This document shows positions 1 to 46,306 of a DNA stretch of 46,306 nt, one piece after another. Positions within the stretch are counted from its first letter, which is position 1; every line of letters starts with the position of its first letter. The notes under the pieces are model-generated. The model did not search any database. It was not told where the DNA came from and saw nothing but the letters and a program-made list of their open reading frames with translations. The translations under genes and the position numbers were made by a program. The DNA is from Actinomycetota bacterium (GTDB lineage: Bacteria; Actinomycetota; Acidimicrobiia; Acidimicrobiales; VFJN01), in NCBI GenBank assembly GCA_009886035.1, contig VFJN01000049.1, positions 1-46,306 on the forward strand, given 5' to 3'.

Positions 1-112
1 CAAACGTGGGAGGGCCGGTCCGGCCGATCTCCCCAGGTAGACCGCACAGATGGATGGCCACCCCTGAGGCGCAAGCCGAGGGACAGAACCCCGCCTACAA
101 GCCGACTCATCT
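1..112 (+). ncRNA. rnpB: RNase P RNA, 3' portion (5' part lies outside the window)
   Basis: Matches the bacterial type A RNase P RNA 3' end: 'aggtagaccgcac..agatggatggcc..gggacagaaccccgcctacaagccgactcatct'. Followed by a terminator-like hairpin. Confidence 0.85.
79..109 (+). repeat. 31-bp direct repeat, left copy (attL-like)
   Basis: Identical to 2594-2624. Confidence 0.9.
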
Positions 113-116
113 CACC

Positions 117-158
117 GGGGTCTGGCCAGGATGAAAGTCCTGGTCAGGCCCCACTTTT
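117..158 (+). terminator. Rho-independent-like terminator after left rnpB copy
   Basis: Stem ggggtCTGGCCAGGA-tgaaag-TCCTGGTCAGgcccc followed by acttttc. Confidence 0.6.
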
Positions 159-206
159 CGCAGGACAGAACTCCACGATCCGCTGATCAGCAGGAGTCTT
201 GTCCCC

Positions 207-890
207 ATGAAGTCCACCACCGCCGACCGGAATACGGCACTCGCCGTTGAGTTCCTCGCCTGGCAGCAGAAGCGAAATCGGGCCTACAACACCCTCGTCG
301 TCTACACCGACGTACTGAACAAACTCCTGGCGTGGATCGGCGATACCCCGCTGGCGGTGGTGTCGACGACAACGTTGGAGCGGTTCGTCGAGCGGCCGAG
401 GGCACGTCGACGACCAGCCCATGCCCGAGGCCAGGTGATCGAGGGCGCACCGGCGACCCGGCGGCGAGACATCACCGTCATCCGCTCCTTCTACAAGTAC
501 CTAACCGAGCGCGGCTTGGTGGCGACCAATCCGGCCCTCCTACTAATCCCGCAGCAAGTCCACAACATCGCGCCCAAGGCCATCGACGACGCCCTCTGGC
601 GGGCTGTGTGGTGCCATAGGAGCCTCGACAGCACCGAACGGACGGTCCTGGCGCTCGGGTGCTTCTGCGGCCTTCGTCGTCAGGAACTCGTCGACCTCAC
701 CGCAAGCCACTTCGATCTGGGCGGCCATCATCTGGTGGAGTTCAAGCGGAAGGGAGGCAACAACGCATCGTTCCCCTATGGGTCAGCGATCCGCCTCATC
801 GCTGAACGACTCCCCCAACTCGTACCAGAGTATGATCCCGTCCGACGGAACCGGCGACAGAGGTGCATCAGTGACAACCGAACTCGTTGA
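207..890 (+). pseudogene. Tyrosine recombinase/integrase, truncated (N-terminal SAM-like domain and box I arginine only)
   Basis: N-terminal core-binding domain pattern and 'LGCFCGLRRQELVDL' box I; no HxxR box or catalytic Tyr before the stop. Confidence 0.75.
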
Positions 891-1563
891 GGCACTTAGG
901 GGACCAGCGAGTTTCGCTTGGGACATCGCCCGTACGAACTTCAGGGAACTCGTCAAGAAGAACGATGGTCGGCGAGCCTCCAAGCAGTTGACCTTCAGAG
1001 ATGTCGCACCCACCTACGGGGCCGTGTACGGCTCATTCGTGGCGTGTGCCAACGTGCTGCCCGAGGTCGAGGCGATTCTCGGGGTGCCGAAGGACATGGT
1101 GTTTCAGACGCTCGCGGAGGTTGTGACCTCCAACCCGATCACCTGGCTCAACATCGAGATTCCTCCCCGCCCCAATCTGGCGATCGACGCGTGTCGTTTC
1201 TCCTACCAGGCGTTGTGGGGTGCAACTTCCAAGGATCAGACCAGCGGCAACCTAAACCTGACAGAGGCGTGCGTGCCGATCGACGGCTCGGTAGGAACCA
1301 CCGTTGTGCTGGGTGGCGTCCTCGTTTGGCCAAACGTTCTGATCGCCGTCCGGGACTTCGCGGGCACCCTCGGCACCGAGCAGCAAATCAAACGACTCGC
1401 CGCAGAACAATCAGCCAGGTCAGCCGTCGCCCCCGGTCCCCCGACTTCCGAATCGACTTCGAACTTGGCTGACCAGATTCGAGAACTCGGCAAGTTGCGC
1501 GACGAGGGCCTCATCAGTGAGGCGGAGTTCGCTCAACAGAAGGCTCGCATCCTCGCCTCGTAG
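871..1563 (+). CDS. SHOCT domain-containing protein of unknown function
   Basis: C-terminus 'LADQIRELGKLRDEGLISEAEFAQQKARIL' is a SHOCT motif. Start uncertain (GTG 871, ATG 832 or ATG 778). Confidence 0.7.
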   Translation: MTTELVEALRGPASFAWDIARTNFRELVKKNDGRRASKQLTFRDVAPTYGAVYGSFVACANVLPEVEAILGVPKDMVFQTLAEVVTSNPITWLNIEIPPRPNLAIDACRFSYQALWGATSKDQTSGNLNLTEACVPIDGSVGTTVVLGGVLVWPNVLIAVRDFAGTLGTEQQIKRLAAEQSARSAVAPGPPTSESTSNLADQIRELGKLRDEGLISEAEFAQQKARILAS

Positions 1564-1581
1564 CCCTCTAGTGAGGAGTCA

Positions 1582-2022
1582 CTACTTGGACTTCCACGGC
1601 TTCCGCTCGCCCGCCAGGGGGTTGGCCATCATGGCGTTCTGCATGATGGCGGAGATGACCCACGGGTGATTGGCGTTGTAGGTCGCCATGTAGTGCCGAT
1701 ACCAGTCGGACGGAATCGAAAGACCCCGACGCGCTTTCGTCGTTGGCGCACCCGCACGCTTCGAACGGTCCATCGCACTTCTGGCAAGCACAACGACGAC
1801 GTTGTTCAGCATCGCCATAAGGGGCCGATCAGCCGGTCCCAGCGACGTGACGTTGGCCGTGAGCATCTCGCGATCATCCGTGTCGAGGGGCTGGCCCTGG
1901 CGCTCCGCCTCGACGCATACGGCCTCGATCATCCACTGTGCTGACTCGTCGGCTGTCATCGCTTCTCCTGTGGTTCCGTCGGATACTGCCGTCCACTGCC
2001 GCCAGGAGTGCATCGCGTCCAC
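1582..2022 (-). CDS. Hypothetical protein
   Basis: 146-aa ORF convergent to the SHOCT gene; no recognised family. Confidence 0.5.
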   Translation of the reverse strand: MDAMHSWRQWTAVSDGTTGEAMTADESAQWMIEAVCVEAERQGQPLDTDDREMLTANVTSLGPADRPLMAMLNNVVVVLARSAMDRSKRAGAPTTKARRGLSIPSDWYRHYMATYNANHPWVISAIMQNAMMANPLAGERKPWKSK

Positions 2023-2424
2023 GACCGCACCCCCCTAACTAACGCCTGCGCCGCCGTTTGGCCAACGCAGACATCGTGGCCGTCTCGGCCACTCTACGAG
2101 ATGGGGAGCGACACCTGCGGCGAGCCGTTCCGGACAACTTGTCCGAGGCTGTTGTTACCTTCGGCGCCGCGTCGGCTTGCAACACCGAAGGAGGTGCCCG
2201 GTGCCCGAAAGTGAGGTGCCCGGCACCCAATCGAATCCGATCCTGGACATTGCGTCCTTCGCCGCATCATTCGTCCTGTCGCTCTCTCGGACGAGTGTTC
2301 TGTACCCCCGCTGGGTTATCTTCCACAGTGTTCTGTCCCGCGAATCGGAGCCTCGGATCACCAATCATGGTGTTGTTCTGACCCATTCCATCTGACCCAC
2401 TGAGCGGCCCGCTGCACGGGTTTT

Positions 2425-2630
2425 CGCCCGTTGCGAAGCGCACCAGCAGTCGGAGCGATCCGGCTGGCTTGGCAACCCCCACCAGGAGCAAGGCCAAACA
2501 GAGGGCAGGGCTGCCCGTCCGCCCCTCGCAAGGGGGACCCTCAGGTAGGCCGCATAGATGGATGGTCACCGAACTGGATACCCGTAAGGGTCCAGGGACA
2601 GAACCCCGCCTACAAGCCGACTCACCGTCA
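2425..2630 (+). pseudogene. 5'-truncated RNase P RNA fragment (second rnpB 3' end)
   Basis: 'gcgaagcgcaccagcag..aacccccaccaggagcaaggccaaac..aggtaggccgcatagatggatggtc..gggacagaaccccgcctacaagccgactca' matches conserved rnpB blocks. The 5' core 'gaggaaagtccgggctcc' is absent upstream. Confidence 0.75.
2594..2624 (+). repeat. 31-bp direct repeat, right copy (attR-like)
   Basis: Identical to 79-109. Confidence 0.9.
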
Positions 2631-2798
2631 CCACCAGCCTGACGAGGGAAAACGCCTTGAGCACCTCGCCCTGGGATACGCCGAGGCACAGGAAGCTCCG
2701 CCAACTACCCACTCAGGTGTCCCGAGCCCTCCGGCAGATCCTAAGGTCAACCAGGGTCGGCTCGTCGCCCCCCGTGTTCTTCCTACCGCCTTCGAAAG

Positions 2799-3977
2799 AT
2801 GACCATGACCTTGTTCCCCGACTTCGCGATCGCCTGTGGCGAGGAGGGCTCGGATCCGACCGTCCTGCACGATGGCGCGGTCGTACGCGTGGACGAGTTC
2901 GCGGCGAGCGGCCATTTCGATCATCAAGACAATGACCTGGCGGCGGTACGCGACCTCGGGGTGAAGATCTGGCGCTACGGCATGCCCTGGCGCCTCACCG
3001 AACCTGAACCCGGCCGCTACGACTGGACGCTTTGGGATCACGCCCTTGAGTCGTGCTCCCGCCATGGGTTGGTGCCCGTGATCGATCTCTGCCACTTCGG
3101 GCTCCCCGACCACTACCAGGGGTTCTGCGACTCGGCCTGGGTAGAAGGCTTTGGCCGCTACGTCGATGCCTTCGTCGCTCGCTATCCCGACCCACTGTTT
3201 TTCACGCCGGTGAACGAGCCGATGATCACCGCGATGTCATCCGGGTTCCTCGGGGCCTGGAACGACCGGCGGACCTCGCGAGCCGACTACATGACCGCCC
3301 TGGCCCATGTGACCCTGGCCAACCTCGAGGCACTCGCCCGGATCAACGCCGATCGGCCCGCATGGTGGATCGGCGCCGAAGGCTTTGGCTGCCACATCGC
3401 GGTGACCCCCGACGACGAGCCCGCCGCCGAACAGGCACGGGCCCTCCAACAGCTCGTGTGGGACCTGCACTTTGGCGTAACCCCGCGGCCCGAGGTCGCC
3501 GACGTGGATCTCGTCGACCCGACGATCCTCGGGCGCATCGCCAGCCTCGCCGGTCCCACCGAACGGGTCGTGGCCGGGCATGACTTCTACCCCGTGAGCG
3601 TCACGGTCCACGGCCACCGGGCCGACCCGCTCACCATCGACGAACGCATCGCGGCCTACGAACGAGAAGCCACCGCCTGGTATGCGCGCTATCGACGCCC
3701 GTTCTGGGTGGCCGAGACCTCCAACCTCGGACTCGATGTCGCCGACGGTCCGGTCTGGCTCGACAAACTCGTGGCCGCGCTCGACCGCCTGCGCGCCAAC
3801 GGCCTCCCCGTGCACGGCCTGTGCTGGTACAGCCGGGGCGACCAGTACGACTGGCACACCATGTTGACCCGACCGGTCGGCGAGATCACCGAGGTCGGCC
3901 TCTTCGACGCCAGCCGCCGGGCCCGTCCCGTCGCCACCGCTTACGCCCGGCTGGCCGCCGAACGCTCAGCAGACTGA
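2799..3977 (+). CDS. Glycoside hydrolase family 1-like protein
   Basis: GH1-like fold signatures 'WRYGMPWRLTEPEPGRYDWTLWDHALESC' and 'FTPVNEP'. Confidence 0.7.
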   Translation: MTMTLFPDFAIACGEEGSDPTVLHDGAVVRVDEFAASGHFDHQDNDLAAVRDLGVKIWRYGMPWRLTEPEPGRYDWTLWDHALESCSRHGLVPVIDLCHFGLPDHYQGFCDSAWVEGFGRYVDAFVARYPDPLFFTPVNEPMITAMSSGFLGAWNDRRTSRADYMTALAHVTLANLEALARINADRPAWWIGAEGFGCHIAVTPDDEPAAEQARALQQLVWDLHFGVTPRPEVADVDLVDPTILGRIASLAGPTERVVAGHDFYPVSVTVHGHRADPLTIDERIAAYEREATAWYARYRRPFWVAETSNLGLDVADGPVWLDKLVAALDRLRANGLPVHGLCWYSRGDQYDWHTMLTRPVGEITEVGLFDASRRARPVATAYARLAAERSAD

Positions 3978-4126
3978 ATCCGCCGCGCTCGGATGCGGAT
4001 GATGACCAGCGTTGGCGGACGTCCTCAGCACGGCGCCAAACCGTCGACGGTCAGCGCGAGCCCTCGGGAGGACGGGTGGTAGGTGACCCCAAGATTCACA
4101 AATTCGTAGCGCCACCAAGAGGCCGC

Positions 4127-4169
4127 TCTGCTTCTCCCTCGCTTATGAGGAGAGCGAGGAAGAAGCAGA
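4127..4169. terminator. Long hairpin between convergent genes (possible bidirectional terminator)
   Basis: TCTGCTTCTCCCTCGCT / AGCGAGGAAGAAGCAGA, 17-bp stem with one mismatch, 9-nt loop. Confidence 0.5.
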
Positions 4170-4315
4170 AACGACGTGCCCTGAGGGTTGCCGATGACGC
4201 ACCCAGCCGCCAGAGTCGTTCGGCCTAATTTGGGGGTGGAGGGACCGGCCGCCGTTGAGACCGGCCTCGTGCGCCCCGTCCCCCCTTTGCCTAGGCGGGT
4301 GGGCCCCTGCGCTGA

Positions 4316-4891
4316 TCAGCGACCTTCCAAATGGGCCGTATCGTTGAACCCCTGGAGCGACACTCGGGGCGAGGTGGCCACCCTCGTAATGGAGGCCGGA
4401 GCCACGAACGATCGCCACGCCACATCGTCGCCCACCCCCAACGCCCAGGCCATGGCCGCCTTGATGGGCGATACGTGGGTGACCACCACCACATCCGAGC
4501 CCGCCGCCGACGCCGCGAGATCTTCCGCCGCCGCTCGCACCCGTACCCCTAGTTGGGCCAGGGATTCCCCTCCCCCGGGACGAAAGTTGATGTCGGCCTG
4601 CCAGGTGGCCCATACGGCCGGGGGAACCTCGGCGAGTGGGGTGCCATCGAGCGTGCCGTAATCCAACTCGATCCAGCGCTCATCGATCTCCACCGGAAGG
4701 CCAAAGACCGCCGCCGTCTCCTGCGCCCGTCGGAGAGGGCTCGCCACCACCCGGGCCACACCGGGAAGCGCCACCGCCAGGGCCGCAGCCTGGCGTTGCC
4801 CCAGGGCATCGAGGCCCGGATCGATCCGGCGCCCCTGCAAAAGCCCCGACGCGTTGGCCTCGGTGCGACCGTGACGAAGGATGATCAGCAT
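4316..4891 (-). CDS. Histidine phosphatase family protein
   Basis: 'MLIILRHGRTEANASGLLQGRR' RHG motif. Confidence 0.9.
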   Translation of the reverse strand: MLIILRHGRTEANASGLLQGRRIDPGLDALGQRQAAALAVALPGVARVVASPLRRAQETAAVFGLPVEIDERWIELDYGTLDGTPLAEVPPAVWATWQADINFRPGGGESLAQLGVRVRAAAEDLAASAAGSDVVVVTHVSPIKAAMAWALGVGDDVAWRSFVAPASITRVATSPRVSLQGFNDTAHLEGR

Positions 4892-4898
4892 GGGTCCT

Positions 4899-5390
4899 TC
4901 ACCACGGTGGAACGATGTCTCGGCCAACCTGACCGGAGCGCAGAAACACCCGCCGGCGCGCCGGTTCCTCCAGACGGAACCGGTGGTACCCCCAGGCACA
5001 GGCCGCCAACCCCACCAATTCAAACATCCCGTTCAGAGCCAACCCCCGGCCCCCCTCCGCCAGGGAAGCGGTCGACCACGCGCCGCCGAAGAACGGCCAC
5101 CAGAACGCCTGCGTGTCGGCCCAGGCCCCGTCGAGCACCAGATGAAGCAGCATCCCAATCGGCAGACCCAGCCAGCGCCGCTGTCGCCGCCGCTGGCCCC
5201 TCGCGCCCAGCATGACCACCACCAGCACGATGGCCGCCCCACTCAGGCTATGAGCCAGGCGCGGCCCCCCCAGAGGAACGTCGGCGAGGGGCACGATGCT
5301 GCCGAGGGCCACCAACCGATAGTCCACCGACGGGCTCCCAAAGACCGCCCACACAATGAGAATCGACGGGCCGACGAACCAGAACAGCAC
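4899..5390 (-). CDS. Membrane-bound metal-dependent hydrolase-like protein
   Basis: Hydrophobic segments with 'LADVPLGGPRLAHSLSGA' and 'GMLLHLVLDGAW'. GTG start overlaps the upstream gene stop region. Confidence 0.6.
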   Translation of the reverse strand: MLFWFVGPSILIVWAVFGSPSVDYRLVALGSIVPLADVPLGGPRLAHSLSGAAIVLVVVMLGARGQRRRQRRWLGLPIGMLLHLVLDGAWADTQAFWWPFFGGAWSTASLAEGGRGLALNGMFELVGLAACAWGYHRFRLEEPARRRVFLRSGQVGRDIVPPW

Positions 5391-5391
5391 G

Positions 5392-6105
5392 TCAGCGCGC
5401 CAGGAGGCGACCGCACTCCTCGCAGTGGGCCGTTTCATCAGGGGCAAGTTTCTTCAGGCGATCCACCTCGACCGCCGAGAGCCCGAGGTGACAACCGCCG
5501 CATGACCTCCCCACCAGTCGGGCGATCCCGATGCCGCCACCTTGGGTGCGCAGCGTCTCGTATTCCGTGATCAACTCCGCATCCACACCGCCGGATAGTT
5601 CAGCCCTCTCCGAGCGAAGCTGCCCCAGCTCGCGGTCGATGCTCACCTCGGCCTCAGCGATGGTGGCCCGCAACAACTCCGCCGCCTCATCACCGGCCAC
5701 CTGCGCATCGGCGAGACGAACCAGATCGGCGTCCAGCGGCTCGATCTGCTCCATGAGTTCGAGTTCCTGGTCTTCCAGTTGACTGATCCGCCGTTGGAGC
5801 GCCGCGATCTCCTCCTGCATCGCCTGCAACTCACGGGGATTGGTGACCGATCCGCTGTAGAGCGCCTTGTCGTGCTGGGCGGCCTTGTCGACCAGCGTGG
5901 CGATTCCATCCTCGAGGCGCTGCTGATCTCGGCCCAGGTCATGGCGGCGCCCCTCCACCTCCGCCGCCTCGCGCTCGATGGTCCCCAACGTCACCATCAC
6001 CTTGTCGAGTTCACCCCGGGCCGGCAGGGCAATTCGCCGGTGCACCGCCTGATCGATCTGGGTGTCGTGCTCCTGCACCGACAAGAGAATGTCCCAGCGA
6101 CTCAT
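5392..6105 (-). CDS. Zinc ribbon coiled-coil protein (C4-type, CT398-like)
   Basis: N-terminal coiled coil; 'SCGGCHLGLSAVEVDRLKKL..HCEECGRLL' zinc ribbon. Confidence 0.85.
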   Translation of the reverse strand: MSRWDILLSVQEHDTQIDQAVHRRIALPARGELDKVMVTLGTIEREAAEVEGRRHDLGRDQQRLEDGIATLVDKAAQHDKALYSGSVTNPRELQAMQEEIAALQRRISQLEDQELELMEQIEPLDADLVRLADAQVAGDEAAELLRATIAEAEVSIDRELGQLRSERAELSGGVDAELITEYETLRTQGGGIGIARLVGRSCGGCHLGLSAVEVDRLKKLAPDETAHCEECGRLLAR

Positions 6106-6146
6106 CGGTGCGGCTCGTTCATCACCCGCCATCCTCACACATGGCG

Positions 6147-8324
6147 CTACTCAATCTGTTCGGGGGGAAGCGGATCGCTCGTGGGAGGCGTGTCGGGGTC
6201 GTCGGGAGGGATGGTGCTCGAAGGAGGAGAGGTAGCCGGATCGGTGGGGATCGTGGGCAGACCGGGGCGAGCAGGCGGCCGGGACACACCGGTGCTGTAG
6301 CCCCCGCCACTGGCGTCGAACTGGCTATCCACCCGCAGATAGCGGCTCGATCGCGTGAACGGGGCGGCGTCGACAAAATCTTTCTCCGGGAGACCTTCGT
6401 GCCACGCCCGCATGTAGCGACCCCAGATCTCAGCCGGGTACGAACCCCCGGTGATACCAGTCCCCCCGATGCGCACCTCGAAGTTGTCCGCCGGTGAGCC
6501 GATCCACACCGCGGTAGCCATGTACGGGGTGAACCCCACAAACCAGCCGTTGCCAGCATTTTGAGCGGTCCCGGTTTTCCCCGCCGCGTGCTGGCCCGAG
6601 ATGCGCGCTTTCGTGCCGGTGCCGCCCTGCACATTTTTTTCGAGCACATCAGCCGCCAAACGGGCCGTCTGGGCGGAGGAGGCCCGCCGAGGATTGGGCG
6701 CGTGGGCCAGCACCACCTTGCCCGCCGGATCCTCTACCCGATCCACAAAGTACGGTGCGTTGTACATCCCATCGGCCGCGATGGCCGCCACCGCCGCCGC
6801 CATCTCAATCGGGTGCACCCCCTCGGTGCCCAGCGGTGTGGAGACGAAGCCCTCCAAGGGGGTGGTGATGCCCATCCGGCGGGCCTGCTCAACCACGTTG
6901 TCGATCCCCACGATCTGCCCCAGTCGGACGAAGGCACAGTTCGACGACCGCAGGGTTTGCGAGGTGATCGTGCCGCTCCCACCCCCGCTGTTGCCGAAGT
7001 TCTCCACCTTGTAGGGGTTGGGAACCATCCCGGGAATGTCCTTGAACGTGCAGGCGCCGCTGCCATTCACACTGTCGTTGGGGCTGTAGCCGTGCTCGAG
7101 AAGGGCCATGAGCACAAAGATCTTGAACGTTGAGCCACCCGAGCGCAGCCCCTGGGTGGCCACATCAAACTTGTCCTGATCAAAACCCGCACCACCCACC
7201 AGCGCCCGCACCGCCCCCGTACCCGGCTCCACCGATACCACCGCCGCCGTGGCGTTACGCGGGACCCCGGTTTCCGGATTGGGGGCGATCGGCACCACTC
7301 CCACCGGCGTGCCGGCCGGGGCCACCGCCTCCAACACCTCGTTGCGGGCGGTCAAGGCCAGCAACTGCGCCCGCGGCTCCAAAGTGGTGTAGATCTTCAA
7401 CCCGCCTCGAAATACCTGGTACTCCCGCTCGGCGGGGGTGGCGCCGAGTTGCGGGTCATCCAACAACTGCTGCTTGACCTTTTCGGCGAAGTAACCCTCG
7501 GTCGTCGGAAGGACCTGGTTGATCACCGTCGGCAGTGGTGTGGCCCCCAGATAGATCTGGTCGACGTCGGTCAAGCGGCCCACGGCCACCAGGCGACCCA
7601 GCGCAACCGACCGCCGGGCCTTGGCGTCCTCGGGATGGCGGATCGGATCGAAAGCGCTGGGATTAGCGATCATCCCCGCCAAGAGCGCCGACTGCCCGAT
7701 GTCGAGGTCGGCAACACCGACGCCAAAGTAGGTTTCCGCCCCGGCCTGCAACCCGTAGGCACCGTTGCCCAGATACACGGTGTTGAGGTACCGCTCGAGA
7801 ATCTCCTCCTTCGGCATGAGCTTTTCCAGCCTCCGAGCCAGCACGGCTTCGCGCGCTTTCCGGCCGATCGTCTGCTCGTTGCCATACTCCGACTTGATCA
7901 CCTGCTGGGTGATCGTCGAACCGCCCTGCACAACCCCTCCCGAGTCCACATCCCGCATGAAGGCCCGAAGGGTGGACCGGAGGTTCACCCCTGCATGGGC
8001 GAAGAACCCGGCATCTTCCACGGCGAGCACGGCCGTGATCGTGTCGGCCGGAATGGTGCTCAGCGCCACGGGCTGACGGTCTACTTCGGCCTGAAAGGTG
8101 GTGAGGAGGGAACCGTCGGAGGCGTAGACGTATGAGCGCTGATCCAGGGGGCTCAGCGAGATGTCCCTCGCCACCGACGAGGAGGCGTAACTCAGGTATT
8201 TGGCAGCCGGCAGCAGCGCCACAGCTACGCAGGCGAGCCCGAGGCCCGCCAGCGTAGTTATCAGAATGAAGCGGAGGAAAGGTCGCACAGGGAAGGTGAG
8301 GGTGGCCATCGGCGGATAAGCCAT
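6147..8324 (-). CDS. Penicillin-binding protein 1A-type transglycosylase/transpeptidase
   Basis: 'AVEDAGFFAHAGV', 'GGSTITQQVIK', 'SGGSTFKIFV', 'SSNCAF' and 'AAGKTGTAQN' motifs. Confidence 0.95.
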   Translation of the reverse strand: MAYPPMATLTFPVRPFLRFILITTLAGLGLACVAVALLPAAKYLSYASSSVARDISLSPLDQRSYVYASDGSLLTTFQAEVDRQPVALSTIPADTITAVLAVEDAGFFAHAGVNLRSTLRAFMRDVDSGGVVQGGSTITQQVIKSEYGNEQTIGRKAREAVLARRLEKLMPKEEILERYLNTVYLGNGAYGLQAGAETYFGVGVADLDIGQSALLAGMIANPSAFDPIRHPEDAKARRSVALGRLVAVGRLTDVDQIYLGATPLPTVINQVLPTTEGYFAEKVKQQLLDDPQLGATPAEREYQVFRGGLKIYTTLEPRAQLLALTARNEVLEAVAPAGTPVGVVPIAPNPETGVPRNATAAVVSVEPGTGAVRALVGGAGFDQDKFDVATQGLRSGGSTFKIFVLMALLEHGYSPNDSVNGSGACTFKDIPGMVPNPYKVENFGNSGGGSGTITSQTLRSSNCAFVRLGQIVGIDNVVEQARRMGITTPLEGFVSTPLGTEGVHPIEMAAAVAAIAADGMYNAPYFVDRVEDPAGKVVLAHAPNPRRASSAQTARLAADVLEKNVQGGTGTKARISGQHAAGKTGTAQNAGNGWFVGFTPYMATAVWIGSPADNFEVRIGGTGITGGSYPAEIWGRYMRAWHEGLPEKDFVDAAPFTRSSRYLRVDSQFDASGGGYSTGVSRPPARPGLPTIPTDPATSPPSSTIPPDDPDTPPTSDPLPPEQIE

Positions 8325-8443
8325 CGTACCTGTGCCCCCGCCCCCATCCCCGTCACCATCGGGCGATGGCGGGCGGCCATCAACGACGAGAGATCCTGCG
8401 GTGGACCGTCCCGGGTTTCTCCGGCCCCCGGTATCGTGTCCCG

Positions 8444-9379
8444 GTGGCCCACAATCGACGATTCCGCTTCGGCATTCAACTCAGCACCGCCTCCTCGGGG
8501 AGCGAATGGGCGGACGCGGCCCGCAAGGCCGAAGACCTCGGCTACTCCACCGTGTTCATGCCCGATCACTTCGGCGACCAGTTAGCCCCGGTGCCCGCGC
8601 TCATGGCCGCAGCTGACGCCACCACCGAACTTCGAATCGGTGCCTTGGTGTTCGACAACGACTACAAGCACCCCGTGGTGCTGGCCAAGGAACTCGCCAC
8701 CATGGACGTCCTCTCGGGCGGTCGGCTCGAAGTGGGCCTCGGGGCCGGATGGATGAAAAGCGACTACGACCAGGCCGGAATGGCCTACGACGCCCCCGGG
8801 GTTCGGGTTTCGCGCCTGGATGAAGGCATCGCCGTGGTCAAAGGCTGCTTTGCCCCCGGCCCCTTTTCCTTTCACGGCGAGCACTACACCATCACCGACT
8901 ACGACGGCTTCCCCAAGCCCACCCAAACACCCCCGCCGCTGATCATCGGGGGTGGCGCCCGACGCGTGCTGTCTATCGCCGCTCGCGAAGCGCAGATCGT
9001 GGGAATCAACCCGTCGATCCACAGCGGCGCCGTCGACGCCGCCGCGGCCCAGAACGGCGCATCGGAGGAAACCGACAAGAAGATCGGCTGGGTGAAGGAA
9101 GCCGCCGGCGACCGCTACGCCGACCTCGAGATCAACCTCCTCCAGTTCGCCGCCATCGTCACCGACGACCGAGAGGGCACCGCCGAGATCATGGCGCCCC
9201 TCTTTGGCCTCCCGGTCTCCGAACTCCACACCTACCCGCATGCGTGCATCGGAACCGTGGACGAGATCGTGGCCTCCCTCCAAGCCCGCCGGGACCGCTG
9301 GGATGCCTCCTACATCGTGTTCCAAGGCGACACGATGGAGGCGATGGCCCCCGTCGTGGCCAAACTTCGCGGCACCTGA
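8444..9379 (+). CDS. LLM class F420-dependent oxidoreductase
   Basis: 'FGIQLSTASSG..WADAARKAEDLGYSTVFMPDHFGDQ' and 'LSGGRLEVGLGAGW'. GTG start inferred. Confidence 0.85.
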   Translation: MAHNRRFRFGIQLSTASSGSEWADAARKAEDLGYSTVFMPDHFGDQLAPVPALMAAADATTELRIGALVFDNDYKHPVVLAKELATMDVLSGGRLEVGLGAGWMKSDYDQAGMAYDAPGVRVSRLDEGIAVVKGCFAPGPFSFHGEHYTITDYDGFPKPTQTPPPLIIGGGARRVLSIAAREAQIVGINPSIHSGAVDAAAAQNGASEETDKKIGWVKEAAGDRYADLEINLLQFAAIVTDDREGTAEIMAPLFGLPVSELHTYPHACIGTVDEIVASLQARRDRWDASYIVFQGDTMEAMAPVVAKLRGT

Positions 9380-9386
9380 ACCGGCA

Positions 9387-10418
9387 ATGGCCCCCGGCAC
9401 CACCGTGGATCTCGCCTTCGCCGGGGCCGGGTGGATTGCCGCCGTCCACGGTTACGCGGCGCGCCAGGTGCCGGGCCTGCAGATCACCAAGGTCGCATCC
9501 CGCGACCCTGTCCACGCGGCGGCGGCGGCCGAACGGATGGGGGCCGAGCCCTGCACCTACGATGACCTCCCCGCCGAGGCCCACGGGGTGGTGGTGTGCA
9601 CTCCACCGGCCCTGCACCTCGACCATGCTCTGCACGCCATCGAGCGGGGGGCGGGAGTGCTCATCGAAAAGCCGTTGTGCACCACCCTCGCCGACGCCGA
9701 TGTGCTGGTGGCGGCGGCGGCGTCCGGCGCCCAGATCGCCTATGGGGAAAACCTGCTCCACGCCCCCATCGTGCGCCTCGCCCTGAGCCACACCAACCAG
9801 TTGCAGGCCATCGATCTGGTGGAGGTGCGGGCCCTCCAAGGGCGCCCTTCCTGGGGCGATTTCCTCACCGAGGGCTGGGGCGGCGGGGTGCTCTTCGACC
9901 TCGGCGTACACCCGCTCGCCGTGGCCCTCGCACTGGCCGCCCCGGCGGTACCGGTGGAGATACGAGCCACCCTCGTCGGCGCAGCAGACCATCCGGTAGA
10001 CGAGCATGCCGAGGTGACAATCCACTTCGACTCGGGCCTGCTTGCCCGGGTCACCGCCAGTTGGCGCCACGGCGATTCCCCCCTCTGGGATGCCCAGATA
10101 TCCGCCCCCGATGGGGTGGTGCGGATGGAATTACTCCCCACCCGGCTCCTTGAGCGCAACGGCGTGGAAGTGCCGCTGCCCGGGATCGGTCAGGGCGTAC
10201 CGGCCCAACTCGAAGAATTCGGCTACCTCCCGCAGATCGAATCCTTCGCCCTCGACCTCCAACAGCACCAAGCACCATCACTCGGCGCCGCCTTCGGACG
10301 CTCGGTTCTCGACCTCGTCTGTGCTGCCTACACCTCCGCCGGTCAGCACAGCGCATGGGTCGACCTCCCCTTCGGCGGCTCACGACAACAGACCCCGCTA
10401 CAACTCTGGAAGGGGTGA
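9387..10418 (+). CDS. Gfo/Idh/MocA family oxidoreductase
   Basis: 'AFAGAGWIAAVHGYAARQVPGLQITKVASRDP' Rossmann motif; 'GVLIEKPLCTTLADADVL' (EKP). Confidence 0.9.
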   Translation: MAPGTTVDLAFAGAGWIAAVHGYAARQVPGLQITKVASRDPVHAAAAAERMGAEPCTYDDLPAEAHGVVVCTPPALHLDHALHAIERGAGVLIEKPLCTTLADADVLVAAAASGAQIAYGENLLHAPIVRLALSHTNQLQAIDLVEVRALQGRPSWGDFLTEGWGGGVLFDLGVHPLAVALALAAPAVPVEIRATLVGAADHPVDEHAEVTIHFDSGLLARVTASWRHGDSPLWDAQISAPDGVVRMELLPTRLLERNGVEVPLPGIGQGVPAQLEEFGYLPQIESFALDLQQHQAPSLGAAFGRSVLDLVCAAYTSAGQHSAWVDLPFGGSRQQTPLQLWKG

Positions 10419-10485
10419 GGATGGGCACCGCGAGGACCGGTGCCCATGTGAGCATTCTCGTGCCACTCCGATAAGTTCGATACTC

Positions 10486-12246
10486 GTGACAAAAGCCCAG
10501 TCGAAGCAAGGAATGATGCGCCGGGGCGGCGCCTTGCTCTGGTTGTCAGTACGAACCCAAGCCGGCCCGTTCACGATCTCCATCGTGGGGGCCACATTGT
10601 TTGCGGTCATGGCGGTCGGCGGCACCGTGATTCTCGGCCGAATAACCGACCAGGTAATCATCCCCGCCTTCGAGGAAGGAGGCGTGTCGCACCGTGCTGT
10701 CGCCATCGCGGCCGCCGCCGTGATGGCTGCCTCACTCCTGCGAATCGCAGGAGTGGTCATGCGCCGCTACTTCGGGCAGATGGCCCAGCGGCGCATGCAG
10801 ATGCTGTGGTTCACGCGGGTAACGGACCGCTACCTCGCCGTGCCCCTCAGTTGGTTCGATGATCGCCCCACCGGCCAACTACTCGCCCATGCCGACGCCG
10901 ACTGCGAACGTTCCACCATCGCCATGCAGCCGTTACCGTTCTCCATCGGAGTGCTCGTCATCATCGCCGTGTCGATGACACTGCTGGCCTTCGTGGATCC
11001 CGTGTTGTTGGCGGTGGCGATCGGCCTGTTTCCCGGCCTCGCCCTCATCAACAAGGCCTATACCAAGCGGGTGGAGGGCCCCGCCGCCGCCACCCAGGCC
11101 CGGGTGGGCGACGTATCGGCCGTGGCCCATGAAAGCTTCGAGGCCGCCCTCTTAGTAAAGACGCTCGGACTCGAGAACCGCGAAGTGGCTCGCCTTGAGA
11201 ACAAAGCCGACCAACTCCGTCAGGAGCGACTCATCGTGGGGCGCCTGCGAGCCGGCTTCGAACCAGGGCTCGACGCGTTGCCCAGCCTCGGGACGATCGC
11301 TCTGCTCTGGCTCGGAGCGGGACGACTCGCCAGCGGTGCCATCACCACCGGGGAACTTGTGCAGGCCATGGTGCTTTTCGGCATCTTGGCGTTCCCCTTT
11401 CGCATCGTGGGCTTCCTCCTCGAAGAGCTTCCCCGGGCAGTGGTGGCCAACGAACGGGTTCAGGAAGTGCTGGCCGCTCCCGAACGGGTAATCCCCACCA
11501 CGACCGTGGCTCTCCCCGACGGCCCGGTGGATGTGGTGCTCGATGCGGTGAGCTTTGCCCACGGCCCCGACACGGTGGTCAAGGAAGTCTCGGTCCGCAT
11601 CGCCCCCGGCGAGGTGGTGGCTCTGGTGGGAGCCACCGGTGCCGGCAAGAGCACCCTGTGCAGCCTCATCGCCCACCTGATCGACCCCGATAGCGGATCG
11701 GTCCTCATCGGCGGCGTGCCCATCCTGGAGACGGACCCGGTCGAGTTCCACCGGGCCACCGCCTTGGTGTTCCAGGAGAGTTTCCTCTTCTCCGACACGG
11801 TACGAGAGAACCTCACGATGGGTGACGACATCGATGACGACGTGATCTTCGCCGCCCTCGACATCGCCAGAGCCCGCACCTTCGTGGAACGGCTGCCCCA
11901 TGGGCTCGACGACGAACTCGGCGAGCGGGGTGTCACCCTGTCGGGCGGCCAACGCCAACGCCTTTCCCTGGCCCGCGCCTTGCTCCGGCAGCCCCGCGTC
12001 CTCGTGCTCGATGATGCCACGTCGGCGGTAGACGCCACCGTAGAGCGGGCCATCCTCGACGGGTTACGCCACTCGGTCGCCGCCACCACGGTGATCGTGG
12101 CCCATCGGATCTCCACCATCGCCCTGGCTGATCGCGTGCTCATGCTCGATGGCGGCCGCATTACCGCGGAGGGCACCCACCGCGAACTCCTCTCCCAGCC
12201 CACCTACGCCGCCTTAGTGCGGGCCTACGAACAGGCCCCGCAATGA
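10486..12246 (+). CDS. ABC exporter half-transporter (permease-ATPase), subunit 1
   Basis: TM domain plus Walker A GATGAGKST, signature LSGGQRQ, Walker B VLVLDDATS. GTG start inferred. Confidence 0.9.
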   Translation: MTKAQSKQGMMRRGGALLWLSVRTQAGPFTISIVGATLFAVMAVGGTVILGRITDQVIIPAFEEGGVSHRAVAIAAAAVMAASLLRIAGVVMRRYFGQMAQRRMQMLWFTRVTDRYLAVPLSWFDDRPTGQLLAHADADCERSTIAMQPLPFSIGVLVIIAVSMTLLAFVDPVLLAVAIGLFPGLALINKAYTKRVEGPAAATQARVGDVSAVAHESFEAALLVKTLGLENREVARLENKADQLRQERLIVGRLRAGFEPGLDALPSLGTIALLWLGAGRLASGAITTGELVQAMVLFGILAFPFRIVGFLLEELPRAVVANERVQEVLAAPERVIPTTTVALPDGPVDVVLDAVSFAHGPDTVVKEVSVRIAPGEVVALVGATGAGKSTLCSLIAHLIDPDSGSVLIGGVPILETDPVEFHRATALVFQESFLFSDTVRENLTMGDDIDDDVIFAALDIARARTFVERLPHGLDDELGERGVTLSGGQRQRLSLARALLRQPRVLVLDDATSAVDATVERAILDGLRHSVAATTVIVAHRISTIALADRVLMLDGGRITAEGTHRELLSQPTYAALVRAYEQAPQ

Positions 12247-14147
12247 GCTACCCCGACGAAGACCTCGGAGCACTGGAAGAACTCGACGCCATTGTGGATG
12301 TGCTCGTGGATTCGGCTCCCCCCGGTAGCCACGACCAGGAACGCCGTCACAGCATCATCAGCGACGAAGAGGAAGCACTGCGGGATGCGGGCGCCATCGC
12401 CGTGCTCCGGCGGGGGTTGGCCATCACCCCCGAACTGCGGCAAGGCGTGACCCTCACCATCGCGCTGGCGGCGGCCACCGCCCTCGGCAAACTTGCCGTA
12501 CCCATTCTCATCCAGCAGATCCTCGACCGCGGGGTGTACGGAGCCAATGGGTACCGCCCCGGCTTTGTGGCCGCCGCCTGCGGTGGCGCGTCGGTGGGCA
12601 TCATCGTTCTCTACTTCATCAGCCGGGCCACCTTCCTCAGACTGGTCCGCTCAGCGGAGGCGAGCCTGCTCGGTCTTCGGGTTCGTACCTTCCGCCATAT
12701 CCAACAACTCTCCCTGGCCGACCACGTAGAACAGCGGCGCGGCGCCCTGGTGGCGCGGGTAACCAGCGACATCGAAACCCTGGCCCAGTTCACCGAATGG
12801 GGCGCGGTCGCCTGGATCGTGGACACCGTGCTCATCATCACCACCATCGGCGTGATGTTCATCTACTCACCCCCCCTCACCGCGGTGGTGGTCGCCGTGT
12901 TTCTGCCGCTCCTCCCCGCCCTGGGGTATCTGCAGCGACGCCAATTGGCGGCCTACGACGAACTGCGCAACGCCGTGGGGGGCACGCTGTCGGAGGTGTC
13001 CGAACTCGTAACCGGCGCGCCGCTGGTGCTGGCCTACGGGCTGCAGCGTCGGACGCGCCGGCGTCTCGATAAGGCCATCCGAACGCAGTACAAAGCCCAG
13101 ATGGGGGCGGCGAAATGGTTTGCCATCATGTTCCCGCTGTCGGACTTCTTCGGAGCCCTGACCCTGGCCACGGTCATCTCCGTGGGCGCCCTCAACGGCC
13201 CCGCCTGGGGGCTCAACCTGGGAAAACTCGTTGCCTTTGTGTTCCTGGTGAACCTGCTGCTCGCCCCTATCGCTGAACTGAGCGAGATCCTTGACCAAAC
13301 CCAGACCGCCATCGCGGGTTGGCGGAAGATCCTTGGGGTCCTCGCCACTCCCATCGATGTCACGGAACCGGAGAACGGCGCCACCCTCCCCGACGGTCCC
13401 CTCGCGGTGGACTTCGAGGGCCTTCGGTTCTCCTACCGCACCGGCGACGAAGTGCTCCGGGGCATCGACCTTCACCTCACGCCGGGGGCCTATGTGGCGG
13501 TGGTGGGCGAAACCGGTTCGGGCAAGACCACCATCGCCAAACTCCTGTGCCGACTAGCCGACCCCACCATGGGAACCCTGCGAGTCGGGGGTACCGACCT
13601 CCGCCTGGTGGCTCCGGAGTCGCGTCGATCGGCCGTGCGCATGGTGCCTCAAGATGGCTTTCTCTTCGATACGACCATTGCCGAAAACGTGCGGGTCGGC
13701 GCACCCGAGACGACCGACGAGGAGATCCGATCCGCCTTCGAGTCGCTCGGCCTCGGCGGCTGGCTGGAGGACGTCCCCGGAGGACTCCACGCACCGGTAG
13801 GCGAACGGGGCACCAGCCTGTCAGTGGGCGAACGCCAACTCGTGGCCCTCGCCCGGGCGCAACTCGGAAATCCCGGGCTGCTGGTGCTCGACGAAGCCAC
13901 CTCCTCGGTGGACCCGAAGACCGAACAAGCCCTGACCGAAGCGCTCGAACGGTTGACCACCGGCCGCACGGTGGTGAATATCGCCCACCGTCTGTCCTCC
14001 GCCGAGCGAGCGGACCTCGTGGTGGTGGTGGACAACGGCCGCGTGGTGGAAACCGGCACCCATGCCGAATTAGTCGCCGCCGGTGGCACCTACGCGGCGC
14101 TCTACTCGAGTTGGCTCGGCAACACGAGAGTGCTCAGCGGCGACTGA
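12243..14147 (+). CDS. ABC exporter half-transporter (permease-ATPase), subunit 2
   Basis: TM domain plus Walker A GETGSGKTT, signature LSVGERQ, Walker B LLVLDEATS. ATGA overlap with subunit 1. Confidence 0.9.
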   Translation: MSYPDEDLGALEELDAIVDVLVDSAPPGSHDQERRHSIISDEEEALRDAGAIAVLRRGLAITPELRQGVTLTIALAAATALGKLAVPILIQQILDRGVYGANGYRPGFVAAACGGASVGIIVLYFISRATFLRLVRSAEASLLGLRVRTFRHIQQLSLADHVEQRRGALVARVTSDIETLAQFTEWGAVAWIVDTVLIITTIGVMFIYSPPLTAVVVAVFLPLLPALGYLQRRQLAAYDELRNAVGGTLSEVSELVTGAPLVLAYGLQRRTRRRLDKAIRTQYKAQMGAAKWFAIMFPLSDFFGALTLATVISVGALNGPAWGLNLGKLVAFVFLVNLLLAPIAELSEILDQTQTAIAGWRKILGVLATPIDVTEPENGATLPDGPLAVDFEGLRFSYRTGDEVLRGIDLHLTPGAYVAVVGETGSGKTTIAKLLCRLADPTMGTLRVGGTDLRLVAPESRRSAVRMVPQDGFLFDTTIAENVRVGAPETTDEEIRSAFESLGLGGWLEDVPGGLHAPVGERGTSLSVGERQLVALARAQLGNPGLLVLDEATSSVDPKTEQALTEALERLTTGRTVVNIAHRLSSAERADLVVVVDNGRVVETGTHAELVAAGGTYAALYSSWLGNTRVLSGD

Positions 14148-14164
14148 GGTGACAGGCTCAGGGG

Positions 14165-14812
14165 ATGTCCGACATCGACGTCTCCGCCGCCGACCACCTC
14201 CTCAAGACCACCAAGCAGGTGCGCCAACGCCTCGACCTCACCCGACCGGTTCCCCCCGAACTGATTTTGGAGTGCATCGATGTGGCGAGCCACGCCCCCA
14301 TGGGCGGCAACCAGGAGCGCAACCGTTGGTTGGTGATCGACGATCCCGAGCTGAAGGCGGCTATCGCCGAGCCCTATCAGGCCGTGGGTCGGCCCTATCT
14401 CGCCGCCGGGGCCGACAGTACCGCTACTGACCGTCAGAAACGGGTCATCGACTCGGCGTCGTTCCTCGTTGAGCACATCGCGGAGGTGCCCACCATGGTC
14501 CTCGCTCTCCGGCTCGATCGCCTCCCCGAGACAGCCCAAAACTTCGAGGTGGCCGGCTATCACGGATCGGTGGCGCCGGGCGTCTGGAGCTTCCAACTGG
14601 CAGCGCGCGCCCGCGGCCTCGGATCGGCATGGACCACCTTCCACCTCGTCCACGAACAACAGGTGGCCGAGTTGTTGGGTATCCCCGCCACCGTCACCCA
14701 GATCGCGCTGCTGCCGGTTGCCTATTACACCGGCGACACTTTCTCGCCCGCCCCGCGCCGCCCGGCGGCGGAGATCACCTACTTCAACCGGTGGAAGAAC
14801 CCTCCCTCCTAG
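14165..14812 (+). CDS. Nitroreductase family protein
   Basis: 'ASHAPMGGNQERNRWLVIDDPELKAAI' FMN-binding pattern; 'GSVAPGVWSFQLAARARGLGSAWTT'. Confidence 0.9.
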   Translation: MSDIDVSAADHLLKTTKQVRQRLDLTRPVPPELILECIDVASHAPMGGNQERNRWLVIDDPELKAAIAEPYQAVGRPYLAAGADSTATDRQKRVIDSASFLVEHIAEVPTMVLALRLDRLPETAQNFEVAGYHGSVAPGVWSFQLAARARGLGSAWTTFHLVHEQQVAELLGIPATVTQIALLPVAYYTGDTFSPAPRRPAAEITYFNRWKNPPS

Positions 14813-14843
14813 CCCCCCGCAATCAACCCTTGGCGCCCGGGCG

Positions 14844-15515
14844 TCAGTCGACCCCGATCAAACGCTCCCGTATCCACCGCCCGGCGTGGGTGCGGAGTTG
14901 CTCCCCCGCCTCGGACAACAGGTGGCCGGCGCCTTCACACACCACCACTTCGGCGGGCCCGCCCACCAGTTCCGCCACCACCTCGCTGGCGGCCAGCGGA
15001 AGGATCTCATCACGATCCCCGTGGAAGGCAAGCAAAGGAGCCGTCATTTCCCCCGCCTGTTCGCAGCCCGCCGACTGGGTGGCGAAGGTGACCACCCCTT
15101 TCACCCACTCTCCCATCGCCAGGGCTGCCCGCACGGCGACCGCCCCGCCGAAACTGTGCCCGCCCGTCACAAAACGCTGCGCCCCGCCCCGAGCCGCCAG
15201 ATCGGCCACCGCCAGCAAATCGAGGGTACAGAGGTCCATGTCGTTCGGACGTCGCCACCCCACGCGCACGACCCCGATCCCACTGCCGGCCGAGGCCAAC
15301 TCATCGCCGAGCCAGTGATACAGGCCGTCGGCCGGCCCTAGCAGCCCCCCCATGGCCCCCCCGCCCAGGATGACCGCGGCGGGGGCATCGGGGTCACCGT
15401 GCCACAACACCGTGAGCAGCCCGCGCATCGTGAACACCTCGAGATGGCGCAGGGTAGGGGTGATCACCAACTCTTGACGGGCCAAGGACTCCAGCTGATC
15501 CAGTGGCGATGTCAT
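14844..15515 (-). CDS. Alpha/beta hydrolase family protein
   Basis: 'GGHSFGGAVAVRAA' nucleophile elbow; 'LAFHGDRDEILPL'; 'GAGHLLSEA'. Confidence 0.85.
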   Translation of the reverse strand: MTSPLDQLESLARQELVITPTLRHLEVFTMRGLLTVLWHGDPDAPAAVILGGGAMGGLLGPADGLYHWLGDELASAGSGIGVVRVGWRRPNDMDLCTLDLLAVADLAARGGAQRFVTGGHSFGGAVAVRAALAMGEWVKGVVTFATQSAGCEQAGEMTAPLLAFHGDRDEILPLAASEVVAELVGGPAEVVVCEGAGHLLSEAGEQLRTHAGRWIRERLIGVD

Positions 15516-15521
15516 GAGGCT

Positions 15522-15692
15522 CTAGCGCACTCGCGATGCCGACGCGACGATGGCCTCAACCTCGATCTCCACCTTCCAGCGGGGATCGAGGAGAGCGGCC
15601 ACCATCACGCCGTCCCCCACCCTCATCGCGCGGCGGTAGCCGACCGTCTGCTCATAGGGCGACCCCGAGGAAATATGCTGTCGTTCGTTCAT
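15522..15692 (-). pseudogene. Internally deleted RidA-family protein remnant (56 aa)
   Basis: Translation MNERQHISSGSPYEQTVGYRRAMRVGDGVMVAALLDPRWKVEIEVEAIVASASRVR joins a RidA N-terminus to a RidA C-terminus with no middle. Confidence 0.7.
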
Positions 15693-15744
15693 CTCGCCAA
15701 TCTACCGCTGGCCTGCCACGGCCATCGTCGGCCATCCTGGGGGG

Positions 15745-16395
15745 GTGACACTCTACGCACGAGCCCGTGATGTGGCCGCCGCCATGACCCACCGGGGATG
15801 GCAGGCCCTCGTGTGGGCCGGCACGGTGGGCCCCCAGGACCGGGTGGCTCAGCGCTATGGCGAGTTCGGAACCGGTGCCTTCATGGCGTTCCCCCCGGGT
15901 GACATCTTCGGGGAGGAGCACATTGCGCTCGGGCCGGGGTGCATGATCGGCGCTCAGGTAAGTCTTTCGGTGGGCATGGCCCCGGGGCTACCCCTCCCGG
16001 ATGGGATCACCACTCCGGTGCTGCGCATCGGTGCCCGCACCTCGATCGGCCGAGCAAGCCATGTGGTGGCCCACCGATCGATCGTGATCGGCGACGACGT
16101 GATGACCGGACCGCGCTGCTACATCACCGACCAAAACCACGTCTACACCGACCCCACCATCCCCGTTGGCCAGCAATGGCCCGCCAACGATCCCGTCGTG
16201 GTGGGCGACGGCTCCTGGCTGGGCGTGGGCAGCGTGGTGCTGCCCGGCACCCACCTCGGCCGCAACACCGTGGTGGCGGCCGGAGCGGTGGTACGTGGCC
16301 GCTTTCCTGACCACGCTGTCCTGGCGGGCGTGCCCGCCCAACTGATCCGGTGTTACGACCCCGCCACCGGATGGCAGCCCGAGCGCTCCCGCTAG
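15745..16395 (+). CDS. Acyltransferase, left-handed beta-helix (hexapeptide repeat)
   Basis: Hexapeptide repeats '..IGARTSIGRASHVVAHRSIVIGDDVMTGPRCYITDQNHVY..' and 'GRNTVVAAGAVVRGRFPDHAVLAGVPAQLI'. Confidence 0.9.
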   Translation: MTLYARARDVAAAMTHRGWQALVWAGTVGPQDRVAQRYGEFGTGAFMAFPPGDIFGEEHIALGPGCMIGAQVSLSVGMAPGLPLPDGITTPVLRIGARTSIGRASHVVAHRSIVIGDDVMTGPRCYITDQNHVYTDPTIPVGQQWPANDPVVVGDGSWLGVGSVVLPGTHLGRNTVVAAGAVVRGRFPDHAVLAGVPAQLIRCYDPATGWQPERSR

Positions 16396-16465
16396 TCCAC
16401 CGCGCCCTGTCACCCCCAACCCCCTCGATCCGACCGCGCCCCTACCGTCCTCCTAGGGTGCACCG

Positions 16466-17185
16466 ATGCATCCCGCCGACGCCGTCATCGCTCTGCTGGT
16501 GATGGCGGGGGCGTGTGCCCTGCAGGGCTCACTCGGCTTCGGTGCCAATCTCGTTGCCGCGCCCATACTCGTGTTGCTCCACGAGAATTTCGTGCCCGGG
16601 CCCATCATCGTGGCCACCGCCGTGCTCAACCTCCTCGTGATGCGCCGGGAGGGTCCCCAACGGGTGGACCGCACCATCAACTCCGCTATCGCTGGTCAGA
16701 TCCTGGGCATCATTTCCGCCGGCATCGCCCTGAAACTGCTCGCCCAGAAACCACTCTCCTTGCTCTTCGCCGGCCTGATTCTGCTGGCGGTGGCCCTCAG
16801 TGCCGCCGGCTGGAGTCTTGCCAAGACCCACGCCAACCTGGCGGCAGTCGGGCTGCTGTCGGGCTTCATGGGCACCGTGTCGGGGGTGGGCGGCCCACCG
16901 ATTGCCCTGGCGTACCACGAGGCCGAAGCCCCCATTTTGCGTCCCACCCTGGCCCGCTTTTTCACCGTCGGGAACCTGGTGGCCATCCCCACCCTCATCG
17001 TGTTGGGCCGACTCGACCAGTCTGACCTGCTCGCCATCGCGGTTCTCGTGCCGGGCGCGCTCGTCGGTTACGCCCTGTCGAACCGGTTGGCCCATCGCCT
17101 CGACCATCGCTCCGTTCGACCGCTCATCCTCGGCCTGTCCTTCCTCGCCGCCATCGCCGTGATCGTGCGCACCCTCTTCGCCTAG
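16466..17185 (+). CDS. Sulfite exporter TauE/SafE family membrane protein
   Basis: Multi-TM with 'LQGSLGFGANLVAAPILVLL' and 'GFMGTVSGVGGPPIALAYH'. Confidence 0.9.
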   Translation: MHPADAVIALLVMAGACALQGSLGFGANLVAAPILVLLHENFVPGPIIVATAVLNLLVMRREGPQRVDRTINSAIAGQILGIISAGIALKLLAQKPLSLLFAGLILLAVALSAAGWSLAKTHANLAAVGLLSGFMGTVSGVGGPPIALAYHEAEAPILRPTLARFFTVGNLVAIPTLIVLGRLDQSDLLAIAVLVPGALVGYALSNRLAHRLDHRSVRPLILGLSFLAAIAVIVRTLFA

Positions 17186-17226
17186 CCACCCCGCCGCGGG
17201 GTTCGCCGGCCCATAACCTCTTCGGG

Positions 17227-18213
17227 ATGGAGGAAATCCCGGTAATCGATGTCACCGCGCTCGTCACCGGAGGTGGTGATACCACCCCGGTGGCCGAGGC
17301 CCTCGACCGGGCCTGCCGGGAACACGGGTTCTTTTATGTGTCGGGCCACGGTGTCTCAGCCGACCTGCAAGCCCGCCTCCACCGCGAGGCCCGTGCTTTC
17401 TTCGCCCTTCCCGAAGCCAGCAAAGCGGCGGTGTCGATGGCCAGCGGTGGCCGGGCCTGGCGGGGCTGGTTCCCCTTCGAGGGCGAGCTCACCTCCGGCA
17501 CGCCCGACCGAAAGGAGGGCATCTATTTCGGAGCCGAGTTGGGCCCCGAGGATCCGCGGGTGCAGGCGGGCACACCGCTCCACGGCCCCAACCGCTTTCC
17601 CCCGGACGTGCCGAACCTGCGCGGCGCGGTACTCGACTACCTCCACGCCCTCACCGCCTTGGGCCATGCCCTGATGCGGGGGCTGGCGCTGGGCCTGGGC
17701 CTCAGTGCCCCTTGGTTCGACGATCACCTCACGGCCGATCCGCTCACCCTCTTTCGCATCTTCCGCTATCCCCCCGAGGTTGGTCGGCCCCACCCCCGCT
17801 GGGGGGTAGCGGAGCACACCGACTACGGCCTGCTCACCATCCTGGGCCAGGACACCGGCGGCGGTCTGCAGGTGCACACCCCCGATGGCTGGATTGATGC
17901 CAATCCTCTCCCTGACACCTTCGTGTGCAATCTCGGCGACATGCTCGAACGCATGACCAGCGGCCGGTACCGCTCCACCCCCCATCGAGTGCGCAACACC
18001 GGCCCGAGCGATCGGCTCTCCTTTCCCTTCTTCTTCGACCCGTCCTGGAACGCCGAGGTGCTGCCCATACCTCTAGGCCACGAAACCCCCCGCCAGGCCC
18101 GCGCCCGCTGGGATGGGGAAGATGTGCACGCCATCACCGGAACCTACGGCGAGTACCTCTGGGCCAAGGTGGGCCGGGTATTCCCTGATCTGCGGGCCGA
18201 CACCGCTCCTTAG
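17227..18213 (+). CDS. Isopenicillin N synthase family 2-oxoglutarate/Fe(II) dioxygenase
   Basis: 'IPVIDVTALV', 'HGFFYVSGHGV', 'EHTDYGLLTIL', 'STPHRVRNTGPSDRLSFPFFF'. Confidence 0.95.
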   Translation: MEEIPVIDVTALVTGGGDTTPVAEALDRACREHGFFYVSGHGVSADLQARLHREARAFFALPEASKAAVSMASGGRAWRGWFPFEGELTSGTPDRKEGIYFGAELGPEDPRVQAGTPLHGPNRFPPDVPNLRGAVLDYLHALTALGHALMRGLALGLGLSAPWFDDHLTADPLTLFRIFRYPPEVGRPHPRWGVAEHTDYGLLTILGQDTGGGLQVHTPDGWIDANPLPDTFVCNLGDMLERMTSGRYRSTPHRVRNTGPSDRLSFPFFFDPSWNAEVLPIPLGHETPRQARARWDGEDVHAITGTYGEYLWAKVGRVFPDLRADTAP

Positions 18214-18757
18214 TGATCCTCGGATGACGTCCCACCCGGCGCCGGCGGCCGGCCACGCCAGGATACCTCCGCCCCGATCTCGGTCCCGGCCCCCACGCTC
18301 CCCCATCCGGGCCACGCTGGTGCGATCGCTCACCCCGGTGGCGGTAGCCACCAGCACTGTTCCCACGGGCTCGATCCGACGACGGCGAGCGGCGCGTCAT
18401 TCCCCTTGACGGATCGCGCTCGGGGCGCGATGTTCATTGGAGGAATCCGGGGGGAAGGGGTTGCCCACTCCGCTCGGATCTCGTCGCACCAGGCACCGAA
18501 AGGGGGTCCTGAGAATGCATGTCGGATCTGAGACCATGGAGCGCTCTCCGCCCGCTCAGTAACTCGCTGGCGTCGGTGTCGACGTACCTGGCGGACCCGC
18601 CCACCGTATGCAGCACGCTCAGTCGGCTGCCGCCGCGGGACTCGCAAATGGCCTCGACCTTCACCGATGCTGGCCGATGAGGCCGGGCCTCGGCAGCGCG
18701 GCGGATCTGTTCAGATCCGTGCCCGCTGCCGGGGCCTCGTCGCGTGGGGTCGTGGTC

Positions 18758-21673
18758 TCAGCTACAGCCGCTGGTGCTCCCGCAACTTGGGCAGGCATGA
18801 CAGGAACCGGCTCGCTGCATTTGGACACCGCACTGCATGCAGTACGGGGCATCGGAATGGGCGGCCGCGGGGCGTACGTTGGGATTGGGTTGGGCCGGGG
18901 CCACCCCTTCACCGGTGACGCCCGCCCGCTCGAGGAGGCTGAGTTCCTTGGGAGCGTCGGAAGCCGACAGCAGCGGCGAGTTGGCATCCATGCTGGGCGG
19001 ATCGGCCGGGATGTCCGTGCCCTGGCGGGTCTCGGTGACCGTCTCCTCCACCCCGGGGAGGGTGGGCTGCGTGCGCTCGCCGGTGGTGAGGATGTTGAGT
19101 TCAGTGCGCTCCTCGATCGAGAGGTAGTCCACCGCGAGCCGCCGGAAGATGTAATCGAGGATCGAACTGGCGATCCGTAGATCCGGGTCGTCGGTCATGC
19201 CGGCTGGCTCGAATCGGGTGTTGGTGAGGGTTTCCACGTAGACCCGCAGCGGCACCCCGTACTGCAGGCCGTAACTCACCGAGATGGCGAAGGCATCCAT
19301 GATGCCGGCAAGGGTGGAGCCCTGCTTGGAGATACGCAGGAAGATCTCGCCCGGGCGGCCGTCGTCGAACTCACCCACGGTGACGAAGCCCTTGCAGTCC
19401 GCCACCCGGAAATCGAAGGTGCGAGAGGTGCGCCGCCGGGGCAACTTTTCCCGGGTGGGTACCTTGATGACCTTCTCCACGATCTTCTCCACGATCTTCT
19501 CCACCACCACGGGCTCTACCCCGGTAGCGGCGAGGGCCCCGGCGAGAGGCTCGATGGCACTCTCTTTCTTGGCCGTGGACAGGGGTTGACCGACCTTGCA
19601 GTTGTCTCGGTAGATCGCAATGGCCTTGACCCCGAGCTTCCAGGCGTCGATGTGGAGTTGCTCCACCTCGTCGATGGTGGCTTCCTGGGGGAGATTCACC
19701 GTCTTGGAAATGGCCCCCGAGATGAAGGGTTGCACCGCCGCCATCATCCGAACGTGGCCCGAGTGGTGGATCGTGTTATCGCCCATCGAGCAGGCGAACA
19801 CCGACACATGCTCCGGGGCCAGGTGGGGGGCACCCAGAATCGACTTGTTCTCGTCGATGTAGGCGATGATCGCGGCGTTCTCGGCGGCGGTGTAGCCGAG
19901 GCGGGCGAGGGCACGGGGGACGGTCTGGTTCACGATCTGCATCGTGCCGCCGCCCACCAACTTCTTGACCTTGCACAGGCCCAGGTCGGGCTCGATGCCG
20001 GTGGTGTCGCAGTCCATCATGAGCCCGATGGTGCCGGTAGGGGCCAGCACGCTGGCCTGGGCGTTGCGCACCCCAACCTCACGGGCCAATGCGGTGGCAT
20101 CGTCCCAGCACTCCTGGGCGGCGCTGAGCAGGTGCGGCGGCACGAGTTCTTCGTCGATGTGGGCGGCGGCCTCTTGGTGCTGACGCAACACGCGCAGCAT
20201 GTGGTCCTCGTTGTCGGCGTAGCCGGCGAAGGCCCCCATCCGTGAGGCCGTGCGGGCCGAGGTGGCGTAGGAGTGGCCGGTCATCAGCGAGGTGATGGCC
20301 CCGGCGTACGCCCGGCCCTCGTCGCTGTCGTAGGGCAGGCCCAGGGCCATCAGCATGGCCCCCAGGTTGGCGTAACCGATGCCGAGTTGGCGGAAGGCAC
20401 GAGAGGTGTCGCCGATGGACTGCGTGGGGTAGTCGGCCCGGCCCACGAGGATCTCCTGGCCGGTGAACATGACCTCCACGGCGTGCTTGAACCCCTCTAC
20501 GTCGAAGGTATCAGTGGTGCCGGTGCCGGTGTCGTCGGAGAGATCGAGGAACTTCAACAAGTTGAGGCTGGCCAGGTTGCAGGCGGAGTTGTCCAGGTGC
20601 ATGTATTCGCTGCAGGGGTTCGACCCGTTGATGCGCCCGGTGTTGGCGGCGGTGTTCCAGTGGTTGATCGTGGTGTCGAACTGCATGCCGGGATCGGCAC
20701 ACTCCCAGGCGGCCGTGGAGATCTGGCGCATCAGGTCGCGGGCCTTGACCGTGCGCACGATGGCACCATCGGTTACGGCTCGAAGGTGCCAATCGGTGTC
20801 GTCCACCACGGCCTGCATGAACTCGTCGGTGACCCGGACGGAGTTGTTGGCGTTTTGGTACTGCACTGAGGCCATGTCTTTGCCGTCGAGGCTCATGTCG
20901 AAGCCGGCCTCTTCCAGGACCCGGATCTTCTTCTCCTCGCGGGCCTTGACCCACACGAACTCCTCTACGTCGGGGTGGTTGACATTGAGGATCACCATCT
21001 TGGCGGCCCGGCGGGTCTTGCCACCGGACTTGATGGTGCCGGCGGACGCATCGGCGCCCCGCATGAAGCTGACCGGACCGGAGGCGGTGCCGCCGCCCTT
21101 GAGAAACTCCACCGACGAACGGATCTTGGACAAGTTGATGCCCGAGCCCGAGCCGCCCTTGAAGATCGTGCCCTCCTCCACGTACCAGTTGAGGATGGAA
21201 TCCATCTGGTCATCCACCGCCAGGATGAAGCAGGCCGACGCCTGCTGCGGCACCCCCGGGACACCGATGTTGAACCACACGGGCGAGTTGAAGGCAGCCT
21301 TCTGGGTGACGAGAAGGTGCTTGAGTTCGACGTTGAAGGTGTCCGCTTCGTGCTCGTCGACGAAGTAGCCACCCTCGAGACCCCACTGCGTGATCGTGTC
21401 GGCGACGCGATCGATCACCTGCCGCAACGACCATTCCCGCTCCGCCGTGTTCGGGGTACCCCGGAAGTACTTCTGCGCCACGATGTTGGTGGCATTCAAC
21501 GACCACGACGTGGGGAACTCGACCCCGAGTTGCTCGAAGGCCACGGTGCCATCTCGGTAGTTCGTGATGCGCGCATCACGTTCTTCCCAGTCCAGCTCGT
21601 CGTAGGGGTGCACCCCGTCGGTGGTGAAGTGCCGGCGGATGCCGATGCCAGCCTGCTCAGGTGCCATTGCCAT
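18758..21673 (-). CDS. nrdJ: Vitamin B12-dependent (class II) ribonucleoside-diphosphate reductase
   Basis: 'NPCSEYMHLDNSACNLASLNL', 'LAPTGTIGLMMDCDTTGIEPD', C-terminal Cys-rich tail 'CHACPSCGSTSGCS'. Confidence 0.95.
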   Translation of the reverse strand: MAMAPEQAGIGIRRHFTTDGVHPYDELDWEERDARITNYRDGTVAFEQLGVEFPTSWSLNATNIVAQKYFRGTPNTAEREWSLRQVIDRVADTITQWGLEGGYFVDEHEADTFNVELKHLLVTQKAAFNSPVWFNIGVPGVPQQASACFILAVDDQMDSILNWYVEEGTIFKGGSGSGINLSKIRSSVEFLKGGGTASGPVSFMRGADASAGTIKSGGKTRRAAKMVILNVNHPDVEEFVWVKAREEKKIRVLEEAGFDMSLDGKDMASVQYQNANNSVRVTDEFMQAVVDDTDWHLRAVTDGAIVRTVKARDLMRQISTAAWECADPGMQFDTTINHWNTAANTGRINGSNPCSEYMHLDNSACNLASLNLLKFLDLSDDTGTGTTDTFDVEGFKHAVEVMFTGQEILVGRADYPTQSIGDTSRAFRQLGIGYANLGAMLMALGLPYDSDEGRAYAGAITSLMTGHSYATSARTASRMGAFAGYADNEDHMLRVLRQHQEAAAHIDEELVPPHLLSAAQECWDDATALAREVGVRNAQASVLAPTGTIGLMMDCDTTGIEPDLGLCKVKKLVGGGTMQIVNQTVPRALARLGYTAAENAAIIAYIDENKSILGAPHLAPEHVSVFACSMGDNTIHHSGHVRMMAAVQPFISGAISKTVNLPQEATIDEVEQLHIDAWKLGVKAIAIYRDNCKVGQPLSTAKKESAIEPLAGALAATGVEPVVVEKIVEKIVEKVIKVPTREKLPRRRTSRTFDFRVADCKGFVTVGEFDDGRPGEIFLRISKQGSTLAGIMDAFAISVSYGLQYGVPLRVYVETLTNTRFEPAGMTDDPDLRIASSILDYIFRRLAVDYLSIEERTELNILTTGERTQPTLPGVEETVTETRQGTDIPADPPSMDANSPLLSASDAPKELSLLERAGVTGEGVAPAQPNPNVRPAAAHSDAPYCMQCGVQMQRAGSCHACPSCGSTSGCS

Positions 21674-21771
21674 AGGTGTCCTTCGATCTTACGGAGAGTG
21701 AGTTGTGGGAGAGGGGGAAACGAGGGCCCAACGGACCCTTACCGATACCTGTGTTCACGGCTACGCCGCAA

Positions 21772-21787
21772 CCACTAGGTCTTGTGG
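21772..21787. promoter_or_regulatory. Candidate NrdR box 1 upstream of nrdJ
   Basis: CCACTAGGTCTTGTGG resembles the ACACTATATCTTGTGT-type NrdR box. Confidence 0.6.
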
Positions 21788-21813
21788 CTGCTGCACCAAA
21801 CGGCACCCCCGAG

Positions 21814-21829
21814 CCACAAGATGTAGGAA
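21814..21829. promoter_or_regulatory. Candidate NrdR box 2 upstream of nrdJ
   Basis: CCACAAGATGTAGGAA (reverse complement TTCCTACATCTTGTGG), 42 bp from box 1. Confidence 0.6.
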
Positions 21830-21831
21830 GA

Positions 21832-21861
21832 ACTACACCACTGTAACTACGTGTCTGTCAA
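21832..21861 (-). promoter_or_regulatory. Candidate nrdJ promoter
   Basis: Minus strand TTGACA - 18 nt - TGTAGT, just upstream of the NrdR-box-like pair. Confidence 0.45.
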
Positions 21862-22130
21862 CAATTTTCACCACAAATCTGAGAAATATCGTGCCGAAGC
21901 CGAGGCGTGACCCCAGGGAGGGCATTACTCGCCCAAGGAGCCGTGTAACCCACCACACCAAAAAACCGACTGCCACCAATCCGGATTGGTCACACCCCGG
22001 CCACCAGCACGAAAACCGACCCTAGAGAAGCCCCCTTGTGGACCGCTAGGGGAACATCCTGTGAATTACCCGGTTATTTTTCCCCTTCCAATCCACAGAT
22101 GATCCTTCGGGCTGGGGACGACCGCGCTGA

Positions 22131-24413
22131 TCATCCTCCGGGAGCGGCCACTACCTCCACGGGAATGCCGTTGAGCACGGCGTTACCCGAGATCGGATCG
22201 AAGAGAGTCTCGTCGGCGAGCAGGTTGCTGTTTACCCCCGCGTGCTCGTTGGCCACACCAAGTTGCACGCCCTCCATGTCGTGGCCCCACCCGTGAGGGA
22301 TACTCACCACCCCCGGGCGGATGGCATCGGTTACCTCTACCGCCACGGTGACCTCGCCCACCCGCGAGCGCACCCGAGCCAACTCACCATCAGCGATGCC
22401 GAGGGCGGCCGCGTCGTCGGGGTGCAGGTGCATCGTGCACTGGGACTTACCCTTCACGAGCACCTTGACGTTGTGCATCCAGGAGTTGTTCGAGCGCAGG
22501 TTGCGTCGGCCGACGAGCACAAAGGGATGGTCTCGCCGTCCGTCCAGACCCTCCTGCAACCGAGCGACATCAGCCACCAGGATCGCCGGGGCCAACGCGA
22601 TCATCCCGTCGGGCGTGCGCAGCACATCAGGCAGACGAGGCTTCAGGGCGCCGTAATCGATGCCGTGCGGGTGGGCGAGCAGGACCTCGAGCGAAACCCC
22701 GTCGGGGTCGGCACCGAAGCCCTCCCCGTAGGGGCCGGTGCGCAGGAGGAAGTCCACGATGCGCTCCGGGCCGGTGCGGGGTGCGAGCTCGGCGAGGATT
22801 TCCTCGGGCTCACGCCCGAAGATCGCACTCGTCTCGTCGGCCACGCTCCCCTGCACCATCGAGCCGATCATGAGGTCATCCACCACGGCGGGATCGGCCT
22901 CGGGCCCCGCCCCCTGGAGCACGAGCGCCAGGCGGGCCAGCACCTCCCACTCGCTGATCTCACCGTGTTCGAGCGGCAGCACCGGCTCGCTGTAGTTCGC
23001 CGTATCCCGCAACGCGAGCTGCAGCAGGGCGACGTCGTAGTGCCCCTTTTGGAGCGCCGAGGGCGACGGCAGGATGACATCGGCGTGGCGGGTGGTCTCG
23101 TTCACGTAGATGTCCACGGACACCATCGCCTCCAACCCGCCGAGGGCCGCATCGAGCCGGGCAGAGTTGGGGGTGGAGAGCACCGGGTTCCCGGCCACGG
23201 TCAGCAGCGCCTTCACCTGGCCCGGACCGGGCGTGTCGATCTCCTCGGCCAACGCCACGGCCGGGAGCTCGCCCATCGTCTCCGGCAGGCCGCGCACCCG
23301 GCTCGTGCGACGATGCAGCCGGATCTCGCGACCGAATCGCCGCTTCCCGCGGGTGTTGGAGGCCCCGGCCGCCGCCGTGGTGAACATGGCCCCGCCCACC
23401 CGGTCGAGGTTTCCGGTGAGCACGTTCAGCACATCCACGAGCCAGGACGTCAACGTCCCGAACTCGACGGTGGTGGTGCCGATCCGCCCGTAGACGCACG
23501 CCGTCGGGGCGGCGGCGAGCTCGTGGGCCATCCGTCGGATCGTGCGGGCATCCAAACCAGTGACGCCCGCCACCACCTCCGGTGTGAAGGGGGCACTGAG
23601 GGCCTCCACCTCGTCGAGGCCCGTCACCAGCTCCGCCAGCGGTCCGAGGTCCACCATGCCGTCGGCGAAGAGCACCTGCACCATTGCCATCAACAGATAG
23701 CCGTCGGCACCAGGACGGATCGCCACCCACTCCGAGGCCGCCTCCGCCGTGCGGGAACGCCGCGGATCCACCACCACGAGCTTCCCGCCGCGCCCGGTGA
23801 GCCGTTCGATCCGTCCGGGCCAGTCCGGCGCAGTGGCCAGGCTGCCATTGGACGCATAGGGGTTGGCCCCCAGCATGAGGAGGTGATCGGTGCGGTCCAC
23901 ATCGGGCACCGGCACGTTGAGGGCACCGCCGAACATGAGGGCCGCCGAGATCTCCTTCGGCCGCTGATCGACGGTGGATGCGGAGAAGATGTTGGTGGAC
24001 CCGAGAGCCCGGAGCACGGCCTTGTTGTAGAGCAAGCCCGCCAGGTTGTGGGCGTTGGGGTTTCCCACGTAGACGGCGCAGGCATCGCGGCCATCGCACT
24101 CGAGGATGGGCAACAGCAACCGTTCGATCTCTGCGAAGGCTTCCGTCCACGTTGCCTCCACGAACACCCCGTCACGCTTGATCAGCGGCGTGCGCACACG
24201 GTCAGGGTCTTCGTGGAGCTGCTTGAGGGTGGAGCCCTTGGGACAGATGTAGCCCTGGCTGAACACATCCTCCCGGTCGCCCCGGATACGGGTGACCTCC
24301 TCGTGGCCGGCGGCGGTGCGTTTGAGCGTGATCTCCAAACCGCAACTCGCCTCGCAGAGCGGACAGGTGCGGAAGGCGGTGCGGACCGCAAACGGTGGAT
24401 CGGTGATGCTCAT
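22131..24413 (-). CDS. Molybdopterin-dependent oxidoreductase (formate dehydrogenase/nitrate reductase-like)
   Basis: 'CPLCEASCGLEITL' FeS motif, 'YICPKGSTLKQLHEDPDRVRTPLIKR', C-terminal molydopterin dinucleotide-binding domain. Confidence 0.9.
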   Translation of the reverse strand: MSITDPPFAVRTAFRTCPLCEASCGLEITLKRTAAGHEEVTRIRGDREDVFSQGYICPKGSTLKQLHEDPDRVRTPLIKRDGVFVEATWTEAFAEIERLLLPILECDGRDACAVYVGNPNAHNLAGLLYNKAVLRALGSTNIFSASTVDQRPKEISAALMFGGALNVPVPDVDRTDHLLMLGANPYASNGSLATAPDWPGRIERLTGRGGKLVVVDPRRSRTAEAASEWVAIRPGADGYLLMAMVQVLFADGMVDLGPLAELVTGLDEVEALSAPFTPEVVAGVTGLDARTIRRMAHELAAAPTACVYGRIGTTTVEFGTLTSWLVDVLNVLTGNLDRVGGAMFTTAAAGASNTRGKRRFGREIRLHRRTSRVRGLPETMGELPAVALAEEIDTPGPGQVKALLTVAGNPVLSTPNSARLDAALGGLEAMVSVDIYVNETTRHADVILPSPSALQKGHYDVALLQLALRDTANYSEPVLPLEHGEISEWEVLARLALVLQGAGPEADPAVVDDLMIGSMVQGSVADETSAIFGREPEEILAELAPRTGPERIVDFLLRTGPYGEGFGADPDGVSLEVLLAHPHGIDYGALKPRLPDVLRTPDGMIALAPAILVADVARLQEGLDGRRDHPFVLVGRRNLRSNNSWMHNVKVLVKGKSQCTMHLHPDDAAALGIADGELARVRSRVGEVTVAVEVTDAIRPGVVSIPHGWGHDMEGVQLGVANEHAGVNSNLLADETLFDPISGNAVLNGIPVEVVAAPGG

Positions 24414-24456
24414 AGCGGGCTCCCAGGAGAACGAGGGGGGGCCATCATGCCCCGAG

Positions 24457-25197
24457 TTAGCCGAAGGTGGCGTCGGTGAGTCGGCCCACCGCCATGGTCA
24501 CCGCCATGGCCAGGCTCCCCCCCACCGCCACTCGCACCATCGCATTGAGCCGGGGGGCGCCGCCGAGGGCCGCCGCCAACACCCCCAAGGCGGCCAGCAC
24601 CACCAAGGCCACCACGATGGTCACCGCCGATCGACCCGCCCCGGGGGCGAGCACATAGGCACTAAGGGGTAGGGAAGCCCCGAGGGAAAATGCCACCGCT
24701 GAGGTGGCGGCGGCCTGAACCGGCCGTGCCGTGGTGACCTCGCTGAGGCCGAGTTCGTCCCGGGCATGAGCCACCAGAGCACCCGCCTCGGTGAGTTGGC
24801 GGGCCACCTCCGAAGCCAGTTCAGGCTCCAGCCCCCGTTGACGCCAGATCACGGCCAGTTCCTCCAACTCGGCTCGCGGGTGGTCGCGCAACGCCTGTTC
24901 TTCCATACGGAGATCGGCGTGTTCGATGTCGCGCTGGGAGGCCACCGAGACGTACTCCCCTGTTCCCATGGACAACGCCCCGGCCACCAGCCCGGCGAGG
25001 CCGGCAATGCGCACATCCCCGGTGGAGGCCCCACTGCTCGCCACGCCCACGATCAACGCGGCGGTGGACACCACCCCGTCGTTGGCCCCGAGGACCGCGG
25101 CGCGCAGCCACCCCGACCGGTGTGAACGATGCGACTCCGTGTGGTGGTGATGGTCCGGCGGCAACCCCGAAATGGGAACGTCATTGGTCTTGCGCAT
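24457..25197 (-). CDS. VIT1/CCC1 family transporter
   Basis: 'LRAAVLGANDGVVSTAALIVGVASSG' and 'GALSMGTGEYVSVASQRDIEHADL'. Confidence 0.93.
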   Translation of the reverse strand: MRKTNDVPISGLPPDHHHHTESHRSHRSGWLRAAVLGANDGVVSTAALIVGVASSGASTGDVRIAGLAGLVAGALSMGTGEYVSVASQRDIEHADLRMEEQALRDHPRAELEELAVIWRQRGLEPELASEVARQLTEAGALVAHARDELGLSEVTTARPVQAAATSAVAFSLGASLPLSAYVLAPGAGRSAVTIVVALVVLAALGVLAAALGGAPRLNAMVRVAVGGSLAMAVTMAVGRLTDATFG

Positions 25198-25229
25198 GCC
25201 ACCAGCCTGCCACCACTAGCGTCATTTCC

Positions 25230-25970
25230 ATGCGACGGTTGTGGCCTCATCCAGGCGAAGTCGAAGACATTGCCCCCACCGTGGCCGCCGATGCCCGCCC
25301 ACCGTGGCCCACGCGCCCGTGGCTCCTCGTGAACATGATCACCTCCCTCGACGGCGCGATCGCCATCGATGGCCGCTCCGGCGGCCTGGGCGGGCCGGCC
25401 GATGCCGCCTTGTTCTCGGCGCTACGGGGCATAGCCGACGTGATCCTCGTGGGTGCCGGAACCGCCCGAGCCGAGAACTATGGGCCCCCCCGACCGTCTG
25501 CCGCCACCCGCCGCGCCCGCCAGGACCGGGGGCAAGCACCGGCACCGCGCCTCGCGGTGGTCACCCGGTCACTCACCCTCGACTTGGCGGCCCCGCTTTT
25601 CGCCGAGGCGGAGGAACGGCCCTTCATCATCGCCCCCGGTGCCGCCGACCCCACTCGACTAGCAGAGGTGGCCAAGGTGGCGGAGGTAGTGCTGACCGGC
25701 GAGGCCGAGGTTGATCTCACGGCCGCGCTGGCCCAGTTGCGCCAGGCCGGCGTGGCGGTCATCACCTCGGAAGGCGGGCCCACTCTCAACGCGAGCCTGG
25801 CGGCGGAGGATCTCATCGACGAGTGGGCCATGTCGGTCGCCCCCCGGTTGGTCGGCGGAGACGCCGCCCGGGCGGTGATGGGCGCACCCTCGGTAGACCA
25901 CCGCTACCACCTCGACCGCTTGCTGGAAGGCGACGGCATTCTTCTGAGCCGGTGGCTTCGCCAGCGCTGA
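25230..25970 (+). CDS. Pyrimidine reductase family protein (RibD C-terminal-like)
   Basis: 'VNMITSLDGAIAIDGRSGGLGGPADAALFSALRGIADVILVGAGTARAENYGP' and 'SEGGPTLNASL'. Confidence 0.9.
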   Translation: MRRLWPHPGEVEDIAPTVAADARPPWPTRPWLLVNMITSLDGAIAIDGRSGGLGGPADAALFSALRGIADVILVGAGTARAENYGPPRPSAATRRARQDRGQAPAPRLAVVTRSLTLDLAAPLFAEAEERPFIIAPGAADPTRLAEVAKVAEVVLTGEAEVDLTAALAQLRQAGVAVITSEGGPTLNASLAAEDLIDEWAMSVAPRLVGGDAARAVMGAPSVDHRYHLDRLLEGDGILLSRWLRQR

Positions 25971-25975
25971 GACCG

Positions 25976-26464
25976 CTAGTGGCGTTTGGGTTCAGTGCGT
26001 TTGGACAGCATCGTCACTTCGCGCTCGAAGTCGCCGAGGTCGTCGAAGCCCAGGTAGACGCTGGCGAAGCGGACCCCCGCCACCGGGTCGGCCTCCCGTA
26101 ACTGTTCCAGCACCGCCTTGCCCACCACCGCCGAGGTGATCTCGGGGCCACCCTCCAGTCGCAGGGCATCTTCGATCGTCGTGATCAAGGCATCGAGTGA
26201 CTCACCCCCGTCCGCCTCCATGGGCCGCCCCTTGGCGGCCAAGCGGATGCCCAGCGCCACCTTCTCTCTATCGAAGGGCTGGCGGTCGCCGGAACGCTTC
26301 ACCACCACCAACACCGATTCCTCGAGGCGCTCAAAGGTGGTGAAGCGATGTTCGCACTGCACACAAGCCCGGCGGCGACGGATGGCCGAACCATCGTCGG
26401 CCTGCCGGGAATCCACCACCTTGTCGTCGTAGGAACCACACCCGGGGCATCGCACGACCTCCAC
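25976..26464 (-). CDS. nrdR: Transcriptional repressor NrdR
   Basis: N-terminal zinc ribbon 'RCPGCGSYDDKVVDSR', 'CVQCEHRFTTFER', ATP-cone domain. Confidence 0.97.
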   Translation of the reverse strand: MEVVRCPGCGSYDDKVVDSRQADDGSAIRRRRACVQCEHRFTTFERLEESVLVVVKRSGDRQPFDREKVALGIRLAAKGRPMEADGGESLDALITTIEDALRLEGGPEITSAVVGKAVLEQLREADPVAGVRFASVYLGFDDLGDFEREVTMLSKRTEPKRH

Positions 26465-26482
26465 GTTAGTGGGGTGAAGACC

Positions 26483-26935
26483 TCAGGGAACCGGCAACTC
26501 CACCTCTTGACCGACCACGATCAGATCGCCACCGTTGCGGGCCACGATCTGATCGACGGTGGCCCGCACATCGGCGCTGGGCGCCGTCGCCGTGGCCGCA
26601 ATCGACCACAGCGTGTCGCCCGGTTGAACCACCACGGTGCGAGCAGCCACCCCGGGCGTACCAATGGCAGCGACCGGGGTGGGCGAGAGTTCGCCGGCGG
26701 CGGGAGAGGGGATACCGCCGGCGATCCTGGCCATGGCAGTGATGGCCAGGAGAGTGAGGGCAACAACCATGGCGAGCGACACCAAAGCGACACCCACGCG
26801 GCGGCGCCGGAAGGTGGCCTGGGCGGCAAGGCGCCTCGGCGCACGGCCGCCCTCGAGCACCCGAAGGGCCCGACGAGCAGGCACCGCCGGACGATCGGGT
26901 AAGGCGGAGGGTTGGAAGGCAAGGGCGGAGGACAT
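26483..26935 (-). CDS. LysM domain protein, lexA-divergent (Rv2719c/DivS/YneA-like candidate SOS division inhibitor)
   Basis: One TM helix and 'VVVQPGDTLWSIAATATAPSADVRATVDQIVARNGGDLIVVGQEVELP' LysM. Position between nrdR and lexA as in Mycobacterium. Confidence 0.8.
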   Translation of the reverse strand: MSSALAFQPSALPDRPAVPARRALRVLEGGRAPRRLAAQATFRRRRVGVALVSLAMVVALTLLAITAMARIAGGIPSPAAGELSPTPVAAIGTPGVAARTVVVQPGDTLWSIAATATAPSADVRATVDQIVARNGGDLIVVGQEVELPVP

Positions 26936-26984
26936 GGGGCTAAGTCTCCTCAGGGGGTGTGACAGGACTGGACGGGCGTGACGG

Positions 26985-26996
26985 GAACACCCGTTC
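26985..26996. promoter_or_regulatory. LexA operator (SOS box) 1
   Basis: GAACACCCGTTC fits GAACNNNNGTTC. Confidence 0.75.
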
Positions 26997-27017
26997 GCTC
27001 CCCTGTACCATACCCCC

Positions 27018-27029
27018 GAACACTCGTTC
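27018..27029. promoter_or_regulatory. LexA operator (SOS box) 2
   Basis: cGAACACTCGTTCg. Confidence 0.8.
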
Positions 27030-27063
27030 GCCGTCAAGCCCCAACATCGCACAGCCGTTCGAC

Positions 27064-27075
27064 GAACGGGTGTTC
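27064..27075. promoter_or_regulatory. LexA operator (SOS box) 3
   Basis: cGAACGGGTGTTC. Confidence 0.75.
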
Positions 27076-27139
27076 TTGCCATCCCCCACCCCCCGTCGTA
27101 GGATCCCGAACATCCGTACCCCTCCGAAGGACTCCCACC

Positions 27140-27772
27140 ATGGCTGATGTCACCCTCACCCCGCGCCAACGCGAGGTCCTCGAGGTCATCGAGAAGTTCC
27201 AACGCGACCGCGGCTTCCCGCCCTCGGTGCGCGAAATCGGTCTGGCGGTGGGCCTCACCTCCCCCTCCACCGTTCATGCGCACCTCTCTACGCTCCAAAA
27301 ACTTGGCTTCCTCCGCCGCGACCCGTCTAAGCCGCGAGCTATCGAAGTGCGCTTCGACGCCACCTCGGGCGCACCGGTAGAACGCCGTCCGGTGCGCCAC
27401 GTGCCCCTCGTGGGCGATGTGGCCGCTGGCACCGATGTGCTCGCTCAGGAAAACATCGAAGAGACCCTCCCCCTCCCGGCCGATTTCACCGGCGAAGGCG
27501 ACCTGTTCATGCTGCGGGTGCGCGGCGATTCGATGGTGGACGCGGCCATCGTGGACGGCGACTACATCGTGTGTCATGCCCAGTCCACCGCCGACAACGG
27601 CGACATCGTGGTGGCAGGCATCCCCGGCGACGAAGCCACCGTGAAGACCTACACCCGCAAAGGTCGCCACGTGATCCTCCTCCCCGCCAACGCCCGCCTC
27701 TCCCCCATGGAATTCGATGCCGACGAGGTCGCCGTGTTCGGCCGGGTTGTCACCGTCCTGCGCCGCCTCTGA
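27140..27772 (+). CDS. lexA: LexA repressor
   Basis: 'LTPRQREVLEVIEKF..GFPPSVREIG', VAAG cleavage site, 'RGDSMVDAAI', 'VKTYTRKG'. Confidence 0.97.
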   Translation: MADVTLTPRQREVLEVIEKFQRDRGFPPSVREIGLAVGLTSPSTVHAHLSTLQKLGFLRRDPSKPRAIEVRFDATSGAPVERRPVRHVPLVGDVAAGTDVLAQENIEETLPLPADFTGEGDLFMLRVRGDSMVDAAIVDGDYIVCHAQSTADNGDIVVAGIPGDEATVKTYTRKGRHVILLPANARLSPMEFDADEVAVFGRVVTVLRRL

Positions 27773-27810
27773 CCACCCCCGACTACCGCTCTCGGCCTCC
27801 CTGACTAACA

Positions 27811-29073
27811 ATGGAGGTAATGACGGTCATTCGCCGCTGGGCGCTCTCGTTGCTGGCGGTTGGCCTGGGGGTCGCGTGGGCCGGGCCCTCGGCGCAGGCT
27901 GTATCCCCCACCGTTGATGATCCGATCTTCACCCAGGGCCTCCAGTGGGGTTTGGAGCAGATCCACGCACCGGACGGGTGGGCCATCGCCACCGGCGAGG
28001 GCATCACCATCGCCATCATCGATTCGGGAGTGGACCTCACCCATGAGGACCTCCGCAGCAAACTGACCGCTCAGGCCAACTGCGTGGGCTCCCAGGGGGA
28101 TTCCACCCGGTGCACCGGATCAGCGCAGGACGATCACGGCCACGGCACCCACGTGGCCGGCATCGCCCTGGCCTCCACCAACAACGGCGTGGGGATGGCG
28201 GGGGTGGCCCCCAACGCCCAGCTGATGGCCGTACGAGTCCTCTCCAACCAGTGCGGAGATGCGGCCCCCGCTTGTGACGCCACCGGCACCTCGGAGGACG
28301 TGTCGGCCGGGATTCGCTGGGCCACCGATCACGGCGCCGACATCATCAACCTCTCGCTCGGGGGCGGGGCCGAGCAATCCGCCATGGGCTGCTCGTTCTG
28401 CGAGGCCATCGACTACGCCTGGAGCAAGGACGTCATCGTGGTGCTCGCGGCGGGCAACGACTCGGTACTCCCGGATAGTTTCTCCACCAAACCGGTGATC
28501 ATCGTGAGCGCCACCAACCGCGCCGACGCCCCCGCGTCCTACTCGCGTAACCGCACGACGTTCCTCGCCTCAGCCCGTTGGGCGGTGGCCGCGCCCGGTG
28601 GTGAGGACGATGCTCCCGGGCCGACGGACTGCTCCACCGACGGTAATCCTCAGGGCATCATCTCCGCCTACTGGGTGCCGAAGGAATCCAACCGATACGC
28701 CTGCGTGGCCGGTACCTCGATGGCCAGCGCCCACACGGCGGGCGGCCTCGCCGTGCTCCTCAGCACCGGTCTCACCCCCGAGGCCGCCATCGACCGCCTC
28801 CTGGCCACCGCCGACGATCTCGGAGCGCCCGGCCGTGATGACGACTACGGCGTGGGCCGCATCAACCTCGCCGCCGCCGTAGATCCCGCCGTACCCGGCG
28901 TGGCTGACCCAGGCCCGACGAGCCGGGAGGAGACCCTGGCGGTCGTCGCCACCTCCACCAGCACCGACACACTCACCACCGCGGAGATAAGGGCCATCCT
29001 GGTGATCCTGCTCGCCACCGCCGGCGCCACCGCCCTCGGGGCCTCCCAGCTGGTCAAACGCCAATACTCCTGA
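27811..29073 (+). CDS. S8 family subtilisin-like serine protease, secreted/membrane-anchored
   Basis: Signal peptide; 'IIDSGVDLTHEDL', 'HGHGTHVAGIA', 'GTSMASAHTAGG'; C-terminal TM helix. Confidence 0.93.
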   Translation: MEVMTVIRRWALSLLAVGLGVAWAGPSAQAVSPTVDDPIFTQGLQWGLEQIHAPDGWAIATGEGITIAIIDSGVDLTHEDLRSKLTAQANCVGSQGDSTRCTGSAQDDHGHGTHVAGIALASTNNGVGMAGVAPNAQLMAVRVLSNQCGDAAPACDATGTSEDVSAGIRWATDHGADIINLSLGGGAEQSAMGCSFCEAIDYAWSKDVIVVLAAGNDSVLPDSFSTKPVIIVSATNRADAPASYSRNRTTFLASARWAVAAPGGEDDAPGPTDCSTDGNPQGIISAYWVPKESNRYACVAGTSMASAHTAGGLAVLLSTGLTPEAAIDRLLATADDLGAPGRDDDYGVGRINLAAAVDPAVPGVADPGPTSREETLAVVATSTSTDTLTTAEIRAILVILLATAGATALGASQLVKRQYS

Positions 29074-29112
29074 GGGCACACCGCCACCGCCGGCGAGCCG
29101 GAGGAAGCGGGT

Positions 29113-30189
29113 CTAGCCCACCAACGGGGTAGTGAGGACAGCCGCCAAGACCGCATAGGACCGCTCGAGGGAGGCCCGATCGACCCGCTCGTCAGCCCGG
29201 TGCGCCAGGACGGCATCACCCGGACCGAGGTTGCAGGCCGGGATGCCCGCCGCCGCGAACCGCGCCACGTCGGTCCACCCCAACTTGGCCTGCACCGCCA
29301 AGTGATGGTCCTCCACCAACGAGCGCAGGACCGGGTGATCCAGACCGGGCAGAGCCCCCGCCGCCACCTCGATGAGGTGCACCTCGTCGCCGTCGTCAAG
29401 AGCGGGGGCAAGCAGGGCCCGCACCTCCGCCTCGGCCTGCTCGGGGCTGCGATCGGGGGCGAACCGCCGGTTGATCACCACGACCGCTGAATCGGGGACC
29501 ACGTTGCTGGCCACTCCGCCTGTCACCGACACGGCTTGCAGCGCCTCACGGAACTCACACCCCTGAATCACCGGGGCCCGCTCCTCGAAGGCCTCCACCG
29601 CCTGGAGCACGGCAGCCAGGCGGTGGATGGCATTACGGCCCATCCACGGTCGTGCGGTGTGGGCGCGCTCACCCCGCACCGTGACCTCCATCCGCAGTGT
29701 GCCCTGGCACCCAGCCTCCACTTCACCGCCGGTGGGCTCGCCGAGGATGGCCACATCCCCCGCCAGTAAATCGGGACGATCCGCCATGAGATGGGCGAGG
29801 CCGTTGTGCACCGCCGCCACCTCCTCGCCGGCGTAGAACACGAAGGTCACCTCCACTGCGGGATTCGGGATGGCCTCGGCCAGCGCCAACATCACCGCCA
29901 AGCCCCCCTTCATGTCCGAGGCCCCGAGGCCCCAGAGCACATCGCCCTCGATCCGAGCGACGGCATTTCCGTTAGCCGGCACCGTGTCGGTGTGGCCGGC
30001 CAAGATGACCCGATGCCCGTGCCCACCCTCGGTGCGGGCCACGAGGTTGGCCCCCACCCGCTCGACCACGAGGTGCGGAAGAGCCCGCAGACGGGCTTCC
30101 AGGTACGCCGTGAGGGCTGCCTCGTGGTGACTCTCGGAGGGAATGTCGACCAACGAGGCGGTGAGGGCCAGCAAATCGACAGAGGGCAT
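29113..30189 (-). CDS. dapE: Succinyl-diaminopimelate desuccinylase
   Basis: M20 peptidase motifs 'LAGHTDTVPANGN', 'WGLGASDMKGGLAVML', 'GEPTGGEVEAGCQGTL'. Confidence 0.9.
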   Translation of the reverse strand: MPSVDLLALTASLVDIPSESHHEAALTAYLEARLRALPHLVVERVGANLVARTEGGHGHRVILAGHTDTVPANGNAVARIEGDVLWGLGASDMKGGLAVMLALAEAIPNPAVEVTFVFYAGEEVAAVHNGLAHLMADRPDLLAGDVAILGEPTGGEVEAGCQGTLRMEVTVRGERAHTARPWMGRNAIHRLAAVLQAVEAFEERAPVIQGCEFREALQAVSVTGGVASNVVPDSAVVVINRRFAPDRSPEQAEAEVRALLAPALDDGDEVHLIEVAAGALPGLDHPVLRSLVEDHHLAVQAKLGWTDVARFAAAGIPACNLGPGDAVLAHRADERVDRASLERSYAVLAAVLTTPLVG

Positions 30190-30237
30190 CCCCCCAGGTT
30201 ACGGGGTACGACCCCTCCCCCGGTACGGTTGGGCCCG

Positions 30238-31224
30238 ATGAGTGACACCGACCTCGCCTCTGGTGGCGCCCACGCCGTCGGGCTAGCCACCCACACCCCC
30301 CACGGCGGGGTGCTCGACACCTGGTTCCCGCAGCCTGAGCGCACCGAAGGCGGCAGCACCGCCGGCACCGAGGTGCTCACCGCCGACGCCGCCGTCGCCG
30401 CTCTGGGCGAGGCCGCCGGTGACGCCCTCGGCCCCGATGCCGGTCGCAACGTGACGATCGTGGCCGTGCACACCACCATCGCGGCGCTGTCCGATCCGCC
30501 GGTGGACACCCACGATGTCTACCTCCGTCTCCACCTTCTCTCCCACCGACTGGTGCGCCCCAACAGCATCAACCTCGCCGGCATCTTCGCGCTGCTGCCG
30601 ACAGTGGCCTGGACTCAACTCGGCCCAGTGGCGATCGACGAACTCCCCGCTGCCCAACTCCGGGCCCGAGCATCGGGCACGGCGTTGTACATACATTCCC
30701 TCGACAAGTTTCCGCCGATGGCCAACTACGTAACTCCCTCCGGGGTGCGGGTGGCGGACGCGTCCCGGGTGCGCCTCGGGGCCCACCTCGGCGAGGGCAC
30801 CACCGTGATGCATGAGGGTTACGTGAACTTCAACGCCGGAACCCTGGGCACGGCCATGGTGGAAGGCCGCATCAGTCAGGGGGTGGTGGTGGGCGACCAG
30901 TCCGACATCGGCGGCGGTGCCTCCATCATGGGCACCCTCTCCGGGGGTGGTACCGAGGTGGTCCAGATCGGTGAACGCTGTCTGCTCGGGGCCAATAGCG
31001 GCATCGGCATCTCTCTGGGCGACGAGTGCATCGTGGAGGCAGGCCTCTACATCACCGCGGGCACCCGCGTCACCCTTCCCGATGGCCAGGTGGTGAAGGC
31101 CCGCCAGTTGAGTGGGCGCTCCGGACTGCTGTTCATTCGCAACAGTGTCAGTGGCAGCGTGGAAGCCCGAGCCCGCTCGGGAGGGCCAATCCCACTCAAC
31201 ATGGATCTGCATGGCCACAACTGA
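30238..31224 (+). CDS. dapD: 2,3,4,5-tetrahydropyridine-2,6-dicarboxylate N-succinyltransferase
   Basis: 'DKFPPMANYVTPSGVRVADASRVRLGAHLGEGTTVMHEGYVNFNAGTLGTAMVEGRIS' matches actinobacterial DapD. Confidence 0.95.
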   Translation: MSDTDLASGGAHAVGLATHTPHGGVLDTWFPQPERTEGGSTAGTEVLTADAAVAALGEAAGDALGPDAGRNVTIVAVHTTIAALSDPPVDTHDVYLRLHLLSHRLVRPNSINLAGIFALLPTVAWTQLGPVAIDELPAAQLRARASGTALYIHSLDKFPPMANYVTPSGVRVADASRVRLGAHLGEGTTVMHEGYVNFNAGTLGTAMVEGRISQGVVVGDQSDIGGGASIMGTLSGGGTEVVQIGERCLLGANSGIGISLGDECIVEAGLYITAGTRVTLPDGQVVKARQLSGRSGLLFIRNSVSGSVEARARSGGPIPLNMDLHGHN

Positions 31225-32296
31225 AAACCCACTAGATTTTGACGCAATGAACGACCCCACCTCCCTCGGCGATGGCGCCACCCAGGCCGCGCTCGTGGGC
31301 TTCGGTCGCCAATTCGACACCGTGGCGAGTTCCGTGGCGGCCATTGCCGTGGGTCAGCGCGAACTCCTCGGGCGCCTGGCGGAGGCGGAAACCAAACGCC
31401 GTCAGGACGCGCTGGAACTGGGCCGTCGCCTCGAGGCCGTCGAAGGTGTGCTCCTCAATCTCGGGCTGGCCGACCGACTCGAAGATATCCTCGCCGCCCA
31501 CCAGGAGCACCAGGCCACCCTGCAACATCTCAGCGAGCGCACCGCGGCGCTCACCACGATGCTGGGTGAGTTGGTGGAGCGCCCCGTCGCCGCCAGCCCG
31601 GTTGCTCGGCCCGCTCGCCCTCTCCCCGAGGTGATCGTGCCCGACGTGGTGACGTTGCCCCTCAACATCGACGCCGACCTAGCCCCCTTGCGCGGCCAAC
31701 TGGTGGACCTGGCGGCCACCGCCGCCCATCAACGAGACGACCTCGCCCGGGTCGCCGATGCGGTAGCCACCCTCGGAGCCCGCCCGTCGGACCTGGCGGC
31801 CATGGGTCCGGTCATCGCCCGGGTCAACGACCTCACCAGTGCGGTGCAATCCATCAGCGGTCAGCTCCCGCAGCTGGGCGACAACGTCACCCACCGCCTG
31901 ACCGAGCACACCGATACGGCCCTCGCGGGGGTGCTGCGCCTTCTCGACGGCCGCCTCGCCGCCCTTCGCCGGGCTCTGGCCGACGCAGGGTCACCGAGCA
32001 CCTCCGCCACCGGCGAGGCCCCCCTCGATGCCGAAACCGTGATGGCGATAGCCCAGGCCAGTTGGAACCATCTGGAACAACGGATCGATACGGAGTTCGA
32101 TGACCTCGGCCGACAACTGCAGGCCATGGCCGCCTTGATCGAGGCGGTGGTCGTCTCCAATGAAGATTTGGCCAGCCGACCCATCGTGACGGGGGAACAG
32201 TTCCGCCGTGCCGCCACATCGGTCAAAGAGACCGTGGTGACCGCCAACCGAAACCGACGCCAGCGTCGGGGTGGACCCAAAAGTCTCGACTCCTAG
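31211..32296 (+). CDS. Coiled-coil hypothetical protein
   Basis: Ala/Leu/Arg-rich heptad-like sequence. Start overlaps the dapD end by 14 bp (alternative ATG 31247). Confidence 0.7.
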   Translation: MATTENPLDFDAMNDPTSLGDGATQAALVGFGRQFDTVASSVAAIAVGQRELLGRLAEAETKRRQDALELGRRLEAVEGVLLNLGLADRLEDILAAHQEHQATLQHLSERTAALTTMLGELVERPVAASPVARPARPLPEVIVPDVVTLPLNIDADLAPLRGQLVDLAATAAHQRDDLARVADAVATLGARPSDLAAMGPVIARVNDLTSAVQSISGQLPQLGDNVTHRLTEHTDTALAGVLRLLDGRLAALRRALADAGSPSTSATGEAPLDAETVMAIAQASWNHLEQRIDTEFDDLGRQLQAMAALIEAVVVSNEDLASRPIVTGEQFRRAATSVKETVVTANRNRRQRRGGPKSLDS

Positions 32297-33387
32297 CGGA
32301 GATGCCCTAGACGCTCGACCACGCGTGCAATCTGCTCATCGGACTGCACCACCGCCGAACGGATAAAGGGGGCGCCATCGGGACCATAGAACTCTCCCGG
32401 CGATACCACCACCCCTCCCCGGTCGGCGAGGAAACGCGCCAGGGCCCAGGCATCCCCATCGGGGGCAGGGCTCCACAGGTAGAACGCCCCGGCGGGCAGG
32501 GGCGTTTCGATGCCGATGGACCCGAGGGCGGTGGCGAGTTGTTCGAGCCGGCCCCAGTAGCGGCGCCGCTGATCATCCACATGAACGTCATCGGCCCAGG
32601 CCGCCACCGCTGCCGCCTGCACCGGGCCGGGCACCATAAACCCGGCGTGTTTGCGAAGTTCGGAGAGATAGCGCACCAGGTCGGCGTCACCCACGTAGAA
32701 CCCGGCGCGCACCCCGGCCAGATTCGACCGTTTCGACAGCGAGTGCACCGCCAAAACCCCTTCGGCACCGTGCTCGAGGATGGTGCGGGGCGGTCCTTCC
32801 CAGGTGAACTCGATGTAGCACTCGTCGGACAGCACCGGCACATTCCGGTGGCGACCCCACGCCGCCGCCGCCCCCAGATCGACGAGTTCCCCGGTGGGGT
32901 TGGCAGGCCCATTGACCCAAAGGCACAGTGCTCGATCGGCGTCGGCCGGGGCGATCTCGGCCAGGGTGCGATACGGCACGGCGCGACACCCCGCCAGGGT
33001 GGCCCCCATGGCATAGGTGGGATAACTGATCGCCGGGTACAAGACCGTGTCGAGATCGGGGCGACGGAGACGCAGCCACTGGGGCAGACCCGCCACCAGT
33101 TCCTTGCTGCCCACACAAGCCGCCACCCCTGACGGGTCCACCTCTACGCCCAGGCGACGCGCCATCCATCCCGCCGCCGCCGTGCGGTAAGCCAGCGTGC
33201 CGACGGACGGCGGATAGCCCCGCTCCGCCCCTGAGCGGGCGAGCGCTTCGATCACCGAGGTCGCCGGGGGATCACCCGGAGTGCCGATCGACAGGTCGAC
33301 GAGACCACCGTCGTGGTGGGCGGCGTATCCCTTCAGTTCGTCGAGCCGGTCGTAAGGGTACGGCGGGGGCAGAAACGGCTCGGTCAC
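32293..33387 (-). CDS. dapC: Aminotransferase class I/II, succinyldiaminopimelate transaminase (DapC)-like
   Basis: 'GTPGDPPATSVIEALARSG', 'LWVNGPANPTGE', 'SDECYIEFTW', 'HSLSKRSNLAGVRAGF'. Confidence 0.85.
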   Translation of the reverse strand: MTEPFLPPPYPYDRLDELKGYAAHHDGGLVDLSIGTPGDPPATSVIEALARSGAERGYPPSVGTLAYRTAAAGWMARRLGVEVDPSGVAACVGSKELVAGLPQWLRLRRPDLDTVLYPAISYPTYAMGATLAGCRAVPYRTLAEIAPADADRALCLWVNGPANPTGELVDLGAAAAWGRHRNVPVLSDECYIEFTWEGPPRTILEHGAEGVLAVHSLSKRSNLAGVRAGFYVGDADLVRYLSELRKHAGFMVPGPVQAAAVAAWADDVHVDDQRRRYWGRLEQLATALGSIGIETPLPAGAFYLWSPAPDGDAWALARFLADRGGVVVSPGEFYGPDGAPFIRSAVVQSDEQIARVVERLGHLR

Positions 33388-34670
33388 GGGCGCACCAAAA
33401 AGGCCGAAAAGTGACCGAGGGAGGCATCGTCGAAACGCACCCGGAGACGCATCGCGTCATCATCGGCGGCTTCGCTCAGCACCTCCCCTTCCCGGTGGAC
33501 TTTGGCCAGCACGTCGCCGCGGTCGTAGGGGATGAGCAACTCCACCACGTTGGTCAGCGCCCGCAACCGGGCCGCGATGGTGAGGAGCAAACCTTCCACG
33601 CCCTCGCCGGTGGTGGCACTAAAGGCCACCGCACCCTCGTGGGCCGCCGCGAGGCGAGCGGCATCGGCCGGGGCCCGGTCGGCCTTGTTGAAGGCGTAGA
33701 GCACCGGCACCTCATCGGCCTCGATCTCGCGCAGGACGGTGCGCACCGCCCTGATGTTGCCGTCGATGTCCAGCGCCGAGGAATCGACCACGTGGACGAG
33801 GAGATCGGCATCGGCGGCCACCGAGAGGGTGGACGTGAAGGCCTGCACCAACTGATGGGGCAGGTTGCGAATGAAACCCACGGTGTCGGTGAGCAACACC
33901 TTCTCTCCCCCGGGGAGGTCGAGCCGGCGCGTCGTGGCATCCAGGGTGGCGAAGAGGCGGTCCTCCACCAGTACTCCGGCGTCGGTGAGTTTATTCAACA
34001 GAGTGGACTTACCCGCGTTGGTGTAGCCCACGATGGCCACCCGCTGGGTGCGGCTGCGGTGTTGCGACTTCCGCTGCGTGGCCCGGTGCTTATCCAGTTC
34101 CCGCAACTCGGCTTCGAGCTTGTGGATGCGCCGTTGGATCCGACGCCGATCCACCTCCAGTTGGGTCTCCCCCGGGCCGCGCGTGCCGATCCGGGCACCG
34201 CCCGCCGACGCGCCACCCCCCTGTTGGGACAGCGCCAATCCCTTGCCCCGGATGCGCGGCAGTCGATACCGCAGGAGGGCCAGTTCCACCTGCGCCTTGC
34301 CTTCCTGGCTGTGCGCGTTCTGGGCGAAGATGTCGAGAATCACGGCGGTGCGGTCGATGGCGGTGCGCCCGAGGAGCTTTTCGAGGTTCCGCTGCTGGGC
34401 GGGCGTCAGTTCGTTGTCGAAGACCACGGTGTCGCAGTCTGTTTCGAGAGCGATCTCCCGGAGTTCCTCCACCTTGCCCTTGCCGATGTAGGTGGGTGGA
34501 TCGGGAGCCGACCGGCGCTGCAGGAGGCGAGCCACCTCATCGGCCCCGGCGGTATCCACGAGTTGGGAGAGTTCGTCGAGACCCGCTTCGGTGTCCTCCA
34601 CCCGTTGCGGTGGCAAGGTGACCCCCACCAGCACGATCTTCTCCCGAAAGGCGCGGTCAATCAGCGACAC
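33384..34670 (-). CDS. hflX: GTPase HflX
   Basis: 'ARIGTRGPGETQLEVDRRRI', 'VAIVGYTNAGKSTLLNKLT', 'DTVGFIRNLPHQLV'. GTG start inferred. Confidence 0.96.
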   Translation of the reverse strand: MSLIDRAFREKIVLVGVTLPPQRVEDTEAGLDELSQLVDTAGADEVARLLQRRSAPDPPTYIGKGKVEELREIALETDCDTVVFDNELTPAQQRNLEKLLGRTAIDRTAVILDIFAQNAHSQEGKAQVELALLRYRLPRIRGKGLALSQQGGGASAGGARIGTRGPGETQLEVDRRRIQRRIHKLEAELRELDKHRATQRKSQHRSRTQRVAIVGYTNAGKSTLLNKLTDAGVLVEDRLFATLDATTRRLDLPGGEKVLLTDTVGFIRNLPHQLVQAFTSTLSVAADADLLVHVVDSSALDIDGNIRAVRTVLREIEADEVPVLYAFNKADRAPADAARLAAAHEGAVAFSATTGEGVEGLLLTIAARLRALTNVVELLIPYDRGDVLAKVHREGEVLSEAADDDAMRLRVRFDDASLGHFSAFLVRP

Positions 34671-34689
34671 GAGCAGTCCTCGGGGTTCG

Positions 34690-35484
34690 TCACGGCCACG
34701 GGGTTTCGATGGTGGCGACCGAGCGGGTGTCGCCGGTGAGCACGACGGGCTCGCCGAGGGTGATCTCCAGCGCACCACCGGGCATATGTACGGCGGTGTG
34801 CGCCCCGGTGATGCCCCACTGCTGGGCCGCGGCGGCCACGGCGCAGGATCCGGTACCGCACGACAACGTGGGGCCCACCCCTCGTTCGTACACCACGGCG
34901 GCGAGCCCGTCGGCCCGGGGCCGGAAGATCTCCACGTTGGCTCCGCCGGGCGTGGAGTGATCGATGGAGGACCCCAAGGTGATCAGCTCATCACGATCGG
35001 GTAGTTCGGTGCCGCCCCACTGCAGCACGATGTGCGGGTTCCCCAGCTCCACGCGAACGGCGCGAAGCACCTGGCCATCCACCCACTCGGGGGTTTCCTC
35101 CCCCACCTGGGCCAACCCCATCTCCACGCTCATTCGGTGGCGGTTGGGATCGGTCTGAGACAGCACCCGCACGGTGCGCACTCCCGCATCGGTGGCCACC
35201 TTCACGACCGGCGGTGCCACCAGACCAGCCTGAAACACCGCCTGGGCCAAACAGCGGATGCCGTTACCGCTCATCTCGGCCGATGAACCGTCGGCATTCA
35301 GTAATCGCATGGTCACGTCGGCATCACCCTGACCCTCGGTGACCCACAGCAACCCATCGGCCCCGATGCCGGTGCGCCGGTCGCACAGCGCGATCGCCAT
35401 TTCCGGCCCCACCGGGTAGGCGGCGGCGAGGTCGATCACGACCAGAAAGTCGTTACCCAGCCCGTGGTGCTTCGTGAGTTGCAT
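34690..35484 (-). CDS. dapF: Diaminopimelate epimerase
   Basis: 'KHHGLGNDFLV', 'NADGSSAEMSGNGIRCLAQ', 'RGVGPTLSCGTGSCA'. Confidence 0.97.
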   Translation of the reverse strand: MQLTKHHGLGNDFLVVIDLAAAYPVGPEMAIALCDRRTGIGADGLLWVTEGQGDADVTMRLLNADGSSAEMSGNGIRCLAQAVFQAGLVAPPVVKVATDAGVRTVRVLSQTDPNRHRMSVEMGLAQVGEETPEWVDGQVLRAVRVELGNPHIVLQWGGTELPDRDELITLGSSIDHSTPGGANVEIFRPRADGLAAVVYERGVGPTLSCGTGSCAVAAAAQQWGITGAHTAVHMPGGALEITLGEPVVLTGDTRSVATIETPWP

Positions 35485-35488
35485 GCCC

Positions 35489-36403
35489 TCAGCAGCCTAG
35501 GTGCGCGGCCAGGTCGTCTACGAGCAGGTTCGCCTCACCGGTGGCGTCGAGCCAGGAAATACGCGGGTCTCGGCCGAACCACGCTCGTTGCCGACGGGCG
35601 AACCGGGCGGTGCGGGCCACCGCTTGATCAACGGCGGCCGACAGGCTCATCTCACCCGCCTGGAAAGCAGCCAACTCCAGATAGCCGAGGGCCTGCCGAG
35701 CGGTGGGAGACATCGGACGCGGCGCCGCCATCAGACCGGCCACCTCGGCCAGGAACCCTTGCGCCAATTGCTCGTCGTAACGCTCCCGTATCCGTACCCG
35801 CAGGGTCTCGGGATCTCGCCGGATTCCCACCATGGTGAAGGGCGCCGGCGGGTGCGCTTCCATGCCCGGACCGAAACTGGAGAAAGGACGACCACTACCA
35901 ACGGTCACCTCGAGCGCCCGGACGATCCGCCGTCGATTCCCCGGATCGATACGCGACGCCCCCAGGGGGTCCTGCCTCTGGAGTTGGGCAAAGAGCGCCG
36001 CCGTAGCGGGGTTGGCCTCGATGGTGGCGCGGGCGGCGGGGAACTGACCCGGGATATCCAGATCATCCACGATGGCCTGCACATACAGGCCGGTGCCCCC
36101 CACGAGCAGGGCCCGTCGACCGCGAGAGGCGATGTCGGCGATTATCGCCATCACCTCTCGCTGAAACCACGCCACCGAACTGCTCTCCCACGGATCGAGA
36201 CGATCGATCATGTGGTGGGGCACCTCGGCCTGTTCCGCCAGGGTGGGTTTGGCCGTCCCGATGTCCATCCCTCGGTAGACCTGCATCGAATCGACCGACA
36301 CCAGTTCCCAGGAAGGATCACGGCGCGCCAGGGCCAAGGCCAGCGCCGACTTTCCCGTGGCGGTGGCCCCCACCAACACGGCGTGGGGGGTCTCCGGGCT
36401 CAC
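35489..36403 (-). CDS. miaA: tRNA dimethylallyltransferase
   Basis: 'VGATATGKSALALALA', 'SVDSMQVYRGMDIGTAKP', 'GGTGLYVQAI'. Confidence 0.97.
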   Translation of the reverse strand: MSPETPHAVLVGATATGKSALALALARRDPSWELVSVDSMQVYRGMDIGTAKPTLAEQAEVPHHMIDRLDPWESSSVAWFQREVMAIIADIASRGRRALLVGGTGLYVQAIVDDLDIPGQFPAARATIEANPATAALFAQLQRQDPLGASRIDPGNRRRIVRALEVTVGSGRPFSSFGPGMEAHPPAPFTMVGIRRDPETLRVRIRERYDEQLAQGFLAEVAGLMAAPRPMSPTARQALGYLELAAFQAGEMSLSAAVDQAVARTARFARRQRAWFGRDPRISWLDATGEANLLVDDLAAHLGC

Positions 36404-37821
36404 TCGAGAAGCAACGGCAGGCGCGTTTTGTGGCTCGGGGACGCCACTACCTCAACCAACTCGCCCCGGAGATGATGGGGAGCGGCGCCGGTCACCCGTA
36501 CGGTGGCGTAGCTGCCGGGCCGGATCGGGTCAGAGGTGAAGTGGAGGAGCTTGTTCTGCTCGGTGCGGCTCGACAGCACGGCCGGGTCCTTGCGCGACGG
36601 TCCCTCCACCAGCACTTCCTCGATATGGCCGATGCGGGCCTCGTGACGGGCCAAGCCGCTTCGTTCCACCACGATATGGAGGCGTTCGAAACGCTCCGCC
36701 ACCACCTCGGCAGCCACAAACAAGTCGGTCCGCTCGGCCGCTTCGGTGCCGGGCCGAGGGCTGTAGATGAAGGTGTAGGCACTGTCGTAGGCCGCCTCGG
36801 CCACCACTTCGAGGGTGCGTTCAAAGTCGTCGTCGGTTTCGCCCGGGAACCCCACGATCACATCGGTTGTGACCGCCAGACCCGGCATGGCCTGCCGGGC
36901 CGCCCTGAGTCGTTCGAGATAGCGATCGGCCGTGTAGCCCCGGTGCATGGCCGCCAGCACCCGATCGCTCCCCGACTGCAGTGGGAGGTGCAAGTGCTCA
37001 CACACCGCTGGCGTTTCGGCCATGGCGGCGATCGTCTCCGGGCTCAGGTCCTTGGGGTGGGGGCTGGTGTAACGCACCCGGCGAATGCCCTCCAGGGCCC
37101 CAATCTCTCGCAGGAGTCGGTCGAACTGCGGCCGCACCCGTCCCGCGCCGCCCAACTGTCGTTCGGCCAGGGCAAGATCCCGACCATAGCTATTCACGTT
37201 TTGGCCGAGAAGCGTGACCTCGGTGACCCCCTCGGCGGCGGCCGTGCGCACCTCATTGATGATGTCGGTGAAGGGCCGGCTTATCTCTTTCCCGCGCACC
37301 GATGGGACGATGCAAAACGCGCAGCTGTTGTCGCAGCCAATCTGGATCGTGACCCATCCCGCCCACGGAACCTGGCGGCGCACGGGAAGGGCCGACGGGA
37401 AGGCATCGAGATCAGCGGCGACGGTCTCCTCGAGGATCTCCACGATCGATTGCCCCGCCGCCCGGGACTCATGCAACAGATCGGCGGCTCGGTGCACATT
37501 GTGGGTGCCGAGCACCACGTCGACGTAGGGGGCACGGTCGGTGACGGTGGTGCGGTCCTTCTGGGCCAGGCAACCCGCCACCATGATCTGCATGCCGGGC
37601 TTGCGGTCCTTCACCGATTTCAGGTGACCCAGAGTGCCGTAGAGCTTGTTGTCGGCGTTCTCCCGGATGCAGCAGGTGTTGAGCACCACCACATCGGCAT
37701 CCTCGGCTCGGCTGGTCTCCACCAAGCCGTCGGCCTGGAGTAGGCCGGCGATGCGCTCGGAATCGTGTTCATTCATCTGACACCCGAAGGTGCGGAGGAA
37801 GAAACGGCGGGGCTCGGTCAC
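36400..37821 (-). CDS. miaB: tRNA-2-methylthio-N6-dimethylallyladenosine synthase
   Basis: 'RTFGCQMNEHDSERIAGLL', 'IQIGCDNSCAFCIVP', 'LPLQSGSDRVLAAM', TRAM tail. GTG start inferred. Confidence 0.96.
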   Translation of the reverse strand: MTEPRRFFLRTFGCQMNEHDSERIAGLLQADGLVETSRAEDADVVVLNTCCIRENADNKLYGTLGHLKSVKDRKPGMQIMVAGCLAQKDRTTVTDRAPYVDVVLGTHNVHRAADLLHESRAAGQSIVEILEETVAADLDAFPSALPVRRQVPWAGWVTIQIGCDNSCAFCIVPSVRGKEISRPFTDIINEVRTAAAEGVTEVTLLGQNVNSYGRDLALAERQLGGAGRVRPQFDRLLREIGALEGIRRVRYTSPHPKDLSPETIAAMAETPAVCEHLHLPLQSGSDRVLAAMHRGYTADRYLERLRAARQAMPGLAVTTDVIVGFPGETDDDFERTLEVVAEAAYDSAYTFIYSPRPGTEAAERTDLFVAAEVVAERFERLHIVVERSGLARHEARIGHIEEVLVEGPSRKDPAVLSSRTEQNKLLHFTSDPIRPGSYATVRVTGAAPHHLRGELVEVVASPSHKTRLPLLLE

Positions 37822-37855
37822 GGCCGTCAGGTTATCGACGACCGTGACCGAGACC

Positions 37856-38926
37856 TCAGTCGTCGAGGCTGATCGGCTGATCGTCGGGGTGGACCGCACC
37901 CTCGGCCGCCTCGGCTTCGGCGTCGAGATCGACACCGATACCCATCTGTACCCGGATGCGCTCGGAGATCTCGATCATGATCTCCGGGTTGTCGTGGAGG
38001 AACTGCTTGGCGTTCTCCCGGCCCTGGCCGAGTTGCTCGCCTTCGTACGTATACCAAGCGCCCGACTTCTTCACGATGTCGTTGTCCACTCCGATATCGA
38101 GCACGCCACCCTCACGGCTCACACCCTTGCCGTACATGATGTCGAACTCGGCCTGACGGAACGGCGGGGCGCATTTGTTCTTCACGACCTTCACCCGGGT
38201 GCGGTTGCCCACCACCTCGACACCATCTTTGATGGACTCGATACGCCGAATGTCCAGCCGGACCGAACTGTAGAACTTCAGGGCCCGACCGCCCGGCGTG
38301 GTCTCAGGACTGCCGAACATCACGCCGATCTTCTCACGGAGCTGGTTGATGAAGATGAGGATCGTGTCGGTCTTGTTGAGGTTGGCCGTGAGCTTGCGGA
38401 GGGCCTGGGACATGAGCCGGGCCTGGAGGCCCATGTGGCTATCGCCCATATCGCCTTCGATCTCGGCCCGAGGAGTGAGCGCCGCCACCGAGTCGATCAC
38501 GACAACATCGATGGCCCCGGAACGCACGAGCATGTCGGTGATCTCGAGGGCTTGCTCACCCGTGTCGGGCTGGGAGATGAGCAGTTCATCCACATCCACC
38601 CCGATGGCCCGGGCGTAAATGGGATCCATGGCGTGCTCGGCATCCACGTAGGCACAGATGCCGCCCAGCCGTTGCGCCTCGGCCACCACATGCATGGCGA
38701 GGGTGGACTTGCCGGAAGACTCCGGGCCGTAGATCTCGGTAACCCGGCCGCGCGGTAGGCCACCGATGCCCAAGGCGAGGTCGAGGGCCAACGCCCCGGT
38801 GGGCACCGTGCCGATCACCATCGAGCCCTTCTCACCCATCTTCATCACGGCACCCTTGCCGTACTGCTTTTCGATACTGGCCAGACTTAGCTCCAGCGCC
38901 TTCTGCTTGTCCTTGTTCTGTTCCAC
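37856..38926 (-). CDS. recA: Recombinase RecA
   Basis: '[17 protein letters not shown]', '[36 protein letters not shown]'. GTG start with AGAGGAG upstream. Confidence 0.98.
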
Positions 38927-39036
38927 CTGGCGTCTCCTCTTGCGTGCGGGTTTGCGTCTTGATCTGGGGGATGCCGTCGAACCTACGCAGGGGGTGTGAC
39001 AGCCCTGCCAAGCTCGAACGACACCAGTGTAGTTAC

Positions 39037-39048
39037 GAACAGCCGTTC
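39037..39048. promoter_or_regulatory. LexA operator upstream of recA
   Basis: cGAACAGCCGTTCg, 111 bp upstream of the recA GTG. Confidence 0.8.
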
Positions 39049-39174
39049 GATCAAGGATGCGGGCGCCCCGGCCCTGCTCGGCACTGGCCACCCCCGCCAG
39101 GGTGGCTGATCGGCGGGGGGGAGAGCGCGCCGCGGTCGACCTCCCGCGGGCCGGGGGTGAGGGGGATGGCCGGG

Positions 39175-39807
39175 TCAGATGTCGAACTGCGGGCGCCCGC
39201 GCCTTGACCGTTTTAGTTCACTGAAGTGAGGGTTGTGGCCGAGGACCACCACGGCGTCCCACAGATCCAACGCCTCCTGACCCTGGGGGGCCTCATTGAT
39301 GATCGGACCAAAGAAACTGGGCCCATCGGGGGGTCCGAAGGTGAGCACGGGGGTGCCAACGTTACCGCCACAGCGGTCGAGCGCGGCCTGTGTCTCCCCC
39401 GCGATGAGGGCATCGTGTTCGGTACTGGTGGCGGTAGCCCCCAGGCCCACCGGGTACCCCAGTGCCTCCAAAATGTGCGCCACCCCTGCCGGGGTATCGA
39501 AGCGGGCCGCATCCCCCTCATGGTGAATCGCCTCCCCGAAGGCGGTGAACAGTGGCAGCACCGCCGCCTCCCCCAACTCGATCCGCACGCCCGCCGCCAC
39601 CCGCAGCAACTCGAGGCCCCGGGTGTGGCGACGTTCGTAACCGGGGGCAAAATCCGTTGCGTAATCACGTTCACCATTAACCATGCGCAAAGAAATAAAC
39701 CGCCAAGTCACCTCGAGGGGTCGCTCCTCCATGACATTGACCACCCAGCGCGACGTGAGCCACGCCCAGGGGCAGACAGGATCCCAGAAGAAATCGACTT
39801 CAGTCAT
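39175..39807 (-). CDS. DsbA-family / mycothiol-dependent nitroreductase (Rv2466c)-like protein
   Basis: '[19 protein letters not shown]' thioredoxin-fold active-site region. Confidence 0.85.
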
Positions 39808-39872
39808 GACCCGGTTCTACTTCACCGCCCAGGCCCACCGGGAGAAGGGAAGCCAAGACGGTCGCCATCAGC

Positions 39873-41105
39873 TCAGCGCAACAATCGCCGCCGGAGACGA
39901 TCCATGGCGGAAATCACCGCCATCTGGCGCACACGATCACGATCGCCGGGGAGTTCAATGCGGATCGCGGCGGCCTCATCGGGGCCGGCGATCCCGATCC
40001 ACACCACCCCCGGTGGCTCACCATCTTGCTCGGTGGGCCCGGCCACGCCGGTAGTGGAAAGACCGATGTCGGCCCCCAGCAACCGCCGCACGCCCGTGGC
40101 CATGGCGAGCGCCGCGGCTTCGGACACCACCGGACCCTCCGGCACGTCGAGCAGGTCGGTCTTTACATCGCTGGCGTAGGAGACGACGCCGCCCCGGAAC
40201 CAGTCGCTGGCTCCCGGTACCGCCACCACCCGCGAGGCCATGAGGCCCCCGGTGAGCGACTCGGCTACCGCCAGGGTGAGGCCCTGGGCCACCAGCAACC
40301 TGCCCACCTCGGCTTCCATCGGAAGGTCTTCATTGGTGAACACGTGATCCCCCAACACGGCGCGCACCTCGGCCTCCTCGGCATCGAGGAGGGCATCGGC
40401 CTCTGCGCGAGTGGCCGAGCGGGCCGTGAGGCGGACCTTGATGCCTTCGATGCCACTGGCCAGGAACGCAAGAGTGGGGTTGCCGGCGAGGTCGAGAGCC
40501 ACCACTCGCGGGTCGAGCAGTTCCGAGATCCGCGACTCGCTCTCCCCCCACGTGCGCAACACTCGGCTCACAAAGACCTGCGGGGCCCCCGACCGGCGGA
40601 CCAGGTCCGGGAGCACGGCCCGCTCGATCATCTCCTTCATCTCATAAGGCACCCCGGGGACGGCGTAGATGACCTTGTCGCCCACCGGGCAGATCAGCCC
40701 CGGGGCCGTCCCGGTGCGCTGCTCGATCACGACGGCACCTTCCGGCACGTCGGCCTGGCGAAGGTTGTTCTCCGCCATCACCCGCCCGCGCGACTCGAAG
40801 AGCCCGCGGATGACCTCGCCGATTTCGGGATGGTGCACCAACCCCACGCCCATCACCTGGGCGATGGCCTCGCGGGTGATGTCGTCCTGGGTGGGGCCGA
40901 GGCCGCCGCACAGGATGACCGCCTCGGCCCGTTCGAGCGCCTCGTTGATGCAGGCCACGATGCGCTCGAGGTTGTCGCCCACCTTCGTTTGACGCAGGTG
41001 CTCGATGCCAGCGATGGCCAACTGCTCCCCCATCCAGGAGGAATTCGTGTCGATGATCTGCCCGAGTAACAACTCGGTGCCAATGGCCACGATCTCGCAT
41101 CGCAT
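39873..41105 (-). CDS. cinA: CinA-like competence/damage-inducible protein (molybdopterin-binding plus NMN amidohydrolase domains)
   Basis: 'CEIVAIGTELLLGQIIDTNSSWMGEQLA', 'CGGLGPTQDDITREAI', 'AESLTGGLMASRVVAVPGASDWFRGGVVSY'. Confidence 0.95.
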   Translation of the reverse strand: MRCEIVAIGTELLLGQIIDTNSSWMGEQLAIAGIEHLRQTKVGDNLERIVACINEALERAEAVILCGGLGPTQDDITREAIAQVMGVGLVHHPEIGEVIRGLFESRGRVMAENNLRQADVPEGAVVIEQRTGTAPGLICPVGDKVIYAVPGVPYEMKEMIERAVLPDLVRRSGAPQVFVSRVLRTWGESESRISELLDPRVVALDLAGNPTLAFLASGIEGIKVRLTARSATRAEADALLDAEEAEVRAVLGDHVFTNEDLPMEAEVGRLLVAQGLTLAVAESLTGGLMASRVVAVPGASDWFRGGVVSYASDVKTDLLDVPEGPVVSEAAALAMATGVRRLLGADIGLSTTGVAGPTEQDGEPPGVVWIGIAGPDEAAAIRIELPGDRDRVRQMAVISAMDRLRRRLLR

Positions 41106-41108
41106 GGG

Positions 41109-41672
41109 CTAGCGAGAACCCAACACGGTGACGGCGCGACGACCCTCCGCCAGATATTGCGCGCCGCTCCATAGCGTCAGTACCAGCGCCGCCGCCAAAA
41201 TCCCGTTGGCCACCCAGGGGAAGTCACCCGCGGTGAGCGGGAGCAACCCAAAGCCCACCGCCACCTCCTGCACCACTGTCTTGGTCTTGGCCATGCCGCT
41301 AGCGGGCACCGCCAAACCTCGCCGACCCCAATAAGAACGCAGCCCTTGGATACCTATCTCACGCGCCGTGATGATGGCCACGGGCACCCACCAGAACGTG
41401 CCGTTAGCCACCAGGGCAAACATCACGCCGAGCACCAGCACCTTGTCGGCCAAGGGATCGAGGAAGGCACCGGAACGGGTGGTGCCCTGACGCCGAGCGA
41501 TCAGCCCGTCGATGCCGTCGGTCACACACAGGGCGATCCAGAGCACCAACGCCACCCACGAGTCGCCCGAGTGGGCCACGATGGCAATCAGCGGCAGCGT
41601 GAGGATCAGTCGACCGGCCGTCACCAGATTGGCGGGCGTAGCGAGGGCCGAGGGCCCGAACTTCCCGGTCAT
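41109..41672 (-). CDS. pgsA: CDP-diacylglycerol-glycerol-3-phosphate 3-phosphatidyltransferase
   Basis: CDP-alcohol phosphatidyltransferase motif 'DGIDGLIARRQGTTRSGAFLDPLADKVLVL'. 4-bp overlap with rimO. Confidence 0.93.
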   Translation of the reverse strand: MTGKFGPSALATPANLVTAGRLILTLPLIAIVAHSGDSWVALVLWIALCVTDGIDGLIARRQGTTRSGAFLDPLADKVLVLGVMFALVANGTFWWVPVAIITAREIGIQGLRSYWGRRGLAVPASGMAKTKTVVQEVAVGFGLLPLTAGDFPWVANGILAAALVLTLWSGAQYLAEGRRAVTVLGSR

Positions 41673-42949
41673 TGCGGCCGCGCCAACGCCAGCGGCTGAC
41701 CGTAGAGATCGGGGCCCTCGGCACCGGTGATGCAAACCGATCTGATTTCGCCCACCACCAGGCTCGTCGGCACCGTGATGATGCCGTCGATCTCGGGGGC
41801 TTCACGATGGCTACGGGCCACGCCGGGCGCGTCGACCAGCACATCTACCTGTGAGCCGATGAGGTCGTCGCGGCGAGTGGCGGTGATGGTGTCCTGCGCG
41901 TGCCGGAGCTCGGCGAGTCGTTCGCCCATCAGGGCAGGGGAAACGGCAGAATCGAGGTCGGCGGCGTAGGTACCTTTTTCGCGGGAGTAGGCAAAGAAGC
42001 CACACCAGTCCAGTTGCGCCTCGTCCACGAACGCCAGCAGTTGATCGTGGTCGTCCTCGGTCTCGCCGGGATAGCCGACGATGAAGTTGGACCGAAACGC
42101 GGCGGTCGGTTCCAGGGCGCGGATGGCCTCCACGCGCTCGAGGAACTTGGCGCCATCGCCCCAGCGCCGCATGCGCCGCAGGAGTGGAGCCGACACATGC
42201 TGGAGCGACAGGTCGAAGTACGGCACGCCGGTGGCCAGGATGGCGGCGACCAGTCGCTCGGTGAGGTCGGACGGGTAGAGGTACAACAGCCGCACGCGCT
42301 CCGCCCGTTGGCTCACCAACTCGATGAGCGGCACGAGGTCCTTCGTGCCCACCCCCTGGTCACGTCCGTAGCTCGCAAGGTCCTGCGCCACCAGCACGAT
42401 TTCTTTGCCTCCGCCCGCCACCAGTTCGTCTACCTCGGTGAGGATTTGAGCAACGGAACGGGATCGCTGGGGGCCACGGAAGCTTGGGATGGCACAAAAG
42501 CCGCAGGCCTTGTCGCAGCCCTCGGCCACCTTCACATAGGCCCACGGAACCGCCGAGGCCGGCCGGGGCAAGTTGAGCAGATCGAAGGCGGGCAGAGGCT
42601 TCCCGCCGGGCTTACGGCCGAGGGTGATCGGCACCCCGAACCCTGCCACCGCATCCACCTCCGGCAGGGCGGCGGCCAACTCGTCGCCGTACCGCTCGGC
42701 CATACACCCCGTTACCACCAGTTCGGCATCGGCGTGCTTGCGATCGGCCAGGGCCAAAACCACATCGATCGACTCTTGACGGGCCTCCTCGATGAAGGCA
42801 CACGTGTTCACCACGACCAGATCGGCATCGTCGGGCGACGTCGCCGGTAACAGACCATCGGCCAGCAAAGTGCCCACCAGTTTATCGGAGTCCACCTGGT
42901 TCTTGGGACAGCCGAGGGTCTCCACGAAAAAGGTGCGACGCCCGGACAT
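41669..42949 (-). CDS. rimO: Ribosomal protein S12 methylthiotransferase
   Basis: 'VETLGCPKNQVDSDKLVGTL', 'VAEGCDKACGFCAIPSFRG', 'DLSLQHVSAPLLRRMRR'. Confidence 0.96.
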   Translation of the reverse strand: MSGRRTFFVETLGCPKNQVDSDKLVGTLLADGLLPATSPDDADLVVVNTCAFIEEARQESIDVVLALADRKHADAELVVTGCMAERYGDELAAALPEVDAVAGFGVPITLGRKPGGKPLPAFDLLNLPRPASAVPWAYVKVAEGCDKACGFCAIPSFRGPQRSRSVAQILTEVDELVAGGGKEIVLVAQDLASYGRDQGVGTKDLVPLIELVSQRAERVRLLYLYPSDLTERLVAAILATGVPYFDLSLQHVSAPLLRRMRRWGDGAKFLERVEAIRALEPTAAFRSNFIVGYPGETEDDHDQLLAFVDEAQLDWCGFFAYSREKGTYAADLDSAVSPALMGERLAELRHAQDTITATRRDDLIGSQVDVLVDAPGVARSHREAPEIDGIITVPTSLVVGEIRSVCITGAEGPDLYGQPLALARPQ

Positions 42950-42983
42950 GCCCCCAGGCTACCGGGGGACCCCGGCCCGGCTC

Positions 42984-43910
42984 CTACTGGGCGTGATGCA
43001 GGCGCAGGCCCGCTCGGGGCCAGTCGAAACTCACGAGCGCACCCGTACTGGACAGCGTGCAGTAGGCAGTGCGCTGATCCGCACCGCCGAAGCAGATGTT
43101 CGTCACCATCTGATCGGGCAGGGGAACGTGCTCGACGGTGGCGCCATCGGGGGAGATAGCGGTGATGCCGCCGTTGACCAGGGTGCCCACGCACACCCAC
43201 CCCTCCCCATCCACGGCGAGGCTGTCGAGCAGTTGCAGACCGGGGAGGCCCGCCAGGAGTTGCCCCCCGTTGCCGTACGGGTTCCCCTGGTTCTCCGGCG
43301 ACACCTCGCCCGGGGCCGACAGCGCCCACCAATAGACCCGCCCGGTGTGGGTTTCGGCGGCGTAGAGGCGCGTGCCGTCGGGCGAGAGGCCAACCCCGTT
43401 GGGGGCATCGAGGGGAAAGATCATCTCGGTGCAGGCGGATCCGTCGACCCTGGCGTAATGGATGCCGGTGCGATCAGTGGAGCGTTCGAGACGAACGCCG
43501 TGGTCGGTGAACCAGAAACCACCGTGGCCATCGAAGACCAAGTCGTTCGGAGCGCGTAACGGGCCCGAGGACGACTCCGTGTAGAGGGTGGACGCCACGC
43601 CGGTGGTGAGGTCGACCCGCTGGATCGACCCCCCGGTCCACTCCGGGGGAACGGCGCCCGGGAGCGTGAAACCCATCACGTCGACCCAACTGAAACACCC
43701 CCCGTTGTTGCAGATGTACATGGCGCCGTCGGGGCCCAGCGCCGCTCCGTTGGGACCACCACCGAGATCGGCCACCACGCTGACCTCGCCGTCGGCACCC
43801 ACCCTGGTAAGCGTGCCGCGAGCGATCTCCACCAGGATCACGTCCCCGTTGTCCATCGCTACGGGACCTTCGGGAAACTTGAGGCCGGTGGCTAGTTCAG
43901 TGAGATCCAT
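42984..43910 (-). CDS. SMP-30/gluconolactonase/LRE family protein
   Basis: 'LKFPEGPVAMDNGDVILVEIARGTL', 'GGPNGAALGPDGAMYICNNGG', 'RAPNDLVFDGHGGFWFTDHG'. Confidence 0.95.
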   Translation of the reverse strand: MDLTELATGLKFPEGPVAMDNGDVILVEIARGTLTRVGADGEVSVVADLGGGPNGAALGPDGAMYICNNGGCFSWVDVMGFTLPGAVPPEWTGGSIQRVDLTTGVASTLYTESSSGPLRAPNDLVFDGHGGFWFTDHGVRLERSTDRTGIHYARVDGSACTEMIFPLDAPNGVGLSPDGTRLYAAETHTGRVYWWALSAPGEVSPENQGNPYGNGGQLLAGLPGLQLLDSLAVDGEGWVCVGTLVNGGITAISPDGATVEHVPLPDQMVTNICFGGADQRTAYCTLSSTGALVSFDWPRAGLRLHHAQ

Positions 43911-43951
43911 GCCCCCTTGCTAGCAGTCCAGCCGCCGGGGCGTGCCCCGTT

Positions 43952-43988
43952 CCGCGCCTCGGGACGGGTTTTCGGTCCCCCGGCGCGG
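43952..43988. terminator. GC-rich hairpin between ftsK and SMP-30 gene
   Basis: CCGCGCCtcGGGAC-gggttttcg-GTCCCccGGCGCGG. Confidence 0.45.
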
Positions 43989-44073
43989 TTCCCCGCCGCC
44001 CTGGTGGCCCGGGGAGCGGCCGCCCACCACCGGCTGCGCCTCCCCGGCCGGGAAAGGCACGGCCCCACGCCGA

Positions 44074-46290
44074 TTAGACGTCGCCTTGCTCCATCGCGTT
44101 CTCGAACTCCTCGAGGCTCATCAACACCGACCGGGCCTTCGAACCCTCCGAGGGTCCCACGATGCCCTGCTGCTCCAACAGGTCCATGAGGCGACCGGCG
44201 CGGGCGAACCCCACCTTGAGCTTCCGCTGCAACATCGAGGTGGAGCCCAACTGCGACCGCACGACGAGTTCGGTGGCCTGCACAAGCAGATCGTCGTCCT
44301 CGTCGCCTCCGCTCGTGCTCCTGCCCATTGACGAACCGGCCGCATCGTCGGGACCCTGCACCGCTTTGTCGAACACGATGTCGGGGGCCTGACGCTTCCA
44401 GACCGCCGCCACCTTGCGCACCTCTTCCTCACTCACCCAGGCACCCTGTATCCGTGACGGCGCGGAAGAGGCCGGACCCAACAGGAGCATGTCGCCCTTA
44501 CCGATCAGTCGCTCCGCACCCTGTTGGTCGAGGATCACGCGACTGTCCATGGCACTGGAAACCGCGAAGGCCAAGCGGGCGGGCACGTTGGCCTTGATCA
44601 CGCCGGTGATCACGTTCACCGACGGGCGCTGGGTGGCAATCACCAGGTGGATACCTACGGCCCGAGCCATCTGGGCGATGCGACAGATGGAGTCCTCTAC
44701 GTCGCGCGCCGCCACCATCATGAGATCGGCGAGTTCGTCGATCACCACAAGAATGAAGGGGAGCCGAGGGAACTCCCGGGCCACCTCGCCGGAGGGCAGC
44801 ACCACATCGGGCAGGTCACCGCGATCGTGGGCGGCGTTGTAACCGGTGATGTCGCGAAAGCCCACCTCGGCCAGCAGGTCGTAGCGACGTTCCATCTCGC
44901 GCACGGCCCAGGCCAGCGCATTGGCCGCCTTCTTGGGATTGGTCACCACCTGGGTGAGCAAATGGGGAAGCCGGTCGTATTGGCCCATCTCCACCCGCTT
45001 GGGATCCACCAGGATCATGCGCACCTGTTCGGGGGTGGAGCGCATGAGGATCGACGTAATCAACGAATTGAGACAACTCGACTTGCCGGCGCCGGTGGCA
45101 CCGGCGATGAGGATGTGCGGCATGGTGGCCAGGTTCATCAGTACGGCTTTGCCGTTGATGTCGCGACCCACCGCTACCTCGAGGGGATGCTTTGCCCGCT
45201 TGGCCTCCGCGGAGCCAAGGATGTCGCCGAGCGCCACGATCTGTCGGTCGCTGTTGGGCACCTCCACGCCGATCGCCTGGCGCCCCGGGATCGGCGCCAG
45301 GATGCGTACGTCGGGAGACGCCATGGCATAGGCGATGTCTTTATGCAGGCTGGTGACCCGGGCCACCTTCACCCCGGGGCCGAGTTCAAGTTCGTAGCGG
45401 GTGACCGACGGACCCACCACCATCCCTACCAGTTTCGTCTCCACCCCATGCTGGGCGAGGGCCTGTTCCAGTACTCGCCCGGCCTCCTCGACGGCAGCCC
45501 TGTCCACCTCGTGGGCATCGGCTCGCTGCAGCAGCGACAGGGCGGGCAACTTCCAGGGCGAACCCTTGACGGCCGGGCCTAGCTCGATCTCCAATTGCTC
45601 ACCGGATACGGGCTCGATCAGCTCGGCGGCGAGTTGGGGAGCCCGGGGCTGGGGCTTCCGGCGCCGCTTCACCGGTTCCTCCGCCTCATCTTCGTCTTCG
45701 TCCATCGCGTCGGCGTCTTGGTCGAAAACCTGCAGGTCGGCCTCGTCGTCGGTCACCGTGTCGAGAGAGAAAAGATTGCTGCCGATGCGCTTGGCGGCCT
45801 CAAGGAACGCCGCGGTGGCCGGGGCCGTGCGGGCCGCGGTATGACCAGCCACGACGCGTACCGGTACACGGGTGAGCACCACGAGACCCGCCACGGCCAT
45901 CGCGGTGAGAACCAGGGCAGCCCCCCACGGGGCAATGCCCCACGCCAGCGGACCAGCCACCGCCACCCCGAGCAGACCTCCCGCTCCGACCAGAGCGTCG
46001 GTGGGGGCATCGAGGCCGGGACGCCCGCTCACCAGATGGAGGAAGCCGCAGCCCGATATCGCCAGCAGCAACCCGCCGACCCAGAGGTGGGAGCGCGAGG
46101 CGAGCGTTTCCTCTTCTTCCTCGTAGGGCTCTCCGTCCTCGTCGTAGAGCACCGGCCGACCCCGCAGGAGGAGGCAGCCGATGACCAGCAGAGCCATCGG
46201 CGCCAGCACCCGTCCCCCGCCAATGGTGGTGCCAATAGCCGCATTGAGCCCGCGGCCCAACGGGCCGGCCGAGTCGAAATAGATGCCCAT
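44074..46290 (-). CDS. ftsK: DNA translocase FtsK (5' end possibly outside window)
   Basis: 'PHILIAGATGAGKSSCLNSLITSILMRSTPEQVRMILVDPKRVEM', 'LVIATQRPSVNVITGVIKANVPARLAF', C-terminal gamma domain. Confidence 0.96.
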   Translation of the reverse strand: MGIYFDSAGPLGRGLNAAIGTTIGGGRVLAPMALLVIGCLLLRGRPVLYDEDGEPYEEEEETLASRSHLWVGGLLLAISGCGFLHLVSGRPGLDAPTDALVGAGGLLGVAVAGPLAWGIAPWGAALVLTAMAVAGLVVLTRVPVRVVAGHTAARTAPATAAFLEAAKRIGSNLFSLDTVTDDEADLQVFDQDADAMDEDEDEAEEPVKRRRKPQPRAPQLAAELIEPVSGEQLEIELGPAVKGSPWKLPALSLLQRADAHEVDRAAVEEAGRVLEQALAQHGVETKLVGMVVGPSVTRYELELGPGVKVARVTSLHKDIAYAMASPDVRILAPIPGRQAIGVEVPNSDRQIVALGDILGSAEAKRAKHPLEVAVGRDINGKAVLMNLATMPHILIAGATGAGKSSCLNSLITSILMRSTPEQVRMILVDPKRVEMGQYDRLPHLLTQVVTNPKKAANALAWAVREMERRYDLLAEVGFRDITGYNAAHDRGDLPDVVLPSGEVAREFPRLPFILVVIDELADLMMVAARDVEDSICRIAQMARAVGIHLVIATQRPSVNVITGVIKANVPARLAFAVSSAMDSRVILDQQGAERLIGKGDMLLLGPASSAPSRIQGAWVSEEEVRKVAAVWKRQAPDIVFDKAVQGPDDAAGSSMGRSTSGGDEDDDLLVQATELVVRSQLGSTSMLQRKLKVGFARAGRLMDLLEQQGIVGPSEGSKARSVLMSLEEFENAMEQGDV

Positions 46291-46306
46291 CGCCGAGATG
46301 ATCCCC

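Follow-up and report, generated by a model that had tools for sequence, protein, structure and literature searches.

The stretch of DNA analyzed here (the window; 46,306 nt) is the whole of contig C118, taken from a genome of 203 contigs, and its base 1 is the contig end. The contig starts within rnpB, the gene for RNase P RNA, an essential and nearly universal molecule. The 3' end of the host rnpB, referred to as the left copy, lies at positions 1-113 of the forward strand, and the 5' part of the gene was found on contig C165. The terminal 109 bases of C165 match window 1-109 exactly, and C165 stops at window base 109. A first-pass annotation of the window had suggested extending the contig leftward to look for a full rnpB and running the Rfam models, and both checks gave a positive result. 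A complete RNase P RNA gene was detected at C165:10427-10769 (RF00010, 190.6 bits, above the cut-off), and the gene joined from C165 and the window is a normal, complete RNase P RNA. When the window was searched alone, RF00010 matched positions 1-113 (26.3 bits, E 1e-5) with its 5' side cut off because the contig begins inside rnpB. At the gathering threshold Rfam gave no match in the window alone, as the left copy and a second, right copy described below are both partial. Neither a tRNA nor a tmRNA gene was found in the window.

The 3' half of the left copy is identical to that of rnpB in the congener G001. The native P1 helix has 14 bp, pairing GACGGTGAGTCGGC with GCCGACTCACCGTC, and 9 of the 14 pairs are kept in the left copy, since the five terminal bases on the 3' strand moved with displaced host DNA to 2625-2629. 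The left copy had been proposed as the functional rnpB end. The overlap that completes the gene and the identity to G001 support this, and the left copy is the functional rnpB.

The insert behind the host rnpB

The first-pass annotation had reported an exact 31-bp block shared by 79-109 and 2594-2624. We found the same direct repeat, with a spacing of 2515; by our own arithmetic, the expected number of 31-bp exact repeats arising by chance in 46 kb is of the order of 1e-10 to 1e-9. A further pair of blocks, 31-62 and 2539-2570, is 88% identical. Positions 79-109 form the attL core, which is the last part of rnpB, and 2594-2624 form the attR core, both on the forward strand. Four genomes of the genus were then compared. 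In the congener G003, contig C104 carries an empty site, in which the end of rnpB joins the sequence of window 2625-2682 directly, and its rnpB part is 97.7% identical to the left copy. In G001, rnpB continues with CCGTCACC, as does the window from 2625 onward, and the forward-strand stretch 2625-2682 is thus displaced host DNA. A direct repeat with one copy at the 3' end of an RNA gene and a single-core empty site in a relative, which the first-pass annotation had suggested looking for, were both found. These results indicate that 110-2624 is inserted DNA and the left copy the host gene, and the 2,515-bp segment between the cores is an insert.

The break between C165 and the window lies at the exact point where attL departs from attB. 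This suggests that a second continuation, from an empty allele or from a different element in the same place, was present among the reads during de Bruijn assembly; the right junction has no contig break, and this reading so remains only suggestive. An assembly or binning artefact, by which the first 2.6 kb of the window would join sequence of unrelated organisms, was also considered. The MAG breaks exactly at the core, with C165 ending at window 109, and the right copy is phylogenetically foreign, as such a join would produce. However, the contig runs unbroken over the right junction into synteny with G003 and G001 at about 95%, and a break at the point of divergence between attL and attB is expected if both alleles or another element were in the reads. 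The pattern also recurs elsewhere, including in the one-contig genome G350. An artefact is thus highly improbable.

A hairpin at 117-152 (forward strand) follows the left rnpB end. It has a 16-bp stem with a folding energy of -33.5 kcal/mol and a z-score of -7.2, and no shuffled sequence reached so low a value. This element-borne hairpin is a probable terminator. A terminator had been proposed at 117-158; the strong hairpin stands, but a simple terminator scan did not list it, because only four T's follow the stem (CTTTTC).

The open reading frame at 207-890 (forward strand) encodes a truncated tyrosine recombinase of the XerC/D type, assigned to the phrog_1 integrases. It begins 98 bp past the left core, close to where the first-pass annotation had placed a recombinase. 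It carries the core-binding domain Phage_int_SAM_1 of Pfam and matches a PHROG integrase profile at 2.7e-17. The XerD model TIGR02225 is covered only at positions 8-173 of 290, and the alignment of the frame with XerC/D-type proteins takes in the Arg-I and Lys boxes and ends after them. In this alignment the HxxR, His/Trp and Tyr boxes were absent, and no remnant of the C-terminal part was found downstream in any frame. The integrase next to the core is therefore a relic lacking its catalytic C-terminus, which the earlier proposal had not foreseen, and the insert is therefore a remnant. The segment 110-2624 would no longer be able to excise by means of its own integrase. Searches for relatives of the window integrase gave two weak matches in Oscillospiraceae genome contigs and two weak plasmid matches, none in viral contigs, and none other than itself in the 395 genomes of the class at 1e-12.

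Two cargo frames follow. The first, at 871-1563 (forward strand), ends in a C-terminal SHOCT domain (Pfam, 1e-8); its frame is open from 778, and the GTG at 871 is the likely start. The profiles phrog_2700 and phrog_888 match its C-terminus only, and the frame had no match in phage records. The second, at 1582-2022 on the reverse strand, encodes a hypothetical protein of 146 aa that matched no family above the cut-off among Pfam, TIGR and PHROG profiles. Apart from the integrase relic, the open reading frames of 110-2624 include no transfer gene and none of the packaging or capsid genes that mark a phage satellite or prophage.

The foreign rnpB sequence in the right copy

The right copy is on the same strand as the left, as the first-pass annotation had stated. 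Its homology to rnpB starts at 2437 rather than at 2425 and covers only the 3' ~190 nt of the gene. Its RF00010 score on C118 is weak because only this part is present. The right copy shares ~75% identity with the genome's own rnpB, but its identity to rnpB in a different family within the order reaches 83%. In a tree of rnpB 3' halves, the left copy fell within its family and the right copy fell outside it, and the tree singled out no donor family. The hairpins of the right copy still fold, though they are no more stable than shuffled sequence. The right copy may thus come from a gene that was still working and not from long-decayed DNA. These results indicate that 2437-2593 (forward strand), directly upstream of the right core, is the rnpB 3' half of another lineage, carried in by the insert. 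The first-pass annotation had regarded the right copy as att-derived or displaced. This applies to its last 31 bp, which are att-derived, but the ~157 nt before them are foreign and not displaced host sequence.

We also considered whether the right copy could be the displaced host 3' half, with the 3' half of the left copy brought in by the element and a crossover near the AGCGCACCAGC block at 2436. The homology of the right copy does start sharply at this conserved AGCGCACCAGC block. However, the left 3' half has the identity to G001 and the 97.7% identity to the empty site of G003 given above, and it is the right copy that falls outside the family. The chance that this arrangement is correct is close to nil. 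Gene restoration of the kind found in tRNA islands, with the right copy as the displaced half, is contradicted by the congeners G001 and G003.

Among the other rnpB islands, second copies reach only some 30-55 bp in length, and an rnpB-like stretch of ~157 nt upstream of the core was seen in no other island examined. For a simple att site, such a stretch beside the right core would not be expected. Most likely, an element would have gained it in a previous host, through recombination or imprecise excision. A single crossover of the RecA type within the shared stretch, between the host rnpB and a foreign DNA circle that bore an rnpB 3' half, with the integrase relic as an incidental passenger, would give the same topology as integrase insertion, and the ~190 nt of rnpB-like sequence in the insert, the last 31 bases of which are identical, would suit it. 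However, 31 bp of identity amid surroundings that are 75% identical would be little for RecA to act on, integrases of other genomes use a core at these same breakpoints, and the integrase frame is in its standard place. We consider the RecA crossover improbable. A broader idea is that elements here pick up rnpB 3' halves and move them between families, so that integration or recombination can yield chimeric RNase P RNAs. This is a long shot at present; if rnpB 3' halves were carried between families, integrases would be driving the exchange of a portion of an essential ribozyme.

Elements and integrases at rnpB in other genomes

The right copy was used as a query against 395 genomes of the class, mostly fragmented, and rnpB was matched broadly. 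We re-searched 24 genomes, which were picked for showing two matches and so give no frequency. Short second copies of the rnpB 3' end were present among them. On the same strand and contig as rnpB, the second core lay behind the gene by 8.2 kb in the one-contig genome G350, 14.0 kb in G204, 7.7 kb in G380, 0.8 kb in G374 and 10.2 kb in G201, and in these five genomes the cores were identical over 29-56 bp. In G004, a prophage-like region follows rnpB, and another contig carries a copy of the core, with genes syntenic to those of the window downstream of it. The cores of G334 and G167 were also on other contigs. Contig overlaps or unclear cases (G247, G160, G397, contig C57 of G380, G123 and G261) were not counted as islands. 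In eight genomes an integrase frame, intact or broken, has its start or its end no more than about 150 nt away from the rnpB end, and RF00010 confirmed rnpB at twelve of these loci. As a control, 26 loci were chosen by rnpB similarity alone; an integrase lay at most 1.3 kb downstream in 4 of the 26 and upstream in none. The island of G201 holds terminase and portal genes. The rnpB core was also found on three viral contigs, and in two of these it adjoins an integrase and the remainder of rnpB is absent, as expected of an attP. These results indicate that temperate phages and small phage-like islands attach recurrently at the rnpB 3' end in this class. The first-pass annotation had called rnpB an uncommon target. 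Within the class the site is used repeatedly, although to our knowledge rnpB is not among the integration targets usually listed.

Several individual loci were also recorded. The island of G350 (L115, G350:C1, 563-8722; 8.2 kb) encodes an intact integrase, a helix-turn-helix protein, a phage capsid protein and a DUF3467 protein, and it looks like a small capsid-carrying phage satellite. In G001, about 8.9 kb of different DNA lies behind rnpB (L057, G001:C12:12000-25000, about 741-9653). This stretch opens with a C-terminal integrase fragment in opposite orientation, and it lacks the GH1 glycosidase gene that the window has at 2799-3977. The IMG/VR contig L137 has an rnpB core at 5535-5556, with no integrase recognized by motif in the stretch examined. 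Locus L125 (G123:C26) has two cores resembling the rnpB 3' end about 1.5 kb apart (384-420 and 1941-1975); both match the rnpB end of G123 itself poorly, and they possibly represent stacked elements or a contaminating contig.

The integrase of G350 was next used as a query against the class genomes. Its closest matches were beside rnpB in G201, G038, G334, G167, G144, G380, G001 and G021; the close matches in G180 and G370 were exceptions, and the more distant matches checked were not beside rnpB. In the integrase tree, the label "next to rnpB", which for two viral contigs was given from the core alone, required 4 changes versus 9.9 in shuffles, and none of 500 shuffles was as low. More distant integrases, those of G004 and G394, are likewise beside rnpB, and the site has therefore been adopted more than once. 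In G499, from another class of the phylum, a 59% identical integrase with one internal stop is also beside rnpB. In G625 (L210, G625:C1), an integrase that is 52% related to those found beside rnpB, with one internal stop, adjoins a tRNA gene; the G350-type subfamily thus appears to switch between tRNA and rnpB targets.

The first-pass annotation had suggested searching for integrases of the window's subfamily next to rnpB elsewhere. The search led to the G350-type clade, but to no close relative of the window integrase in the 395 class genomes. The window's genome gave no match to the G350 integrase at 1e-35. The XerC/D-like frame of the window falls outside the G350-type clade, and its orientation is opposite to that of most rnpB-associated integrases. 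With the frame off the clade and lacking a close relative in the class, its specificity for rnpB is inferred from its position, which counts against the integrase-based origin of the insert.

Origin of the insert and comparison with known systems

Taken together, these results make it very probable that window 110-2624 is what remains, in decayed form, of a site-specific integrative element, which entered the rnpB 3' end through a core of ~31 bp, and that it belongs to a wider pattern. The first-pass annotation had described an island integrated at the 3' end of an RNA gene, and the duplicated core, the empty site of G003 and the integrase relic bear this out. Of the two outcomes that it had listed as refuting this, neither was observed, as the Rfam model matches the joined rnpB and a congener has an empty-site allele. 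A tyrosine recombinase would have joined the attP core of the element to the identical core at the rnpB end. The sequence of the host rnpB would have stayed unchanged as far as GACTCA (window 109), with the element-borne hairpin added behind it, while the host DNA formerly behind rnpB would have been pushed to 2625. The truncated frame presumably descends from the enzyme that performed the integration, and the ~157 nt of foreign rnpB may have been acquired in the earlier host proposed above. The wider pattern, of elements attaching repeatedly at the rnpB 3' end, probably extends over this class and includes at least one case in a second class of the phylum; many of the elements have integrases of a single clade.

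The rnpB 3' end appears to serve one main integrase clade together with other integrase types, for elements ranging from a 2.5-kb relic to a prophage. It may provide a new kind of attB, with its integrase set, for use in bacteria that are poorly served by genetic tools, and a test case for why integrases favour the conserved 3' ends of structural RNAs. Our literature search found no report of an att site at rnpB or RNase P RNA; subscription papers were mostly outside the search, which makes this weak evidence of absence, and we therefore make no claim of first description. In the TIGER/Islander announcement (PMC12424338), sites fall into three kinds, tRNA/tmRNA, coding and intergenic, and rnpB is not named in the text. 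Surveys recognizing only tRNA and tmRNA genes would presumably label rnpB sites intergenic and overlook such islands.

In tRNA-dependent lysogeny, phages carry the RNA gene that they disrupt (PMC10865867), and they share with the window's insert the combination of an RNA-gene target and RNA-gene sequence of their own. Unlike the phages described there, the insert carries the rnpB 3' half only and the resident gene is essentially intact, and therefore no complementation is indicated. Phage satellites (PICI-like, capsid-carrying) and prophages resemble two of the other rnpB islands, of 8-10 kb, which pair an integrase with a capsid gene (G350) or with terminase and portal genes (G201), and the prophage-like region at rnpB in G004 resembles a prophage; the window's insert, in contrast, is without such genes. 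A further parallel is with the islands and prophages that tyrosine recombinases place in the 3' ends of tRNA and tmRNA genes (Islander/TIGER; PMC12424338). As in those, the core repeats the 3' end of an RNA gene, the gene is left nearly intact, an integrase adjoins the core, and a relative has an empty site. Unlike those, the target is rnpB, P1 falls from 14 to 9 pairs and is not fully restored, and the insert holds a foreign rnpB 3' half and a truncated integrase. The insert at rnpB combines an ordinary mechanism with an unusual target, at an attachment site that is recurrent and apparently little noticed.
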